DNA of 64,000 bases from Thermoanaerobaculia bacterium (GTDB lineage Bacteria > Acidobacteriota > Thermoanaerobaculia > Multivoradales > J023): the NCBI GenBank assembly GCA_030431255.1, contig JAUIJL010000002.1:310001-374000 (forward strand), given 5' to 3'. A program made the translations under genes and the position numbers. Below the pieces are notes generated by a model. It was not told where the DNA came from. It made no database searches and saw only the letters and a list, made by a program, of their open reading frames with translations. Below are positions 1-64,000 of the stretch, piece after piece. Positions within the stretch are counted from its first letter, which is position 1, and each line of letters starts with the position of its first letter.

Positions 1-1
1 G

Positions 2-475
2 ACCAAGGGCGGCAAGCTGAGCGAGGGCATCTTCAAGGGCTCCACCATCAACACCCCGAGCATGTTGTGTGTGGAGGACTACCTCGATGCCTTGGCCTGG
101 GCGGAGTCCCTCGGCGGCCTCGACGCCCTGCACGGACGGGCGGACGCCAACTTGGCCGCCGTCCAGGAATGGGTGGAACGTACGGATTGGGTGGACTTCC
201 TGGCTGCCGATCCCGCGACCCGATCCAATACCTCCGTCTGCCTACAGATCGTCGCGCCGGCGTTCCTCGCGCTATCCGCCGAGGATCGCGCCGCCACCGC
301 CAAGAAGATCGTCGCCGCCCTCGACGGCGAAGGCGTGGCCTACGACCTGGGCAGCTATCGCGACGCCCCGCCGGGATTGCGGATTTGGTGCGGCGCCACC
401 GTCGAGACCGAGGACCTAAAGGCGCTGATGCCGTGGCTCGATTGGGCCTGGGGTCAAACCGGTCTAGGGGGCTGA
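2..475 (+). CDS. serC: Phosphoserine aminotransferase, C-terminal part (5' end outside window)
   Basis: The frame is open from the first bases and ends in TGA, giving about 157 residues. The peptide [20 protein letters not shown] near the start is the signature of the SerC variant common in alphaproteobacteria, actinobacteria and related lineages. This enzyme makes O-phosphoserine from 3-phosphohydroxypyruvate with PLP. The PLP lysine and N-terminal domain lie upstream of the window. The remaining part is the C-terminal small domain, ending in a segment that repeats the family pattern LRIW-x-G-x-T-V-E. A short GC stem followed by seven T residues just after the stop could be a weak terminator. 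Confidence 0.85.
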
Positions 476-563
476 GCCGCTCGCTCCGCGGTCCTCTTTT
501 TTTCTTCGCCCCCCATTCCCTCCACCCAGCCTCGACACGAAACTTCTGCAATGTCCGAGAGGC

Positions 564-642
564 GGGACGGCCACCCATGGGTGCCGTCCCAACCTTGGGG
601 TCGCCACCCCCAAAGCGCCTTCTTCGGAACCGGCTCCGCCGG
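564..642. repeat. Cluster of three hairpins in the serC-efflux intergenic region
   Basis: Three stem-loops follow each other. The first (564-590) is a 12-bp stem built on GGGACGGC..ACCC / GGGTGCCGTCCC with one bulged C. The second (595-613) is TTGGGG / CCCCAA. The third (630-642) is CCGGC / GCCGG. The 476-753 gap holds no credible gene. Such tandem palindromes resemble REP-type dispersed elements or a transcription-terminating block. Which of the two cannot be told from one copy. Confidence 0.5.
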
Positions 643-753
643 AGATCTTTGTAGCCAACTCGGCGCGATCGGTCAGTCCGCCGGCGCGATCGGCTGTCGG
701 CGCAGCGCGTTCCTTGCGCATAGACTAGGCATCTCCGACGAGAAAGGAATCCC

Positions 754-2151
754 ATGGATCGTTCCAACCCCTACTGTTCCTCGACTCCCGAGATCTCGAT
801 ATCCGATGACCGAAACTCTCCCTCCAAAGCCCCCAGATTGCTGCCCTGGGTGGGCCTGCTGACGGCCCTTCTCGCCGTCGGCTGCGGCGGCGAATCCGAG
901 CAGGCAGGAGCGCCGCAAGCCCCGCCTCCCCCCTCGGTCACCGTGGCCGAGCCGGTGGCGAAATCCATCACCGAGTGGGACGAATACACCGGTCGTCTTG
1001 CGGCGGTGAGCTCGGTGGAGGTGCGCGCGCGGGTCAGCGGTTATCTGCAAGAAGTTCACTTCGAAGAAGGGGCGATGGTCGAGAAGGGGGATCTGCTCTA
1101 CGTCGTGGATCCCCGGCCCTACGAAGCCACGTTGGCGGAAACCCGGGCCCAGCTAAGGCGTGCCGAGGTGCGGCTGGAGCTGGCCCGATCCGAGCTCGAC
1201 CGAGCCCAACGGCTCTTCGAGCGACGAGCCATTTCCGAGGAGGAGATGGACGTCCGCACCCAGGAGGAAAAGGAAGCCGCGGCTGGTCTCGAAGCCACCA
1301 AGGCGGCGGTAGAGGCCGCCCAATTGGACGTCGGTTTTACCCGCGTTCGAGCCCCGCTCTCCGGCCGCATTTCCAACACCCGGGTGACCCCCGGCAACTT
1401 GATCCGTGGCGGCACCGCCGACGCCACCTTGCTCACCACCCTGGTGTCCATGGATCCGATCTACTTCTACTTCTCCGCCGACGAGCAGAGCGTGCTGCGC
1501 TACCTCCGCTGGATCGCCGCCGGCACCCGACAAAGCGCACGGGAGCACAATACTTCCGTCTTCCTGCGCTTGGCGGACGAGCAGGACTACAGCCGACGGG
1601 GGCTGATCGATTTCGTCGACAACCGCATCGACCAAGCCACCAGCACCTTGCAAGTCCGGGCGGTCTTCGACAATCCGGGGCAAATGTTGCTGCCCGGCAT
1701 GTTCGGCAAGATCCGGGTCGCCGGTCGGGGGCCCTACGACGGACTGCTGATCCCCGCCGAGGCGGTGGGGGTGGACCAAGCGGATCCGTTTGTTTACGTC
1801 GTGGACGAAAACGACACCGCCCGCCGACGGGTGGTCGAGCTCGGCCCCGAGGCGTACGGTCTGCGGGTGGTGAGAAAGGGTCTGGAGGCCGGAGAGCGAG
1901 TGATCATCGAAGGCATTCAACGGGTGCGACCGGACTCCCCGGTCACACCGGAGACGACCGAGCTGCAGCTCGACGAAAGCCGAAGCTCGGGCGTGATGCC
2001 AGATACGCTGCCGGTCGCCGGCAGCTCGGACGCGAGGGTCCCGGCTGATGAGAGCCAGGCCGATGGTGACCCGGCCGACAACGATCAGGCCGAGGACGGG
2101 GTCGACTCAGGACCTGACACGAAGGCCGACCCGGGAGCCGACCCAGCATGA
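754..2151 (+). CDS. RND efflux membrane fusion (periplasmic adaptor) lipoprotein
   Basis: This 465-residue protein belongs to the AcrA/MexA-type periplasmic adaptors that link an inner-membrane RND pump to an outer-membrane channel. A hydrophobic segment ends in the lipobox LLAVGC with Cys44 as lipidation site. The body shows the split biotinyl-lipoyl domain (VSGYLQEVHFEEGAMVEKGD and VRAPLSGRISNTRV) around an alpha-helical coiled-coil hairpin (about residues 125-190). Beta-barrel and membrane-proximal domains follow. The last 60 residues are acidic and low in complexity. AGAAAGGA lies 7 bases before the ATG. The stop overlaps the permease start (ATGA), so the two are translated together. Confidence 0.9.
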   Translation: MDRSNPYCSSTPEISISDDRNSPSKAPRLLPWVGLLTALLAVGCGGESEQAGAPQAPPPPSVTVAEPVAKSITEWDEYTGRLAAVSSVEVRARVSGYLQEVHFEEGAMVEKGDLLYVVDPRPYEATLAETRAQLRRAEVRLELARSELDRAQRLFERRAISEEEMDVRTQEEKEAAAGLEATKAAVEAAQLDVGFTRVRAPLSGRISNTRVTPGNLIRGGTADATLLTTLVSMDPIYFYFSADEQSVLRYLRWIAAGTRQSAREHNTSVFLRLADEQDYSRRGLIDFVDNRIDQATSTLQVRAVFDNPGQMLLPGMFGKIRVAGRGPYDGLLIPAEAVGVDQADPFVYVVDENDTARRRVVELGPEAYGLRVVRKGLEAGERVIIEGIQRVRPDSPVTPETTELQLDESRSSGVMPDTLPVAGSSDARVPADESQADGDPADNDQAEDGVDSGPDTKADPGADPA

Positions 2152-5100
2152 ATTTCGGACGTTTCTTCGTCGACCGACCACGCTTCGCCGTGGTGTTGTC
2201 CATCCTGGTGGTGTTGGTCGGCGCATTGGCCTATCTCGGCCTGCCGGTCACCCAATATCCAGACATCGCGCCGCCCACCATCGTGGTCAGCGCCACCTAT
2301 CCCGGAGCCACCCCCGAGGTCATCGCCGACACCGTCGCCACGCCCCTCGAGCAGGCGATCAACGGCGTCGAGGGCATGCTCTACATGACCTCCTCCTCCA
2401 CCTCCGACGGCTTCATGCAGCTGTCGGTGACCTTCGCCCTGGGCACCGACCTCGACACCGCCCAGGTCTTGGTGCAAAACCGGGTGGCTTCCGCCTCGCC
2501 GCGGCTGCCCGAAGAGGTTCGACGCCTGGGTTTGGTGACCGAAAAGAGCTCGCCGAGCCTGATGATGGTGGTGCACCTGCTCTCCCCGGACGGCACCTAC
2601 GACGACCTCTACATCTCCAACTACGTGCTGTTGCGCATCTCCGACGTGCTGCAACGGATCGGCGGCGTGGGCAATCTGACCGTCTTCGGCGCCCGCGAGT
2701 ACAGCATGCGCGTGTGGCTCGACCCTGATCGCTTGGCGGAGCTGGGGCTCACCGGCGACGACGTGGTCAACGCGCTAAGGGGTCAAAACGTGCAGGTGGC
2801 GGCCGGCACCCTCGGCCAGCCGCCGACGCCCACCGGCAACGCCTTCCAGCTGACGGTCAACACCCAGGGTCGTTTCGTCGAGGCCGATCAATTCGCCGAC
2901 GTGGTGATCAAAACCGGACAGGACGGCCGTCTGACCCGGGTGCGCGACGTGGCGCGGGTGGAGCTCGGCGCCGTGGACTACGTGCGCAACAGCTATTTGA
3001 ACGGTCGCCAAGCGGTGGGCATCGGCATCTTCCAACGCCCCGGCTCCAACGCCCTGGCCACCGCCCAAGCCATCCGCGACACCATGGACGAGCTGGCCCG
3101 GGACTTCCCGGACGGCCTCGACTATGAGATCGCCTACGATCCCACCCAATTCGTCCAGGAATCGGTCAACGCCGTCTACCACACGCTTTTCGAAGCGGTG
3201 TTGCTGGTGGTCTTGGTGATCACCCTCTTCCTGCAGAGCTGGCGCGCGGCGCTGATTCCGATCGTCGCCATCCCGGTCTCGCTGATCGGCACCTTCGCCG
3301 TCATGTCGGCGGTGGGTTTCTCGCTCAACACCCTCTCCCTCTTTGGTTTGGTATTGGCCATCGGCATCGTGGTCGACGACGCGATCGTGGTGGTGGAGAA
3401 CATCGAGCGCAACTTGGAGGAGGGCATGGACCCGGCGGAGGCGTCGCGGGTCACCATGGACGAGGTGGGCACCGCCCTCATCGCCATGGCCTTGGTGTTG
3501 GTGGCGGTCTTCGTGCCCGCGGCCTTCTTGGGCGGCATCAGCGGCGAATTCTTCCGTCAATTCGCCCTCACCATCGCCGCTTCCACCGTGATCTCGGCCT
3601 TCAACTCCCTCACCCTTTCCCCGGCTCTCGGCGCCGTGCTCTTGGTACCCAAGGACCGTGAGGTAAAACGGGGACGGCTGGGCGAGCTCGTCGACGCCAC
3701 CGTCGGTCGCCTGCTGAAGACCTTCTTCCGCGCTTTCGATCGAGTCTTCGACGCCCTCCGGGATCGCTATGCCACGGTGGTGGACAAAGCGGTGCGCTTC
3801 CCGATCGTGCCCGTGATTCTCTTCCTGCTCCTGTTGGTGGCCGGCGGGCTGCTGCTCAAGATCGTGCCCCCGGGATTCATTCCCGCCCAGGACCAGGGTT
3901 ATTTGATCGTCGCGGTGGAGCTGCCCAAAGGCGCTTCCTTGGAACGCACGGACGCGGTGGTGCTCGAAGCCGATCGCATGATCCGCGATCTGGACGGTGT
4001 CGCTGATGTGGTGGCCATCGCCGGCTTCTCCGGTGCCACCTTTGCCGCCGCGCCCAACGCCGGTGCCATGTTCGTGTTGCTCGAGCCGTTCGAGCAGCGC
4101 CCACCGGGGGTGACCTCCGCCGGTTTGCTGCCTCAAATCCAAAGTGGCTTGCAATCGATCCGCGAAGCGAGCTTCTTCGTCATCGCCCCACCGCCGGTTC
4201 AAGGCCTGGGCACCGGCGGCGGCTTCAAGATGTTGGTCCAAGATCGGAGCGGCCAAGGATTGAAAGCCCTCGAAAGCCAGACCTGGGCCTTGGTGGGCCA
4301 AGCCAATCGGCATCCCGACGTGGCCTTCGCCTTCAGCACCTTCTCCACGTCCAACCCGCGCTACTTCCTGGATATCGACCGCACCCGGGCGCAAATGCTC
4401 GACGTGCCGCCGGAGAATATTTTCGAAACCCTGCGGATCAACTTGGGCTCGGCCTACGTCAACGACTTCAACCTCTTCGGCCGCACCTACCGGGTCACCG
4501 CCCAGGCCGACGCCCCGTTCCGCATGGAGCCGGACGACATCCTACGTCTTCGAACCCGCAGCCGGTCCGGCGCCATGGTGCCCCTCGGCTCTCTGGTGGA
4601 CGTGCGGCGCACCAACGGTCCCGACCGCATCGTGCGCCACAACCTCTTCCCCGCCGCCGAGCTCCAGGGCGAAGCACCGGCGGGCAGCTCCACGGGCGAA
4701 GCGATCGGTGTGGTGGAAGAGCTGGCGGCATCCCACCTCGAGCGGGGTTTCGGCTACGAATGGACGGAAATCGCCTATCAGGAAAAGCGGGCCGGCAACG
4801 CCGGCGCGTGGCTCCTGCCCCTGAGCGTGATCTTCGTCTTCCTGCTGCTGGCAGCCCAATACGAGAGCTGGTCCCTGCCGGCAGCGATCGTGCTCATCGT
4901 GCCCCTGTGCGTGCTCTTCGCCCTCTCCGGCGTGTGGCTACGGGGCATGTCGAACAACATCCTGACCCAAATCGGATTCGTCGTGCTCATCGGCCTGGCG
5001 AGCAAAAACGCCATTCTGATTGTGGAATTCGCCAAACAACAGGAAGACGCAGGCAAAAACCGTTTCGACGCCGCCGTCGAAGCCTGCCGCCTGCGCCTAC

Positions 5101-5387
5101 GGCCGATCCTGATGACCTCCCTGGCCTTCATCCTGGGCGTCGTGCCCCTGGTGATCGCCACCGGGGCGGGCTTCGAAATGCGCCGAGTGCTCGGCACCGC
5201 GGTCTTCAGTGGCATGCTCGGCGTCACCGCCGTCGGCCTCTTCCTGACCCCGGTCTTCTACGTGTTGATCCGAGGCTTCGTCACCAGGAGCGAGCAAACC
5301 ACCGAGGACGAGAGGCCTTCCGATCCCCAGGAGCCAGACGAGGCACCCCCGACGCCGAAACCCGAGCCCCAGGAGGCTCCAGCATGA
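2148..5387 (+). CDS. RND multidrug efflux permease, HAE1 family
   Basis: At 1079 residues this is a full-length proton-driven trimeric inner-membrane pump of the AcrB/MexB type. The N-terminus (FFVDRPRFAVVLSILVVLVG) is the usual first membrane helix. The TM4 proton-relay pair is Asp410-Asp411 within GIVVDDAIVVVEN. The TM10 lysine is Lys953 in GLASKNAILIVEFAK. Both large periplasmic loops are present, so all expected relay residues are intact. It overlaps the adaptor gene by 4 bases upstream and the outer-membrane factor gene by 4 bases downstream, giving a complete tripartite pump operon. Its substrate cannot be read from the sequence. No regulator gene is adjacent. Confidence 0.95.
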   Translation: MNFGRFFVDRPRFAVVLSILVVLVGALAYLGLPVTQYPDIAPPTIVVSATYPGATPEVIADTVATPLEQAINGVEGMLYMTSSSTSDGFMQLSVTFALGTDLDTAQVLVQNRVASASPRLPEEVRRLGLVTEKSSPSLMMVVHLLSPDGTYDDLYISNYVLLRISDVLQRIGGVGNLTVFGAREYSMRVWLDPDRLAELGLTGDDVVNALRGQNVQVAAGTLGQPPTPTGNAFQLTVNTQGRFVEADQFADVVIKTGQDGRLTRVRDVARVELGAVDYVRNSYLNGRQAVGIGIFQRPGSNALATAQAIRDTMDELARDFPDGLDYEIAYDPTQFVQESVNAVYHTLFEAVLLVVLVITLFLQSWRAALIPIVAIPVSLIGTFAVMSAVGFSLNTLSLFGLVLAIGIVVDDAIVVVENIERNLEEGMDPAEASRVTMDEVGTALIAMALVLVAVFVPAAFLGGISGEFFRQFALTIAASTVISAFNSLTLSPALGAVLLVPKDREVKRGRLGELVDATVGRLLKTFFRAFDRVFDALRDRYATVVDKAVRFPIVPVILFLLLLVAGGLLLKIVPPGFIPAQDQGYLIVAVELPKGASLERTDAVVLEADRMIRDLDGVADVVAIAGFSGATFAAAPNAGAMFVLLEPFEQRPPGVTSAGLLPQIQSGLQSIREASFFVIAPPPVQGLGTGGGFKMLVQDRSGQGLKALESQTWALVGQANRHPDVAFAFSTFSTSNPRYFLDIDRTRAQMLDVPPENIFETLRINLGSAYVNDFNLFGRTYRVTAQADAPFRMEPDDILRLRTRSRSGAMVPLGSLVDVRRTNGPDRIVRHNLFPAAELQGEAPAGSSTGEAIGVVEELAASHLERGFGYEWTEIAYQEKRAGNAGAWLLPLSVIFVFLLLAAQYESWSLPAAIVLIVPLCVLFALSGVWLRGMSNNILTQIGFVVLIGLASKNAILIVEFAKQQEDAGKNRFDAAVEACRLRLRPILMTSLAFILGVVPLVIATGAGFEMRRVLGTAVFSGMLGVTAVGLFLTPVFYVLIRGFVTRSEQTTEDERPSDPQEPDEAPPTPKPEPQEAPA

Positions 5388-7093
5388 CAAATCCATCGAC
5401 AAGCAACAGCTCTCCCCTATACGAAAAACTAAAGACTTCCGACTCCCCCTCTCCCGTCCGCGGGAGAGGGGGCTGGGGGGTGAGGGCTTCCGACTCCCCC
5501 TCTCCCGTCCGCGGGAGAGGGGGCTGGGGGGTGAGGGCCTCCGGCTGGGCCGCCCTCTGCCTGATCGTCACCTTGATCGTCACGGGCTGCACCGTCGGCC
5601 CCGACTACCAACGCCCCCGCACCGAGCCCCCAGCGACCTTCGACGGCACGTCCCGATCGACCCAACCCGCCGAATCCACACCGGTGACGGAAGAGAGGGT
5701 CGAGGTGCCCACGGTCTTCGAATCCGGCGAGCCCGAAATCGCTTGGTGGAGCCTGCTCGGCGATCCCCAATTGAACGCTCTGGTCAAGCGCGCCCTAAAA
5801 GAAAACCACGACCTGCGCATCGCCGCCGCCAACGTCCGGCAGGCCCGTGCTTTGCTCGGCGCGGAGCGCCTCGAACGCTTCCCGATCACCAGCTCGTCGG
5901 CCGGCGCGACCCGCGAGCGGCAGAGCGTGACGGCGGTCGGCGAAGGGGTGGACCGCACCGACACCTTCTACTCCGCCGCCCTGGATGCCCGCTGGGAGCT
6001 GGATGTCTTCGGTCGGGTCAAGCGCTCCATCGAAGCCCGGGCCGCCGACGCCGAAGCCCGGGTCGCCGAGCATCGAGCCGCGGCCTTGTCGGTGGCCGCC
6101 GAGGTGGCCCGAACCTACTTGGAGCTGCGGGGCGCCCAATATCGGCTGCGGGTGGCCGAGCTCAACGCCGGCAACCAAGCCGAAACCTACGAGCTCACCC
6201 AGGCCCTACTCGAAGGCGGCCGGGGCACGGATTTGGACCTGGCCCGGGCGGAAGCTCAGCTACAACAAACCCTGGCCTCCCTGGCACCCCTCGAAACCAC
6301 GGTCGACGCCGGCATCCACCGACTGGGGGTGCTGGTGGGCCGCTTCCCCAACGAGCTGCGCAGCGAGCTGTCCTATCCCAAGGATCTGCCCAAGCTGCCC
6401 ACCCGACTGGCCATCGGCGACCCGGGATCCCTGCTTCGCCGTCGGCCCGACGTCCAGACCGCCGAGCGAGCGCTAGCCGCCGCCACCGCGCGCATCGGCG
6501 TGGCCGTGGGCGACCTCTTCCCTCGCATCAGCCTGGTCGGCAGCCTCGGCTTCCTCTCCACGAGTCTCGACGAGCTCCTGGACGGCGACTCCCAAACCCA
6601 TCAAATCGGCCCCTTTCTGAGCTGGCCGGCCTTCGATCTCGGCCGGGTGCGACAACGCATTCGGGCCACCGAAGCGGAATCCGAGGCGGTGCTAGCGACC
6701 TACGAGCAAACCGTGCTCGAGGCCTTGGAGGAGACGGAAAACGCCCTCGTCGGCTACATCCGCAACCGCCGGCGCCAAGCCCGTTTGTCCGTGGCCGCGG
6801 AAGCCAGCGCCCGGGCCACGGAGCTGGCTCGGATCCGCTATCGCTACGGTGCCGAGAGCTTCCTCACCGTGCTCGACGCCGAGCGTCGGCTCCTAGAGGC
6901 GGAAGACCTCGAAGCCGTGGCCGCCACCGACTCCGCCGTCGCCTTCACCCGCCTCTACAAAGCCCTCGGGGGTGGCTGGCAACAAGCCGATACGGAGACG
7001 ATCTCCACGGATTTGACCTCTCAGGACCGCGTCTCTACGGACTCGACCTCCACGGACTTGACTTCCACGGACCCGGACAGTCCCTCTCGGTGA
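5384..7093 (+). CDS. Outer-membrane factor lipoprotein (TolC/NodT-type) with repeat-expanded N-terminus
   Basis: This is the third pump component, a trimeric outer-membrane channel with two OEP repeats. The lipobox LIVTGC leads into TVGPDYQRP, typical of the NodT/OprM group. The ATG at 5384 overlaps the permease stop, which would put the lipid Cys at residue 69, unusually deep. Two 17-codon copies of a palindromic repeat fill the extra N-terminus. An in-frame GTG at 5531, inside the second repeat and preceded by a G-run, would put the Cys at residue 20, which is normal for a lipoprotein. I therefore consider the GTG start at least as likely. The C-terminus has a Ser/Thr/Asp-rich tail. Confidence 0.88.
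   Translation: MTNPSTSNSSPLYEKLKTSDSPSPVRGRGGWGVRASDSPSPVRGRGGWGVRASGWAALCLIVTLIVTGCTVGPDYQRPRTEPPATFDGTSRSTQPAESTPVTEERVEVPTVFESGEPEIAWWSLLGDPQLNALVKRALKENHDLRIAAANVRQARALLGAERLERFPITSSSAGATRERQSVTAVGEGVDRTDTFYSAALDARWELDVFGRVKRSIEARAADAEARVAEHRAAALSVAAEVARTYLELRGAQYRLRVAELNAGNQAETYELTQALLEGGRGTDLDLARAEAQLQQTLASLAPLETTVDAGIHRLGVLVGRFPNELRSELSYPKDLPKLPTRLAIGDPGSLLRRRPDVQTAERALAAATARIGVAVGDLFPRISLVGSLGFLSTSLDELLDGDSQTHQIGPFLSWPAFDLGRVRQRIRATEAESEAVLATYEQTVLEALEETENALVGYIRNRRRQARLSVAAEASARATELARIRYRYGAESFLTVLDAERRLLEAEDLEAVAATDSAVAFTRLYKALGGGWQQADTETISTDLTSQDRVSTDSTSTDLTSTDPDSPSR
5437..5538 (+). repeat. Tandem 51-bp palindromic repeat inside the outer-membrane factor gene
   Basis: Two copies of a 51-bp unit lie head to tail (5437-5487 and 5488-5538). 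Each contains a perfect 12-bp stem, CCCCCTCTCCCG / CGGGAGAGGGGG, with loop TCCG. In frame each encodes SDSPSPVRGRGGWGVRA. The sequence resembles small dispersed palindromic elements that insert in or between genes in many genomes. The unit length is a multiple of three, so the frame stays open. Confidence 0.85.
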
Positions 7094-7977
7094 CCAAGTC
7101 GATCCTCAGCCGATGCGCGGCTTCACTGGCCGTCTGTGCCCTGCTGGCGGGATGCGCGTCGCTACCCATGGTCGACGCGCCGTCCGTCAATCAAAACAGC
7201 CGCATCCAATTCTTGGTCCTGCACTTCACGTCCCAGCCCTTCGACGAGTCCATGCGGCTGCTCACCCAGCGAACGGATCGACCGGTCAGCGTCCACTATT
7301 TGGTGCCCGAGCCCGGCGATGCCACTTATCCGCGGAAAGATCTCCGGATCCATCGCTTGGTGCCCGAGCATCGTCGGGCCTGGCACGCCGGTCAAAGCTT
7401 TTGGAACGGCAACGTGGCGCTGAACGGTGCTTCCATCGGCATCGAGGTGGTCAACCAATCTTCCTGCGAGAGCACGAATCCTGCGGCCGAGATCCAAACG
7501 CCGGACATGCAGAGCTGCACCTTCCGCGACTATCCCGAAGCGCAGATCCAATTGGTCATCGAGCTCGCCAAAGACATCCTCGACCGGCACCCGGACATCG
7601 ATCCCGTCGACGTCGTGGGTCACTCGGATATCGCGCCCTCGCGGCGTCTCGACCCCGGTCCGACCTTCCCGTGGAAACGTCTCTACGAGCACGGAATCGG
7701 CGCTTGGTACGACGACTCCACGGTCGACGCATATCGACGGCGATTCGCCGACTCTCCTCCTTCCATCGAGGTCCTTCAGCGCGGCTTGCGGGCCTACGGC
7801 TATTCCGTCCAGGAAACCGGCGAGCTGGATGTGCAGACCCGCTTCGCGCTGAGGGCCTTCCAAATGCATTTCCGAGCGTCGAGCTTCGACGGCCTACCGG
7901 ATCCAGAGTCCACCGCGATCCTCTTTGCGCTGCTGGAAAAATATCGGCCGAGGGCCTTGAGCGAGATCGCCCTTTAG
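7090..7977 (+). CDS. AmiD-like N-acetylmuramoyl-L-alanine amidase lipoprotein
   Basis: The product (295 residues) is a zinc amidase that cleaves the amide bond between muramic acid and the stem peptide, probably anchored in the outer membrane. The lipobox LLAGC gives a lipid Cys22. The Amidase_2 domain carries likely zinc ligands His45 (VLHFTS), His178 (VGHSDIAPSRR) and Asp188; the His-Asp spacing of 10 matches E. coli AmiD. A C-terminal peptidoglycan-binding (PG_binding_1) domain follows, from about residue 225. The GTG start overlaps the stop of the channel gene (GTGA), so it belongs to the efflux operon. It may help turn over cell-wall material. Confidence 0.88.
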   Translation: MTKSILSRCAASLAVCALLAGCASLPMVDAPSVNQNSRIQFLVLHFTSQPFDESMRLLTQRTDRPVSVHYLVPEPGDATYPRKDLRIHRLVPEHRRAWHAGQSFWNGNVALNGASIGIEVVNQSSCESTNPAAEIQTPDMQSCTFRDYPEAQIQLVIELAKDILDRHPDIDPVDVVGHSDIAPSRRLDPGPTFPWKRLYEHGIGAWYDDSTVDAYRRRFADSPPSIEVLQRGLRAYGYSVQETGELDVQTRFALRAFQMHFRASSFDGLPDPESTAILFALLEKYRPRALSEIAL

Positions 7978-7986
7978 GCCTCACGA

Positions 7987-9057
7987 TCAGCCGTCGCGAT
8001 CCCCTTGACTCCCGTGATCCCGATCGTCGAGCACCACGGTGCCGGCGATGGAGTCTTGAATCGATTGTCCGTTGCGGTCCCAGAACACCTGTAGGAAACC
8101 GAGCATGCCGGTGGCCAAGCCCGCGGCGTAACCGGCAAATCGCTCGAAAGAGCTCCAAGCGGAGAGCGGGCTGCCGTCGACCCGCGCGACCCGCAGGCCC
8201 ATCAACCATTTGCCCGGCGTGCGTCCGGCGGCCAGCACCAAGAACAGGGTGAAGTAGAGACCGGCCCATCCCATGGTCAGGCCGAGGTCCGACGCCAAGG
8301 CCAGCACGGCGTATTTGAACGAGGGGTGGTCGAGCTGCTCTTGGAGCCGAAGGTTGTCCTTTTGCAGCTCCCCGAGACGACGAATCAGCCGCGTGCGATC
8401 CGCTTTAGCCGCCTTCAGCTCGGCGCCGGCGACCCAAGGTTTGAGGGCCTCTCGCACTGCCTCAGGATCGGAGGGCTCCGATGCCTCGTCACCGCGCAGG
8501 GCCGCCAGCTGTGTTTCTAAGCGCTGGATGACGTCTTCCCGCCCGAGCTCGGCGGCAGCGGGGTCTACCTTCCGGCTCACGTGCACGCCGAAGGATTCCA
8601 AGGTCTCCGCCAAAGATTCCTCATTGAATCCTTCTTCGAGCTCGGCCTCCAGACGGGCGACCGCTGCCGCTTGCACCGCGGGGTCCTGGGAGGCCATATC
8701 GACTCCGAAGCTGCCCCAATCCACATTGGGGCCGTATCCCTTGGCGCCCTCCCAAGTGAAACCGAGCACCAAGAAGAACACGAGAAAGGAGATCACCAAA
8801 CCCACCGAGCCGCGCCAGAGCCTCGACCACCACGTCTTTTTGCGGCCTCGAACGATCAGCCAGAACGTGACGATGGCAAGCAGGGTCGACAAGGGCAAGC
8901 CACCGCTCTGGGTCAGCAAGGCGACCAAGGCGAGATCGATCAACAGCGCGCCCAGGCGACGGCTATAGCTCGCCAGGGGCAAACCCCGCAGCGTCGGGTC
9001 CACTTGAAACGGAGCGGGATCGAATTGTCGTTTCAGCTTGGGAGCAGCTTCGTTCAT
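7987..9057 (-). CDS. RDD-family membrane protein with large coiled-coil insert
   Basis: The protein (356 residues from the chosen ATG) has an RDD-like N-terminal helix (SYSRRLGALLIDLALVALL), a second helix, then a charged segment of about 170 residues with a predicted coiled coil (KADRTRLIRRLGELQKDN). It closes with the remaining RDD helices (RTPGKWLMGLRVARVDG). RDD proteins are usually 150-200 residues, so the middle domain is an insertion, probably outside the cytoplasm. Function is unknown; some RDD proteins are ion antiporters. I chose the second ATG because AGAAGG lies upstream of it. An ATG 17 codons earlier is also possible. It converges with the amidase gene, 9 bases away. Confidence 0.75.
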   Translation of the reverse strand: MNEAAPKLKRQFDPAPFQVDPTLRGLPLASYSRRLGALLIDLALVALLTQSGGLPLSTLLAIVTFWLIVRGRKKTWWSRLWRGSVGLVISFLVFFLVLGFTWEGAKGYGPNVDWGSFGVDMASQDPAVQAAAVARLEAELEEGFNEESLAETLESFGVHVSRKVDPAAAELGREDVIQRLETQLAALRGDEASEPSDPEAVREALKPWVAGAELKAAKADRTRLIRRLGELQKDNLRLQEQLDHPSFKYAVLALASDLGLTMGWAGLYFTLFLVLAAGRTPGKWLMGLRVARVDGSPLSAWSSFERFAGYAAGLATGMLGFLQVFWDRNGQSIQDSIAGTVVLDDRDHGSQGDRDG

Positions 9058-9284
9058 TCCATGAAGGCCTTCTGTGCTCGGAGTTGGTTGGCCGGCGAAA
9101 TGTATCATCCGGCTCGCCGCCGGGCTCGCACACCCTACGATCCGCGGTTAGTGATATTCACTCGACAGGGCCGTCGGCAGGTTCGACCGAAAGTGGCTCA
9201 TCTTGCTCCCACGTGGTGAGTTTTACTCTCGAACTACGCTGTATCGTCTCGGAGACCATCCCATCGAATGAGAGCTACCTCGGT

Positions 9285-9320
9285 AAAATTGAGTCCAGAA
9301 AATTGAGGCGAAAAATTGAG
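9285..9320 (+). repeat. Three direct repeats AAAATTGAG upstream of the Asp-box gene
   Basis: The 9-mer AAAATTGAG occurs at 9285, 9299 and 9312, 13-14 bases apart, 30-65 bases before the GTG start of the downstream gene. The position fits a regulator binding array, but no matching regulator is known. Confidence 0.35.
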
Positions 9321-9351
9321 GCAGGCTCTGGGAAAGCCCTAGGAGAGAACC

Positions 9352-11751
9352 GTGCTGCGAACACCTATTCTCGAACGTTGCCGGCGACCGGCCGCTATCG
9401 GTCCTTGGCCTGCCCTGGGATTCGGCGCCGTGTGTCTCAGTGCCCTGGGGCTCGGGTGGTTATGCGCACCTGCGGCGGAGGCCCAACCCGTGGCCGGAGC
9501 TTGGACGTCCATCGGCGGCTCGCCGATCCACAATGGACAGGTGTCTATTTCGCCCCGGGACCCGGTTGCAGGGGCCGTTGAGGTCGTGGTGCAAGACCCG
9601 GGCGATCCCAGAACCCTGTGGATCGGCACGGTCAACGGTGGTGTTTTCCGGACGACGCAGGCGGACCAGGCCTTTCCGCGGTGGACGTCGTTGACCGACG
9701 ACCAGGGCGCCCTTTCGGTGAGCGCCCTCGACCTGGATCCCACGGCCGCCGGCTCGACGACTCTGGTGCTCGGTGTCGGAAGCACCAGCTCGTACGAGGT
9801 CAGCAGCCCACTTCGAGGCCTTTTCCGATCCACCGACCAGGGCGACAACTGGACCTCTCTCGATTCGGAGATGGTCGGCAAAAACATCAAAGCGGTCGCC
9901 GCCAGAGGACAAACGCTGTTGGCCTGCGTCGACGGTGCCGACAGCGGAATTGTGGACGATACCGGGCTCTATCGGTCTACGGACGGTGGCAACGACTTCG
10001 AGCGATTGGACGACCCGGGCTCGGGGGTTCCGGCCACGGCCTTCTGCATCGCCATGGCGGGAGACCCCAACGACCCCACGAGGCTCTTCGCCGCCTTGGT
10101 CGATGTCGACGGCGACGATCACGGCGTTTATGTCAGCACGAGCTCCGGCGCCGGCTGGACTCGCATCACTCCGACCCTCACGAACACCCATCGTCTGCTG
10201 GCGAACGCGACGTCGGTAGAGCTTGCCGTCGGGGCTGGAGGTCAAGCGCTTTTCGTCGCCATTTGCGAAGCGGGACGATTGGCCGAAATCACCCGAACCC
10301 TGGATGATGGAGCGACCTGGACCCTGCTCGGCCGTCCGCTCAGCCTGGAGGACGCGATCTTCGGTGCCCATCCCGGCGGTCAATGCGGCATCCATTTCTC
10401 GTTGGCAGCGCACCCCACGGATCCGGATGTATTTTTCGTCGGCGGTGATCGGCAGCCGTCGGCCACGGAGACCGAAGTCGACCCTACCTTTCCCAATTCC
10501 ATCGGAGCTGACGACTTCGGCGCTCGGCTCTTTCGCGGTGAGCTGACACCCCAAGGCACCCGCTGGACCTCGCTCGCCTACTGCCCTCCGCCACCCGGCC
10601 AAACCTCATCCCTTTGCGGAATCGGCAGCCCGTCCGACAGCTCTGCGCCCCATGCCGACTCCCGGCATATGTTGATCACCGCTGCGGGCGAGCTCCTGGA
10701 AACCGACGACGGGGGCATTTATCTCCATTCGCAGCCCAACGGCACCAACGGTCGATGGCGGTCCCTGAACGGCGATCTCTCCCTCAACGAGCAGCACGAC
10801 ATCGCCTATGACCCCATCACCGATACGGTTGCTGTGGGCAACCAAGACAACGGCACGGCGCGCCAGATCAATACGAACAATCCGACTTGGTCGATGTTCT
10901 TCAGCGGGGACGGCGGGGATGTGGCGATCGCCGCAAACGATCCCATGCCCGGAATTTCCACCCGATACTTCAGCGGTCAGCTTCTGCAGGGTGCGGTCCG
11001 TGCTCAATTCGACGCCAACAATCAGCTGGTTCCACAGAGCGTTCTCGAGCTGAGCCTCTACCCTCTCGACCAAATCGACATCGAGCCTCAATTCGTCACC
11101 CCGACGGTGGTCCACGGGCTAGATCCGACCCGCCTGATCTTCGGTGGTAAGAACGGTGTCTTCGAGAGCTTCGATCGCGGGGATTCCACCCGACAGATCT
11201 CTCCGGAAACGGTTTCGACCTCGGGCGGCCGAGCGATCTGTTACGGCCATGCCTCCAATCCGGAGGTCCTCTACTTCGGCACCAACGACGGCGTGTTCTC
11301 ACGTCGGTCCGCCTCGTCCGCGCCGTCTCGATCCGCGTCCTATCCGGGCCAAGATGCCGTGGGTTGCAGTCTCGACCCGAACGACGCCCAGCGGGTTTTC
11401 ATGGTCGGAGCCTCGGGGGTGTTCGAATCCCTTGATGGGGCCGTCACGTGGCAGGATCGTTCGGGAAATTTGCTCGGTCTCGATCCCGGTGAGCTTCGGT
11501 CGATCGCTGTGATTCCCGGCGCCGGCGCGGGCAACAGCGACCGTGTGGTGGTCGGCGGAGGTGAGGGTGTCTACATCGCTTTCGAGAGCGAAGGCTTTGC
11601 GATTTGGCGCCCTCTCGGAAGCGGATTGCCCCCCGCTCCGGTCTTCGAGCTGATCTACGATCTGAACGACGATATCCTGATCGCCGGCACTCTCGGCAGG
11701 GGTGCTCATGCATTTAACGGTATCCGCACCAGCCGGCCGCCCACGCCCTAG
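9352..11751 (+). CDS. Secreted Asp-box (BNR/sortilin-like) beta-propeller protein
   Basis: The 799-residue product begins with a long signal peptide ending near APAAEA. The rest contains repeated Asp-box motifs of the S-x-D-x-G-x-x-W type, for example STDQGDNWTSL, STDGGNDFERL and TLDDGATWTLL. Such repeats form six- to ten-bladed propellers found in sialidases, sortilin and YCF48-like proteins. No sialidase catalytic arginine triad or FRIP motif was recognised, so an enzyme role is not claimed. The GTG start has AGGAGAGA 3-11 bases upstream. The next gene starts 10 bases after the stop and is probably co-transcribed. Confidence 0.8.
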   Translation: MLRTPILERCRRPAAIGPWPALGFGAVCLSALGLGWLCAPAAEAQPVAGAWTSIGGSPIHNGQVSISPRDPVAGAVEVVVQDPGDPRTLWIGTVNGGVFRTTQADQAFPRWTSLTDDQGALSVSALDLDPTAAGSTTLVLGVGSTSSYEVSSPLRGLFRSTDQGDNWTSLDSEMVGKNIKAVAARGQTLLACVDGADSGIVDDTGLYRSTDGGNDFERLDDPGSGVPATAFCIAMAGDPNDPTRLFAALVDVDGDDHGVYVSTSSGAGWTRITPTLTNTHRLLANATSVELAVGAGGQALFVAICEAGRLAEITRTLDDGATWTLLGRPLSLEDAIFGAHPGGQCGIHFSLAAHPTDPDVFFVGGDRQPSATETEVDPTFPNSIGADDFGARLFRGELTPQGTRWTSLAYCPPPPGQTSSLCGIGSPSDSSAPHADSRHMLITAAGELLETDDGGIYLHSQPNGTNGRWRSLNGDLSLNEQHDIAYDPITDTVAVGNQDNGTARQINTNNPTWSMFFSGDGGDVAIAANDPMPGISTRYFSGQLLQGAVRAQFDANNQLVPQSVLELSLYPLDQIDIEPQFVTPTVVHGLDPTRLIFGGKNGVFESFDRGDSTRQISPETVSTSGGRAICYGHASNPEVLYFGTNDGVFSRRSASSAPSRSASYPGQDAVGCSLDPNDAQRVFMVGASGVFESLDGAVTWQDRSGNLLGLDPGELRSIAVIPGAGAGNSDRVVVGGGEGVYIAFESEGFAIWRPLGSGLPPAPVFELIYDLNDDILIAGTLGRGAHAFNGIRTSRPPTP

Positions 11752-11761
11752 GAGGTCCGCC

Positions 11762-12784
11762 ATGCAGCCTACAATCTCAAGTCCAAATCTCTCGGTCTGG
11801 CTCCTGCTTGCGATGCTGGCGACGTCCATATGGATTGGGTCGGCCGCATGGTGTGCCGTGCCTTTGCCCACTGCCGACGAGATCGACGCCTCCGACCGAG
11901 TCGTGGAGCTGGCCCCGGGCATCTTGATCGACTCCGGCCAAGGTATCGCCTATTTCATGCGCCCCGAGGGCGGCATCGAAGCGCTGACTCTGTGGGAAGG
12001 CAGCACCCTGTGGAGCAGTGAGCAGGGAGACAAACCCCTGGTCGCCTACGGCGATCTGCTTCTCACCCAAACGGACCTTGGAAAGTCCGAAAAGGCCGAC
12101 ACCACACCGCTGTTGCTCCTAGATCGCAGAAGCGGCGAGACCCGTTCGACGCTCGACATGCAGCTTCCCCGTTCGGCCTCTCTCAGCGGCGGCCCTGAGC
12201 TGATCGCTCGAGTCCAAGAGGGCGAGCTGCTGGTGGCCTGGCGCCCACAGGAGAGACGATTACAGGCCCTGCCGGATCGATCCCGATCGCGCCCCGCCAA
12301 GGCAGATCCCTCCGAGCGGGCCTTTCGAATCGATTTAGGGTCAGAGCGTGCGATCGCAATTCCGTCGGAGCGCGTCTCCAAAGCTCCAAAACGCCTCGAG
12401 AGGCGAGCGGCGGATCCCCCTCTGCCGTCCCTCGACGGCGCTCCAGTGATCCTTGAGCTACCGTCCGCGGACCAGCGTCATATGTTGTTGAGCCAACGGG
12501 TGGCGCCGGGTCAGCCCGACGAGTACCTGTGGACCTTCGTCACCAGGTCCACGGGCGAAATTCTGGCAGAGATCCGCGCCGACACCTCGTTCGCCCACTT
12601 CTACATTCGGGACAAGCGATTGATCTTCGAGCAGAAGCCGGCCGGGGATTTGGTCGACGGGCGCGTCGTCTTCGGCCCTAAAAAACTCATCTGTGTGGAC
12701 CTTCACGGCGAGTCGCTGGAGGCGGCGGAAGTCTGGGCTCACGAGGTGCGGGATCTCACTTATCGGGGTCCCCTTCCCCACTGA
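11762..12784 (+). CDS. Exported protein of unknown function
   Basis: This 340-residue product has an N-terminal signal segment (LLLAMLATSIWIGSAAWC) and a soluble body. Short strand-rich segments such as GIAYFMRPEGGIEALTLWEG may mean a partial propeller, but I recognise no family. The start ATG has a strong AGGAGG 6 bases upstream. The gene directly follows the Asp-box propeller gene and is likely part of the same transcript. A middle portion (about residues 180-225) is rich in Arg, Ser and Pro and looks like a linker. Confidence 0.75.
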   Translation: MQPTISSPNLSVWLLLAMLATSIWIGSAAWCAVPLPTADEIDASDRVVELAPGILIDSGQGIAYFMRPEGGIEALTLWEGSTLWSSEQGDKPLVAYGDLLLTQTDLGKSEKADTTPLLLLDRRSGETRSTLDMQLPRSASLSGGPELIARVQEGELLVAWRPQERRLQALPDRSRSRPAKADPSERAFRIDLGSERAIAIPSERVSKAPKRLERRAADPPLPSLDGAPVILELPSADQRHMLLSQRVAPGQPDEYLWTFVTRSTGEILAEIRADTSFAHFYIRDKRLIFEQKPAGDLVDGRVVFGPKKLICVDLHGESLEAAEVWAHEVRDLTYRGPLPH

Positions 12785-12831
12785 GGCTTCGGCGAGCCTA
12801 CGCAGACAGACCCAGCCCTCGCTTCGATGCC

Positions 12832-13401
12832 CTACTCGGATCCCTTGCGACGCATTCCCCTCAACATGCTTTCGATCACCTGGTCATAACCGGTGGCTTG
12901 GCCTTCCAGCTCGCCCTCCACATGGGCTCGCAAGGCGGTGAACGTCAAAAGCCGCTTTTCTGCCAACGGCACGACATAAAAGAAAGCTAAATCTCCATAA
13001 GGCCCCGGAAACCCCCGCAGGTTGTAGGCCTCCTGCTCCCCGAGCTTCACCTTGTGGGCGTCCGTTAAATAGGACTCCAGCAGCTCGGTCATGCGATCGG
13101 TCCAAACCGTCACCTCGATGGTCACGGCATCCTCTTTAGGAAGCTTCTCTAAAGCTGCGTCGCCCAGGAATTCGGGCTCGATCAGAGCCGCGACCTTCTG
13201 GATCAGCGCGGCCGACTCTGGAAAGAGCTCGTCGGCATCCGACTCTTCGTATTGCCCCACCAGGAACCCGTCGGGCACCTGCAGCTCGTAATCCCCTAGA
13301 TCGAGAATCGGAGCCTTTTGCCCCGCCTCCGAAGCCCAAATGGGCAAAGCCAAAAGCCACAAGCTGCCCACGGCCATGAACATATTTAGAGTGTGACGCA
13401 T
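12832..13401 (-). CDS. Small exported protein of unknown function
   Basis: The gene encodes 189 residues with a signal peptide ending at ALPIWA-SEA. The mature part is acidic, with the sequence YELQVPDGFLVGQYEESDAD near its start. No enzyme motif or known domain is recognised; the overall pattern resembles small periplasmic proteins with a mixed alpha/beta fold. AAAGGAG lies 5 bases before the ATG. An upstream in-frame extension exists but lacks a ribosome site and starts inside the divergent promoter region, so it was not used. It is convergent with the preceding exported-protein gene. Confidence 0.7.
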   Translation of the reverse strand: MRHTLNMFMAVGSLWLLALPIWASEAGQKAPILDLGDYELQVPDGFLVGQYEESDADELFPESAALIQKVAALIEPEFLGDAALEKLPKEDAVTIEVTVWTDRMTELLESYLTDAHKVKLGEQEAYNLRGFPGPYGDLAFFYVVPLAEKRLLTFTALRAHVEGELEGQATGYDQVIESMLRGMRRKGSE

Positions 13402-13562
13402 CGCTCTCCTTTCGTCTCTTAGCCTCCGGTCCCGAGAGACCATGCTATCCGATGCGTGGTCGAGCCAGCCGGGATAGAATCCTGGAATCACAATCGTTCT
13501 ATATGGTTCTACTGAGGCCGCCCTGCGGACGATAGGCTGGAAATCTCTAGAAGGAGGCATCC

Positions 13563-14678
13563 ATGAAGGTCGGAGCTTTTCTACGGTACACCTTGTTGCT
13601 CGGAATCTGCCTCCTTGCCATTGGCTGTGACGCCCAGAAAGCGCCGCAGGTCGTGCCTGAAGCTCCTGAGGCGCAGGCCGTACCTGAAGCTTCCAAGATG
13701 CAATCCCAACGTCGAAGCTCCATGGAAGCGAGCAGCGACCCGGGCAATCCCGAGGCCCAATGCCTAGCCGGTGGTGCCGAAGCGTGTCGGACCCTCTGTG
13801 ACGCGCAGGCCGCGGTCTGCAACAAGGACAGCTCCGACTACGACAAGGACCAGTGCAAATCCGAGTCGAAAGACGTGCCTGCCTGCCCCTCTGATCCCGC
13901 AGACATGGAATTGGGAGTCCTTTGTCGGCTTCCCCCGTCGGCCCTGTCGCCGACCCAGGGCGCCGTGGGCATGCTCGCCGTATCCTGCAAAGCAACTTCT
14001 CTGGAGGAAAAGGAAGAGGACGCCAAGTGGAAGCTGCGCCGCTATTTGATGGCCCGCCCCGTCCCAGTGGTGCTCGGCCCCGACAATAAGCTTTTTCTAA
14101 CGGACCACCACCATCTTGCCACCGGCCTCCTACAGGCAGACGTCGAGGACAAAAACCTTTATCTTTGCCCCATGGCGAATCGCCTCACCGAGGCTACCGC
14201 GGACTTCTGGCCTTATATGGTCAACAACAACTTCACCTGGTTGCACAATCGAATGGGGGAACCCATCACCCCCGATCAGTTGCCCGCCAATCTGGACACC
14301 ATCGGAGACGACCCGTTCCGAACTCTGTCCCGCTGGGTCCGAGACAGCTGCGGTTACATCAAATGCGGCAAAGTCTGTGGGGGTGACGGCGCGGACACCA
14401 GCGAGCTCGCATGCTGTGAAGCCTGCTCGGTGGCGCCCTATTTCCTCGAGTTCCGCTGGGCGGACTACATGCGGGATAGAATGGCCGATTGCAATATCGT
14501 CGAGGGAATCTACGGTCTGACCACCAGCCGGCAGGCGGAGCTCCTGCCGCCCACCCTCGGCTGTCTGATGAGTCTCGTGGCCCAGGACGGGGCTTTGAAC
14601 CTTGGCTTGCCGGGCTGGAATCATGGCCTGATCGCCACCAAAGAAGTCGTCTTGGACGCCAACGGCTGCGAGGAATAG
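13563..14678 (+). CDS. Cysteine-rich lipoprotein of unknown function
   Basis: The 371-residue product has a lipoprotein signal ending in LLAIGC (Cys about 20). It has an unusually high number of cysteines, including CLAGGAEACRTLC-type spacing near residue 70 and a CGKVCGG..CCEAC cluster near residue 290. The cysteines probably form disulphides outside the cytoplasm. No domain is recognised. GAAGGAGG precedes the ATG at good spacing. The gene stands alone, with a divergent gene upstream and non-coding DNA downstream. Confidence 0.75.
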   Translation: MKVGAFLRYTLLLGICLLAIGCDAQKAPQVVPEAPEAQAVPEASKMQSQRRSSMEASSDPGNPEAQCLAGGAEACRTLCDAQAAVCNKDSSDYDKDQCKSESKDVPACPSDPADMELGVLCRLPPSALSPTQGAVGMLAVSCKATSLEEKEEDAKWKLRRYLMARPVPVVLGPDNKLFLTDHHHLATGLLQADVEDKNLYLCPMANRLTEATADFWPYMVNNNFTWLHNRMGEPITPDQLPANLDTIGDDPFRTLSRWVRDSCGYIKCGKVCGGDGADTSELACCEACSVAPYFLEFRWADYMRDRMADCNIVEGIYGLTTSRQAELLPPTLGCLMSLVAQDGALNLGLPGWNHGLIATKEVVLDANGCEE

Positions 14679-15093
14679 CGCATCCCCATCCTTTGGCGTT
14701 CCTCCCGGGCAAAGGAACGCCTCTATCGCGGCTCGCACGTCATGCTGCGTACCCTGCTTTTCGAGGACCGCTGACGGAAACGAGCTGTCGATCCTCGGCG
14801 CGATCGGGCTGGGCGTGTATCCGCTTTCACACCCGCCTCCTGGGCTGAGTCGCGCAGTTCTCAGGCCATTCATTCAAATCCGATTGATAGTCCCTTTCAA
14901 GATACATAAAACCTGATTCATCAGGAAAAAACGACCACTCCGATCCCACCACGGGCCGGCACGGTACGTGCTCATAAGGTTTCTGGAACGGTAGGACCCG
15001 CACATCGGTCCCCAGAGAGCTTGTCCCTTTTCCGGAATCAAACGCTCTCGCCGTCTGCTGCACTCCTGCGCTCTCAAGGACGACCCCACCTTC
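14679..15093. other. Gene-free region upstream of a 5'-truncated gene
   Basis: About 415 bases contain no credible gene in either direction. The middle (14880-14930) is AT-rich for this genome and contains a small palindrome, CCTGAT-TC-ATCAGG (14912-14925), followed by a run of A. It could hold a promoter. It may also have replaced the missing 5' end of the next gene. Confidence 0.4.
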
Positions 15094-16416
15094 GTGATCG
15101 AGATCGCCGGTGTGACGACTACCGATCTGACGGCCACCGGTGAGGTCGACCTGATCACGGGACCGGTGAGCTCCACCAAATCCGGCGGAGGTTTCAACAT
15201 CTCGGGGGCTTATAAAAATGTGATGAAGCGTCATAAAGATGTGAAGTCCTTCAAGAGCGAGGTCACCAGCCTTGCCGAATCCGCCGGTAGCGCTTGGTGG
15301 GCGGGGCCGCTCAAGGCGATCAAGAATCTCACCGACAAATCTTGGTTCGGCGCTCTCGGCCCGGTGGCCGGCTTCCTGGAATTCGTCATCGGAGGCGGTA
15401 GCCGCAAATCCACCCTGCCGGCGCCGTTGGCCACCAAGGGCAGCGTCCAGCTGAAAGGCACTCTGACCACCGAAGTAACGCTTTACCAGCTGATCATGCG
15501 AGCACCCGGCAGCAACCATTTAACACCGGGCATCGACGCCGCGTCGAATGTGCTGCCCCTCTACGATCAGCTCCTGGGTGTCTTCAACGTGTCGAGGCCG
15601 CCGACTTTCACCGGCACCGTGACCACCAACCGGACGGAGTTTATTCCCACGGGTCCGTGGAGCATTTCGAGCATCACCTCGGCCTCGACCCCGCTTCAAA
15701 TCGTTTACAACACAGCGGTCTTCGCCAACGCCAACGTCACCGTGGCCTGGGCGCCGTCCTATTACCCGGCCTACAACTACACGACCGTATCGACCTTCAA
15801 TTCCGGCCAGAACCGATACTTCGTCGGCGACGCTTCCGATGAGCAGCTCTATGTGGACTTGATCTCGGGCGCCTATTTCAGCCGCATCGGCATCAGGGCT
15901 CGCCTGACCCCTCACAACGCCGCTTCGGGTCTGGAGCCCGTCACCCTCTACAAGACGTATCTCACCTTCACCAACACAAACCTTGTCTATGACTCCGGCA
16001 ATGGTGGTGGCAGTGGCGGGGGCGGTGGTGGTGGCGGAGGTGGCGGGCTCGGTGGAGGCGGAGGTATCGGTGACGGCGACGGCTGCATCATCTGCCCGGG
16101 AATCGTTTCTTCCCCGGATCTCTACCGAGCCACGACCGACTCCCTGCGCTCCGAGCAGCTGCATCGCCCCTCGGTGCAGGCCACGACCCTCGACGAGCAC
16201 ATCACCGATTACTTGCTCGCCCTGCTGCCGGAGATGCAAGCCCACGATGAGCCGGGACCGGCCCTCGAAGCCGCCCGCCGCGCCTATCGAGACCAACTCG
16301 TCCTGCTCGGTGACGACAGCGAGTCGTGGACGGAGACGGATCTCAGGCTCCTGGAGTCCCTGGCCCTGCGGTCTCTCGCCGACCGAGGACGGCCGGCCGC
16401 GAAACCCTTGCGCTGA
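15094..16416 (+). CDS. Hypothetical protein with polyglycine linker, probably lacking its N-terminus
   Basis: The open frame starts near 14995, and the first usable start is a GTG at 15094 without a clear ribosome site. The predicted 440 residues have no signal peptide, yet the beta-rich, Thr/Ser-rich body looks extracellular. About 20 near-continuous glycines (residues 302-326) separate it from a Cys-containing segment (DGCIICPG) and a helical C-terminal domain. No family is recognised. The abrupt start suggests a truncated or frameshifted remnant of a longer secreted protein. A strong terminator follows the stop. Confidence 0.55.
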   Translation: MIEIAGVTTTDLTATGEVDLITGPVSSTKSGGGFNISGAYKNVMKRHKDVKSFKSEVTSLAESAGSAWWAGPLKAIKNLTDKSWFGALGPVAGFLEFVIGGGSRKSTLPAPLATKGSVQLKGTLTTEVTLYQLIMRAPGSNHLTPGIDAASNVLPLYDQLLGVFNVSRPPTFTGTVTTNRTEFIPTGPWSISSITSASTPLQIVYNTAVFANANVTVAWAPSYYPAYNYTTVSTFNSGQNRYFVGDASDEQLYVDLISGAYFSRIGIRARLTPHNAASGLEPVTLYKTYLTFTNTNLVYDSGNGGGSGGGGGGGGGGGLGGGGGIGDGDGCIICPGIVSSPDLYRATTDSLRSEQLHRPSVQATTLDEHITDYLLALLPEMQAHDEPGPALEAARRAYRDQLVLLGDDSESWTETDLRLLESLALRSLADRGRPAAKPLR

Positions 16417-16453
16417 CGGCGGTCGACCGTGCGGTCCGAAAGCGATCCATCGA

Positions 16454-16486
16454 GGCCTGGTCGGCATCCGCCGGCCAGGCCTTTTA
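16454..16486 (+). terminator. Rho-independent terminator
   Basis: An 11-bp stem, GGCCTGGTCGG / CCGGCCAGGCC (one G-U pair), with loop CATCCG is followed by TTTT. It ends the transcript of the polyglycine-linker gene. Confidence 0.8.
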
Positions 16487-16550
16487 GTCGTGAGCCTGGA
16501 AGGCAAGACCGCCGAGAATCCCAGAAAGCGTAAGAACCTGTCGTGGACGC

Positions 16551-16583
16551 AAAAAAGCCCAACCGGGAATAACCGGGCCGGGC
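16551..16583 (-). terminator. Rho-independent terminator
   Basis: Read leftward, the sequence is a GC-rich stem GCCCGGCCCGG / CCCGGTTGGGC (two G-U pairs, one mismatch) with loop TTATT, followed by six T. It lies 26 bases past the stop of the large exported protein gene and ends its transcript. Confidence 0.8.
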
Positions 16584-16608
16584 ACAAGGGAAGAAGACTC
16601 GAAATCAA

Positions 16609-18696
16609 TCAGGGCACGGTCAACCGCGCCAAGGAAAGACCGAACCGATCCCAGGTAGAGCCGTTGGGCATATGCAGGTCAGTGCTGCCGGTGCCTGTGC
16701 TCGAGCCGAGGTTGAGGTTGATCGATCCGGCGTTGTAGCTCACGTAGCTGGGGATGCCGGTGCAGCTCGGGCAGAGATTCGAGCCCACGAAAGACAACAT
16801 CGAGATGGAGCTGCCGTCCGACGGGGTGCCTTCGCGGGTGCCCTGCACCCAAACCGGCTGGGTCCCTTGGTAAAGGAAAACGGTGACGACCGTGTCGGGG
16901 CCGGCGGAGCTGTTTTGATGGGCCACCGTGAACCCCCATCCCGAGGCGGAGGGCTCGTACCACATGCCGGTGGCCGAGGCACCGCCGAAGAGGTGGGTGT
17001 AATAGGCCGAACCATCCCAACCGGCGGTGCCGTTGTAGTGGAAGTCCCAATAGAAACGCAGGGTTTTGCTATCGAACATCTCAAAGCGCAGATCACCGAC
17101 CGTGGTCAGGCTGTTGCTTTGGGTAGCCGGATTCCAGGTGCTGCGGAAAAGCGGTGCCGTCCACACGCCGTTGCCCACATAGCTGGTGTCTGAGATGTAC
17201 CACACGGGCTGTCCCGAGGCTTCGTAGGTATACCAAGTCACCAGGTAGGATCCGGCTGAGCTTTTCTGGATGTCGAGGCCTTGGCCGTTCTTCGACGGGT
17301 CGTACCAAAGACCGGTGGTGGGCTTGGCATAGCGATTGATCGGCTTGGCCGAGAAACGCGGCGAGTCCACCCACGCGGAGCCTTTGCGATCACCACCGCC
17401 GTCGTGAAAGGGATCACAAGCCGTGAAGGTGAAGGCCACGGAATGACCACCGTACGAGCCCATGTCGACCCGTTTGCCGGCCCAACCCGTGCTGCTGTTG
17501 GACAATGCCGGAAAGAAGGTTTCGTTGTAGACCGTGCTGGTGATGCCGGTGGTCATGTTGCGGGCCCTGACCTTCAGACCGATCTGCCCGTCGGCATAGA
17601 GGGCCAACCAATTCTTGCCGCCGACCAAGTTGCGGTCGAAATCCAGGTATGAAGCGAACGGCACGCTGACGGTCTGCGACATGGTCGCCACATTGGGAGT
17701 CGCCGAGGTGTTGTTCCCATAACCGCCGAGCAGCGCCGCATAGTTGTCGCCGCCGAACGGGGCCGCCACTTGGTCCGCGGAGGACAACAAGGTTCCGGGG
17801 TTGCACACCGTGGCGTCGTAGCGTCGCCATTGCCAACCGGTACCGCTCGCGTCGTCGAACTCACTGTTGATGAACGAGCCGGATTTGCTGCCGCGGTCGG
17901 AGGACTTCTCGACGAGACCGTTGTCGAACCCTGCCGCCGACTTGGTGAAGGCACCGACCACCCGCACGTCCAGATCCACATCGCCACCTCGGGTCTCCAA
18001 GGTGAGCAAGCGCTCGCAGGCCTGAGCATCACAGCGTCCCCCCACCACGATCAGCTGGCGATCCCGAGACGCGTCCGCAGTCAGCTCCGAGCTGCGCGCC
18101 ATCGGCAGGGCGGCATGTGAGGTTTTCAGGTCCACCACGCCGGACCGCCCCGAGATGTCGACATCGAGCATCAAAAAGGCTTCGTCGGCGAGCGCCACGG
18201 CATCTAAAGCATTCAGCCAGCAAGCGGTGACCGCCGCCGGAGAGCCCTGTAAATCGGTGTCCAACACCCATTGGGCCTTGGTGCCCGACGGCAGCTCCAA
18301 ATCGCTCCACGCCACCGGACAGTCGTCGAACGCTTGGTATGTGAATCCTTCGCGCTGAAAGTGCTCGCCGAAAGTCACTGCCATCTGCTCACGACGCACC
18401 TCAGGCGCCACGAAAGCCTTCAGCTTCTCCGCGTCGAGCAGCATCTCCGCCGGAACCTCCGACGCCGGCAGGCTCCGAAGATAGGTCTCAGTGTCGACGT
18501 CCCAAGGGGATTCCGAATCCTTTTCCGTGGTGACGGCATCCAGAGCATTGTCGGTCACCGGCGCCAAAATCCGAGCCGGCGTCTCGGCCGACACCGGAAC
18601 AGCTGCGCTCAAACATAAAAGAGAGGCCAAACCTAATGCCTTGGCCGACCGAGCCTTGGTCAAGAACCATAGAGAGGAGAAATTCGACTCGAACAT
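16609..18696 (-). CDS. Large secreted protein with two G-x-W-Y-P repeats
   Basis: The 695-residue product has an extended signal peptide ending at VPVSA. The N-terminal third is unrecognised. The middle (about residues 275-455) is beta-rich with aromatic and glycine patterning. The C-terminal part carries two copies of a repeat beginning GLWYDPSKNGQGLDIQ (about 460) and GMWYEPSASGWGFTVAHQ (about 575). This motif recurs in secreted proteins of many Gram-negative bacteria, but its role is not established. The start has AGGAG at good spacing and a terminator follows the gene. Confidence 0.78.
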   Translation of the reverse strand: MFESNFSSLWFLTKARSAKALGLASLLCLSAAVPVSAETPARILAPVTDNALDAVTTEKDSESPWDVDTETYLRSLPASEVPAEMLLDAEKLKAFVAPEVRREQMAVTFGEHFQREGFTYQAFDDCPVAWSDLELPSGTKAQWVLDTDLQGSPAAVTACWLNALDAVALADEAFLMLDVDISGRSGVVDLKTSHAALPMARSSELTADASRDRQLIVVGGRCDAQACERLLTLETRGGDVDLDVRVVGAFTKSAAGFDNGLVEKSSDRGSKSGSFINSEFDDASGTGWQWRRYDATVCNPGTLLSSADQVAAPFGGDNYAALLGGYGNNTSATPNVATMSQTVSVPFASYLDFDRNLVGGKNWLALYADGQIGLKVRARNMTTGITSTVYNETFFPALSNSSTGWAGKRVDMGSYGGHSVAFTFTACDPFHDGGGDRKGSAWVDSPRFSAKPINRYAKPTTGLWYDPSKNGQGLDIQKSSAGSYLVTWYTYEASGQPVWYISDTSYVGNGVWTAPLFRSTWNPATQSNSLTTVGDLRFEMFDSKTLRFYWDFHYNGTAGWDGSAYYTHLFGGASATGMWYEPSASGWGFTVAHQNSSAGPDTVVTVFLYQGTQPVWVQGTREGTPSDGSSISMLSFVGSNLCPSCTGIPSYVSYNAGSINLNLGSSTGTGSTDLHMPNGSTWDRFGLSLARLTVP

Positions 18697-18734
18697 AGGG
18701 GGTGCTCCTAGTTTCTAGGGGTGATAGATAAACG

Positions 18735-19351
18735 CCGACCCTACGTCGTCGGTCTCGCGAGCCCAGACGACGCATGGCGACGTTTCTCCCCTAGAGCAAG
18801 ACAAGTGCCGGCAGGCCCCTCCGCGATCAAAACCTGGATCCCCGCCGGTTTCGGCACGATGCCTGCCCGGGTCCGACCCACGACCGCCCGGAATTGGGCG
18901 CCCCATCGCCCGGATGCGGGCGATGGTGGATGCGCTATCTCCCGAGGACGAGCTCGGCTTCGATTCGTCGTCACCGCGGCCGACGTCGCTAACAGGATCC
19001 CGGCCCGCCCACCTCAAACTGCACCGCGACTCAAGGCGTCGAACGTGCTCGGCCCCGAGAAAGACACAAAGCCGGTACCCACGACCCTCGAATTCGGCAT
19101 CGCCAAGGGCCTCGAAAGACCTGAGTCCCACCTGCGTCTTGGACCAAAGACTCCGCGACCTCCAAGGCGGATCGTCCCCGGTGTTGTCGAAGCAGGAGAC
19201 TCACCAGCTCGGAATCGTTCAGGGCTTCAGGTCCGTGGCGAACCACTCGAGCCCTGGGTTTCAGGGTGCTGTCCCGAGCCGCTGTCTGAGGCTTGGTTGG
19301 ATCTCGTCTGTCTGGCGTCGGGGATGGGTCAAGAATGGCAATTGCACACAT
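18735..19351 (-). pseudogene. radC: Decayed RadC-like (JAB/MPN domain) gene
   Basis: Pieces of a RadC-family protein can be followed across frames on the minus strand. The N-terminal part (GPEALNDSELVSLLLR, then GRSALEVAESLV) is the typical RadC helix-hairpin-helix start. A later frame carries HHRPHPGDGAP, which resembles the HxHPxGDPxPS metal motif, and another frame gives a C-terminal-like AGIQVLIAEG..CLALGEK. The middle of the gene is missing or scrambled and stops interrupt it, so it is not functional. RadC-like genes are frequent on genomic islands. Boundaries are approximate. Confidence 0.6.
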
Positions 19352-19623
19352 GGGCCGCCCTCATGGCTACTGAATCGGGATGGACCATTGAAGATCCCGG
19401 CAAAACAGCGCCAGGACTTCTATTCGTTACCAAGGCTGGGTGTCAACTAGGCATCACGGAGAGTCTAGAAGACTGCCGTATTTTCCACATTTCGGCGATT
19501 GGCTCATTGCTAATCCGGTGGTTTGGCTAAGGAGTCATCAGGGAATGCAAATAGCCATTTGAATGTTAGGATACAGCTCCGCTGGATGGACACCCCACCT
19601 AGCGAACCCTATAAGTGAAGGCC
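19352..19623. other. Intergenic region upstream of the Iet-like pair
   Basis: No gene is supported here. Base composition changes from GC-rich to clearly AT-richer within this stretch, which marks the left side of an acquired segment. It must contain the promoter of the ATPase-protease pair, but no convincing -35/-10 pair stands out. Confidence 0.35.
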
Positions 19624-20625
19624 ATGGCACGCTCCGACCTCCTAATCCAGCTAGCCCGCGCGGGTTCCAAGTCTGACCAACCCCTATTTCGAAGGACGCT
19701 GGAGACTATCATTGCCGAGGAACGAGCAAAGCAGCATCACGTTCTCGCAGAGCGGCTTGAGGGTGTACTTCGCAATGGCAATGCACTTACCTCCCACCAT
19801 GGAAGAAGCCCAAATAATGGTCATAGCCGGAGTAATGCTCCAGAGGTAGTGCGCGAAGTCGCACCGGAATTCAGACTCGACGATCTAATTCTGCCAAGTA
19901 CTGTAAAAAGCGCCTGTACAGAAATTATCGAAGAGCATTACCGACGAGATCTTCTGCGGTCCTATGGGTTGGAACCCCGTCACCGAATCCTATTAGTCGG
20001 GCCTCCAGGCAACGGAAAAACTTCATTGGCTCACGCCATAGCTGAAGCTCTGATGCTTCCGCTCTTTGTAGTGAGGTATGAAGGAGTCATCGGTAGTTTT
20101 TTAGGAGAAACCGCTGGGCGTCTTGCAGATCTATTTGACTTTGCCCGAACTAGGCCCTGCGTTCTCTTTTTCGATGAATTCGACACTTTGGGAAAAGAGC
20201 GTGGAGACAACCACGAAACGGGAGAAATCAAACGCGTAGTGAGTTCGTTGCTCCTGCAAATTGACTCCCTTCCGAGTCATGTCATGGTCATCACCGCCAC
20301 AAACCATGACGAGCTTCTTGATAGGGCTGTTTGGCGACGTTTTCAGCTGCGACTTGAAATTCCAACACCCGGCCGTATGTTACTTGAGCAATGGTTCACT
20401 CGTTTCTGCGAATCCGCGCCAGCCCCTCTTGGATACCAACCCCGTACTCTCGCTGAAAAGGTTTCAGGTATCAGTTTTGCGGAGGTAGAAGAATTTGGAC
20501 GTGACATTTATCGGCGCTGGATCTTGGGGCAGCCTGACTCAAACATGAAGACCATCGTCAAGAGTCGCCTATCTCAATTGCAGGCAAGAGTTGGCCCGAA
20601 AGGGTCTCACCCTAGCTCTGACTGA
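19624..20625 (+). CDS. ietA: AAA+ ATPase of an Iet-type defence pair
   Basis: This 333-residue protein has one AAA+ module: Walker A GPPGNGKTS with Lys132, Walker B VLFFDEFDTL with Asp184-Glu185, and a sensor/arginine region (ATNHDELLDRAVWRRF). A helical N-terminal part (about 100 residues) precedes it. Together with the adjacent subtilase it matches the two-gene Iet system (IetA/IetS), reported as an anti-phage system and earlier as a plasmid maintenance/exclusion module. The ATPase is expected to control the protease. The ATG has only a very close GAAGG; a GTG three codons upstream is an alternative. Its AT-richer composition suggests recent transfer. Confidence 0.8.
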   Translation: MARSDLLIQLARAGSKSDQPLFRRTLETIIAEERAKQHHVLAERLEGVLRNGNALTSHHGRSPNNGHSRSNAPEVVREVAPEFRLDDLILPSTVKSACTEIIEEHYRRDLLRSYGLEPRHRILLVGPPGNGKTSLAHAIAEALMLPLFVVRYEGVIGSFLGETAGRLADLFDFARTRPCVLFFDEFDTLGKERGDNHETGEIKRVVSSLLLQIDSLPSHVMVITATNHDELLDRAVWRRFQLRLEIPTPGRMLLEQWFTRFCESAPAPLGYQPRTLAEKVSGISFAEVEEFGRDIYRRWILGQPDSNMKTIVKSRLSQLQARVGPKGSHPSSD

Positions 20626-20661
20626 TAAAGGTTTACATTGCGTTAGTTTGTGGGAGGATTG

Positions 20662-23325
20662 ATGGCTGAATATCCCCTTTTGGTCTTTCCGAAACCAGAA
20701 AAAGTTTTTAGACACCGGAAAAAATCGGTACCGATTCCCAGCCCCCGTCAGCCCCAAGTAGCTGCACAAAGCCAACGGCTTGGCCCGAAATTCGAGATTC
20801 TACAGACGGCTTTTGATTCACAGCATTTTTCAGTTCAAGAATCACCCGATGGCATTGAGCCAGAGAAGGCTCTCGTTCTTGAGCTTGCAGGTTCGGTTCA
20901 AGATTTTCAAAATGCGGTTGAAAAAGTCCCAGGTCTAGAATGGTTGGTTGACTGGTCCCGCGACGACTTAGAGCCCGATGACAATTTCTTTTTCGAGTCT
21001 GATGACGGCGAGCCCAAAGACAAGCCAATCAGGGCTCGGCTCTATGTAACGATGGCCAATCGACGGGGCGCCGAAGAGTTGGTTTCCCTCTGGCGAATCT
21101 TTGTAGATCCTTCCGGAACAACCGATTTTAGGAAGGGGCTGAAAAAGTTCCGCAAACTTTTCAACCAACTCTATGACTTACGGTTCTGGGACGTACAAGA
21201 TAGGCTCGAAGAAACGGGGCTCAGGGAGATTTGGGAAGAACGATTGGCGGCCGGTGATGAGGTCATCAGACCAGAAATCGAGCTGTGGCACCGCAAAAGT
21301 ACCGAAAAGCGCGATCAGGCCGAACACCGAGTGATCGCTTTGATTCGTGCTGCCAATGGACATGTGATTTCTCGATGTTCGATCCCGGAGATCGACTACC
21401 ACGCAATTTTGGCGGAACTGCCTATTAGCTCTTTTGAGTCGATATTCACAGCCAAGGACGCTGATCTGATCCGTTGTGACGACATCATGTTTGTTAGGCC
21501 CCGAGGCCAGATTGCAACTACACCATTTGAGAATAGCAGCGAGCCGCTGGAGGAAATAGCCACAGCGCCTTTAGACCTAGAAGGAGAAAACCTGGAACCT
21601 AGGGTTGCGTTGCTTGACGGGCTACCCGTTGAAAACCACTCTCGGCTGCAAGGTCGCCTAATAGTCGACGATCCAGAAGCATGGGCGATGGACAGCGCGG
21701 TACATGACAGAAAGCATGGAACCGCTATGGCTTCACTAGTCGTATGTGGAGACTTAAGCGAAAACGAGCCTTCGTTACAGCGTCCAATTTATGTGCGCCC
21801 GGTCATGAAACCTCAAGATACTTTTGGCGGTTCGATAGAGGAAATTCCGAACGATCTACTGACACTTGATCGGATCCACCGGGCTGTCCGAAGAATCTTC
21901 GATGGCGATGGAGACGAAGAGGCTGCCGCTCCTACTGTTGTACTCATCAACCTTTCACTAGGAGATTCCACTCGCCCCTTTTTGAGAACAATGAGTCCTT
22001 GGGCTCGTTTGATCGACTACCTATCCTTTCGATACCGGGCGCTGTTCCTGGTCAGCTCAGGCAATTATCCCTCCCTAGAGTTGCCTCCGGGGCCTAATCC
22101 GGAAAACTTAACAGGGAGTCTTCGTGAAGAACGGATTCTTCAAGCCATCAAAGCTCAGTCTCGCCATAGGCGCCTTCTCTCACCTGCGGAATCCATCAAC
22201 AGTTTGACTATCGGTGCCCTTCATGTGGACGCTTCATCTCCCGGGCTGTCGAGAGGCTATGCCTTTGATCCGATGCCTTCGGGGGAGCTGCTGCCCGCGT
22301 ACTTCAATGCTGTTGGCTCGGGTTTCAGGCGATCAGTGAAGCCGGAGCTGATGATTCCAGGCGGCCGACAACTAATTCGAAACAATTTCGGAAGCGGCAC
22401 ATCGAGTGTCGCTGCAGTCTCATCTCTTGCTCGGCCCGGCCAACAGGTCGCCTATCCGCCAACCGGACCTCAAACCGGCCTCAACAACACTGCCTTTATC
22501 TGCGGGACAAGTAATTCCACAGCTTTGGCAAGCCGCGCTGGCGCTCTTGTCCTCGAAGAGTTAGAGCTGTCGGAATCCCTAGGCTCCTTGCAACAAGGAG
22601 ATCTTGCAACTGTCACAAAAGCTCTCCTGGTCCATGGTTGCTCTAGTGCGGGAGTCGCCTCTATCCTGCAAGATCGGATGAAGTTGGAAAAGGAACAGAG
22701 CCGAAAAAGAGCAACCGCTCGTTTCTTAGGGTATGGAACGACCGACCTTTCTCGGGTTTTGCGATGTTCTGGGGAGAGGGCTACACTTCTCGGAGTCGGA
22801 GAATTTCCCAATGAGAAAGAAGAAGCTCACCGCTATAGGGTTCCATTGCCGCCTTCTCTAGCCGCCAGACGAGAATGGAAACGTCTGACGATAACCCTGG
22901 CATGGTTGACGTCAATCAACTCAAGCCACCAACAGTATCGCCGTGCTGCCCTCTGGTTTGAGCCATTTGGAGACCAAGAATTCGAGACTCGAAAAAACAA
23001 AAACGGGCGTGAGTACCGCGCCCTCAAATCACCGATCCAGGAATTCAATGCTAGCCATCGATTGGACTTGAAAAGGAAGCAAGCAGATCATCAGCAAGTT
23101 CGAAACGGTACTGTCCAACATGAGATTTTCGAGGGTGACACGGCGGTTTCTTTCCTTGATGGAGATGAGGTCCACATCCAGGTCAACTGCAGAGCCTATG
23201 CAGGGACCAAACTTCCAGAACCTATACCCTATGCTCTTGCTGTAACCCTCGAGGTCGCTGCAGGAATAGGCATTCCCGTCTATCAGGAAATCCGAGATCG
23301 TATCCGAATTCCGGTGGCCCCCTGA
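20662..23325 (+). CDS. ietS: Subtilisin-like (S8) serine protease of an Iet-type defence pair
   Basis: The 887-residue protein has an S8 peptidase core with a complete catalytic set: Asp319 (VALLDGLPVENHS), His352 (RKHGTAMAS), Asn468 of the oxyanion hole (VSSGNYPS) and Ser617 (CGTSNSTALAS). No signal peptide is present, so it acts in the cytoplasm. About 300 N-terminal and 250 C-terminal residues flank the core. The ATG is preceded by GGGAGG; a GTG four codons upstream is less likely. It follows the ATPase by 36 bases in the same orientation. The likely mode is protease activation on infection, but its target is unknown. Confidence 0.82.
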   Translation: MAEYPLLVFPKPEKVFRHRKKSVPIPSPRQPQVAAQSQRLGPKFEILQTAFDSQHFSVQESPDGIEPEKALVLELAGSVQDFQNAVEKVPGLEWLVDWSRDDLEPDDNFFFESDDGEPKDKPIRARLYVTMANRRGAEELVSLWRIFVDPSGTTDFRKGLKKFRKLFNQLYDLRFWDVQDRLEETGLREIWEERLAAGDEVIRPEIELWHRKSTEKRDQAEHRVIALIRAANGHVISRCSIPEIDYHAILAELPISSFESIFTAKDADLIRCDDIMFVRPRGQIATTPFENSSEPLEEIATAPLDLEGENLEPRVALLDGLPVENHSRLQGRLIVDDPEAWAMDSAVHDRKHGTAMASLVVCGDLSENEPSLQRPIYVRPVMKPQDTFGGSIEEIPNDLLTLDRIHRAVRRIFDGDGDEEAAAPTVVLINLSLGDSTRPFLRTMSPWARLIDYLSFRYRALFLVSSGNYPSLELPPGPNPENLTGSLREERILQAIKAQSRHRRLLSPAESINSLTIGALHVDASSPGLSRGYAFDPMPSGELLPAYFNAVGSGFRRSVKPELMIPGGRQLIRNNFGSGTSSVAAVSSLARPGQQVAYPPTGPQTGLNNTAFICGTSNSTALASRAGALVLEELELSESLGSLQQGDLATVTKALLVHGCSSAGVASILQDRMKLEKEQSRKRATARFLGYGTTDLSRVLRCSGERATLLGVGEFPNEKEEAHRYRVPLPPSLAARREWKRLTITLAWLTSINSSHQQYRRAALWFEPFGDQEFETRKNKNGREYRALKSPIQEFNASHRLDLKRKQADHQQVRNGTVQHEIFEGDTAVSFLDGDEVHIQVNCRAYAGTKLPEPIPYALAVTLEVAAGIGIPVYQEIRDRIRIPVAP

Positions 23326-23533
23326 AGGAGTAGGGTTGCGGGCAAGGCTCAGTGTGGGGTAGATCCGCCAATCCCATTGGCCACTGGCAGAGCCTGATTG
23401 CCATGCAGCTGTTTCAGCCAATCCCACCAAGTTACACGCCGAATTGACCCTATTGTGACCCAAGGGGCTATCTCGGGCCTCGTCAGGCGCCGACGTGAAT
23501 CCGCATAAGCTGTTTGTCTTGAATGAGATGTGA

Positions 23534-23584
23534 TGGAGCCAATGGGCGGATTTGAACCGCCGACCTACTGATTACGAATCAGCC
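23534..23584 (-). other. 3' half of a tRNA-Thr(CGU): probable att site scar
   Basis: On the minus strand the anticodon arm (GCTGA-TTCGTAA-TCAGT, anticodon CGU), variable loop, T arm (GGCGG-TTCAAAT-CCGCC) and acceptor 3' strand with CCA are present. The D arm and 5' acceptor strand (expected GCCAATG) are absent. A displaced tRNA 3' end is the usual mark of integration by a tyrosine recombinase. Its orientation puts host DNA on the left and the inserted element on the right. The surrounding 23326-23719 holds no gene. Confidence 0.75.
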
Positions 23585-23719
23585 AGACCACAAGATGCAC
23601 ATAGATAGTAACTCACTTATTTTCAATGACTAAAACAAACACCAGCAACTCCACAACACAAAGTCGGTAAACTTATGGTAAACGAATCCGAGCTGAATGA
23701 GCCCGGCCTGCTCTGGGGT

Positions 23720-24025
23720 TCACACGCCTTCGCGTTTGAGCTCGGCGTTTGGGCACACAAGACCCCGCCTTTTGGCTTCTCGCAGAAGGTCGGCCTCTTC
23801 GGTTTTGTTGACGTGGCTCTGGTACCACTCGTGACGCTCATCTTGTGACATCGGCGCGTCGCCGGGCAGCTCGCGGCATGTCCACATCGCGTCCTGCTTG
23901 GCGTTTTCCGTCACGAAATCGCAGAGATCCCCGAACTCGTCGGCCCTCATGTCCGCCCGCAGCGTCTCTACCACCCGCGTCGGGCTTATCAAACAGCACG
24001 GCTTGCTTCTTAGGATTTCGACCAC
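23720..24025 (-). CDS. Small phage protein of unknown function
   Basis: From the GTG the product is 101 residues, alpha-helical and charged (RADMRADEFGDLCDFVTENA). The frame stays open for about 30 codons upstream and overlaps the end of the preceding small gene, but it holds no ATG there. The true start could be an unusual codon or a frameshift from that gene. No family is recognised. It sits nearest the att scar at the left end of the prophage. Confidence 0.5.
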   Translation of the reverse strand: MVEILRSKPCCLISPTRVVETLRADMRADEFGDLCDFVTENAKQDAMWTCRELPGDAPMSQDERHEWYQSHVNKTEEADLLREAKRRGLVCPNAELKREGV

Positions 24026-24065
24026 AAAAGGTATGAGTCTCTCGTGGTCGACGGAGATACCTTCA

Positions 24066-24308
24066 TCATATTCGAGGTTCTCCAGGTTCCACTTGCATCA
24101 TGTCATTCGCTGCTGCTCGCAGCTCATTAACCTCGGCGTATTCACCTTCACGCCAAGCTTTGATGAGCTGGCGCAGCGCCGGAGGCGCTGGAGTGAAGAC
24201 CTCCTCGAGCCAATCTAGGGTGGCTTCGGGCGCCACCTGCATGAGTACCTGGTAACGCTCTCTTCGTACTGTCTCTGCTTCCGGACGCTGGTAAGTTGCG
24301 GCTTGCAT
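24066..24308 (-). CDS. Small phage protein of unknown function
   Basis: The 80-residue product is helical and acidic, with a repeated-alanine/glutamate pattern. Its ATG has AGGAG 6 bases upstream. No family is recognised. It lies in a small leftward cluster between the att scar and the operator region. Its 3' end overlaps an open frame leading into the next small gene. Confidence 0.62.
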   Translation of the reverse strand: MQAATYQRPEAETVRRERYQVLMQVAPEATLDWLEEVFTPAPPALRQLIKAWREGEYAEVNELRAAANDMMQVEPGEPRI

Positions 24309-24418
24309 AGCGTTCTCCTGTCTAGCGCCGCCAGGCGCGTTGTTTTTCTACTAGTTGCCGAATCTCGGCAAGTCTCTTGGGCCTAGATGCATTTTTCTTG
24401 GCCCGGTTCATTTTTTGT

Positions 24419-24670
24419 TTATTCCTCGTCGTCCTCGTCGACGACCAGATAGGCCGTCAGTTCGCCGTCGTCGATGCCCTGCTCGGCACACTCATTCTGC
24501 GCATCAGCGAGCGCGTCGGCGGCGTCGGCTCCGTACCCCATCCACATGCAGGCCTGGCCGTCGGCGCTGGTCCACTGCACGGCCCATTGACCGGGCTCGG
24601 CGTAGTGGTCGCCGCTGGAGTCGATCGTCTCGGTGCTGATTTCGGTGCTGATGTTGGTCATGTTGGTCAT
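24419..24670 (-). CDS. Small acidic phage protein
   Basis: The 83-residue product is strongly acidic, ends in DEDDEE, and contains a WTSADGQACMWMGYG segment that looks like a small beta fold. AAGGAAC precedes the ATG. Acidic small proteins in phage early regions are often DNA mimics or inhibitors, but nothing here proves this. It is transcribed away from the palindromic operator and the HTH gene. Confidence 0.6.
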   Translation of the reverse strand: MTNMTNISTEISTETIDSSGDHYAEPGQWAVQWTSADGQACMWMGYGADAADALADAQNECAEQGIDDGELTAYLVVDEDDEE

Positions 24671-24711
24671 TTTCTTGTTCCTTGTTTTGGTTAAGCTCTC
24701 TCGCCCTTCGA

Positions 24712-24730
24712 TGGATATAAATTATATCCA
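24712..24730. promoter_or_regulatory. Palindromic operator between divergent genes
   Basis: TGGATATAA-A-TTATATCCA is a perfect 19-bp palindrome in the gap between the leftward small gene and the rightward HTH gene. Half-sites recur downstream (GGATAT near 24767, TATATCCA near 24801). The layout fits a phage repressor controlling two promoters. The AT-rich surroundings support a promoter region. Confidence 0.6.
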
Positions 24731-24825
24731 TCTTAGATATGTGTCAACCCCTGATGCCGATTTTTTTGGATATTTTTCGACTCCGCAGGTGGACATGTTC
24801 TATATCCACGACTATAGTTACTTGC

Positions 24826-25380
24826 ATGTTGAATGCGGATACAGGCCTCACAAGGCAAGGGAGGGAGCAGCCAGCGTCATGGCAGGTCGAGGCGCTACTG
24901 TCTCTCAACGGATGCGACAGGAAATGGCTGGCTGCCGAACTGGAGGTCACGCTATTGACCGTCAATCGCTGGTTTTCTGGCGACCGCGGATGCGGACCTC
25001 AGCAGAGGCGCAGGATTTACGACCTCATGAGAATCCCTATGAAGGTCGCGTGGTTCCCTGAGCGCCGGGTGATCGCAAACGGCTCGGATCAGGGACGCTT
25101 CGAGGGGAAGACGGCGCGCGAGTCGCTGGAGTCTTGGGTCAAGGACTCCGGCTATCGGTCTCTTCATGAGATGGAGCTGGCGACCCAGCCAGGTCCTGGC
25201 GAGTGGGTGAAGGTGCTGAGCCCAGAGGGCGACGAGAGGGCGGATCTTGAGATTGATTCCTTTGAGGAGCTGATCGCCGCCGTTAAAGCGCTACCTGACG
25301 ACAACAAAGCGGATTTCTTGCGGACTGCCGGCATGGAGCTCAGGGACGTCTTCGACGACGATCGGGGTGCTCGCGAATGA
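24826..25380 (+). CDS. HTH regulator (repressor-like) of the prophage
   Basis: The product (184 residues from the chosen ATG) has an XRE-like helix-turn-helix near its N-terminus (KWLAAELEVTLLTVNRWFSG). A helical acidic C-terminal part (SFEELIAAVKALPDDNKADF) may mediate dimerisation. It follows the palindromic operator region, which suggests autoregulation. The frame is open further upstream to an ATG at 24739, but the ribosome site is poor for both, so the start is uncertain. The stop overlaps the start of the helicase gene (ATGA), so both are translated as one unit. Confidence 0.6.
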   Translation: MLNADTGLTRQGREQPASWQVEALLSLNGCDRKWLAAELEVTLLTVNRWFSGDRGCGPQQRRRIYDLMRIPMKVAWFPERRVIANGSDQGRFEGKTARESLESWVKDSGYRSLHEMELATQPGPGEWVKVLSPEGDERADLEIDSFEELIAAVKALPDDNKADFLRTAGMELRDVFDDDRGARE

Positions 25381-27743
25381 AGCCTCGCCCCCATCAAGCA
25401 GCGGCCGTCCATTCAATAGTCGGTGCCTTTCAGGCCGGTGCGCGGCGCGGTCAATACATCTCGGCGTGCGGGACCGGCAAGACCGCTACTAGCTTTTGGG
25501 TGGCAGAGCAGCTTTCCTCACACCGGACGCTCTTTTGCGCCCCGTCCATTGCGCTGGTAGACCAAGCTCTGGAGGAATGGTCGAAGCTGGGTGTCTTTGG
25601 AGCGCTGATCGTTTGCTCGGATACAACAGTGGGCGATCGAGAGCACCCGATCTTCACCGATCCGGAAGACGTGGAGCGCGAGCTCGTGCGCCTATTCGAA
25701 TGTGACGGGCTGGCTGTGGTTTTCTCTACATACGCTTCCGCGCATCTGGTGCAAGGCTGGGAGTTTGATCTACTGATCGCGGACGAAGCGCACTACATCG
25801 CAGGGCCGGACGCGAAGCTGGCGCAAGTGGTGATGAGCGACGAGCGGGTGCCGATTCAGCGCCGCCTGTTCCAAACCGCGACTCAGCGCCTGGCCGCTGA
25901 AGACGGCGCTTGGTCTATGGACGACTCGGAGCTTTTCGGGGAAGTCTTCCATGAGCTTTCTTTGCCCGAGGCCATTCGCGCAGGTCTACTCGCCGACTAT
26001 CAACTGAAGATCATTGGTATTCGGCGATCCCAAACATCTCTGCTTGAAAGCTCCGACCTGGAAGCTCAGGCAGCAGTAGTGGTAAAAGCTATCGGGAACG
26101 GTGATGTGCGACACCTGATCTGCTTTCACAGGACCACTGAGAGCGGCCGGGCTTTCGTAGACCTACTGATTGCGCAAGGTCTACATGCTCAAACTGTATT
26201 CGGCGATCTCCCCATCCGAGACCGTAGGAAAGTGGTCGCCCGAGGCGTGAAGCGCGATTCGGCGGTTTTCTCCACCTCCAAGGCATTGGCTGAGGGTGTG
26301 GATATCCCGGCAGTAGACTCGGTGATGCTGGTGGATCCTCGGTCGAGCCCCCTTGAGCTGGTCCAGATCCTGGGTCGGGCGCTTCGCCGCCACAAAGACA
26401 AGCCCCAGAAGATCGCTACCGTAGTCCTCGCCTTGGTAGTGCCGGAAGGCTTGGATCCGGAAAGAATTGTAGAGGCCTCCAGCTGGCAGAAGGTCTGGCA
26501 GGTGTTCCAGGTCCTGAAGTCAATCGATCGCAGACTGTACTACGAGATGAATCACGCCGCCTGGCAGGACCCGGAAAGATCGATGGCGCTGTTGCCGGAA
26601 ACGCAGGCCAAAGTGTCTATCGAGGGCATCCAAGTGCCCAGCGAGCTGCTGGCCCGGCTTCGGGAAGCAGTGTTTCTTCGAGCGGTCAAGAGAACCTCGG
26701 ACCCCTTCCTGGATGGCTGCAACGCTTACCGATCGTACGTATACCGCGAGGATACGACCAGCGTGCCGAAAGACCATCGCGAAGGGAGGATTTTGCTCGG
26801 TGCCTGGATCGCTCGGCAGCGACAGCTCTACCACTCCGGCGATCTCTCTCGGTATGCAATCCGAGCGCTCGAAGGCCTACCCATGTGGACGTGGGATCAT
26901 GCAGAAACTGCATGGAACGAGGCGTTTTCCGTGCTCGTGAGTTGGGCTGAGGAGAAAGGCCATTCGAGGGTCCCAGGCAGAAAGGTGTATTCCGATTTCG
27001 AGCTCGGGAATTGGGTCGCTCGACAGCGCGTAGCACGCAAGGAAGGACTGCTCTCAGAGGAGCAAATAGCGCTTCTGGAGAGCCGGCCCGGCTGGCACTG
27101 GAACCCACGACGGCAATCCGCTCGAGCGCGTCTAGAAGCCGCGCGGGTTTTTGGTGCGAGAGAAGGTCATATGAAGGTGCCCGTCGGACACAAGGAGCGA
27201 GTGGGCGACCTAGACGTATCGCTAGGTTCATGGGTCCGGAAGATGCGCACTAGAGACCCAGCTGGAATCAAGCCGAACCTTCGCGAAGATCTGGAGGCGC
27301 TACCGGGGTGGAAGTGGAGCGACCGAAAGGCGCCGCGGCTGTTTTCCGATGAGGAAAAGCTCCAGGCGCTTCGTGAGTGGTGTGACGAAAGAGGTCACTC
27401 CAAGCCACCGAGACTGGAGGAGCACAAGGGGATCCCTATCGGAGAATGGGCCAGCAGAATGCGGGTGGCATATGCGGAGGATCCGGCTGCCATCGATCCG
27501 GAGATGCGGAAGGCCCTTGACGCCATCCCGGAATGGAGCTGGAAGAGCATCCGGGAGCAAAACGACGATGAGTGGCTGGGCGCGCTTCATGCTTTCTACA
27601 ACCGAGAGGAGCACCTTAGCGTGCCGACCAGGCACGTGGAAGGCGAAAGGAAACTCGGCGAGTGGTTCAAGGGCATTCGTACGCGACAAGTCGCGCGCAT
27701 TTTGGAGCGGATCGGAAAAGAGTTTCCGGGCGCCGAGCTTTAG
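25377..27743 (+). CDS. Superfamily 2 DEAD/DEAH-box helicase with helicase-associated repeats
   Basis: The 788-residue product has an SF2 helicase core. Walker A is ACGTGKT with Lys35, the DEAH box is at residues 136-139, and the second RecA domain includes STKALAEGVDIPAVDSVMLVDP and ILGRALRR. The C-terminal half (about residues 430-780) has around five helicase-associated (HA) repeats with recurring LG-x-W-x-x-x-R and PGW-x-W patterns. It is coupled to the HTH gene at the lysogeny end of the prophage and transcribed away from the structural operon. That is the usual place for genes benefiting the lysogen, including defence genes. Its actual role is unknown. Confidence 0.82.
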   Translation: MKPRPHQAAAVHSIVGAFQAGARRGQYISACGTGKTATSFWVAEQLSSHRTLFCAPSIALVDQALEEWSKLGVFGALIVCSDTTVGDREHPIFTDPEDVERELVRLFECDGLAVVFSTYASAHLVQGWEFDLLIADEAHYIAGPDAKLAQVVMSDERVPIQRRLFQTATQRLAAEDGAWSMDDSELFGEVFHELSLPEAIRAGLLADYQLKIIGIRRSQTSLLESSDLEAQAAVVVKAIGNGDVRHLICFHRTTESGRAFVDLLIAQGLHAQTVFGDLPIRDRRKVVARGVKRDSAVFSTSKALAEGVDIPAVDSVMLVDPRSSPLELVQILGRALRRHKDKPQKIATVVLALVVPEGLDPERIVEASSWQKVWQVFQVLKSIDRRLYYEMNHAAWQDPERSMALLPETQAKVSIEGIQVPSELLARLREAVFLRAVKRTSDPFLDGCNAYRSYVYREDTTSVPKDHREGRILLGAWIARQRQLYHSGDLSRYAIRALEGLPMWTWDHAETAWNEAFSVLVSWAEEKGHSRVPGRKVYSDFELGNWVARQRVARKEGLLSEEQIALLESRPGWHWNPRRQSARARLEAARVFGAREGHMKVPVGHKERVGDLDVSLGSWVRKMRTRDPAGIKPNLREDLEALPGWKWSDRKAPRLFSDEEKLQALREWCDERGHSKPPRLEEHKGIPIGEWASRMRVAYAEDPAAIDPEMRKALDAIPEWSWKSIREQNDDEWLGALHAFYNREEHLSVPTRHVEGERKLGEWFKGIRTRQVARILERIGKEFPGAEL

Positions 27744-27776
27744 AATTGTCGAGAGCACACTTGCCCCGGCCGCCAC

Positions 27777-28589
27777 TCAGGGCAGGTAGAGTGAATGCGG
27801 TTCCTGCCCTGGATACCTCTCCGGCCCACGCAAAAAATTCCGCCCAGGGATCCACCTCCTTGGTGGCCACCATCCGAGATAGTCCGGATGAGTGATCGGG
27901 GCGGTTGGATTCGGTTCCAGGTCTGAAGAAAGCCGAATCGCCAATCCGTGGCGCTCAAGGGCCTCGGCGGCAAGGATCAGGGCACAATCAGCAAGGCCAC
28001 TAGATACTTGTCTCTTCGTTCCACCGATATCCGCATGGGCCCCGCGGCAGTAGATCCGTTCTACTACTCGAGGAGGGCCAACGAGTGGCATGTGTGCGAA
28101 ACTCAGTCTTTGCTCGTCGAGCGCAATGAGATCGACCCCAGGCATCCATTCCGGTAAAGCGATCACCGGATCGGGAATATACGAGATCCTTTCCGAACTG
28201 ACCCCGTCGAGGGCGATCAAGACGCCACCCTCCGGATCGCGGATCTCATGGGGTCGAAAGTCGGCGAGCATTCGGAGCAGAACTCTCACGCCGCGGCTAT
28301 GCCCGATGCAGGTGAGCGCATCCCCTGAGCTCCAATCCGCGGCCACCATGGCCACGAGGGTTGAGGCGTAGCTTTCAATCGAAAGGGCGGCCGCGCCGTC
28401 GCGCAGGCGATCGAATCTGCTGTCGTTTCGCCGAGCTCCGAGCCCTGCGAAGGCCTTGGTCTGCTGCTCTCTGCCGTGTCGGTCGCGTTGGCCGTCGAGC
28501 GCCGCCTCGAGCATATCCAAATTGCACCCGTCGCCCGGCTTGCCCCAGGTCCCGTGCACGATCAGGATGTGGTGCCTAGGAGATCTCAT
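27777..28589 (-). CDS. Alpha/beta hydrolase related to DUF2235/Tle1-like lipases
   Basis: The 270-residue product begins with the strand HHILIVHGTWGKPG. It carries the nucleophile elbow IGHSRGVRVLL (Ser in G-x-S-x-G), and the likely catalytic His lies in CRGAHADIGGTKR, followed by GLADCALILAAEAL. The GxHxDIGG context is typical of DUF2235 and T6SS Tle1-type phospholipases. It is the last gene of the leftward tail operon and its ATG overlaps the stop of the coiled-coil membrane gene (ATGA). A role in envelope penetration or lysis is possible, but this is inference. Confidence 0.72.
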   Translation of the reverse strand: MRSPRHHILIVHGTWGKPGDGCNLDMLEAALDGQRDRHGREQQTKAFAGLGARRNDSRFDRLRDGAAALSIESYASTLVAMVAADWSSGDALTCIGHSRGVRVLLRMLADFRPHEIRDPEGGVLIALDGVSSERISYIPDPVIALPEWMPGVDLIALDEQRLSFAHMPLVGPPRVVERIYCRGAHADIGGTKRQVSSGLADCALILAAEALERHGLAIRLSSDLEPNPTAPITHPDYLGWWPPRRWIPGRNFLRGPERYPGQEPHSLYLP

Positions 28590-28924
28590 TGACCCACCAT
28601 CCAGGTGATGAACCCGGCCAACGCGCTCATCAGAGCGATTAGCGCCGCCCAAACTGGGGCCGGCACCGCAGCGGCTCTGGCCTCAAGGCGTACTTCGACA
28701 GCTTTCAGACGAGACGAGAAGCTCAGCCGCCCATTGTCGACGAACATGCGATCGTGCATATTCCGAATCGCATGGCTGTTTTCGGCCTGCCCCTTCTTCA
28801 AGGCCTCAATGCCCGTCAGCACCTCTTTTGAGACAGCCGTATCGCTCTGGTCCCGCTCACGCTCGAGCCGCTCGAGCTCCGCCCGAAAGAGTTTCCTTAA
28901 GTCTCCAAGATCTCCCGTATTCAT
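28586..28924 (-). CDS. Coiled-coil protein with C-terminal membrane anchor
   Basis: The 112-residue product is a charged helical coiled coil (RKLFRAELERLERERDQSD onward). It ends in one hydrophobic helix (AALIALMSALAGFITWMVGQ). Small phage proteins of this shape next to tail genes include holin-like and tail-tip accessory proteins. The ATG overlaps the stop of the DUF2793 gene and has GGGAG 8 bases upstream; an earlier start was rejected for lacking these. With the downstream hydrolase it could form a lysis or entry module. Confidence 0.65.
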   Translation of the reverse strand: MNTGDLGDLRKLFRAELERLERERDQSDTAVSKEVLTGIEALKKGQAENSHAIRNMHDRMFVDNGRLSFSSRLKAVEVRLEARAAAVPAPVWAALIALMSALAGFITWMVGQ

Positions 28925-29967
28925 CCCAAGGCTCCCTGCACCACATACCAATCGTCTTGCTCGGCGTGCACCAGCGTGGCCTCACCGTTGGCTCGGAGGT
29001 GACCAAGGTATGAGCCGCCGGGATCGTAAATCCCAGCGTCTGGGCCGGATTGGTGCTTCAGAAACACCATCGCACCCACCTCCACACCGCTCTCGAGATC
29101 GATCCTGGGAGCCTGGCCCGCACCTAGACTGACGAGCACGGTGCAGACGCCGGAAGAGAACCAGCTCTTTTCAATCAAATAGGCCTCTTCAGGATTGATT
29201 CCAGTCAGCCATTCGAAGTGCGGCGTTTGCCTAGCAATTTCAACCCAGCCACCCGAGCGCATCGCCGTCCGTTTAGTTGCGTTGATGAAAACGGAGATAC
29301 CTTCGTCGAGTGGCAAGGTTTCGTAGGTCCATCCTCCGGCCCCATCCTCAGTGGCTAGCTCACCCTCGTGGCCATTCCACGCTCCGGAGCAGGCTGCCAC
29401 GCTTAGATCAGGCTTGAGCAACAGATAGGAGGCTCCCGACGTCGGAGAACTCGGGGGATCGATTTGCACGCTCTCCACATGCACATGACGCATGCAGCCC
29501 AGATTGAAGCGCGCGCCCGCCGGGGTGGTGGCTCCCGTCATGCCCGCGGCCACGGTGCCCGGCGGAGGTGTCGGCGACGGTTCCACATAACCCAGGGCGA
29601 AGAGCACCCAATCGCTGGACGACCAGGCGCCTGCACCCGTGGACGCCGAGACCTCCACCACCAGGGTGCCGGCGTCCGAATCGTGACTCACCACCCGGCC
29701 GAATAGGCTTTGGTCGTCACCCACTTGATCGATGATTTGTAGCCGCAGATTCTGCGGCCATTCGATGCCGTTTAGGGGGACGTCGAAGACCTTCGTTTCC
29801 GTGGTGTTGTTGTGAAAGCTGCTGGACGTGCGACGGTTGAAGGTTTCCACCATCAACACGAGCTGCTCCCAGAGCAGGGGTAGACCAAAGAGGTAGCCGC
29901 GACCGTCGGCCCCCTGCATGGTTTCGTCAGTGATGGTGGCTGTCGGCCCTTTTACGATGATTCCCAT
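28921..29967 (-). CDS. Phage tail protein with DUF2793-like C-terminal domain
   Basis: The 348-residue product has an unrecognised beta-rich N-terminal domain. Around residue 225 a DUF2793-like segment begins: GAWNGHEGELATEDGAGGW and then a conserved G-W-V pattern. DUF2793 occurs in phage and gene-transfer-agent tail-tip or receptor-binding proteins. It lies after the tail-tip genes, as expected. The ATG at the end of this frame has AAGGGG upstream; the open frame continues further but overlaps the previous gene and has no family signal there. Confidence 0.7.
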   Translation of the reverse strand: MGIIVKGPTATITDETMQGADGRGYLFGLPLLWEQLVLMVETFNRRTSSSFHNNTTETKVFDVPLNGIEWPQNLRLQIIDQVGDDQSLFGRVVSHDSDAGTLVVEVSASTGAGAWSSSDWVLFALGYVEPSPTPPPGTVAAGMTGATTPAGARFNLGCMRHVHVESVQIDPPSSPTSGASYLLLKPDLSVAACSGAWNGHEGELATEDGAGGWTYETLPLDEGISVFINATKRTAMRSGGWVEIARQTPHFEWLTGINPEEAYLIEKSWFSSGVCTVLVSLGAGQAPRIDLESGVEVGAMVFLKHQSGPDAGIYDPGGSYLGHLRANGEATLVHAEQDDWYVVQGALG

Positions 29968-29990
29968 GGCGATGAATTCCCCTTCGCCGA

Positions 29991-30920
29991 TCAGCCCAAG
30001 GCTTCTTCGGCGGCGATATTGAGTGAGTTCCGATCCGTGACGTCGTCCCAAAAGCCGGCCACGGATCCGCTGATGTCGCGCAGCCGAGCCACCATCGACA
30101 GCTCGTGCCAGAGGTGCCCTTTGTCCGGAAACGGCACCACGAAAGCCCGACGTTTCGCACCACCGCTCCTCCACCACCTCAAGAGGCGGTAGAAAAGGTC
30201 GTGGTCGTCGACGTGATCCCATTCGAAGCCCCAGGCTCGAAGCTGGCGACCCGCGTCTCCGAAGTCCCATCCATCCGGAGACAAATCCACCGAGCCCAAA
30301 TCCACGTTGGAAAACTCGGCGCCCCAGAGAAAATTCACTTCGGATTGCCAGGCGTGCGATGCCCAAAGCTCCGCGATGCGCAGATAGGCGCCGGGATCCG
30401 CAGACGCCGGCGCCGGGATGACGATGCGCAAGGCTTGCACCCGCTGGGCTTCGGTCAGTTGGACTCCGGCGTGAAAACGCAGCTCTCGTGACAGGCAAGT
30501 CAGCTCGGCCGCGCTCGGTCCGCCGAACCAGAGATTCGGATCCCCCCACCGTTGGCTTCCCCAAGTCGCCCGCACCACAAAAGGACCCTCCGCGGCTTTG
30601 ATGAAGTCTCGGCCGTTCTCCGACACCTCCACCCGCCATTCGAGGTCGAGGGGATCGACACCGCGAAAAGCGATCGCTGCGAGGCCGACGAAATCCACCA
30701 GTCGAGGCTCTGGCCAATCGATCCGAATTCGGACGTCGGTGCTGCCGGGCCAAAAGCCGTCTTCCGTTTGCCAATGGCTGTCGAATCCGGGCACGGTCAA
30801 GGCAGACGTGGGTAGGCTCGGCACCGCGGTGTTCGAGCTGATGACCCCCTCGAGCTCGGGAAGGGCCAGATTTTCCAGCGCCAATAAGAGATGGCCCGAG
30901 CGATCACGAATCACCGGCAT
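29991..30920 (-). CDS. Phage tail-tip protein
   Basis: The 309-residue product is rich in Trp and beta strands, with a discoidin-like middle (VDFVGLAAIAFRGVDPLD..WRVEVSENGRDF). Its start overlaps the preceding stop (TAATG). Position after the large tail protein and before the DUF2793 gene suggests a tail-tip or fibre component. No specific family is certain. Confidence 0.65.
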   Translation of the reverse strand: MPVIRDRSGHLLLALENLALPELEGVISSNTAVPSLPTSALTVPGFDSHWQTEDGFWPGSTDVRIRIDWPEPRLVDFVGLAAIAFRGVDPLDLEWRVEVSENGRDFIKAAEGPFVVRATWGSQRWGDPNLWFGGPSAAELTCLSRELRFHAGVQLTEAQRVQALRIVIPAPASADPGAYLRIAELWASHAWQSEVNFLWGAEFSNVDLGSVDLSPDGWDFGDAGRQLRAWGFEWDHVDDHDLFYRLLRWWRSGGAKRRAFVVPFPDKGHLWHELSMVARLRDISGSVAGFWDDVTDRNSLNIAAEEALG

Positions 30921-33346
30921 TAGCGATACCCCCTGAGAACGGCTTGCGACCCCGTGGGATCCATGTCGATATAGGTGGCGACCAACGGCAGCCCGTCGGC
31001 AAAGGCGCCTTCAGCAGTGACCAGAAGACGATCACTCGGCTGATACCGCAGCACCTCGGGCCCGGGAGACAGCTCCCAAAAAGACCGTGGCACTCCGTGC
31101 AGGGCGACCAGTCGAGCCAACAGGATCTTGGCGCTGCTGAGGTCGGGCAAATACGTTTCGAGGCGCAGCTCACCCGCGGTGGCGTGGGCCTCGCGCACCT
31201 CGGGCCGGGGATCGTCGACCCACCGAAAAGGCGTTTGCAGGCGCTCGCGTTCCGAGGCGGAGACCGACTCGGCCACGGTGCTCAAGGGGAACCACACACG
31301 GCCATAGCCCACGGCCACGTTCCAATAGGGAGGCACGGTGCTGAGCGAAGCCGGCGGGCTACGAAACCGCCCCAGGCTGCCGACGGTGGCCCCATCTGGC
31401 AAAGGCCAGTTGCCGATTCGAATGGTGCCGTCCGGCAGCTCTCGGGCCCATCCGTGGCAGCTGTCCAAGATCCGACGCAGAATTTGAGATCGGGCGGTGG
31501 GTGGACCGGCCTGCGGTGCGATGGCCAACACCGGATCCCACTCGAGCACGGACTCCACGTGACGGCCGCCGCTCCACAGGGCGTATTGCGCCGACGCGGT
31601 GTGCACTGCCTGGGGATCCCCCAACACGTCGACGACCAGGTCACCGGGCGGTGTGCCCATACCGCCATCGGTCGACAGGGCGGAGCGCTCCGTATCGATG
31701 AAGACCTGAGGCGCGCTGGACCGCACGATGACGGCTTTTCCTGTGGATTCCGAGGTGGTCAGCGGCTCGACCAGGCGACACACGCTGAAATCGTCGCTGA
31801 TGCCCTCCGCGGCGATCTCGTAGGTGCCGTCGTTCACTTCCGCATTGGTAACCAGGTCGATGCGCTGCCCCGGTCGATATGGGTCGCTCTGCCCCGGTAC
31901 GAGACGTCTAAAGATTCCGGCAGGACCCTTGAGGGCGTTGGAGCTGGCATCGACCTCGATTTGATCCGAGATCAGCTCCAGGTCTTGGACCACGGGAACG
32001 CCTTGGCTGTAGACCACCGAGGGTGAATCGCTCGGCCGATCCGACCATCGGTACCACTGGCCGGAGCTGTCGACCAGCTGCGCTTTAGCGCTTCGACACG
32101 GTCCCACAGTCCGGCCGGCGCTCATGCCCGCGATGCCCGTTTGAAAGCGTGTGGGATCGTCGCCCTCGAGCGACGAGACCCACGACGGATCGCCGGTCAA
32201 GCCCAAGGGCGAGCGCTCCAACTCGTCGGCGGCGATGGCGCCGGTGCGATCTTCGGCTTTGTAGAGGAATTCCAGGTCCGGCTCGTCACCGTTCAGCGGT
32301 CGGGCCATCCATTGCCGAGTCTCGGATTCGTCGAGCAGACGGGAGGCACCCCACGCCTCGTAGAGCACGAAGCTCTGCATGGCGAATTGGCGGCCGAGCT
32401 GCAGGGGATGCAAGGGGCCGGTGGCGGCTGTGGGGGTCGGGATCACCAACGGCTCGAGCACCCGAGCGAACGCCCCCTCGCTGGAGCGCTGCCACAGCTC
32501 GGCCGTGGACACGCCGTCAACGGTCTGGACCCGCAAACACAGGCCAATGCGCTCGTCCACCGGCAAGGCATCACCGGTGCCACCGTGGCCGCCCCGGGAG
32601 AAGATCACGGGCTGCAAGCTCTCGTTGACGCCGATCCCGTATTGGCAGGTCGCAACGCCTCCCCCCTTCAGCAGGAACGGCCGCCAAGTGCCGCCCCCCT
32701 CCGGTAGCAGGCGCCCGGTCCACCCCACCGTGAAATTCAAACCGAGGTCCAAATGAGCCGCGTCCGCCGCGACGCCCCAACTCTGTTCGTACTCCAGTTG
32801 GAGGCCACCGCCCCACCCACCCCACACCGTGGACACGGCGGGTTGATCATCTAGGCTCTGGACGCCCGACAGGGTCATATGCAGGCGATTGCGGTTGGAG
32901 GTGGATCGCCCCCAGGAAGTCACGACGGCGGTACCCAACTCAGCCGACGAGCTCCACGGGAAGGGCTTCCGAGCCACGGTAAACGGGCCGCCAAGGTGGA
33001 CGGATACCGAACGCCCACGCACGGTGTAAGACCCCGGGTCGAGCCATGGATCGAAACGGCCATCACCGTTTTCGATCTCCAAATCGAGGCTGAAGGGCCG
33101 CGCTCCTCCGCCGAAAGATGGACCGTCCGTGATCGCCTGCACCCACCGCCGCCCGGGTAGCAACCTGGCCTCGAAAGGCGTCGAAGCCGGCTCGTCTTCC
33201 GGCTCGGTAACCAGACCGCTGGCGGTCGAGAGGTAGAGCGGCTCCGCCGTGCCGTCCGCAGCGATCGAGTCGACCACAACGCTTAGGGTTCTGGGTAAAT
33301 CTCGACGTTCCAACAACGCCAAAAGATCTGCGGATAAGAGGTTCAA
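30920..33346 (-). CDS. Large phage tail (tip/hub) protein
   Basis: The 808-residue product follows the tape measure with a 4-base overlap, the place of distal-tail and hub proteins. A concanavalin/LamG-like region lies at about residues 180-350 (LQLGRQFAMQSFVLYEAWGA). Later parts resemble hub-like beta domains (GPAGIFRRLVPGQSDPYRPG). It is likely structural and could contribute to receptor recognition. I recognise no enzymatic motif. Confidence 0.68.
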   Translation of the reverse strand: MNLLSADLLALLERRDLPRTLSVVVDSIAADGTAEPLYLSTASGLVTEPEDEPASTPFEARLLPGRRWVQAITDGPSFGGGARPFSLDLEIENGDGRFDPWLDPGSYTVRGRSVSVHLGGPFTVARKPFPWSSSAELGTAVVTSWGRSTSNRNRLHMTLSGVQSLDDQPAVSTVWGGWGGGLQLEYEQSWGVAADAAHLDLGLNFTVGWTGRLLPEGGGTWRPFLLKGGGVATCQYGIGVNESLQPVIFSRGGHGGTGDALPVDERIGLCLRVQTVDGVSTAELWQRSSEGAFARVLEPLVIPTPTAATGPLHPLQLGRQFAMQSFVLYEAWGASRLLDESETRQWMARPLNGDEPDLEFLYKAEDRTGAIAADELERSPLGLTGDPSWVSSLEGDDPTRFQTGIAGMSAGRTVGPCRSAKAQLVDSSGQWYRWSDRPSDSPSVVYSQGVPVVQDLELISDQIEVDASSNALKGPAGIFRRLVPGQSDPYRPGQRIDLVTNAEVNDGTYEIAAEGISDDFSVCRLVEPLTTSESTGKAVIVRSSAPQVFIDTERSALSTDGGMGTPPGDLVVDVLGDPQAVHTASAQYALWSGGRHVESVLEWDPVLAIAPQAGPPTARSQILRRILDSCHGWARELPDGTIRIGNWPLPDGATVGSLGRFRSPPASLSTVPPYWNVAVGYGRVWFPLSTVAESVSASERERLQTPFRWVDDPRPEVREAHATAGELRLETYLPDLSSAKILLARLVALHGVPRSFWELSPGPEVLRYQPSDRLLVTAEGAFADGLPLVATYIDMDPTGSQAVLRGYR

Positions 33347-36300
33347 GTTTTGTACCCTCCAAATTGCGTGTTTCCTTCGACCGCTCGAAGGATCCGGCTC
33401 AGCAGCTCGACCACTGGATCTTGGCTCTGCTCAGCTTGGGGTCGCCTCGACCGCCGCTCTTTCCGCTGCTCTTCCCGGGCCCTTTGCTCGTCTCGACGGT
33501 CGCGTTTCTCTTGGCGCCGGTCGTCCCGTTGGGCGTGGTCCGTGAGCTCGGCCAGGTAGCGTTCAATCTCCCGAGAGGACCGGTCTTTGCCCGCCGATTC
33601 CGGGTGTGGAACAAAAGCCGGCAGGTCCGAGGAGGCTCTTTGAGCAGGCCTTGGGAACAGATCGAGCCGACTGGTGCGAACAGCCTGAGCCAAAGCCTTG
33701 GTGGCGAGGTTTTGCGCGTGCTCGTCGAGACTGTCGGCTTGAGCACGGAAAGGCTTCAGCTCTTCCCAGCTCAGTGGAAGGGTTTGGATGCCGTCGCGGA
33801 TGTCGCTGAGGATGACGTTGCCGTCTTCCACCGCCGCGGTGGTGGCGTCGACGAAGGGGTTGCTTTCGATCAGCTCGCGGACGGAACCGAGCTCGTCGCG
33901 AATGGCCAGGCTCCCCACTCCATCGCCGAGATAGCTGCGGGATACCTCGTTGTATTCACGAGCCGCTCCAGCCAGCTGCTCAAGGGCCTCTAGGTCTCCC
34001 GCCTCGGCCCGGGTTCTCAGATCGCGGAAACGCGCCTGCGCTTCCAAGAACCGCTCTTCCCCGGACACGCGCGGGTCGGTAGCGTCCAGCTCGTCGACAA
34101 ATGCCTGTAGGCCAGAGGTGGCTTTGCCCCAGAAGTCATCCCAGGCTGAGGCCTCGGCGATGGCCAGGCGGTCGAAGGCCTCGGCGCCCGCTCCCAGCTC
34201 GGTGAAGGCTTCATGCATGGCTTGGAAGTCTTCGAGAATCTTGTCTCGATCGCGGATGAGATCACTCTGCCCGAGGTCCTCGTAGCGCTCTAGTGCCTGG
34301 TCGACAAACCCGCTCACACCGAGGGCGAAAGCTTCGTCGATTTCGTCCAGCAGCACATGTCCGCCCACGATTTGGCCGGCGTCCTCGCGCAGCTGATCGC
34401 GCAGGGCAGTCATCTGTTGCGCTTCGCGCACCAGATCATGGAGCGGCATCTCTCGCCAGGCGGTCAAGGCTTGGCGGATGCGCTCCATCTCTTGTGCACG
34501 CTGTTCGATCTCGTCGATGGGATTCCCACCACTACCTTGGGAGGCCGAACCGCCGGTGGGAGTCTCTGGAGGAGTGAACAGCTCGTCGAGATCGGTTTCC
34601 GAAAGGGTCAGCAAAAGACCATCGATCAGGGCTCCGGTTTCATCGCTGATCAAGCCGAGCACCTTGTATTGCTCGTACATGATCTGAAGCTCGGCGATTT
34701 TGAGCTCGAAGGAAATCCGGTCCACCTGAGCCCGGATTTGCGCGGCTTCCTCGGTGTTTCCGAGCCGATCTTGGATCTCGGCCGCCATCCCCAACACCGA
34801 AAGCTCCGCTTGTTGAGACAGCTCACCCATCACGCCGTCAAACCGCTCAACGGAGATAGCTCCGTCTTCCATGAGCTGGGTCAGCAGCTCGACCTGATCG
34901 GCGAGACCAGAAGCTCGATCTCGAGCCTGCTCAAGGGGTAGACCCAGCCCGTCTACGACCCCTTCGGCGAACGCGAGCACTTCGATCTCTAGGGCGGCCA
35001 GGATCGGATCCAGCAGCTCTTTGAGATGCTGATCGCGCTGGTCGCCCGACTCCAGTTGCATCATGGCCGCGTTGGCGGCATAGGCCGCCTCGATTTGCTG
35101 GTCGTAGCGCTCGCGCAGATGCCGATAGGACGTCTGCCCCTCGGATTCTCCGGCCGAGCGTTGGATTTCCCGGAACGGTTCCAGGAAGTCGTCGATGATC
35201 TGCTGCGCGTTGGCGGTCACGAAGGCATCGGCGAATTCTTCACCCATGCCCAGCTTGAGGATGTCGGCGCGCTGGTTTTTGAGATCCAGCAGAGAATCCA
35301 CCAGACCGGCGGCGGTGTCTCCCAGATCCCGCTCCACCGAGCGGAGAGCGTCGCGGAAGGCCTGCCTCTGCCGTTCGAGGTTTGCAGCCTCGGCGGCACG
35401 CCGGGCCCCATTGCCACCACCCCGGCGGTATCCGCCTCCTCCTCGGTAGCGGCCGGACGTCACAGCGCCTTCGGCGCGGGCCAGCAAGGATTCATACCTG
35501 GCCAACGTTTCGTCGGCGATGCCACCCATGGTGTACATGAGATCGAGCTGACGTCGGAGATCGAGGATTTTCAGGTGACCCTCGAGCTGCATCAGCTCCA
35601 TGTAGGTGGCGTGGTCTTGCCCGATCACCTCCATGATGCCCTGGAGGAAAGTCGCCTGGGCGCCCTTGCTCAAGGCTTCGAATTCGGCCTCGTATTGCTC
35701 GATGCGCTGGGCCCTGAGTGCGGCCAACGATTCTTCGGTTAGCCCGAGCTCTCGGCCTCGCTGTACGGCTTCGTCGGCGGCAGCCGTGGCTTGATTGAGA
35801 CCGCGCTCATAGTCGGATAGACCGGTGGTAGCTTCGTTGGTTGCAGCGCTTGTCTGGCCTAGCTGGGCCGCAAGGGCGGCGTCCGCTTCCATGGCCAGGG
35901 AGAGGGCTTCGTCGAGGCCCTCCAGGCCGATGCTGTCGGCTTGCTGGAGGATCGAGGCGACGTTGTCGGAAATGCCGGAGATGACTCCACCAGCCAGCAT
36001 CTTCTCGATGCCGGCTTGAAGGGCATCATTGAGGGTTTCGAAATGTTCCTCGACCCCGTCGACGGTGAGCTTGAACTTGTCGCCACCGTTATTCACGTTG
36101 ATCGTGAACGTTTGAAGATCGACGATCGTTCCGCCCAGGGAATCGACGATCCCATTCACGGCAAGGCCCACTTCGTTGATGAGCTCGGCCATCAAATCCG
36201 TGTCAAATTTCAAGTCTCCCTTGCCTTGAATTCCAGGGTTGGCAAAATTATTTGGGCCGCCATAGAAAAAGGTTGCTCCGAGCCCGCCAAACCGCTTTGC

Positions 36301-39252
36301 ATCTTGGCGGGACGTATACGCATTCAGCGCAGCGATCACCGCGGCTGCAACACCGGCAGTCGCCAAAGATGTCGACGCAGCCGACGCCCCACCAGACGAC
36401 CACGCGCCAGTTCCTTCTAGCCCTGGATAGAGGGCTGGACTCCCCAGGTTGGCGCCGGCTGCGCCACCGCCACCGCCGAACATGCCCCAAAGGCCCGACC
36501 CTGAGTTGTAGCTTTGGTATGCCTTATATGCAGACGTAGCGGCCGAAATCCAAGACGAGCCACCGCCCCCACCGCCACCCCCGCTGGAGCCCAAGAAACC
36601 GTTGATCAACGAGCCCCAGAATCCACTGCCGCTGCCTGATCCCGAGCTACTGAAAATAGCGGCCGCGGCCGAACGGATCGCTTGAGAGGTGAGCTCGCGC
36701 AGAAGTGCTTCGCCAAGGTTCGCGGCGATCGAGTCGCCAAAGTCGTACCACTCGGCAATCTGTTCCTCCAGCAGTTGGGATAGAGCGTTTCCGGTCTGGG
36801 ATAGCGCATCGGACGCGGCATCTCCCCAGCTCTGCCAGAAGTCGTTCGATCCCTGGTCCATGGAGGACGCCAGAGCCGCGGTTTCTTCGGACAGCTGCTC
36901 GGTGGCCAACCGCTGCTCAACTAGACCCTGTACCTCGGCATCAGAAAGCTCGAGGCCCTGGGCCAACAGCTCGTTTCTCAGCTCCAGGTAAATGTCGTAC
37001 CGGCGGAGTGCTTCGAGCCCCTCTTCTGAAGCGATACGCGCCCGCTCCTGGGCTACGGCCCATTCTTCGGCACTGCCGTTGACGAGCGCCTGAGTGGCGA
37101 GTCGTTTCCGCTCCTCCTCTTCAGCGCCCGCGAGTGCTTTTCGAAGATCAAAGAGCGTATTGATTTGCTTTTTGATCTCACCGACCAGCTCACCGGTGGA
37201 ATCAGCTGCCAACTTCTGCTCAGCGTTGTAAAGGGCGAGTGATCGCTCGGCTTCGAGCTGGGCCGCTGCCGACTGCCCTACGGCATCGAGGCGCAGCCTC
37301 TCCTGTTGGATCTGGGAGGCGAGAGAGGTAGATAGCGACTCGTGAGCTTCTGCCAGCTGCTCCTGAGCTTTTTGGGCACCTGAGGCTTTTTCGTCGGACT
37401 TCTCGAGCTGAGAGTTAGCAGCCTTCAACTGGGCTTTGAGCAGCTCCAAAGCCTCGTTTTCTTGGTGGGTAGCCCCGTCGAGCTCCACATAGCGCTCGGT
37501 GAGCAGCTCTATAGCCTTCTCCAGCTCTAGAACCGTTTTTCCTGCAACGCCTTTCTCACGTTGCGCCTGGGCAAGGTTCTCGCGCATCCGCGCGATCTCT
37601 TGGGAAGTGGCGTTGACTCCCTCTTTGCTCAGGGATAAGGCGTCTTGCCACCGGGCGACCTCTTGCGAGGCGGCGGTGAGATCTCCCCGCACGTCTTCCA
37701 GGCGCAGCGACAAGCGATCCAGCTCTTTGCCCACATGCACCTGATCGGTGCTTTGGAGGGCCTCGGCGAGCTGTCCATCAAGGTCTCGAAGCTCTGCCCC
37801 GGCCGCCACCATCTTTCGAATATCGGCCGTGGAATTTGTTGCCCATTTGGAAATGGCGGAGTCTGCGAGGCTTGCCGCAGACACCACGGCCATGATGGCC
37901 AAGGTCACCGGGCCCAGGGCCGCGCCGAAAATCTTCAAGGCACCCGCTCCTGCTTGTAGCCCAGCCGCCCACTTCATCATCGTCCCGTAGAAGGCAAGGG
38001 CCATCAGAGCCAACACGACCGCCTTTACCACCGATGCGTTGTCTGCCACCAACAAAAGGGCATCTGACACGATCCCGAGCGCACTACCCATCCGCTCCCC
38101 GAGGTGTGCGGAGGCATCGCGATTGGCCCTCAAGAAGGCTGTCCAGTCGTCAGTGGCGGTCCGCAGGGCCGGAGACATGCCCTGCCCCATTTCGATGGTG
38201 GTGGACTCGGCAGCAGATTTGAGAGCCATCACCGAGCCGTGGAGGTTGTCGGTCATGGTCTTGGCCATGCGCTCGGCGGAACCGTTGGCGCCGTCCAGCT
38301 CTCCGTGAAGCTTGGCCACGTCTTCGGCGCCGCTTCTCAGGGCTAGGAAGGCCGTACCACCTCGTTGGGCGAAGAGAGTAAATGCATCCTCGGTGGTGAC
38401 ACTCTTGAGCTTGCCGAGGATGTCAACGAGGCTGTGGGTCTCTGGATTGACGTCCTCGACCGTTAATCCATATTTGGCCAAGGCACCCCTGGCCTTGTTG
38501 GTCGGCGCCACCAGGCCTTGATAGATGCGCCTCAGGCCCGTTCCAGCCATCTCCCCCTGAATGCCGCGATCGGAAAGCACTCCCACGGCCGCAGCCGTTT
38601 CCTCAATGGGACGCTTGAGAGATGCGGCCACCGGCCCCACGAATTTGAAGGCATCGCCCAACTGTTTGACGTTGGTATTAGCCGACGCCGACGCCAGCGC
38701 CATGACGTCCGCCACACGCCCCGATTCCGAGGCGTGCATATTCCACGTCGACATGACGTTCGACATGATGTCCGCGGACTGCCCCAACCCCAGGGCACCG
38801 GCCGCGGCGAGATCTAGGCTGGGACCGATCGAGCCGAGGATGGCATTGGTATCGAATCCGGCCCTACCCAGGTATTCCATGCCCTCGCCCGCTTGGGAAG
38901 CGGCGAACACGGTGCTTTCGCCCAGCTCCCGCGCTTTTGCGGTAAGGGCGTCCATCGCTTGCGCATTGGACTGGGTGACGGCTTCAACGCCCGACATACG
39001 GGCCTCGAAGCCCGTAAAGTTCGTGGCGCTGAGGGCGGTAAGGGTGGCCAGTGCGAGAGCACCGGCCGTGGCCATGGTCTTAAGTGTCTGACTGATGCCG
39101 CGCGACATCTCGCTGGCATCCACTGTATTGAGGCGAGCCTGCAGGGCGCTCGCTTGGCGTCCGGTCGACACGAGGGAGGCCTTGATACCTCCCAGCGTCC
39201 GCATCACGCTAGCGCCTTTGAGCCGGACCACCATGGAAGCTGCGCTCAGCAC
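33343..39252 (-). CDS. Phage tail tape measure protein, TP901 type
   Basis: The 1969-residue product sets tail length. The N-terminal TP901 core contains FTGFEARMSGVEAVTQSNAQ, LGESTVFAASQAGEGMEYL and MAGTGLRRIYQGL. Hydrophobic helices follow at about residues 415-470, then long coiled coils (about 490-780), and a glycine-rich stretch near residue 895 with GSSSGGGGGGGSS-like composition. Tape measures scale at roughly 0.15 nm per residue, so the tail would be near 290 nm, long for a siphovirus. The gene overlaps the next tail gene (ATGA) and follows the chaperone pair by 3 bases. Confidence 0.92.
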   Translation of the reverse strand: MLSAASMVVRLKGASVMRTLGGIKASLVSTGRQASALQARLNTVDASEMSRGISQTLKTMATAGALALATLTALSATNFTGFEARMSGVEAVTQSNAQAMDALTAKARELGESTVFAASQAGEGMEYLGRAGFDTNAILGSIGPSLDLAAAGALGLGQSADIMSNVMSTWNMHASESGRVADVMALASASANTNVKQLGDAFKFVGPVAASLKRPIEETAAAVGVLSDRGIQGEMAGTGLRRIYQGLVAPTNKARGALAKYGLTVEDVNPETHSLVDILGKLKSVTTEDAFTLFAQRGGTAFLALRSGAEDVAKLHGELDGANGSAERMAKTMTDNLHGSVMALKSAAESTTIEMGQGMSPALRTATDDWTAFLRANRDASAHLGERMGSALGIVSDALLLVADNASVVKAVVLALMALAFYGTMMKWAAGLQAGAGALKIFGAALGPVTLAIMAVVSAASLADSAISKWATNSTADIRKMVAAGAELRDLDGQLAEALQSTDQVHVGKELDRLSLRLEDVRGDLTAASQEVARWQDALSLSKEGVNATSQEIARMRENLAQAQREKGVAGKTVLELEKAIELLTERYVELDGATHQENEALELLKAQLKAANSQLEKSDEKASGAQKAQEQLAEAHESLSTSLASQIQQERLRLDAVGQSAAAQLEAERSLALYNAEQKLAADSTGELVGEIKKQINTLFDLRKALAGAEEEERKRLATQALVNGSAEEWAVAQERARIASEEGLEALRRYDIYLELRNELLAQGLELSDAEVQGLVEQRLATEQLSEETAALASSMDQGSNDFWQSWGDAASDALSQTGNALSQLLEEQIAEWYDFGDSIAANLGEALLRELTSQAIRSAAAAIFSSSGSGSGSGFWGSLINGFLGSSGGGGGGGGSSWISAATSAYKAYQSYNSGSGLWGMFGGGGGAAGANLGSPALYPGLEGTGAWSSGGASAASTSLATAGVAAAVIAALNAYTSRQDAKRFGGLGATFFYGGPNNFANPGIQGKGDLKFDTDLMAELINEVGLAVNGIVDSLGGTIVDLQTFTINVNNGGDKFKLTVDGVEEHFETLNDALQAGIEKMLAGGVISGISDNVASILQQADSIGLEGLDEALSLAMEADAALAAQLGQTSAATNEATTGLSDYERGLNQATAAADEAVQRGRELGLTEESLAALRAQRIEQYEAEFEALSKGAQATFLQGIMEVIGQDHATYMELMQLEGHLKILDLRRQLDLMYTMGGIADETLARYESLLARAEGAVTSGRYRGGGGYRRGGGNGARRAAEAANLERQRQAFRDALRSVERDLGDTAAGLVDSLLDLKNQRADILKLGMGEEFADAFVTANAQQIIDDFLEPFREIQRSAGESEGQTSYRHLRERYDQQIEAAYAANAAMMQLESGDQRDQHLKELLDPILAALEIEVLAFAEGVVDGLGLPLEQARDRASGLADQVELLTQLMEDGAISVERFDGVMGELSQQAELSVLGMAAEIQDRLGNTEEAAQIRAQVDRISFELKIAELQIMYEQYKVLGLISDETGALIDGLLLTLSETDLDELFTPPETPTGGSASQGSGGNPIDEIEQRAQEMERIRQALTAWREMPLHDLVREAQQMTALRDQLREDAGQIVGGHVLLDEIDEAFALGVSGFVDQALERYEDLGQSDLIRDRDKILEDFQAMHEAFTELGAGAEAFDRLAIAEASAWDDFWGKATSGLQAFVDELDATDPRVSGEERFLEAQARFRDLRTRAEAGDLEALEQLAGAAREYNEVSRSYLGDGVGSLAIRDELGSVRELIESNPFVDATTAAVEDGNVILSDIRDGIQTLPLSWEELKPFRAQADSLDEHAQNLATKALAQAVRTSRLDLFPRPAQRASSDLPAFVPHPESAGKDRSSREIERYLAELTDHAQRDDRRQEKRDRRDEQRAREEQRKERRSRRPQAEQSQDPVVELLSRILRAVEGNTQFGGYKT

Positions 39253-39255
39253 ACC

Positions 39256-39735
39256 TCAATCCTCTTTTTCTTCAGTCCATACCCGGCCCACGGCGCGGCC
39301 GGTGTCGAGCAGTCGGATCAGTCGCCGCAGATACCACCGCTCTTCTGGATCGGTGATGCCGTATTCATCACTCAGGTGATCAACGGCCACGGTTGGAGTC
39401 CAGCCCCCCATGGTCCCGGCTCGATCCGGTGTCAGCTCGGTATCGAGATCCAGGACCCAAGCCAGGTCGGGCGGATGAACGGGTTGCGGCTCTTCGTCGT
39501 CGGTGAACGTCACGCCGTCGGGCGGTGCGTCTTCCTCGTCGAGGCCGCCCGGCGTACCGGTTTCCGGGTTGTAGGGCTCCTGGGCCCTGTTGATCACGAA
39601 GAGATAGCGGTTGCGATCCCTTCGCTTCAGGGTGGCCAGGCGAGTGGTGAAGCGCCCCCACTCGAAGAGGCGCGTCTCCAGTGTTTGGGGTTCAGGCCTC
39701 GTCGGTGACGACGAGATCTCGCCCGAAAACGCCAT
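39256..39735 (-). CDS. Tail assembly chaperone, downstream (T) part of a G/GT-type pair
   Basis: This frame encodes up to 159 residues between the G-like gene and the tape measure, exactly where lambda-type phages place the T extension made by frameshifting. It overlaps the G-like frame by 44 bases and lies in the +1 (equivalently -2) frame. The ATG at 39735 has no ribosome site, which supports frameshift expression. Within the overlap, the stretch TTTTCGGGCGA is a candidate slip site. The product is acidic and ends just before the tape measure start. Confidence 0.65.
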   Translation of the reverse strand: MAFSGEISSSPTRPEPQTLETRLFEWGRFTTRLATLKRRDRNRYLFVINRAQEPYNPETGTPGGLDEEDAPPDGVTFTDDEEPQPVHPPDLAWVLDLDTELTPDRAGTMGGWTPTVAVDHLSDEYGITDPEERWYLRRLIRLLDTGRAVGRVWTEEKED

Positions 39736-40468
39736 CGGTGGCGTGGAGCTTGATGATCTCGTCGTCTGCTGCTCGCCCCACGCTTTGCATCTGCCCCAGC
39801 GCCCGCATGACCAGATCGTGGGAACCCTTCAGCATGTGTTGCCAGATCGCGGAGTCCTCATCGCTGAGGTGCCTCACATTGCCGTCTTTCGGCGTTTCCT
39901 CAGACCAGGTGTGAAGATTCTCGTTTCCCTCGCCGAGGGAAACTTGCCCCTTCAATGCTCGGGTCCCGGCGATGACCGCCGCCCGGTTGATCTGTTCCAG
40001 CACCTCGGGCGGGTTCGGGTCGGCCGGTGTGGCCGTGGCGCCCCTCAGCCCAGCGGCTCGACGAGCCATGGATTCAGTGTGCGCTATGGCTCTCTGCACC
40101 TTGGGATGGTTCACTGAGAGGAAACACCAAAGGAATCCCACAAAGGGTTTCCCCAGCGCCCCCCAGATACCGGCCTTGCAGATCTTCTGACGCTGTTCGT
40201 GCTTGGCCCAGTCGAACGGCGGATCGGCGGCTCCCGGATTCTCGGCCGCTTCCAAAATCTTGGCTTTGGCTCCTCCCGGTTTCGCGGCCTCAGCCAGGAT
40301 TCCGGCTTTGCCGGTGTTCCCTGCCGTAGTTGTCGGCTCAGTGTCCTTCTGGGTCGTTGTCGGCTCAGTGTCCTTCTGGGTCGTTGTCGGCTCAGTGTCC
40401 TTCTGGGTCGTTGTCGGCTCAGTGTCCTTCTGGGTTACTTCCGTCTTTGCTTTCGCGGTCTTACTCAT
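39692..40468 (-). CDS. Tail assembly chaperone, upstream (G-like) part
   Basis: The 258-residue product sits between the major tail protein and the tape measure. Its N-terminus has four exact or near-exact copies of QKDTEPTTT, followed by an Ala/Gly/Pro linker. A helical domain with FDWAKHEQRQKICKAGIWGA and WCFLSVNHPKVQ follows; short W/H-rich domains like this recur in tail chaperones. GGAAAG precedes the ATG. It likely forms a fusion with the downstream frame by ribosomal slippage. Confidence 0.65.
   Translation of the reverse strand: MSKTAKAKTEVTQKDTEPTTTQKDTEPTTTQKDTEPTTTQKDTEPTTTAGNTGKAGILAEAAKPGGAKAKILEAAENPGAADPPFDWAKHEQRQKICKAGIWGALGKPFVGFLWCFLSVNHPKVQRAIAHTESMARRAAGLRGATATPADPNPPEVLEQINRAAVIAGTRALKGQVSLGEGNENLHTWSEETPKDGNVRHLSDEDSAIWQHMLKGSHDLVMRALGQMQSVGRAADDEIIKLHATDGVFGRDLVVTDEA
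40331..40438 (-). repeat. Four tandem 27-bp repeats in the tail chaperone gene
   Basis: A 27-bp unit is repeated four times almost without change and encodes QKDTEPTTT each time. The near-identity at the DNA level indicates recent tandem expansion, so copy number may vary between relatives. Confidence 0.9.
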
Positions 40469-40519
40469 GGTGTCTTTCCAGGTCCAGGTTGTTTTGCTGT
40501 TTAGGTGTCTTTCAAGAAA

Positions 40520-41791
40520 TCAGGTGCGCGGGAACATCTGAATCGTGATCATCACTTTTCTACCGCTGTGACGTCCGGCGGCGGTCTTCCAATTCCAGGT
40601 CCCCTTGCCGCCCGAAGGAATGGTTTTTTGCGGGACAATCACTCGTGGAAAGTGGTACGCGATTTCGTTCTGGTCAAGGTCCCGGATTACGTAGTCGAAC
40701 GGCACTTGCTGCCCATTTCGGCTCAGCTGAGACATCAGCATGGTGGTGTCAAACGTGTGATAGCTATTGAATTCGCCATCGAACTTAAAGTTGCCCGAAC
40801 GCTCCACCCCAAAGGCGCTCTCAGCACCGGTAGCTGGGGCCTGAATCTGTAGATCCGCTGTGCCCGTCCACTTGGCGCTCACCAGGGAGTCTTGAAAAAC
40901 CTGTGTCGATCCCCCCAAGGCAGCGAAACGCACTTGCTTTCCTGTAGCGTGATCATTCCGAGCTTCGGGAAGCTCCATCACCCCACTGCCGGCACTGGTG
41001 GGCGTGGGAGGAAGGTAGTCGCGAAACATATACTCAAAAGTTTCAGTAATCTTTTTCGCGCCGTCTTGCTTGAATTCCCACTTGCTGCACCCGCCGCCCA
41101 CCAGCAGTTGATACATGTTAATATCTGGGTTTACCCCTTCTATGGATACCCAGGGAATAGCGGTTGTATCCCCTATTCGTTCAACAACGCCCACCGTTAC
41201 GGAGATTGCATCTCCGGCCACCGTGTCGATCAAGGGCGCACCGAAGGACCCTGGTTCTCCTGAAATATAGTGAGGGTCCAGATCGATCTGAGAACCGTCT
41301 TGGTGCACCTTCTTGATGGCCCTCAGCAGCCCATTCGATTCTGCGCCTACGGGCCACCCGCTGCTTTTCAAAAGATGATCTTCATGGCCAAGAAAGTCGC
41401 TGAACACACCGGCAACAGCTACCAAGGCCGGGCCGTTAGTGCCGTCATCGTGTGGAACAGAGTTTTTGGCCTCGATCGTGGTGATGTCGGTGACTTTGAT
41501 TTCTGGGGCAGGACCGCCGCTGGATAGGAAATCGGACACCGGCCCGGTGTTGAGGCCAAACACAAAATCCGCTTCAAAGCTAGCACTAGCACCTTCGCGC
41601 GCTGTGGGGGCATAGCTGGTAGTCATCAGCTCTCCGTGGCGGTTCTCGCCCTCGTCGACATCCCCACCTTTGCCGTCCCATTTGAAGTTTTTCCCGTAGA
41701 GCCGTTCTCGCACTCCACCGCTTGTGCCTTGATTGTCGGGCTCTCGGAGCCGGGTCATATAGACCAGGCGTTCACTGGCTCCAGTGCTCAT
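40520..41791 (-). CDS. Major tail tube protein
   Basis: The 423-residue product lies between the tail terminator-like gene and the chaperone pair, the conserved place of the tail tube. The N-terminus (LVYMTRLREPDNQGTSGG) and beta-rich body fit tail-tube proteins. At this length it may carry an extra C-terminal domain (from about residue 320, ending in a basic WKTAAGRHSGRKVMITIQMF). Its start overlaps the preceding gene (ATGA). Confidence 0.72.
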   Translation of the reverse strand: MSTGASERLVYMTRLREPDNQGTSGGVRERLYGKNFKWDGKGGDVDEGENRHGELMTTSYAPTAREGASASFEADFVFGLNTGPVSDFLSSGGPAPEIKVTDITTIEAKNSVPHDDGTNGPALVAVAGVFSDFLGHEDHLLKSSGWPVGAESNGLLRAIKKVHQDGSQIDLDPHYISGEPGSFGAPLIDTVAGDAISVTVGVVERIGDTTAIPWVSIEGVNPDINMYQLLVGGGCSKWEFKQDGAKKITETFEYMFRDYLPPTPTSAGSGVMELPEARNDHATGKQVRFAALGGSTQVFQDSLVSAKWTGTADLQIQAPATGAESAFGVERSGNFKFDGEFNSYHTFDTTMLMSQLSRNGQQVPFDYVIRDLDQNEIAYHFPRVIVPQKTIPSGGKGTWNWKTAAGRHSGRKVMITIQMFPRT

Positions 41792-42303
41792 GGTGCTGTC
41801 TCCTCGTTGATCTTGAGCTCGAATGGCACGCGCGTTTGGTGGCGGTGCCAGCCATCTTCGTCATCAAACGTGATAAATCTGCGTTCGTCCGGCCCATCCT
41901 CTTTGATGAGAGTTGCGGTCTCAGGATCCCTCAGGCCCCAGCCATGGAAACGAGTCGAGAGCGCGGCGTCGTTGCCCTCTGCCCTTGCTTCACCGTGGAG
42001 AGCCGGGGTGTAGTGATCGACCACCAGGAAGAGCTTTGCGAGCTGCCACCCGGTGTGGCCCTGAAAGGCTTCCACCTGCGTGCTCTCATCAAAGCCAACA
42101 ACGATGTAGCCCAGCCCCGGGACTGCCAAGGTGCCGTGCACCTCGGACGGCGTGAAAATGCTGTCTCCTGGACTGAACACCTGGCAGGCGTCCGGGTCGT
42201 CTGGCTCGAAGCGCGCGCGGAGCCCCTCGGGCACGATGGGGCAACGGTTCCACCCTTCGGCTAATCGCGCATAGATGAGCTCTTTCGCAAGGGTTTTGCT
42301 CAT
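41788..42303 (-). CDS. Probable tail terminator protein
   Basis: The 171-residue product begins with a helix (SKTLAKELIYARLAEGWN) and continues as mixed alpha/beta. Its place between the HK97-gp10-like gene and the tail tube is that of the tail terminator in lambda/HK97-type phages. The assignment rests on order and general shape, not on a clear motif. Both ends overlap neighbours by 4 bases. Confidence 0.6.
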   Translation of the reverse strand: MSKTLAKELIYARLAEGWNRCPIVPEGLRARFEPDDPDACQVFSPGDSIFTPSEVHGTLAVPGLGYIVVGFDESTQVEAFQGHTGWQLAKLFLVVDHYTPALHGEARAEGNDAALSTRFHGWGLRDPETATLIKEDGPDERRFITFDDEDGWHRHQTRVPFELKINEETAP

Positions 42304-42650
42304 CGCCTTTTTGCTCCCGCTCTAGCCATGGCTTGCGGAATGAAAGGACGCCGCGCGTGTACCTTTTTGATGTAGGGCACGGCATTGCCCAGCGTTGCGT
42401 CTTGCCCGGCGGCTCGGCCCTTGAGGGCAGAGCGCCCCTCAGAGCGACTCATACGTCGGTAGGGAGGCTGAGGAGGGGCTACGGATCCGGAGGTGGACAC
42501 ACGCCACCCAGCCCTAGCGCGGCCGGTCCGCTTTGGGGTGGCAATCACCAGCTCATCCAACAGGTCGAGCGCGACCTCGTCACCGAAGTCTTTGACCACC
42601 CGCTCTAGATCGTGGGCAAGGACCGTCATTGCCATGACATTGCGAGACAT
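42300..42650 (-). CDS. HK97 gp10-like head-tail joining protein
   Basis: The 116-residue product has the gp10-family pattern: a helix followed by ATPKRTGRARAGWRVS and, later, AVPYIKKVHARRPFIPQAM. These proteins complete the head-tail neck. The ATG overlaps the preceding stop (TAATG) and has GGAGGGG upstream, so the longer open frame was not used. Confidence 0.75.
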   Translation of the reverse strand: MSRNVMAMTVLAHDLERVVKDFGDEVALDLLDELVIATPKRTGRARAGWRVSTSGSVAPPQPPYRRMSRSEGRSALKGRAAGQDATLGNAVPYIKKVHARRPFIPQAMARAGAKRR

Positions 42651-42973
42651 TAGGATGGCCCCTCCACGGTCAAGCGAGCCTCGAAATAGGAACCCCATTC
42701 GGTGAGCTCCACAAGGTGAGCCACGCCATCGCCATCATCAAGGGTCCAAGGCCCGCGAAACGAATGGCCGGCTTGATCGAACGGACGACGCTCTACGAGC
42801 CACAGCTGATCTCCCGAGGCGGTGTCCTGGATCTTGAAAGCCAAGGCCTCGATCGAGACCGGGGCGGAAGGGGTCATCTCTCGACCTTGGACCCCAGAAA
42901 GACCCGGTTTCTGGAAAAGCGTCGACTTCCCTTGTCGCTCGAACTCTCGGAGGACGCTCAGTTGCTCACCCAT
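42650..42973 (-). CDS. Small head-tail junction protein (stopper-like)
   Basis: The 107-residue product contains a small beta-barrel-like region (VSIEALAFKIQDTASGDQLW and FRGPWTLDDGDGVAHLVELT). Its location after the connector and before gp10 is the slot of the head completion or stopper protein. The ATG lies inside the end of the connector gene, with GGAG at good spacing. Family membership is inferred from position. Confidence 0.58.
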   Translation of the reverse strand: MGEQLSVLREFERQGKSTLFQKPGLSGVQGREMTPSAPVSIEALAFKIQDTASGDQLWLVERRPFDQAGHSFRGPWTLDDGDGVAHLVELTEWGSYFEARLTVEGPS

Positions 42974-43607
42974 CGAAAGACTCCGCATACTCAAGGAGGA
43001 TCTGGCGCGCATCGTCGGGAATGGCGGATGGCTTGCGATAGGAACTGGCCGTTTTTAGCCTCAGCTCGTAAGCCAAGTCGCCCTCGCGCAGATCGCGGTC
43101 AAACCACGTCTTGAATGTCACCCAGATAGCCCGGTCGAGCTCGGCCGGGATTTCACCCTCCGCGTAGCCCGCCCAAACTCGCACGGTGATCTCGGGAAGT
43201 GCCGGCCCAGCAAAAGCGTAGGTCCCGAATCGTCCAGACGTCTCCACTTGCACGGTGGAAGGAAAACCCTCCGGACGAAACAGGCGTGAGCTGTTTATGA
43301 CCTTCACGCCTTCTAGGGGCTCACCCTCGTGGATGACCTCAAGATCGGTGGCCTGAATCGGTAGATAGGGCGGGACCAGCTCAAGCGTGCCCTCAGATCC
43401 CATGAGCGCCTCGTAGCGAGTCAAGCCGAGGGCAAGACCTCTGTTTTCCAACCACGCCGCCACTGCATCATTGGCCTCTTTCACCACATACCCCACCAGA
43501 GGCATCCGAGCATCGGACACCTCACGCCCTGTGGCTTTGAGGCGCGCCAAAGCATTCGCCTCCGTCAAGGGCTTCCAGGTGGGTGAAGAGAGGACCGCAG
43601 CGCGCAT
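42966..43607 (-). CDS. Head-tail connector (adaptor) protein, gp6-like
   Basis: The 213-residue product is helical at its start (TEANALARLKATGREVSDAR), has a beta insertion in the middle, and ends in a helical segment (IPDDARQILLEYAESF). This matches gp6/gp15-like adaptors that bind the portal. It directly follows the 64-residue gene and precedes the stopper-like gene. Confidence 0.7.
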   Translation of the reverse strand: MRAAVLSSPTWKPLTEANALARLKATGREVSDARMPLVGYVVKEANDAVAAWLENRGLALGLTRYEALMGSEGTLELVPPYLPIQATDLEVIHEGEPLEGVKVINSSRLFRPEGFPSTVQVETSGRFGTYAFAGPALPEITVRVWAGYAEGEIPAELDRAIWVTFKTWFDRDLREGDLAYELRLKTASSYRKPSAIPDDARQILLEYAESFDG

Positions 43608-43802
43608 TTATTCGGAGGCCTTCCCCTTCGTACTGGACTTCCTCACGGCGGGCTCCGCTTCGGCCGGCTTGTAGGGTACGGCGGCGTGTTGAGTGATCAG
43701 CTGACGAGCGGTGTCCGGATCAAAGCCGGCGATCTCGCCGGGATTGAGGTTCAGGTAGGCTTTGGTCAGCTCGACGACGACTTTCTCTTTCTTAGCTGAC
43801 AT
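43608..43802 (-). CDS. Small basic phage protein
   Basis: The 64-residue product is helical at the start (VVVELTKAYLNLNPGEIAGF), with a basic tail (VRKSSTKGK). GGAG precedes the ATG. It lies in the head module between two head genes. Its role is unknown. Longer upstream readings of this frame lack a ribosome site. Confidence 0.6.
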   Translation of the reverse strand: MSAKKEKVVVELTKAYLNLNPGEIAGFDPDTARQLITQHAAVPYKPAEAEPAVRKSSTKGKASE

Positions 43803-43804
43803 GG

Positions 43805-44239
43805 TCACTCCACAGGGAATTGCGAGGCACCGCCGAGCACGACGGTGATCGCTAGAGTCATTTGGTCGCCGCCGCCCGCGGACAGGGTCGGCGTGCATCG
43901 CGGACGGATATAAAGAGAGGCGGACCCCAGATCGAGATTGATCGAATAGACGCCTTGGTCTTCTGTGATCTCCACCGTGACGGTTTCGTGAAACACCGTG
44001 TTACCGCTGCCCTGATCCGAGGCAGCGGTATCGACGGTGAGATCGACGGTCAAGGTTTCGTCGGCGCTCAGAGAGCCGTCGTAGTGAAGACAGACCTTGC
44101 CCGATCGGAAATCGTCGCGCTGGATCCAAGGGCCGAAGAATTCGACCCCATTGCCTGCTCCGGCTGCCGTCGCGCTGGCCATTCCGCCTGCGCGCACCGC
44201 AAAGAAAGCGCCGCTGTTTTTCATGAAGGCTTCATTCAT
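43805..44239 (-). CDS. Head-module protein of unknown function (possible decoration protein)
   Basis: The 144-residue beta-rich product (KVCLHYDGSLSADETLTVDL) follows the major capsid gene, a common place for decoration or fibre-like head proteins. TGGAG lies about 8 bases before the ATG. No family motif is recognised, so decoration is only a positional guess. Confidence 0.6.
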   Translation of the reverse strand: MNEAFMKNSGAFFAVRAGGMASATAAGAGNGVEFFGPWIQRDDFRSGKVCLHYDGSLSADETLTVDLTVDTAASDQGSGNTVFHETVTVEITEDQGVYSINLDLGSASLYIRPRCTPTLSAGGGDQMTLAITVVLGGASQFPVE

Positions 44240-44287
44240 AGCTGATTCTCCAAAGATATTCTTTCTATTCCGAGTAGACGGGAGCGA

Positions 44288-45604
44288 TCAGGCAGCCACA
44301 GCCCAGCGAACCTCGGTCAACACCACCACCGCTTCACGGTGCTCTACGGTCAGGTCGTGTTGCTCTCGCATCACCACCAAAACCTCGTCACGTGCTCCGG
44401 CGCTGACCAGCTTGCCGTTTTCGTAGTAGGTGCCGTTGTGAACGGTTTCCATCTCCAGCTCGAGGGTGTCGCCGATCAACACCAACTCGAAATCTGCGAG
44501 GTAGATCTCGCTGGCGTCGCCGTTGACACCGAGGTTTCCCGGCACCAGAGACGAGGTGGCAAAAGGACCGTTGAGCAGCTCGCCACGGCTGATCATCTCG
44601 AGGAAGAAGGGGCGATCGTCGCTCAAGCATTGGTAGGCCAAAAAATTCTTGTCTCTGGGCCTCAGAATCCAGCCCGGCCGGGTCATCAGCACGTCCGCAT
44701 CTTCCATGCGACCGATCGCACCACCGAGGGTCTGCAAAACGCTAATGAAATCGTTGGTGGCGGCCGCAGTATAAATATTTTTTTCGGCGGCCCAATATCT
44801 GATACCTTTCGGGGTGTTGTCGGTTCCCCTAGCCCGGAGGTACGTCATATCCTTTTTGATCGCCGAGCGGCGTAAGGCCGTGCGTTGAATAAACCTTTCT
44901 ACGTCACGCAGGGAACCGGGAGCACCGGTTCGCGCCCGCCGGATATGATCTTTTTTGATCGGGATATTGGTCTTCAGGGTTTTGGCCGTCATTTTGCGGC
45001 CACCCATCGAGGGTCGAGACACCTGGGCGATGTCGTCTTCGCCCACGTACGAGGCGGAGGCGTCGGCCGTGACCTCGTGAATGACCATGCTGCCGGTCGG
45101 CATGGGCACCATCACCGGATCGAGCGCCATGACGGCCACCCGCGGCCGTAGAAGGTCGATGTATTCGTCGCGGACCGATGCCGCTACCACCGCTCCCCCG
45201 GAGTCGACCGAGGCGCCGGACACGGCGCCACCGGCCGCAAAGGCTTGGTAGACGCTGCTTTCCCTGCCCCACGTCTGCTCGGCAAAAGCAGCCGTCTCCT
45301 GGGGATCGCTGCTCTGATTGGCTGCAACCGAGAGCAAGGACCGCCCCAGGTCTTGCGACTCACCTATGGAGTACTGCCAGCCGTTGCCGGCGCCGGACAT
45401 CATGCGCGAGAAATGCTCTGCCAGATTGCGCGGGGCTCGGGAGGGTCCGTCGAAAAATCCACCGCGGATCCGCTCGTCGAGGTGGTGCTCGACACGGTCG
45501 GCGACGCTGGACGGGGCGGCCCGATTCAGCTCTGAAAGGGTGCGATCTCGATCGCGGGACAGGGCACCCCGGTTTTCAACAGTGTTGGGTAATGGCACGG
45601 GCAT
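44288..45604 (-). CDS. Major capsid protein, HK97 fold
   Basis: The 438-residue product shows the HK97-type organisation. A helical scaffold-like N-terminal region comes first. The fold then begins near residue 155 with the DLLRPRVAVMAL..VPMPTGSM pattern, followed by the E-loop region and IPIKKDHIRRAR. The C-terminal part has LEMISRGELLNGPFATSSLVP and closes with a beta segment. It follows the protease gene, which should remove the N-terminal region on maturation. AAGGAG precedes the ATG. Confidence 0.88.
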   Translation of the reverse strand: MPVPLPNTVENRGALSRDRDRTLSELNRAAPSSVADRVEHHLDERIRGGFFDGPSRAPRNLAEHFSRMMSGAGNGWQYSIGESQDLGRSLLSVAANQSSDPQETAAFAEQTWGRESSVYQAFAAGGAVSGASVDSGGAVVAASVRDEYIDLLRPRVAVMALDPVMVPMPTGSMVIHEVTADASASYVGEDDIAQVSRPSMGGRKMTAKTLKTNIPIKKDHIRRARTGAPGSLRDVERFIQRTALRRSAIKKDMTYLRARGTDNTPKGIRYWAAEKNIYTAAATNDFISVLQTLGGAIGRMEDADVLMTRPGWILRPRDKNFLAYQCLSDDRPFFLEMISRGELLNGPFATSSLVPGNLGVNGDASEIYLADFELVLIGDTLELEMETVHNGTYYENGKLVSAGARDEVLVVMREQHDLTVEHREAVVVLTEVRWAVAA

Positions 45605-45644
45605 GGTGTCGGCTCCTTGGTGTATGGACTGGCGTTTGAAAGTT

Positions 45645-46960
<1,316 letters not shown>

Positions 46961-46961
<1 letters not shown>

Positions 46962-48460
46962 CACGCTGCCTCGGTGGTTGTGTGTTGTTTCGGTGTGCCG
47001 GCTTGCCCTTGGGAGGGCGGTTGGTGCTGATCGAGCCTGGGCGCAGGAACGCCTTTGACCATGTGGACGTCGGTACCTCGGCGTTTGGGCAGACGTTGTA
47101 GGTTGCGCCACTCCGCTTGGGTCGGGGCGGTGGGTTGCGCCCGCATGGCTTTGAGCTGAAATTCTTTGTCGGCCGACACGGGATTGCCGAAGGTGAGAAT
47201 GCCGAGGGCTGCGCCGCCGGGATAGCGCGGCAGAAGCCGCGCGTCGAATTCTTCTTGCAGCTGGACCAGGCGCGGCAGGATCGCCCATTCGTCGAAGATG
47301 GCGCCGGCGGCGTCGACGGTGCTGCGATTGGAGCCGTTGTCGAGCACGCCCATGAGCTCGGGTGGCATTCCAAATGTTTGACGGACCTGGTCACGCCCCA
47401 TCCGGCGCAAGCTCGGCATCTGCATTTGCTCCATGTTGTGGCCGAGGTTGTGCACTGAAGGTTTGATCTCGCCGCCGACATTGAGGAATAGCGGCGTGCC
47501 AGGCCCTTTGCGTCCTTGGCGCGCCCACTTTCGTTCTAGCTCGTCGGTGTTGCCTGCCCGACCGTCGGGCCCCGTTTTCGTCAAGCCAGGTCCGACGATG
47601 AGCACGTCGGGCCGACCGCGCTGGTAGAAGTGGCTGGCGATGAATTTGGCCGCCGACTCGTCGGCGTCGATTTCGTCGGCGAGGGTCATGGCGAGCCCGC
47701 GCGAGCGGCCATAGGGATTGGCCGGGCTCGGGATGCGCATCCACATCACGTGGTCGGGCGGCAACTCCATGCGATAACCGTTGAAGTAGAAAACGTAGAA
47801 CGGCCGCTGAGGCGTCGGCTTTTCCGCACACCAGGACGGTGGAACCGGAAACGCCTGGACCGGGATGTCGTGGCCGTGGACTCGTCGGATGTCGAGCAGC
47901 ACGGGAACCTCGCCGGTGAGGTCGAGATAGGTGCTGATGCACCAGCGGACCCAGAAACCGGTGAGGTAGCTGTTGCCCTTGTTGATCAGGGTCAACAGCG
48001 GATGCTCGGTGATCTCGACCAGCTCGCCGGTGTGGGTGAGGTCGTCGAGGGCGGAGAATCGGTGCTCCGGCTCCTCGATGGCGCGGACCTCGGCGACCAA
48101 GCCGCGGCGCCGGTGCGCTTTCAGGTTGCGCGCGGGCCGATGCAGGCTCCAACGACGTCGAGCGACCCGATCGCTTTTGCGGCCGAGCACCGAGCGGAGG
48201 GTGGGCACTTCGTCGAAGGCCGCTTCCCATTCTTTGAGCGATCGTTCGGGAACGTTGAGCCGGTGGGCGAGCAGCTCGAGGAATCCGTGGGGGCCGGGAT
48301 CGACGCCCATGTCGGCGGCCCCCAAGGCAGCAGCGGCGAGCGCGTCGTGCACCTCGGCTTCCATGGCCGCGGCGTCGCCGGAGTAGTCGCCGTCGAGCTG
48401 CACGGCGGCCGACGCAGTGAAGAGGCCGCGGAGCCTGTCGATGAAGTTTGCTTCGCTCAC
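46961..48460 (-). CDS. Portal protein
   Basis: The 499-residue product is a HK97/SPP1-like portal. It has a conserved LINKGNSYLTGFWVRWCISTY helix region, PDHVMWMRIPSPANPYGRSR, and the C-terminal LRRMGRDQVRQTFGMPPELM motif typical of the family. The dodecameric portal is the DNA entry vertex and head-tail joint. The GTG start has AAAGCGGGG just upstream. It is the first gene of the leftward structural operon. Confidence 0.9.
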
Positions 48461-48891
48461 CCCCGCTTTATAGCGGCGGATCGCGTCGGCTCAAAGCCTA
48501 CTACCGGAAACTAAACGAAAATCAAACTTTCCATACTTTAGATATTTCGTTCGGATTCATGATCTGACTGGACCGTCGGATCTAAGTGTCTGGGGGGTCA
48601 AGGCTTTGGAAGGAATCCCGACAGCGCCCCGCGTACGCGCGCGAGAACAAAAAATTTTCTACGCGGAGGCGGCCCAGGGGGCGCAGGGGGCGGGGGGCAG
48701 CGCGGGCGGCCCCTTGGAGCCTAGTGGTGGGCGGGGCGGCTACGCCCGCCGCCGGAAACGCTGCGTCGACCGACTCTGAGATTGGCGTTGTTTCTAGAGG
48801 CGGAGTCCCTTGAGCTTTCGGTCTTCGATGCCCTTTTCTTGGGTGGCCACAAACACCGACCCGCGGAGATCATCTGGTCTCCGGGAGGATC
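48461..48891. other. Promoter region of the structural operon, no gene seen
   Basis: No protein frame looks real here. The part next to the portal is AT-rich and includes CGCTATAAAGCG, a palindrome around a TATAAA box, and must contain the promoter region of the structural operon. Further right (48650-48765) lies an exceptionally G-rich tract with GGGGCG/CGCCCG-type hairpins. This might be a terminator-like or packaging-related element. Confidence 0.4.
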
Positions 48892-49386
48892 TCAAAAACG
48901 ACGCTGCCAACGTCGGAGCTTTCTCCTGTTCAAGCTTTTGTTTTCTAATCGTTTGATGCGCCTATGCTTTCTGTTCCCCGTTTCGATTGAGGACAGCGAC
49001 TTTGAGACACGATATAGGTTGCTCAAGACGGCATCGCTCGGAACGCTCGTCAATTGATCAGACGAGTCGAACGGGCCGTTCGGTCTTGACTGACGAGCAA
49101 TCTTTAGGTCGACGATTCGATCGGCCGTGCCTGTTTGAGGCCTAAGCCTGGATAGCACCACTCTCCCAGGGGCGGGCCACTGGACTCGTTGGAAGGACTG
49201 AAGGCAATCTCGTAAGGCGGCAACTCGATGGTGCAGGAGGGTATTTCTCAACGGCACCAAGCGCGCCGAAGGACCCTCATCCTGGCTAAGATCAACTCCA
49301 ATATTCGCTTCTTCCAGTTTTTCACGCATACGTTGGATCGTTGATCGATCCAAACTAATCGTTATCTTTAGGTCTTTGGCATGCAT
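48892..49386 (-). CDS. Possible small phage protein
   Basis: The frame gives 164 residues from an ATG with GTGGAG at good spacing. The first 60 residues look like a real protein (KDLKITISLDRSTIQRMREK, charged helix-strand). The C-terminal 60 residues are basic and less convincing. No family is recognised. It lies in the gene-poor gap between portal and the Gp88-like gene. Confidence 0.42.
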   Translation of the reverse strand: MHAKDLKITISLDRSTIQRMREKLEEANIGVDLSQDEGPSARLVPLRNTLLHHRVAALRDCLQSFQRVQWPAPGRVVLSRLRPQTGTADRIVDLKIARQSRPNGPFDSSDQLTSVPSDAVLSNLYRVSKSLSSIETGNRKHRRIKRLENKSLNRRKLRRWQRRF

Positions 49387-49970
49387 CAAGCTACTCCACA
49401 CTTACCCGCTGGTACCGGGCAATGAGCCCATCATGGTCTAATGGGCCTCCATCACTCCGTCGGTAATGACGGTGAAGTCGTCGGGCCCACCGGGTTGAAC
49501 CGTGTAGCGACCCACGTTTTCCCATGTTCCCTCTCTGTGCTGGTACCCATCAGCTGAATTGCTGCCGTGTTGTCAGCTCGAAAGGTTCGGACATCTTCGA
49601 AGTCCCGCCGTATTGCTGTGCATACGTGACCACACACCCACTACAGGCTCGACAGGTGCATGACCGACAGGCGGCGTACTCTCCCTACCCGGTCGGTGTT
49701 CCGAGTTCTCAAGGCCCCCCGGGGGTTTACTGAAGGTTTTGGGCACATCTCGACCTCGGATGGCCAATCATGGGGTATTTTTCATCATATTTCCCGTCGA
49801 GCGTTTCGAGGATTCCCTCAACCTCGTTGGCATGACGAGGTCGTTTCCTCCCACCAGATTAGGGAATGGGCCCTCGATTTCCAAGCTTAATGACGGAAAC
49901 TACAATTTCCGCCTCATCCGCTCTCATCGAGCGGCCGCAGCCCGGACCCGGGGTCGAACCGGATCCGGAC
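49387..49970. other. Gene-poor gap with a start-less coding-like fragment
   Basis: No complete gene was found. On the minus strand, 49438-49572 reads as 44 codons with a natural-looking sequence (REGTWENVGRYTVQPGGPDD, then FTVITDGV) before TAG, but has no start codon and follows a stop. It may be a gene remnant or be reached by frameshift. Nothing else stands out. Confidence 0.35.
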
Positions 49971-50615
49971 TCAGTGGAAGGGATAGGAAACGTTCTCGAC
50001 GTCTCCGTCCCAGCAGGCTCGACAGTAGCCGCAACGAGCGGGCTTCTGTGAGTATGCCGGGCAGGTGAATCCCTCGGCTCGCTCCCCCTGGTGGACGGTG
50101 CTGGTCGGTAGGCCGAGCTTCGGAGGCTCGCCGTCGACCATCGGTGCCGAGATCCGGATCACGAGATTGTCGGGCGGGGTCTCTCGAGCGAGATACTGCC
50201 GGACAACCGCATACTCCCGGGTCGGTAGCCAGTGACGGATTTCCGGGGTCTGGTCAGCGACCTCGGCGATCGTTTGCAACATCCGGACGGACTGCAAATC
50301 ACCCGAGTCGAACCAGCGGAAAAAAGCAAGACCCGTCTCCAAGCCTTGCCACCGTACCAGCCTCACCATCGCCTCCACCCACCGGGGATGCCCGAAACGA
50401 TCGAGCCGCCGTTGGTAGGCTCTACGCACGTTGGACATGCGATAGAAGCCTTTGAGGGCGTAACATCCGTGACAGATGCTGCCTTCGACCTCGGCGAGCT
50501 TGCCGCCAACCTTGCATGCCTGAGCGGGAATACCCCAGGCGTAACAAGGCATTTTGGAAGGATTCGAGAGACCACCCACGATCTCCCAAGCTTCGGCGCG
50601 CGACAACTGATCCAT
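49971..50615 (-). CDS. Phage Gp88-like protein with Cys motifs
   Basis: The 214-residue product resembles actinophage gene product 88. It has N-terminal KMPCYAWGIPAQACKVGG and GSICHGCYALKGFYRM, then a conserved FFRWFDSGDLQS and RHWLPTREYAVVRQYL. C-terminal Cys pairs (TCPAYSQ, ARCGYCRACWDG) complete a possible metal or Fe-S site. The family has a radical-SAM-like look, but its reaction is not known. AGGAG precedes the ATG. It is divergent from the excisionase-like gene. Confidence 0.7.
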   Translation of the reverse strand: MDQLSRAEAWEIVGGLSNPSKMPCYAWGIPAQACKVGGKLAEVEGSICHGCYALKGFYRMSNVRRAYQRRLDRFGHPRWVEAMVRLVRWQGLETGLAFFRWFDSGDLQSVRMLQTIAEVADQTPEIRHWLPTREYAVVRQYLARETPPDNLVIRISAPMVDGEPPKLGLPTSTVHQGERAEGFTCPAYSQKPARCGYCRACWDGDVENVSYPFH

Positions 50616-50803
50616 ATTGGAGCTCCTGTGAAGTGAGGGGGATGAGCTGCTATTTGGCCGGGACCGACTACCCAGGCTCAGCAGGGCTGCCGTCGGACCG
50701 CGTATTCAGTTGTCAATGACCTCCGCTTTGATGAATATAAGATACCGTACGGAAGCTTAATAGTCAATAGATAAACCTTGATTTGCTGAATAAACTTCTT
50801 TGC

Positions 50804-50816
50804 GGTACACTGTACC
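50804..50816. promoter_or_regulatory. Small palindrome upstream of the excisionase-like gene
   Basis: GGTAC-ACT-GTACC lies just before the GGAGG and ATG of the downstream gene, within an AT-rich promoter region (50730-50820). A second palindrome, CCGTACGG, occurs at 50745. Both share the GTAC core and could bind one regulator. Confidence 0.45.
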
Positions 50817-50831
50817 CATGGAGGCAACCAC

Positions 50832-51629
50832 ATGATCACCTTTGACGAAAGCAATCCGCTGGAAACACTGACCCTCGAGCCCGGGGCCGAAGAGCTCTAT
50901 TTCAGAAGCCCGGAAGGGGAAGAGATGTCGTCCGTATGGGTATCAGCCGCCGACGAGGCCGGAGAGGACCCTCGCGACATCCAACGAATCACCGCCGTCT
51001 TGGCAGAGCAATGGCGCTGCCAAGTATGGGAACGACACGAGGTCACCCTTGTCGTGGGTCGATATCGCCTGCTCGATGAAGCACTGAGAATCCGCGACCG
51101 AATGGCGAGCCTACCCACCGTGGAGCAACGGCCTTTGATCGCAGCCCTAGCGACCGTCTCGGCCGTCTTACAAGATCTACCCGAAGAGTGGTTTATCGAC
51201 GCCGAAGCCGCGGCAAAGGTCTACAGCGTGTCTCAACGCAGGATGACTCAGCTCATCGGTCAAGGCCGCGTGCCCGGCGCACACAAACGAGGACGCCTTT
51301 GGATGGTGCCCAAAGAATTCGAAGTCCTCGAGCACTCCGAGAAGCCGCGAAAGCGGCCCGAATGGCGAGTGATCGTCGAAGAGAACATGTTGGTCGAACC
51401 GTACTATTCGATGCATGCAGCGTTTAAGAGGGCGTATGAGCTTAGCCGTGAGAATCCAGAGCAATGGGTTGATCTCCACATTCCCGACGGCCGCGCTCCG
51501 GGAGCTCACATTTCTTTCTCTGCCGGACAGCCCATCGTGACGGGCGAGCTTCGCGACGAGAGCATTCGGGCTTTGGTATCGCGATATTCCAATCGATTCC
51601 AAGAGGACGAAACTGGCACCAAGGCTTGA
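50832..51629 (+). CDS. HTH protein, excisionase/MerR-like domain
   Basis: The 265-residue product carries an excisionase-type winged HTH in the middle (residues about 125-165: WFIDAEAAAKVYSVSQRRMT and GRVPGAHKRGRLWMVPKEFE). It is longer than typical Xis proteins and has an added N-terminal domain and a C-terminal acidic domain. It converges on and nearly touches the integrase gene, so it may regulate recombination direction. GGAGG precedes the ATG. An alternative is a plain phage regulator. Confidence 0.68.
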   Translation: MITFDESNPLETLTLEPGAEELYFRSPEGEEMSSVWVSAADEAGEDPRDIQRITAVLAEQWRCQVWERHEVTLVVGRYRLLDEALRIRDRMASLPTVEQRPLIAALATVSAVLQDLPEEWFIDAEAAAKVYSVSQRRMTQLIGQGRVPGAHKRGRLWMVPKEFEVLEHSEKPRKRPEWRVIVEENMLVEPYYSMHAAFKRAYELSRENPEQWVDLHIPDGRAPGAHISFSAGQPIVTGELRDESIRALVSRYSNRFQEDETGTKA

Positions 51630-52790
51630 CTACGCGTGTTGTTGCACCGGAAACGTAGGAAGGTGTGGCGCCACCCGCTCCAGGGTCACATGCGCCGCAT
51701 ACCGCATCGTCGTCGTCGGGCTCGCATGCCCAAACAGCCGCTGCAGGGCCTGCAAATCCCCCTTCGACGACTTCAGGAACATCAACCCAAAAGTCGACCG
51801 CAACCCATGGGTCGGCACCGGCGCCGTGATGCCGGCCGCTTTCTGAAACCTCAGCACCGCGTCGTACACCAGCCGTGGCGACATGCTTTGGCACTCACCG
51901 TGGACTCGGCACGGCAACAACAGCGCCTCCGTCGACGATCGATCCATCTCCCGCAACGTGGCCTTCACATACCGCTCCACAACCGCCGCCGCTCCGCGAT
52001 CGAGAGGCGCTAGGCGGCGTTTATTGCCTTTACCCAACACGTGGAGCTGCCAATAGTGCTCAGAGGCTCCCGTATCCACATCACAGAGCCTCAGGCGGGC
52101 GATCTCAGCCCGACGCAGCCCCGAGCACACCGCCAGCACCACCGCGGCCGCGTCCCGAAGGGCTGCCACCTGCGCGCTGTCAGCCACCCCTTCCAAAGGC
52201 TCCGCGATCAAGCCGCGCAGATAAGACGTCAAACGGTCATAGTCCTCCGTCGGTAGCGTCCGATGGGGCGTCTGCTCCACCGCCACCGTCGGACACACCC
52301 TCGCGATCGACGGCGCCGAGGGCAACGAGTCCGACCAAAACTCCAAGCTCCACCGCATAAACGACCGCACCGCGGCCACGCCCAACGCTGCCGGCGCGCT
52401 CGGATTCGAGCCCACCGCTTCGGCGTGAAACGCACGCAACACATCCGCCGTCACCTCCGCCGGGCTCTTCACCTCGGCATCACGACAAAACGCCGCGAAC
52501 CGCTTCAGAGGGGGGCGATATTTTTCAAGCGTCGACTCCGCCAACCGACGACCCCCACGGCCCACGGCAGACTTCTCATAGACCTCGAACGCCTCATCCC
52601 ACGACGGACGCTGCCCCGGGTGTGCTCGAGCCGCGGCTTCACTCGCCGGCTCCGACCTCGGCTCAATGTCCTGCCCCGTGCCGTGGCATCGCGCCCCCTG
52701 GTAGAGATGCCAACGGACAATGAAACCCTGCCCCTTCGGCCGGATCCCGATTCGACGCTCACACACTGGACACTTGGAAAAGGTGCTCAT
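51630..52790 (-). CDS. int: Tyrosine recombinase (phage integrase) with N-terminal zinc finger
   Basis: The 386-residue product has an N-terminal Cys/His cluster (KCPVCERRIG, later WHLYQGARCHGTG), an SAM-like core-binding domain, and a C-terminal catalytic domain. The catalytic Arg226 lies in CSGLRRAEI, Lys is in GKGNKRRL, the H-x-x-R box is HGLRSTF, and the final His and Tyr are in GHASPTTTMRYA. All active-site residues are present. The second ATG was chosen; one 10 codons earlier would start inside the inverted repeat. It lies in mid-prophage, not next to the tRNA scar. Confidence 0.88.
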   Translation of the reverse strand: MSTFSKCPVCERRIGIRPKGQGFIVRWHLYQGARCHGTGQDIEPRSEPASEAAARAHPGQRPSWDEAFEVYEKSAVGRGGRRLAESTLEKYRPPLKRFAAFCRDAEVKSPAEVTADVLRAFHAEAVGSNPSAPAALGVAAVRSFMRWSLEFWSDSLPSAPSIARVCPTVAVEQTPHRTLPTEDYDRLTSYLRGLIAEPLEGVADSAQVAALRDAAAVVLAVCSGLRRAEIARLRLCDVDTGASEHYWQLHVLGKGNKRRLAPLDRGAAAVVERYVKATLREMDRSSTEALLLPCRVHGECQSMSPRLVYDAVLRFQKAAGITAPVPTHGLRSTFGLMFLKSSKGDLQALQRLFGHASPTTTMRYAAHVTLERVAPHLPTFPVQQHA

Positions 52791-52808
52791 CCCGGCACCG
52801 TAGCTCAA

Positions 52809-52848
52809 ACGACCGGACATCAGCGGACACCTAAAGATGTCCGGTCGT
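52809..52848. repeat. Perfect 13-bp inverted repeat between integrase and terminase genes
   Basis: ACGACCGGACATC and GATGTCCGGTCGT are exact inverted copies separated by 14 bases. A second, partly overlapping inverted pair, GGACAC / GTGTCC, lies at 52825 and 52847. Located just upstream of the integrase start, it could be an integrase core-type recombination site or an operator for the two divergent genes. No T-run follows, so it is unlikely to be a terminator. Confidence 0.7.
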
Positions 52849-52877
52849 GTCCATTTCCCTGTGGTACATACCTAGGA

Positions 52878-53513
52878 ATGGGCAAACGGCAGAGCAAGAA
52901 GCGAAAACCAACACCCGCTCGGTGCGGAGCTCGAACTAAAAGCGGCACCCCGTGTCGACGTCCCGCCGGCTGGGGCACCGACCACGTGGGTGAAGGCCCG
53001 TGCAGACATCACGAACCCCAACCCGGCACAGAGTCACCCATCGCGTTCTACGCGATGGAGGATCTCGTCACTCTCGCTCGACAACATCGCAAAGCCGCGT
53101 CCCAAAATCCCTACGACTTGTCCGACGATATCGCCGCATGTCGCGCCGCTCGAGACCAACTGCTCAGGCGGGCCGACGCCGTCGCGGACGCCGTTCTGAG
53201 ATGGGCTGCCGACACCGATCAAAAGCCGCCCAAATCGGTCGTCGATCTCAACGGCTATGAAATCGCCCAACGCTTTTCCACAGCCGCCACCAAGATGGTC
53301 GAAGTCCAAATGCGCCGTGAAGCCCTTGACAGCCTCACAAAAGCCGACGTCAAAGAGCTGTTCAAACAAATCGGCGAGACCCCGGGCCTGGCCCTGCGCA
53401 CGGTGCTCTCCGAACACCTGCCGGACCTCGACCCGGTGATTGGAAACGACATTGTCGGTCATTTCTCGCGGGAGATCGCGGACGCCTGGCAAGCTCTGGC
53501 AGCTCGCGCTTGA
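52878..53513 (+). CDS. Probable small terminase subunit with N-terminal zinc motif
   Basis: The 211-residue product starts with a basic segment and a Cys/His motif (RCGARTKSGTPCRRPAGWGT followed by GPCRHHEP). This motif is common in phage proteins encoded just before large terminase. The rest is helical. Its end overlaps the terminase frame by 74 bases. Small terminase would recognise the packaging site. The ATG has TAGGA only 1 base upstream, so the start is provisional. Confidence 0.62.
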   Translation: MGKRQSKKRKPTPARCGARTKSGTPCRRPAGWGTDHVGEGPCRHHEPQPGTESPIAFYAMEDLVTLARQHRKAASQNPYDLSDDIAACRAARDQLLRRADAVADAVLRWAADTDQKPPKSVVDLNGYEIAQRFSTAATKMVEVQMRREALDSLTKADVKELFKQIGETPGLALRTVLSEHLPDLDPVIGNDIVGHFSREIADAWQALAARA

Positions 53514-55236
53514 CACCGCCGCCGGAGCCGCGCGCCAACGGTCCGCTCAATCCGTCGCCACCCGGGATCCCCTGCACCGTCGGCGCTATGCCGACGATCC
53601 ATGGGCCTATATCGCCGACATCCTGGGAATCACCCTCTCCCAACCCCAGCGGAAAGCCCTAGAAGCCGTCACCTCCCACGACCGCGTCCTCTTGGCCGGC
53701 GCCAACAACGTCGGCAAAACCGTACTCGATGCCTGCATCGCCCTTTGGTTTCTCGACGCTCGCGGCGCCCAACCCGGGGGAGATTTTGAAGAACGCGGCG
53801 CGCGCGTTTTGCTCGTTGGTCCCGATCACAGCACCATCTTCCAAACCGTCTACGCCGAAATGCTCAGCCTGGCTCGCCGCGCCGAAGCCCGAGGCCATCT
53901 CATGCCCGGCAGCCGCTCCACCGCCTCCGTCACTTGGAAAGTGCGCGAGAAATGGGGTGTCGAACCCTTCGCGCCACCCCAAAAAGCCGGTCAAAACCAA
54001 GCCCACAGCGCCGCGGGCCGCCACCAGCGCGAGCAGCTCGCCATCATTTGCGAAGCCCAAGGCGTGCCCGATCCCGTGTGGAAAGGCGTCGAAGGCATGT
54101 GCTCCACCCAGGGCAACATCATCCTGGCGGAAACCAACCCCACCGAAGCCCACGGCCCCTTCCACAGCCGCTCTAGGCTCCAGAGCTGGCGGCTCGTGCA
54201 CCTCTCCGCCCTCGACCACGACAACATCACCCAGCGCCGCCTAGTCATCCCCGAGGCCATCTCGTGGCAAAAGCTCGAGAGCCGCATCCGCGATCAATGC
54301 GAAGAGCTCGGCCCGTGGCCCGAGGTCCAGCCCGCCGCCGAATACGACGATTTCATCTACGCCCTGACCCCCGAGGAAGCCGCGCACCCCGAAGCCGTCC
54401 GAGACGACGGTTTCCTAGGCTCCGCCGAAGGCCAACCCCGCATCTACCGGCCGCGCGCCAACTTCGCGCCCCAAAGCTTGGGCCGCTACCCGAAAGGCGG
54501 CGAGCAAAGCCTCTTCGACCCCGCCGCCCTCGACGCCGCCATGGCTCGATGGCGAGCCGCCCACGTCCCAGAAATTCCACCCGATCGCGTCGGGCTCGAC
54601 TCCGCCTATGGCCAGAACGATGCCATCTGTGCCGTCGGAGCCTGGGGCGACGACGCCACCACCCTGCTCAGTCGCTACCAGGAAGCCATGTCCCAAGGGC
54701 AACCCGACGCCATCGAGCTGCTACGGGAGCACCAACGGTGCTACATCGGCCGTCTGCACATCCTGCCGGCGGCCGCGCCCTCGAACACCGCCCGATGGAT
54801 GCTCGATCACTTCCCAAAGTCCCATTGGATGGTCGAGCACGCCGGTGGCGGCGAAGGCGTCTGCGATCACGCGAGCTCCACCCTGAAATTTTTCAACTTT
54901 TCGAAAATCAACCCGTCCGGCAGCCCGCCGCCACGGCTCGAAGAAGAAATCGCCTGCGACAACGTGCGCGCCTCCCTCTACGTCCGCGCCGCCATGCTCG
55001 TCAAACGAGGCCTGGTCGACGTGCCCGACGACCCCATGCTGCGCCAAGAGCTCATGGCCATGCAGCTCGTCTACGACCGCATCACCACCCAGAATGGCGA
55101 ACGGGTCCAAGTGGCGCGGCTCATCTCTAAGAAAGACCTCAAAAAAGCCCTGGGCCGGAGTCCTGACCGAGCCTCAGCCTTCGTCTTTGCCCTCTGTCAG
55201 CCCGACGCCGGAGAGCCCGGGGCGGATATTTGGTGA
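53440..55236 (+). CDS. Terminase large subunit
   Basis: The product (up to 598 residues) is a packaging ATPase-nuclease. A Walker A-like motif is VLLAGANNVGKTVLDA. A Walker B-like EQLAIICEAQGV follows, and the nuclease part contains RVGLDSAYGQNDAICAVGAW with its first acidic residue and later EHAGGGEGVCDHA. The first start possibility is TTG within the upstream gene; the first recognisable similarity begins near DPLHRRRYADDPWAYI. It is transcribed opposite to the portal operon, which is unusual for this kind of phage. Confidence 0.82.
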   Translation: METTLSVISRGRSRTPGKLWQLALDTAAGAARQRSAQSVATRDPLHRRRYADDPWAYIADILGITLSQPQRKALEAVTSHDRVLLAGANNVGKTVLDACIALWFLDARGAQPGGDFEERGARVLLVGPDHSTIFQTVYAEMLSLARRAEARGHLMPGSRSTASVTWKVREKWGVEPFAPPQKAGQNQAHSAAGRHQREQLAIICEAQGVPDPVWKGVEGMCSTQGNIILAETNPTEAHGPFHSRSRLQSWRLVHLSALDHDNITQRRLVIPEAISWQKLESRIRDQCEELGPWPEVQPAAEYDDFIYALTPEEAAHPEAVRDDGFLGSAEGQPRIYRPRANFAPQSLGRYPKGGEQSLFDPAALDAAMARWRAAHVPEIPPDRVGLDSAYGQNDAICAVGAWGDDATTLLSRYQEAMSQGQPDAIELLREHQRCYIGRLHILPAAAPSNTARWMLDHFPKSHWMVEHAGGGEGVCDHASSTLKFFNFSKINPSGSPPPRLEEEIACDNVRASLYVRAAMLVKRGLVDVPDDPMLRQELMAMQLVYDRITTQNGERVQVARLISKKDLKKALGRSPDRASAFVFALCQPDAGEPGADIW

Positions 55237-55238
55237 CG

Positions 55239-55580
55239 TCAATTCACCCGCCTTAAGCCACCTTCCAAAATCTTGAGCTTCGCTAGATTCATCTCTTGAA
55301 TCGTATAAGCACCCGAAAGACCAATTTTTTCCTTTTCGCCCATGGTTTGATCTTCTAAACAAGGGCGCGCAGTAGCCCACCAACCGATGGGTGAAGAATA
55401 CTGGGGAGCACTTTCGAGAATCCAATATTCTCCGCTATCCGTGCGTACCAACTCATCACCCTTGAGCCGGCCTGGGTTCAAGTGAACCAGCTCTGACGCT
55501 ATAAGGTCACCTGCTTGTTTGCTCTTTGCTGAGTCCTTTACTTTCATTGCCGCCACAGGCCCTTTCATGGTCGTACTCAC
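55239..55580 (-). CDS. Small phage protein of unknown function
   Basis: The 113-residue product from GTG (109 from an ATG four codons later) has a beta-rich centre (ELVRTDSGEYWILESAPQYS) and a helical end. No family is recognised. It is the last gene of the leftward early operon and ends 2 bases from the convergent terminase stop. The GAGG before it is at odd spacing for both starts. Confidence 0.6.
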   Translation of the reverse strand: MSTTMKGPVAAMKVKDSAKSKQAGDLIASELVHLNPGRLKGDELVRTDSGEYWILESAPQYSSPIGWWATARPCLEDQTMGEKEKIGLSGAYTIQEMNLAKLKILEGGLRRVN

Positions 55581-55583
55581 ACC

Positions 55584-55817
55584 TCAAGACCTACCGCCTG
55601 CCCTCGCTTGCTCCACCGCCTGCCGGAAAATAAGGTTGCGCCGCTTCCAGCGGGTAATCGTACGCTCACTGATCCCGATCCGCTCCGCCGCTACACGCTG
55701 GGAACACCCCTTCTTAATGAGCTCCACCGCTTCTTGTTGACGCTCCGTCAGCTCGCGCCCTCTCACCCCGAAAAAGCGAAGAGTCACCACCACCGTCCTG
55801 GATTCGTCACTTACCAT
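55584..55817 (-). CDS. Small HTH protein, terminase-small-subunit-like
   Basis: The 77-residue product is dominated by a helix-turn-helix (TERQQEAVELIKKGCSQRVA and ERIGISERTITRWKRRNLIF). This pattern occurs in phBC6A51-type small terminases and in transposase-like regulators. The ATG overlaps the stop of the upstream 41-residue gene. It may be a regulator, or a second candidate for the packaging recognition subunit. Confidence 0.62.
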   Translation of the reverse strand: MVSDESRTVVVTLRFFGVRGRELTERQQEAVELIKKGCSQRVAAERIGISERTITRWKRRNLIFRQAVEQARAGGRS

Positions 55818-55936
55818 CTGAGCCCACACACACGTTTTTGGCCTTGCCTTATTTTGGCAATCTCGTAGAAATTTCCGTTCCACTGGAAAAGCCATGTTTT
55901 AATCAGCTTCAGCGCAGTCTTATTCTGATCGGGCAT
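55811..55936 (-). CDS. 41-residue phage protein
   Basis: The ATG has AGGAAG 8 bases upstream and the gene overlaps the following HTH gene by 7 bases, as expected in this operon. The product (PDQNKTALKLIKTWLFQWNG and a basic end) is a short basic helical peptide. Function is unknown. Confidence 0.55.
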   Translation of the reverse strand: MPDQNKTALKLIKTWLFQWNGNFYEIAKIRQGQKRVCGLRW

Positions 55937-55961
55937 CGTAATCTTCCTGTTGTCCTTATGC

Positions 55962-56747
55962 TCAGCCCTCAAGGCACTTCGTATGCGCATTGCCGCTCTG
56001 CACCGCCGCGCGATGAGTGTCCTTATCCCGGTGCCAGCCACAAGCACAGCTCACCCGAAAACCACCGCTGCCATTCGGCTCGATAGAAATCTCCTTGGCC
56101 GGTGCTGTCTCGGTGGTGGATTGGCTGCCAATGGCTGCCGCTTCGCTGCCGTGGCTCGATTGGCTGCCAATCGGCTGCCGAGTTGGCTGCCGTTGGCTGG
56201 TGGATTGGCTGCCAACGGATGCCGCTTCGCTGCCGTGGCTTGGTTGGCTACCAATCGGCTGCCAATCCGCTCCCGATTCGGCTGTGATTCGCTGCCAATC
56301 GAGTGGCGCCGCCGATTCACTGCCACCGACCCTGGGCAACATCGGCCACACCCAAGCCAGGCCAGCCATAGCCGCCTCCGTCCCTACCGACGTCGCGAAC
56401 GCCAACAACGCGCCCGCCCAATGGGCGGCTAGCCAGCCAGCCTCTAGGATCTCCTCAGCCGTCGTTGCGTGCTCAATTCGCAGGTGCGACACCGCCATCA
56501 GCAGCACCGACGCCGTAGCCAACGCGAGGACCGACAACCGAAGCCAAATCGAAACCGGCCGTTTCTCGAGCTGCTCCATGCGAAGGAAGATCAACAGGAA
56601 AACCGTCGCGCCCGTCAGCACCACCGCCACCAAGCCACCACGCACCGCCAAAACCGGCACCGTGGCCCCTGCCGTCAGCCCCCATCCAAGGGTCAACACA
56701 TGGGCAGCGATACCAGCCACCAACAGCCAACCCGCCGCCGATCTCAC
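55962..56747 (-). CDS. Membrane protein with repeated Ser/Gln linker and C-terminal Cys-His motif
   Basis: The 261-residue product has four hydrophobic helices in the first 130 residues (including AGWLLVAGIAAHVLTLGWGL). A low-complexity linker with two diverged copies of QPIGSQ-S-HGSEAA-x-GSQST follows, then a short C-terminal domain with SCACGWHRDKDTHRAAV..HTKC that may bind zinc. The DNA of the linker is a partial duplication. The GTG start overlaps the HD-gene stop (GTGA) and has GGAG at good spacing. Role unknown; a phage envelope or superinfection factor is possible. Confidence 0.65.
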   Translation of the reverse strand: MRSAAGWLLVAGIAAHVLTLGWGLTAGATVPVLAVRGGLVAVVLTGATVFLLIFLRMEQLEKRPVSIWLRLSVLALATASVLLMAVSHLRIEHATTAEEILEAGWLAAHWAGALLAFATSVGTEAAMAGLAWVWPMLPRVGGSESAAPLDWQRITAESGADWQPIGSQPSHGSEAASVGSQSTSQRQPTRQPIGSQSSHGSEAAAIGSQSTTETAPAKEISIEPNGSGGFRVSCACGWHRDKDTHRAAVQSGNAHTKCLEG

Positions 56748-57526
56748 AACTGGCTCCAAGAGGCAAGCTCAACCAGGTCCAGGTCCTTCCAGCTCACTCC
56801 GTGGCGAAAATGCTTGGGGCGGTCCTCCCTTCGACGAGCCAAAGCGTCCAGGAAGCCCACCACCCGGCTATCCATCGAATCCGCCATCGACAGAATCAGG
56901 GCCTCAGCCGTCCGCGGCTGCGTCGCCGCCGGACCGGCATTCGAATGGTGGGCATCAATGCAATGCTCCACGTGAAGGCGCTCCCTCAACGGCACGTCCA
57001 CTTGCTCTGCCACTACGGCCCATTGCATCTTCGAAATCGCAATGTGCCCCACGGCACCGCCAGCGGCGGAGTACTCACCGCCGGGCTCCCTGTTCACCTC
57101 AAAAAGCTTGCCCACATCGTGAAATAGAGCGGCTGACAACAGCACATCAAAATCAATATCCGTCTCAAGCCGCTCCTCGAGCCAGGCCGCATATCCCACG
57201 GCCAGTTGCGCTACCGCCGCGGTGTGCATAAACAGCCCGCCGGGCCAAGCGTGGTGATGCCCCTGAGCCGCGGGCCAGTCGAATCGATCTGTATCCTCCA
57301 ACAGAACCCACCACCGATGCGCTGCTTGATGAGCCCACTTCGAAAGCTCGACAGGATAGGGAATCGAATCCAGAATCGCATCAAAAACGGACCGAAGACC
57401 GGCACCTGACTCGCCATCGGTTTCATGCAGAAGATAGTTCAAAAAGCTTTTCTGATGCGGAGGCATGGCATCTATTTTGGCTGCCAACACCTCTTCGAGG
57501 TCGACGCGCTTGTTCGGATTGGTCAT
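56744..57526 (-). CDS. HD-domain phosphohydrolase (YhaM-like)
   Basis: The 260-residue product has a complete HD metal site: HHHAWPGGLFMHT (His), ALFHDVGKLFE (His-Asp), HCIDAHHSN (His) and ADSMDSR (Asp). This arrangement resembles YhaM/CBF1-type 3'-5' exoribonucleases and related HD nucleases, but lacks a separate OB-fold nucleic-acid domain. It might degrade nucleotides or RNA during infection. The start follows the preceding stop by 5 bases. Confidence 0.78.
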   Translation of the reverse strand: MTNPNKRVDLEEVLAAKIDAMPPHQKSFLNYLLHETDGESGAGLRSVFDAILDSIPYPVELSKWAHQAAHRWWVLLEDTDRFDWPAAQGHHHAWPGGLFMHTAAVAQLAVGYAAWLEERLETDIDFDVLLSAALFHDVGKLFEVNREPGGEYSAAGGAVGHIAISKMQWAVVAEQVDVPLRERLHVEHCIDAHHSNAGPAATQPRTAEALILSMADSMDSRVVGFLDALARRREDRPKHFRHGVSWKDLDLVELASWSQL

Positions 57527-57531
57527 AGCCT

Positions 57532-57753
57532 TCAGCCCTCGGGGATATTCGCGAACTCGTCATCAGTCATCAGATCGAGCTTAAAAGTGATCGATTCGAT
57601 ATCAGATTGCTCCTCTGCCCAAATCTTCAACTGACTGGCTAGCGTTTTGAGATGTGACGGGTTCCGTGGATCCCAAACTGTTGACATACCATCGTTTAGC
57701 TCAGGATCAAGAACAATGAAGTGCCTCGGGTCTGCTGGGTTGGTCTCACTCAA
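57532..57753 (-). CDS. Small acidic phage protein
   Basis: A TTG start with GGAGGAG at good spacing gives 73 residues, acidic and beta/alpha (HFIVLDPELNDGMSTVWDPR). A longer reading of this frame would overlap the zinc-ribbon gene and was rejected. No family is recognised. Confidence 0.58.
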   Translation of the reverse strand: MSETNPADPRHFIVLDPELNDGMSTVWDPRNPSHLKTLASQLKIWAEEQSDIESITFKLDLMTDDEFANIPEG

Positions 57754-57770
57754 AGATCTCTCCTCCTCAG

Positions 57771-57887
57771 TTATTGTTCTCGGCCGTCCGGCTGGGGTAT
57801 CGAAGGCCTCGGTTCCCCGCACTGAGGGCAGCGTGGGTCTGAATGGGGAAAACCACATTTAGTGCAATGAATATCCTTCTTCTTCAT
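57771..57887 (-). CDS. 38-residue zinc-ribbon protein
   Basis: The tiny product has two C-x-x-C pairs (IHCTKCGFPHSD and PRCPQCGEPRP), a typical zinc ribbon. The ATG overlaps the stop of the replication gene (ATGA) and has TTGGAGG upstream. It is followed, after 17 bases, by the small acidic gene. Such zinc ribbons often bind nucleic acids or partner proteins; its role is unknown. Confidence 0.72.
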   Translation of the reverse strand: MKKKDIHCTKCGFPHSDPRCPQCGEPRPSIPQPDGREQ

Positions 57888-59074
57888 GCCTCCAAGCTCC
57901 GGATATCCAAAGTGATTTCGAGCGCTTTGCAACCCTCCTTCACCAAGTCACCCAGCTCACCACTGGTCACGCTGTGCACAAAGTGCCGGTTCGGAAACAC
58001 GATCAACAAGGCACCATCCGCTTGGCAGTGATATCTAGCCGTTCCGATCCACGTTTCGTATTCATCCAGATCCAGGCGTTCCTTCAGCCAGGCTTTGAGG
58101 CGTGTCCAATCCTCAGAGGGGTAAGGATCTTTGGGCGGTAAGTCGGCAGCCGCTTCAGTCATCTCGGGCTCTCCTTTCTGTTGTTGCTCCCATCCGCTGG
58201 TCTGGGCGTGCAATCTCTCCACTACCGCCCATTCCTCAAGCATGGCTTCCTTGAAGAAAGTTAATCGTCTGATCGCTTTTCCGCGTTTCTTCTCCACCTT
58301 AGAAAACCGTGATTGGAACACGGATATGATGAAACTCAACGGAATACCTTTTTCGATCCAGCTCCGCATGAGCTCCAGCTCAATAGCATCTGGATTGGGG
58401 TCGGACCGGCCACTAGCACCCCTCAGGAACACAATCCAAACCGTCTCCACCGAATTCACCAAGCTGCTGCTGCTGCCTTTAAGGCTAGAGGCTAGAGACT
58501 GAAGGCTAGAGGCTAGGGGAGGCGACATCTGCGACCCTTCGCGACGGTCCGCGACAGCACGCGACAGCACGCGACGGGTTTCGACAGGTTGCGACTCCTC
58601 GCCACGATCCGCGACAGCGCGCGAATTTTCTGCCTTGGCAAGTTCCTCCGCTTCCCTCGCGAGGCGCTCCGCTTCTCTCTTCGCCGCTATCCGCTCCCGA
58701 TCCTTATCTCGCTTATCCACAGAAGCCCGATAGGCGTCGTACTTTGCGTAGTTGACGATTCTCCAACCCCAGTCTCGATGGTCCGGATCCAAAAGGACGA
58801 TACGGCGACCGTCCTCTTCAGGCGATCGAGACAACGGGTCTGGCTTCTGGAGCTTCGCTAGGCCCTTCTTCACGTGCTCGAGCGGCGCGTTGGTTCGACG
58901 GTGAAACGCGTTCACCGTCATGTCCACCACCCCATGCTTGTCACACAGCTTGAGGAGATCCTCCAACACGGTCCGGGCCTCCCAGGAGTCGGCGACCGAG
59001 GAGTCCAGTGTGTTGAAGATGCGCGTGTAGCGTGCTCCCGCAGGAGGCTTTCGCGCTTGGCTGGGCTTACCCAT
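57884..59074 (-). CDS. Phage replication initiator with C-terminal DnaA-N-like domain
   Basis: The 396-residue product starts with a winged-helix-like domain (RIFNTLDSSVADSWEARTVL, and NAFHRRTNAPLEHVKKGLAK). A charged linker containing the iteron array follows (about residues 135-200). A helical middle comes next, and the C-terminus (about residues 325-390) resembles the DnaA N-terminal domain (WTRLKAWLKERLDLDEYETW), which recruits helicase. The design parallels lambda O and other initiators whose origin lies inside the gene. GGAG precedes the ATG. Confidence 0.75.
   Translation of the reverse strand: MGKPSQARKPPAGARYTRIFNTLDSSVADSWEARTVLEDLLKLCDKHGVVDMTVNAFHRRTNAPLEHVKKGLAKLQKPDPLSRSPEEDGRRIVLLDPDHRDWGWRIVNYAKYDAYRASVDKRDKDRERIAAKREAERLAREAEELAKAENSRAVADRGEESQPVETRRVLSRAVADRREGSQMSPPLASSLQSLASSLKGSSSSLVNSVETVWIVFLRGASGRSDPNPDAIELELMRSWIEKGIPLSFIISVFQSRFSKVEKKRGKAIRRLTFFKEAMLEEWAVVERLHAQTSGWEQQQKGEPEMTEAAADLPPKDPYPSEDWTRLKAWLKERLDLDEYETWIGTARYHCQADGALLIVFPNRHFVHSVTSGELGDLVKEGCKALEITLDIRSLEA
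58481..58630. repeat. Iteron array (candidate phage replication origin) inside the initiator gene
   Basis: About eleven units starting with GCGAC (or one-base variants TCGAC, GCCAC, GCGAA) follow each other every 10 bases from 58522 to 58630. Next to them, GGCTAG occurs four times (58483-58516) in a duplicated AAGGCTAGAGGCTAG block. The 10-bp period is not a multiple of three, so it is not a peptide repeat but a DNA-level pattern that puts every site on one helix face. This resembles lambda-type origins within O-like genes. Confidence 0.78.
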
Positions 59075-59077
59075 CCC

Positions 59078-59398
59078 CTAGGGCTCCAGTCGAACGCAAT
59101 TTGGAAAAGTTTCAGGCACCACCGCCTCGACCCGCTGGCAAGGACTGTGGTTACCGGCCACCTTTCCATAGAGCCTCTTTGCTATCAGCTCCGTGTAGGT
59201 CGCCGAGCTCGTCACATAGCTCAAGGCGTTGTTCCTTCTCTTCCAGGTAAGCGTCACAAAATCCGAGCGATCATCCCTTCTTGGAATCCAGCCGTAGGTA
59301 GTGATCGATACCCGCGCGGCCGCGAAGCGATCCCACTGGACGAAATCCAGTGACTCCATCGCCTTGGTCAAGACTGATGGCAACTCAGCGGTGCTCAT
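59078..59398 (-). CDS. Small phage protein of unknown function
   Basis: The 106-residue product is mixed alpha/beta (FVQWDRFAAARVSITTYGWI, then DFVTLTWKRRNNALSYVTSS). The ATG has AAAGGAG upstream. It lies between the helicase-methyltransferase and the initiator gene. No family is recognised. Confidence 0.62.
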   Translation of the reverse strand: MSTAELPSVLTKAMESLDFVQWDRFAAARVSITTYGWIPRRDDRSDFVTLTWKRRNNALSYVTSSATYTELIAKRLYGKVAGNHSPCQRVEAVVPETFPNCVRLEP

Positions 59399-59419
59399 GG
59401 CAAGCTCCTTTCATTTTCA

Positions 59420-61951
59420 TCAACCCGCAGCTGCGTGCTGATGGTTTTCGGTCTTTACGTCGTCAAGCAAGTCAAATAGCGATGGCGCCTCCGCTTCCTT
59501 CGCCGCGATTTCGCAGTACCGGACCCCGTCAAAAAAATAAGGTAGTGAAAGCTCGAACCCGATCCCTCGCCGCCCGAGTTTCAGGGCTCGGTATGGCACC
59601 GTCATAAGGCCTCCGAACGGGTCTAGGATCTGCTCACCGGGCTGTGAGTACTGAGTGATCGCACGGTCGACAATGTCCAACTGCAAGGGGCAGATGTGCA
59701 TCTCCCGTGAGCGGTTGGCTTGGCTGGTATTCAGCGTCAGCATCCGGGTAACATCGGACCACACCTCATCCGACCAGCTCGGAGGCTGTAGAAGCATGAA
59801 GGAAGTTGGCAGAACGCCCCGCGCCTCGAGCCTTTCGCCTAGCCGAACATGCGCCTCATAGTCGTAGACCTCCGACAAGAAGTGCTCTTTGAACGCTCGA
59901 AATATCGGAGCATGCTCCAAACCTTCCATCTCTTCCAGCGAAACCAACCGGTCACCGGAAGACCTCGCGAAACCGTGTGCGTCGGTCTGCCACCTAGCCC
60001 GTGAATAATGCCCTTTGTCTTTGATCACGGGCTCATCCGCGTAGCCGTTCGATGGATCCGACGGTGGCTTACGGAGAACCAATAGATACTCAGGCATGCC
60101 TACGCCCATCTTGGATCCGTCTTTACACTGTTCGGTCCAACCGAGTCTGTAGGTCTGATTGTTTTCCCGCACCACGTCCGTGACGATCGTTTTCATTCCA
60201 AGGAATGCAAAACCGTGCCCTTGGAAGTGATTAATACACTCCGCATGAAAGGGATAGACGGTCTGAAAACCCAACTTGTTGATACCGCCGGGAACGATCC
60301 GATCCTTCACGTGGATAGCGGCGATCCGCCCCGGCTTGAGTGATCGAAACAGCTCGGGCGTCAAGTAATCCATTTGGGCAAAAAACTCTTCCGGTCCGGA
60401 GCTGTGCCCAAAGTCCGCGACATGGTCGGAATACTTGTATTGATTGCCGAAGGGAGGCGACGTCAGAATCATGTCGATCGAGTCATCTGCGAGCCTCGCC
60501 GCCTCCTCTACGCAGTCGTTGCGGACGAGCCTAAAACCCTCTCCCTCCACCTCAATCCGCTCCCCTACATCCACCGAGGCGACCACCTCACGGGCCATCG
60601 ACTCTGCGGAAAGGCCTTGCTCTCGGATGATTTCCGCCATTTTTCTGGTCAGCTCCCGGTGTTGATCCCATTTCCGCACTAAGGCATCGCGAACGCCCCG
60701 CTCTGCCTCGGTATAGATCAGGTCGATCCGAACCGGCCGGGTCTGCTGAAAACGTTGCAATCGGTGGACGGCTTGAATGAAATCGTTGAATTTGTAACCG
60801 AGCCCCAAAAACACGGCCCGATGGCAGAAGCGCTGAAAGTTGCAGCCCGAACCCGCGATTACTGGCTTTGTTGCCAGGATTCGAAACTTACCTTCGGAGA
60901 AGTCGGCGATGCGGCGCTCTCGATCTTCGAGCTCCTGGGTTCCGTAGACGTCCACTGCCTCGGGAATTGCATCGACGATCGCGCGCCGTTCGTCTTCCAG
61001 GTCGTGCCAGATGATGAAATGGGCCTCGGGATCCTCGTCCACTAGTTCGGCCGCCTTGGTGACGCGAATAGCCATCGAGCGGCGCTTCTCTCGAGCTGCG
61101 TCTACCACGCCCAACGAGGCATTAGGCACTAGCCGGAGCTGTCCATCCCGTTCTTGGCCGGCATCCGCGTAGTCGCTCGGCAGCTCGTGCCATCGAATAT
61201 CGAGCGGCGGTAGGTCATATCCTTCATCCGAAAAGCCGAGGTCCGAGGGTTTTTGCAAAAAAACCGACCATCCCGACATCCAGGCCCAGAAATCCGCTTC
61301 CTTGTGAGCATGGAGCGTCAGCGCGTCGGCCCGGGTGCTGTCTCGCTGAAAGAATCGCGTCTTTGCGTCGCCAACCGACATCACACCCAGGTACGCAGCG
61401 TAAGCCAGTAGCTCCGTGAATTCGTTGGGCGATGGAGTCGCCGTGGCCACGAATCGATATCGGACGTCTTCAAAAGCTCGCATGAATTCTCGAAAGGTTT
61501 TTGACCCGCCCATCCCACGCAACACAGAGGCCTCGTCGAGCGACGTCACAGCGAATCGGCTAGGATTGATCTTCCCCTCTCTGACCGACTCATAGTTGGT
61601 GAGATAGATTCCCGGTCCTTCGAGCTCGGCCGAGGAGCGGATAAACTGGAGCGGCGTGCCCATGGCCTTTGCATCGCGAAGAAATTCCCCCCGAACCCCC
61701 AGGGGCGCCACAATCAGCCCTGCCTCTCCTACCTCCGCCGTGATGCTTCTAAGGATCTCCAGCTGCATGTAGGTCTTTCCCAAGCCAAACGCCGCAAAGA
61801 TCGCCCTGCGACCTCCACGGATCGCCCATTCAACGATCGCCCGTTGGTGCGGAAGTAGGCTCGGATGCAAAGAGCCCGGCTCGATCGCCAAACCCCGGTC
61901 AGGGCTGGTCGCGATCTTTGAGCGAAGGAATTCTGAATACAGAGTCTTCAT
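59420..61951 (-). CDS. SF2 helicase fused to a DNA methyltransferase
   Basis: The 843-residue product joins two enzymes. Residues about 1-440 form an SNF2/DEAD-like helicase with AAFGLGKTYM (Lys59), TSLDEASVL, and the conserved QAVHRLQRFQQTRPV motif VI. Residues about 470-820 form an N4/N6-type amino methyltransferase with motif IV TSPPF (497-501) before motif I DPFGG (777-781), the beta-class order. Similar fusions occur in phages and some plasmids. It could methylate phage DNA against restriction while moving on it. The start overlaps the PP-loop gene stop (ATGA). Confidence 0.88.
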   Translation of the reverse strand: MKTLYSEFLRSKIATSPDRGLAIEPGSLHPSLLPHQRAIVEWAIRGGRRAIFAAFGLGKTYMQLEILRSITAEVGEAGLIVAPLGVRGEFLRDAKAMGTPLQFIRSSAELEGPGIYLTNYESVREGKINPSRFAVTSLDEASVLRGMGGSKTFREFMRAFEDVRYRFVATATPSPNEFTELLAYAAYLGVMSVGDAKTRFFQRDSTRADALTLHAHKEADFWAWMSGWSVFLQKPSDLGFSDEGYDLPPLDIRWHELPSDYADAGQERDGQLRLVPNASLGVVDAAREKRRSMAIRVTKAAELVDEDPEAHFIIWHDLEDERRAIVDAIPEAVDVYGTQELEDRERRIADFSEGKFRILATKPVIAGSGCNFQRFCHRAVFLGLGYKFNDFIQAVHRLQRFQQTRPVRIDLIYTEAERGVRDALVRKWDQHRELTRKMAEIIREQGLSAESMAREVVASVDVGERIEVEGEGFRLVRNDCVEEAARLADDSIDMILTSPPFGNQYKYSDHVADFGHSSGPEEFFAQMDYLTPELFRSLKPGRIAAIHVKDRIVPGGINKLGFQTVYPFHAECINHFQGHGFAFLGMKTIVTDVVRENNQTYRLGWTEQCKDGSKMGVGMPEYLLVLRKPPSDPSNGYADEPVIKDKGHYSRARWQTDAHGFARSSGDRLVSLEEMEGLEHAPIFRAFKEHFLSEVYDYEAHVRLGERLEARGVLPTSFMLLQPPSWSDEVWSDVTRMLTLNTSQANRSREMHICPLQLDIVDRAITQYSQPGEQILDPFGGLMTVPYRALKLGRRGIGFELSLPYFFDGVRYCEIAAKEAEAPSLFDLLDDVKTENHQHAAAG

Positions 61952-62274
61952 GCTGGGCCCGGCGATTGTTGAGCCGATAGCCTGCGAGAGACACAGCTTG
62001 TGCAGAGAGGGGGCCGCTCGTGAGGTACCACTGAGCGACGGCGACGGCTCGATTCCAAGACTCTCCGCCCGCTTACCAGAACGGTTCGCTCAGGATGGGG
62101 GATATATCTCTTCACGAAGAAGCGCAACGGACGCGGATGACGCGCAGCAATCGCCGTAGCTGCGAGGGAGTCATGCCCTCCGCTGAACATGGAGTAAACG
62201 CTACGCACTGGATACCGAGTCGAGCTGTGAGTCGCAATCGCGGAATCGATCACCGCCAGAGAGTCAGAAATCAT
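61948..62274 (-). CDS. Truncated PP-loop (PAPS-reductase-like) protein
   Basis: The 108-residue product has the PP-loop motif YSMFSGGHDSLAATAIA, as in PAPS reductases and DndC-like sulfur enzymes, then jumps to RTVLVSGRRVLESSRR, which resembles a much later part of the family. The region between, about 80-150 residues, is missing, and the end is basic and unlike the family. The total gap to the next gene is too small for a full enzyme, so an internal deletion is likely. AGAGG precedes the ATG. Confidence 0.6.
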   Translation of the reverse strand: MISDSLAVIDSAIATHSSTRYPVRSVYSMFSGGHDSLAATAIAARHPRPLRFFVKRYIPHPERTVLVSGRRVLESSRRRRSVVPHERPPLCTSCVSRRLSAQQSPGPA

Positions 62275-63361
62275 TTTCACACCTCTCTGGAGCCGAGACC
62301 TTCGATGAGCGATCGATAGGCAAGGGCTGCCTGTTCGGGCAGGACTCCGTTTCCGGCGAGTCGTAGCAGAGCCACCCGGCCCACGGAGCCCACCCCATCA
62401 GCCAAAAGACGAAGAGCGGATTTAACAGCTTTTGGGGAGACTCCGGGGGCGAGGTGCTGGAATCGTCGGTCGCGGAGGATGTGGGCCCAGGCTGCGGAGT
62501 CGTTGGGTCCTGGTGGGTAGAGACTGGGAAAAGCAGGGCCGCATCCGTGAGAGTGGTCCCCGGATTGCTCTTCCATTCTGCCGTCGCCGCGGTCGACCTT
62601 CGGCTCCCTCTTGCATCCGTCGCTGTTGGAGTCGGCCATTGCTGCGCGGCTCCTGTCAGGGTCAGATTGCCTCGTTTGAAGCTGCCCCCCCCACTCGCAT
62701 CGCTCGCCAACGGCGTGGGCCACCTTCGCGCCCAGGTCTCGAGGCTCGGCGTTCCGCGGCTCGGCCGGTCGTGCGGAACCGTTCCCTCGTTCTGCGAGGA
62801 GCCGTACGAGCTGGCCGTAGGCGTGGGGTAGAACTGCCACCAAGAAGAGCCGCTTGCGGAGGTGGGGAGCGCCCGTTTCGGCAGCTCGAAACACGTCCCA
62901 TTCCGCAAGGTACCCCGCTTTGGCCAAGGTGGTGGCGAGGTGTGAAAGTCCTCGAAGAGCGAGGCCTGGAACGTTTTCCAAGAAGAGCACTCCGGGTCGA
63001 ACCACAGAAACCCAGCGATCGATCGCGGGCCATAGCCATCGCGGGTCGTCGATCCCTTCTCCTTTTCCAGCCCCGGAGAAAGGCTGACAAGGGAACCCCG
63101 CCGAGAGTCCGACAAGAGCGATTTGAGAGAGCTCTCGAAGGTCTTCGAGGCCTGCGTCTGGAAGGCGCTCGACAGAGCTCCAGATCGGCGCCGGAGCCAG
63201 TCGACCCGCCTCCATCTGCGCCGCCAAGTACTGACAGGCCGGAACTTCCCTCTCCACGTACAGGACCGGGCAAACATCCGCACTCGCCAACGCGAGTTGG
63301 ATTCCTGAATCGAGACCGGCTCCGCCAGTGCAGAGGCTAATGAGGGGCAGTACAGCCACAT
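62264..63361 (-). CDS. Overprinted protein in the +1 frame of the cytosine methyltransferase gene
   Basis: This open frame (365 residues from an ATG coupled to the upstream stop, TGATG) runs through almost the whole methyltransferase gene. From about 63037 to its end it matches a recognisable phage protein pattern: FLWFDPECSSWKTFQASLFE, PPPWPKRGTLRNGTCFELPK, repeated W/Y-P-T-P-x-A-S-x-A/Y boxes, and finally NPLFVFWLMGW. I recall this set from phage proteins annotated as methyltransferase-associated. The N-terminal third is Arg/Ser-rich and not family-like. Whether it starts at this ATG, or internally, or by frameshifting is unknown. Confidence 0.68.
   Translation of the reverse strand: MWLYCPSLASALAEPVSIQESNSRWRVRMFARSCTWRGKFRPVSTWRRRWRRVDWLRRRSGALSSAFQTQASKTFESSLKSLLSDSRRGSLVSLSPGLEKEKGSTTRDGYGPRSIAGFLWFDPECSSWKTFQASLFEDFHTSPPPWPKRGTLRNGTCFELPKRALPTSASGSSWWQFYPTPTASSYGSSQNEGTVPHDRPSRGTPSLETWARRWPTPLASDASGGGSFKRGNLTLTGAAQQWPTPTATDARGSRRSTAATAEWKSNPGTTLTDAALLFPVSTHQDPTTPQPGPTSSATDDSSTSPPESPQKLLNPLFVFWLMGWAPWAGWLCYDSPETESCPNRQPLPIDRSSKVSAPERCENDF
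62277..63359 (-). CDS. dcm: DNA (cytosine-5-)-methyltransferase
   Basis: The 360-residue product from GTG has motif I LISLCTGGAGLDSGIQ, the catalytic motif IV GFPCQPFSGAGKGEG (Cys91), motif VI FLENVPGL, motif VIII HLRKRLFLVA, and motifs IX-X including RLAGNGVLPEQAALAY. So it is complete and should transfer methyl to C5 of cytosine, probably protecting phage DNA. The variable region (about residues 185-300) overlaps the overprinted frame and contains the repeated PHAYG / VAHAVG / MADSNS boxes. A GTG near the upstream stop, with GGAG 10 bases away, is the likely start. An ATG 30 codons earlier lacks support. Confidence 0.85.
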   Translation of the reverse strand: MAVLPLISLCTGGAGLDSGIQLALASADVCPVLYVEREVPACQYLAAQMEAGRLAPAPIWSSVERLPDAGLEDLRELSQIALVGLSAGFPCQPFSGAGKGEGIDDPRWLWPAIDRWVSVVRPGVLFLENVPGLALRGLSHLATTLAKAGYLAEWDVFRAAETGAPHLRKRLFLVAVLPHAYGQLVRLLAERGNGSARPAEPRNAEPRDLGAKVAHAVGERCEWGGQLQTRQSDPDRSRAAMADSNSDGCKREPKVDRGDGRMEEQSGDHSHGCGPAFPSLYPPGPNDSAAWAHILRDRRFQHLAPGVSPKAVKSALRLLADGVGSVGRVALLRLAGNGVLPEQAALAYRSLIEGLGSREV

Positions 63362-64000
63362 CAAATCCGCTCCGATTTCCCGGCCAGCTTCCCGTCCTTG
63401 CGGCATCCTCGGCAAATCCCGGAGCACGGCGAAACCTCGTTGGCATCATTCACCTTGCAGTTACCGCAAACGAAACCCTCGCAGCACGGGCACTGGTGGG
63501 ACGAATCAAAGCTGTCGAATGGGCTGAAGCAACTCGAGCACATATCCGGGTAACCATTTAGGGTTCCGCCGCGAAATTTGCGCCCGGCACTCTTTTTCGA
63601 CGTGTAAGCCATTAGCCAAGCACTGCGAGGCGGCTGCCCATCGTCACCATCCCGCCAAACGTTTCCTTCTACATCGACCACTACCGGATCGGTTCCAGAC
63701 CACGCGTCGAGTGCGCCTTGAGTAGGGGCTTCACCGTAGAGAGGAGCTATAGGGGTGTAGTTGCCCCACTGCTTAAAGAAGAAGGGAATACCTAGGGTCC
63801 CGCATTCGAGCTTCAGCGTTCGAATCCAGTAAGGGTGGCCGGGACGGCATCGTTCGCGAGTGCCCGACTCAAAGCCGGCGATGACCTGATCTGGAGCAAT
63901 CGCCGCCGCTGCCTTGTCCGAAAGCACATCGAAAAGGCTAACGCTTTCGATCATAGGCTCGATGCTCATGAAGCGAGCCTGGATCGGGGTGTGCGAAAGA
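63361..64000 (-). CDS. DUF5131 (Gp37/Gp68-like) protein, C-terminal part, with zinc ribbon
   Basis: The frame continues past the window edge, so only about 213 C-terminal residues are seen. ARFMSIEPMIESVSL, VIAGFESGTRERCRPGHPYW and GIPFFFKQWGNY are hallmarks of the DUF5131 family, whose reaction is unknown though its N-terminal Cys motifs look radical-SAM-like. A Cys-rich C-terminal extension (CSSCFSPFD, CPCCEGFVCGNC, CSGICRGC) should bind two zinc ions and is not a standard part of the family. Its stop is coupled to the starts of the two overlapping frames downstream. Confidence 0.78.
   Translation of the reverse strand, partial: LSHTPIQARFMSIEPMIESVSLFDVLSDKAAAAIAPDQVIAGFESGTRERCRPGHPYWIRTLKLECGTLGIPFFFKQWGNYTPIAPLYGEAPTQGALDAWSGTDPVVVDVEGNVWRDGDDGQPPRSAWLMAYTSKKSAGRKFRGGTLNGYPDMCSSCFSPFDSFDSSHQCPCCEGFVCGNCKVNDANEVSPCSGICRGCRKDGKLAGKSERI

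What the first reader, a model, noticed from the sequence alone, without database searches (positions are those of the whole stretch)
62264..63040. Two overlapping, both family-like reading frames in the cytosine methyltransferase gene
On the same strand, about 770 bases are read in two frames. The methyltransferase frame keeps its motifs VIII-X. The +1 frame carries a distinct pattern with SSWKT, LRNGTCFELP, repeated PTPxAS boxes and a terminal F-x-WLMGW. Three boxes are paired: VLPHAYGQL with YPTPTASSY, VAHAVGERC with WPTPLASDA, and MADSNSDG with WPTPTATDA. Each pair comes from one DNA segment. Both starts (ATG 63361, GTG 63359) lie at the same ribosome site. This looks like conserved overprinting, perhaps a second protein acting with or against the methyltransferase. 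I know of no clear description of it.
Basis: partly seen in the sequence, partly recalled or inferred. Interest (0 to 1): 0.85.

Follow-up and report, generated by a model that had tools for sequence, protein, structure and literature searches.

The report
Methyltransferase subunit hidden in second frame
A prophage DNA-methylating enzyme gene is read in two overlapping frames, one giving the catalytic part and the other most likely its DNA-recognising partner, an arrangement with one described precedent that turns out to be common in phages and prophages.

Summary
The double coding is real. On the minus strand, frame 0 (alpha, 63359-62277) is an m5C methyltransferase core with motifs I-VIII and X but no recognisable motif IX. 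The +1 frame (beta, open from ATG 63361 to 62264) carries the SSWKT, WPxxGxxRNG, PTP and FVFWLMGW boxes. In all 336 loci compared (redundant set), beta lies at +1 of alpha. Synonymous shuffling of alpha predicts 806.8 stops in the +1 overlap of 330 loci; 3 are seen; on 126 clusters 288.6 against 0. Between motifs VIII and X the freely changing codon position is beta's third, so beta is the constrained reading there. Best reading: a two-subunit methyltransferase with an overprinted recognition/motif-IX subunit, related in plan to M.EcoHK31I. Motif X is found in alpha or in beta, never both. PTP modules are exchanged between loci whose catalytic domains are at least 85% identical: of 40 disjoint pairs, 20 share none, 10 some, 10 all. 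Expression and activity are untested.

The parts
62277..63359 (-). alpha: m5C methyltransferase catalytic subunit (likely GTG start 63359; motifs I-VIII and X)
   Evidence: Pfam DNA_methylase E 3e-23, matching profile 14-162 of 324 only; phrog_363 E 1.2e-37; AlphaFold model confident at residues 1-193 and 341-359, pLDDT under 50 at 221-291, 299-308 and 314-326; M.HhaI (1fjx_A) is the best fold match, Z 21.8, rmsd 3.1, 204 aligned
62264..63361 (-). beta: +1-frame ORF (candidate ATG 63361), overprinted recognition/motif-IX subunit
   Evidence: phrog_1008 'DNA methyltransferase' E 5.4e-19; in-house beta profile E 6.1e-41, the window being one of its seeds; profile without the window 91.3 bits vs shuffle maximum 47.2
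63357..63361 (-). ATGTG double start: ATG of the beta frame at 63361, GTG of alpha at 63359; it overlaps the upstream ORF's TGA
   Evidence: sequence; use of either start not shown
63370..63373 (-). GGAG, possible shared ribosome-binding site, 8 nt before the ATG
   Evidence: sequence; inference
63075..63098 (-). alpha motif IV, GFPCQPFS
   Evidence: motif name recalled
62961..62984 (-). alpha motif VI, FLENVPGL
   Evidence: motif name recalled
62838..62879 (-). alpha motif VIII, ETGAPHLRKRLFLV
   Evidence: motif name recalled
62328..62366 (-). alpha motif X, LRLAGNGVLPEQA
   Evidence: phrog_363 match runs to residue 380 of the 390-aa ORF; motif name recalled
62972..63001 (-). beta FDPECSSWKT, start of the beta-conserved stretch
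   Evidence: column test: beta W (91%), T (95%) and D (84%) conserved beyond synonymous expectation
62879..62935 (-). beta PPPWPKRGTLRNGTCFELP
   Evidence: family columns P 98% and G 100%, against expected conservation indices 0.23 and 0.27, z 42 and 62
62723..62830 (-). beta module 1 (YPTPTASSY...)
   Evidence: by eye like the first module of L155
62639..62722 (-). beta module 2 (WPTPLASDA...)
62429..62638 (-). beta module 3 (WPTPTATDA...) and linker
62372..62428 (-). beta motif IX-like segment LLNPLFVFWLMGWAPWAGW, overlapping alpha LLADGVGSV (62408-62382)

Best explanation
The locus encodes a two-subunit cytosine-5 DNA methyltransferase of a prophage from one stretch of DNA read in two frames. 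Alpha (frame 0) folds as the AdoMet-binding catalytic domain (motifs I-VIII and X). Beta (+1 frame) supplies what alpha lacks: a motif IX segment (consensus NPxWVEWLMGWPxGW) and the target-recognition part, built from PTP-box modules (0 to 5 by pattern, mostly 1 to 3). Beta is translated as its own polypeptide: in a large clade probably from an ATG 4 nt after alpha's start, in this window perhaps from ATG 63361 two nt before alpha's GTG, in other lineages from an internal start. The two chains assemble into one active enzyme. Shown here: both frames are under selection; beta dominates between VIII and X; alpha has no recognisable in-frame IX in the window and in 276 of 280 distinct loci; motif X is never detected in both; modules differ between loci whose catalytic domains are nearly alike. 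Inferred: that beta is made, where it starts, that it binds alpha, that its modules read the target sequence, and that the enzyme methylates DNA.
For: All 336 loci (redundant) have beta at +1 of alpha, incl. 80 of 80 fetched with an alpha alignment. Stops in the +1 overlap: 3 seen vs 806.8 expected in 330 loci; the 80 alpha-fetched: 0 vs 215.8; control +2 frame not depleted, 2798 vs 2553.8. One representative per 80%-identity cluster: 126 clusters, 0 vs 288.6 stops, all open vs 14.5 expected. 87 disjoint close pairs: change rates at alpha codon positions 1/2/3 are .123/.064/.301 upstream.166/.090/.250 ENV-VIII.415/.249/.220 VIII-X.168/.075/.183 from X on. Beta-specific columns within ENV-VIII, z 13-62. 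+1 stops become rare from about 50 codons before ENV. Codon 2 AAT 126: AAC 1, vs 481: 820 in the rest of these genes. Census of 280 distinct loci: IX pattern in beta 264, in alpha 4, in both 0, in neither 12; X in alpha 264, in beta 10, in both 0, in neither 6. L223 and L230 carry X in beta while alpha's end is decayed, by eye. Module exchange. Fold of alpha. Precedent M.EcoHK31I.
Against: No expression or activity data. The beta model is poor (pLDDT 61) with no fold match, so a small-domain fold of beta is not shown. No Pfam family matches beta, not even the forms that carry motif X, and no solved structure matches it meaningfully. In L002, L008 and L241 the IX-like segment is in alpha and beta ends before it, so IX is not what defines beta, and these forms could be single-chain enzymes. 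The published summary puts the predicted TRD of M.EcoHK31I in the larger subunit, unlike my reading. The window's upstream +1 openness is not significant, and in the NELAL clade the first 79 codons show little beta-specific conservation. Three of 330 loci have a +1 stop in the overlap (L043, L064, L079) and L251 does not beat its shuffles. The alpha search used alphas already known to carry beta and kept the best 80 of 588; these 80 form only 15 clusters at 80% identity (0 vs 31.6 stops) and 2 at 75%.
Confidence: 0.85

Rival explanations
1. The +1 protein is not a subunit but a separate regulator or antagonist of the methyltransferase, made from the same gene.
For: It is under its own selection, has no Pfam match, and was found only on alpha in the loci fetched, as a regulator might be. 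In L002, L008 and L241 alpha has IX and X itself, yet the +1 PTP boxes persist.
Against: It usually carries the IX-like segment that alpha lacks and has motif X where alpha shows none: 10 of 10 such loci. phrog_1008 and some phage annotations name it a methyltransferase part.
Confidence: 0.07
2. Programmed ribosomal frameshifting: the ribosome moves to +1 after motif VIII and back before motif X, giving one canonical chain.
For: Joining alpha I-VIII, beta modules-IX and alpha X restores the canonical motif order; the IX-like segment overlaps the alpha stretch just before X.
Against: The +1 frame is stop-depleted from about 50 codons before ENV and conserved through VIII, where a shifted ribosome would not read it. 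Two shifts would be needed. In split relatives (e.g. Alma, Vagabond) alpha ends in a stop and the records give beta its own gene.
Confidence: 0.05
3. No second gene: the +1 frame looks conserved only because alpha is conserved and the DNA is GC-rich.
For: High GC makes stops rarer; the window's upstream +1 frame could be open by chance.
Against: Shuffles keep alpha's protein and codon usage and still predict hundreds of stops and far lower beta scores; 38 loci with GC under 0.5: 0 vs 102.3 stops; the changing codon position follows beta.
Confidence: 0.01
4. Relic: beta was once part of the enzyme, and what is seen is a decaying trace after a frameshift.
For: A frameshift origin is plausible, since IX and X lie in canonical order across a frame change.
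Against: Substitutions in close pairs still respect beta (e.g. 26,5,1 and 39,2,3 differences at alpha codon positions 1,2,3); no locus without beta among the 336 fetched.
Confidence: 0.02

Closest known systems
M.EcoHK31I (YGGCCR), two-polypeptide m5C methyltransferase
   Same: Larger chain has motifs I-VIII and X; motif IX is in a smaller second polypeptide (PMC3404938, passages). That the smaller chain is read from another frame inside the larger gene is recalled; the original paper (Lee, Kam, Shaw 1995) is not held.
   Different: The cited summary places the TRD in the larger chain; here the VIII-X segment is constrained in the beta frame and made of exchanged modules. Beta ORFs can span nearly the whole alpha gene. 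Its sequence was not identified here for comparison.
M.AquI (CYCGRG), split m5C methyltransferase
   Same: Two polypeptides forming one enzyme. Ten of 280 distinct loci here have X in the second chain.
   Different: In M.AquI IX and X are both in the smaller chain; in the window X stays in alpha and the two frames overlap throughout.
phrog_1008 / phrog_363 (PHROGs 'DNA methyltransferase')
   Same: The window's beta matches phrog_1008 and its alpha matches phrog_363.
   Different: Sequence clusters; the entries as shown state no overprinting relation.
Annotated overlapping pairs in Escherichia phage K1ind1 and Paenibacillus phage Leyra
   Same: Both overlapping ORFs are annotated as DNA methyltransferase.
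   Different: Annotation only; no mechanism is given in the rows seen.
ShiLan element (out-of-frame HNH endonuclease in a phage methylase, PMC11855218, passages)
   Same: A second reading frame inside a phage methylase gene.
   Different: An inserted homing endonuclease, not a part of the methyltransferase.

Membership tests
M.EcoHK31I-type two-chain m5C methyltransferase | larger chain carries motifs I-VIII and X | tested here: met
   motif names recalled
M.EcoHK31I-type two-chain m5C methyltransferase | motif IX absent from the larger chain and present in a smaller one | tested here: met
   by sequence pattern only: IX in beta and not in alpha in 264 of 280 distinct loci, window included; the single-chain L002 alpha carries the same EWMMGLP segment and matches Pfam DNA_methylase over 1-316 of 324. 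Fold of beta not shown
M.EcoHK31I-type two-chain m5C methyltransferase | smaller chain encoded in another frame of the same gene (feature recalled) | tested here: met
   336 of 336 loci at +1
M.EcoHK31I-type two-chain m5C methyltransferase | both chains needed for methylation | not testable with these tools
   needs an assay
M.EcoHK31I-type two-chain m5C methyltransferase | TRD in the larger chain (as in the cited summary) | tested here: inconclusive
   VIII-X is constrained in beta rather than alpha, but recognition itself was not tested
M.EcoHK31I-type two-chain m5C methyltransferase | sequence homology to M.EcoHK31I itself | not tested
   its sequence was not identified in the collections used
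M.AquI-type split | motifs IX and X both in the second chain | tested here: not met
   window X is in alpha; relatives with X in beta: 10 of 280 distinct loci
Single-chain m5C methyltransferase (PF00145) | all motifs incl. IX on one chain | tested here: not met
   window alpha matches profile 14-162 of 324 only; IX pattern not in alpha

The most novel reading that the evidence does not exclude
Beta is an overprinted, interchangeable specificity subunit: an array of target-recognition cassettes that phages exchange by recombination while two reading frames stay open, so one gene holds a conserved catalytic frame and a fast-swapping recognition frame. The multi-box forms may be multispecific.
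Probability: 0.55. Interest if true: 0.85.

Novelty: new variant of a known kind. Interest (0 to 1): 0.72.

Why it matters
A long same-strand overprint, found in phages and prophages of many bacterial groups, would be sitting in genes usually annotated as a single methyltransferase; the 'linker' of that protein would be the real coding region of another subunit. It explains why such methyltransferases seem to lack motif IX and a recognition domain, gives a large data set for studying how two frames evolve together, and could make phage methylation specificity predictable from beta modules. A recoded copy of the annotated frame alone would be expected to be inactive, which is directly testable.

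Tried and rejected
Searching viral contigs with the window beta alone found no relatives; profile searches did. In its family no other genome had the window beta (1 of 7 genomes, itself), and in the order one other genome had a relative of alpha at E 1e-20 (2 of 72 with itself), so no close-pair test is possible for the window itself. The beta model was too uncertain to use; its PDB search gave nothing below E 3. Sequence searches of solved structures with beta found nothing meaningful. Equal-length pairs were too few (21) and were replaced by gapped pairs. An internal TTG start about 46 codons before ENV was considered: the V codon there is GTT in 139 of 153, and a GGAG/GAGG/AGGA stretch lies just before it in 110 of 167 loci, but AGR codons at the preceding R are not enriched (0.21 vs 0.32 in the genes), and the GTT bias would also arise if beta is simply translated through it; the start stays open. 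Stops in the +1 frame are also mildly depleted further upstream (99 vs 165.7 over codons -110 to -50 from ENV), mainly in the WxG clade. Searches for a printed description (listings, plus passages of six papers); apart from the M.EcoHK31I mentions I saw none that describes this.

Weak points: the 336 loci include repeats (the window also as L001 and L334; several contigs fetched by alpha and by beta), so counts were repeated on clusters and on distinct rows. Beta-profile seeds include the window and L003, L004, L007, L009, L010, L011; the window was retested with a profile lacking it. One search used 330 of 336 loci; L128, L149, L204, L243, L245 and L253 fell out by its filters. L252 and L253 are marked broken or incomplete in their records; both stayed in the count, L252 also. 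In one search two loci without a recognisable VIII were set aside; of the 12 without the IX pattern, nine were printed, most with a variant such as EWFMGWP or EWLMRWP in beta, and two lie at contig ends. L187 has IX in the alpha frame and no X, as after a one-base shift. One search counted 130 module pairs, four of them with no box on one side; without these, 126 pairs: 75 share none, 34 some, 17 all. Pairs overlap, hence the 40 disjoint ones.

Full report
What is there. The minus strand at 63361-62264 is read in two frames. Frame 0 (alpha) probably starts at GTG 63359 and ends at 62277. It matches Pfam DNA_methylase only over profile positions 14-162 of 324 and phrog_363. The +1 frame (beta) is open from ATG 63361 to 62264, matches phrog_1008 'DNA methyltransferase' at E 5.4e-19 and has no Pfam or NCBIfam match. 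phrog_1008 also matches the end of alpha weakly (E 0.044); a likely reason is that some members, such as the Streptomyces phage Samy gene, carry motif X in the beta frame.

Setting. The window holds prophage genes: integrase, portal, major head protein and a minor tail protein lie between 40 and 53 kb on the same strand, and a helicase-methyltransferase protein lies downstream.

Relatives. tblastn with beta found 16 phage records for the window, 284 of 50,697 for a Microcystis phage query and 283 for an Acinetobacter phage query; the rows listed are mostly annotated as methyltransferase, some as hypothetical protein. Reading the ten loci L002-L011 in three frames shows the same pattern: frame 0 begins as a methyltransferase, and +1 holds YDPxxSSWRT, WPxxGxxRNG and PTP boxes, in eight of ten followed by an EWLMG-like segment in the +1 frame. 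Titles include Pseudomonadota, Bacillota, Actinomycetota, Spirochaetia, Verrucomicrobiales, Planctomycetota, Geothrix, Patescibacteria and a contig binned as an archaeon.

Does alpha always carry beta? A search with an alpha alignment (A3, all of whose members have beta) gave 80 loci, the best of 588 confirmed; all 80 have beta at +1. Over everything fetched, 336 of 336 loci have beta at +1 and none at another offset or in the same ORF. The set is redundant and chosen by similarity, so it does not say how common beta is among all m5C methyltransferases.

Is the +1 frame selected? Shuffling synonymous codons within alpha gave 806.8 expected stops in the overlap of 330 loci against 3 seen; for the 80 alpha-fetched loci 215.8 against 0. 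The beta profile scored the real frame above all 100 shuffles in 329 of 330 loci. The other alternative frame showed no depletion, 2798 stops against 2553.8. One locus per 80%-identity cluster gives 0 against 288.6 in 126 clusters; for the alpha-fetched set 0 against 31.6 in 15 clusters. For the window alone, 103 of 2000 shuffles are open, and with a profile built without it the real score is 91.3 against a maximum of 47.2.

Which frame is being read? In 87 disjoint close pairs, differences upstream of ENV fall on alpha's third position (.123/.064/.301); from ENV to VIII the pattern is weaker (.166/.090/.250); between VIII and X they fall on alpha's first position, which is beta's third (.415/.249/.220); from X on the two are about equal (.168/.075/.183). 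In the VIII-X part 71 pairs show more first- than third-position changes and 14 the reverse; upstream it is 0 of 87. Between ENV and VIII both frames are held: beta W, T, P and G columns are 91-100% conserved where synonymous resampling of alpha predicts less (z 13-62, 219 sequences, effective number about 102). So the repeated 'VAHAVG/MADSNSDG' boxes of alpha are most simply by-products of beta's PTPxASD boxes (inference).

What beta is. Its end is nearly invariant, consensus NPxWVEWLMGWPxGW. By position and pattern it corresponds to motif IX of m5C methyltransferases (the M.HhaI motif was recalled, not aligned by a tool). In Gordonia phage CheeseTouch (L002) the same segment, EWMMGLP, lies in alpha just before motif X, and that single chain matches Pfam DNA_methylase over 1-316 of 324. 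L008 and L241 are alike. In a census of 280 distinct loci the IX pattern is in beta in 264, in alpha in 4, in both in none and undetected in 12; motif X is in alpha in 264, in beta in 10, in both in none, and undetected in 6. In L223 and L230 alpha still ends in a decayed X region while beta carries a good one. This is what two parts of one enzyme would show.

Alpha alone. The AlphaFold model of window alpha is confident at 1-193 and 341-359 and under pLDDT 50 at 221-291, 299-308 and 314-326, roughly the stretch shared with beta's modules and IX. It matches M.HhaI (1fjx_A, Z 21.8, rmsd 3.1, 204 aligned of 327). The beta model is not usable, perhaps because beta folds only with alpha (inference).

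Modules. 283 distinct betas have 0 to 5 PTP boxes by pattern (12, 67, 128, 63, 11, 2), and units of recognisable types recur in different loci and at different positions. Among 263 distinct loci, 126 pairs have catalytic domains at least 85% identical and boxes on both sides: 17 share all modules, 34 some and 75 none; in 40 disjoint pairs the counts are 10, 10 and 20. L198 and L205 differ by one inserted unit. Exchange of the variable part beside a constant catalytic domain is how target-recognition domains behave (recalled, from phage multispecific and type I enzymes). That the modules read DNA is inference.

Starts. +1 stops become rare from about 50 codons before ENV (236 distinct loci). 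In the WxG/NELAL clade the +1 frame is open back to motif I: 22 stops against 181 expected in 159 loci. In the other 96 loci it is 160 against 218.9, and 67 contain stops there, so beta starts internally. In NELAL genes with Asn as codon 2 it is AAT in 126 and AAC in 1, against 481 and 820 in the rest of the genes, which keeps an ATG in the beta frame 4 nt after alpha's start; these genes are related (effective number about 25 in the aligned 137), and beyond this start few columns of the first part are conserved in the beta frame. The window has ATGTG with a GGAG 8 nt before the ATG, similar in kind, but its upstream openness alone is not significant.

What is known. PMC3404938 (passages) states that M.AquI and M.EcoHK31I consist of two polypeptides and that in M.EcoHK31I only motif IX is in the smaller one. 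The overlap of its genes is recalled; the 1995 paper is not held. K1ind1 and Leyra records annotate both overlapping ORFs as DNA methyltransferase, and mycobacteriophages Alma and Vagabond list two partly overlapping methyltransferase genes. Ten literature searches listed no paper that I recognised as describing the wide distribution, the module exchange or the double start; only open-licence PMC papers were searched.

Verdict. It is a new variant of a known kind: an M.EcoHK31I-like two-chain methyltransferase, widely distributed, with a modular overprinted subunit. Selection on beta is shown; subunit function is strongly indicated; cassette specificity is plausible; expression is untested.

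Noticed in passing
loci of the WxG/NELAL clade, alpha motif I to GFPCQ: The third frame (+2 of alpha) has far more stops than synonymous resampling predicts (726 vs 393.7 in 159 loci); perhaps selection to end slipped ribosomes, unexplained.
   Followed up: no
window 61948-62280 (-): Short ORF starting inside the end of beta, with an SGGHDSLA PP-loop-like start and weak PAPS-reductase matches (E 0.028 and worse); may be truncated.
   Followed up: no
window 59420-61951 (-): 843-aa protein joining a helicase part (phrog_16, E 3.7e-123) and a DNA methyltransferase part (phrog_67, E 8.7e-27).
   Followed up: no
window 63361-63969 (-): Upstream ORF matching only the last part of phrog_2045 (168-288 of 299), whose TGA overlaps the beta-frame ATG; its frame runs to the window's end.
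   Followed up: no
loci with W-x-G-x-V-D before GFPCQ: The V codon is GTT in 139 of 153 cases vs 32% of V codons in the same genes, giving TTG codons in the beta frame; possible internal start of a short beta.
   Followed up: partly
L002, L008, L241 (Gordonia phage CheeseTouch, Rhodococcus phage ReT1v-2, Candidatus Megaera plasmid): The IX-like segment sits in alpha together with X and beta ends before it, while the PTP boxes stay in the +1 frame; a third arrangement of the same parts.
   Followed up: partly
L187 (IMG/VR contig): The IX-like segment follows the alpha frame and X is not detected, as if one base had been gained or lost after the modules.
   Followed up: no
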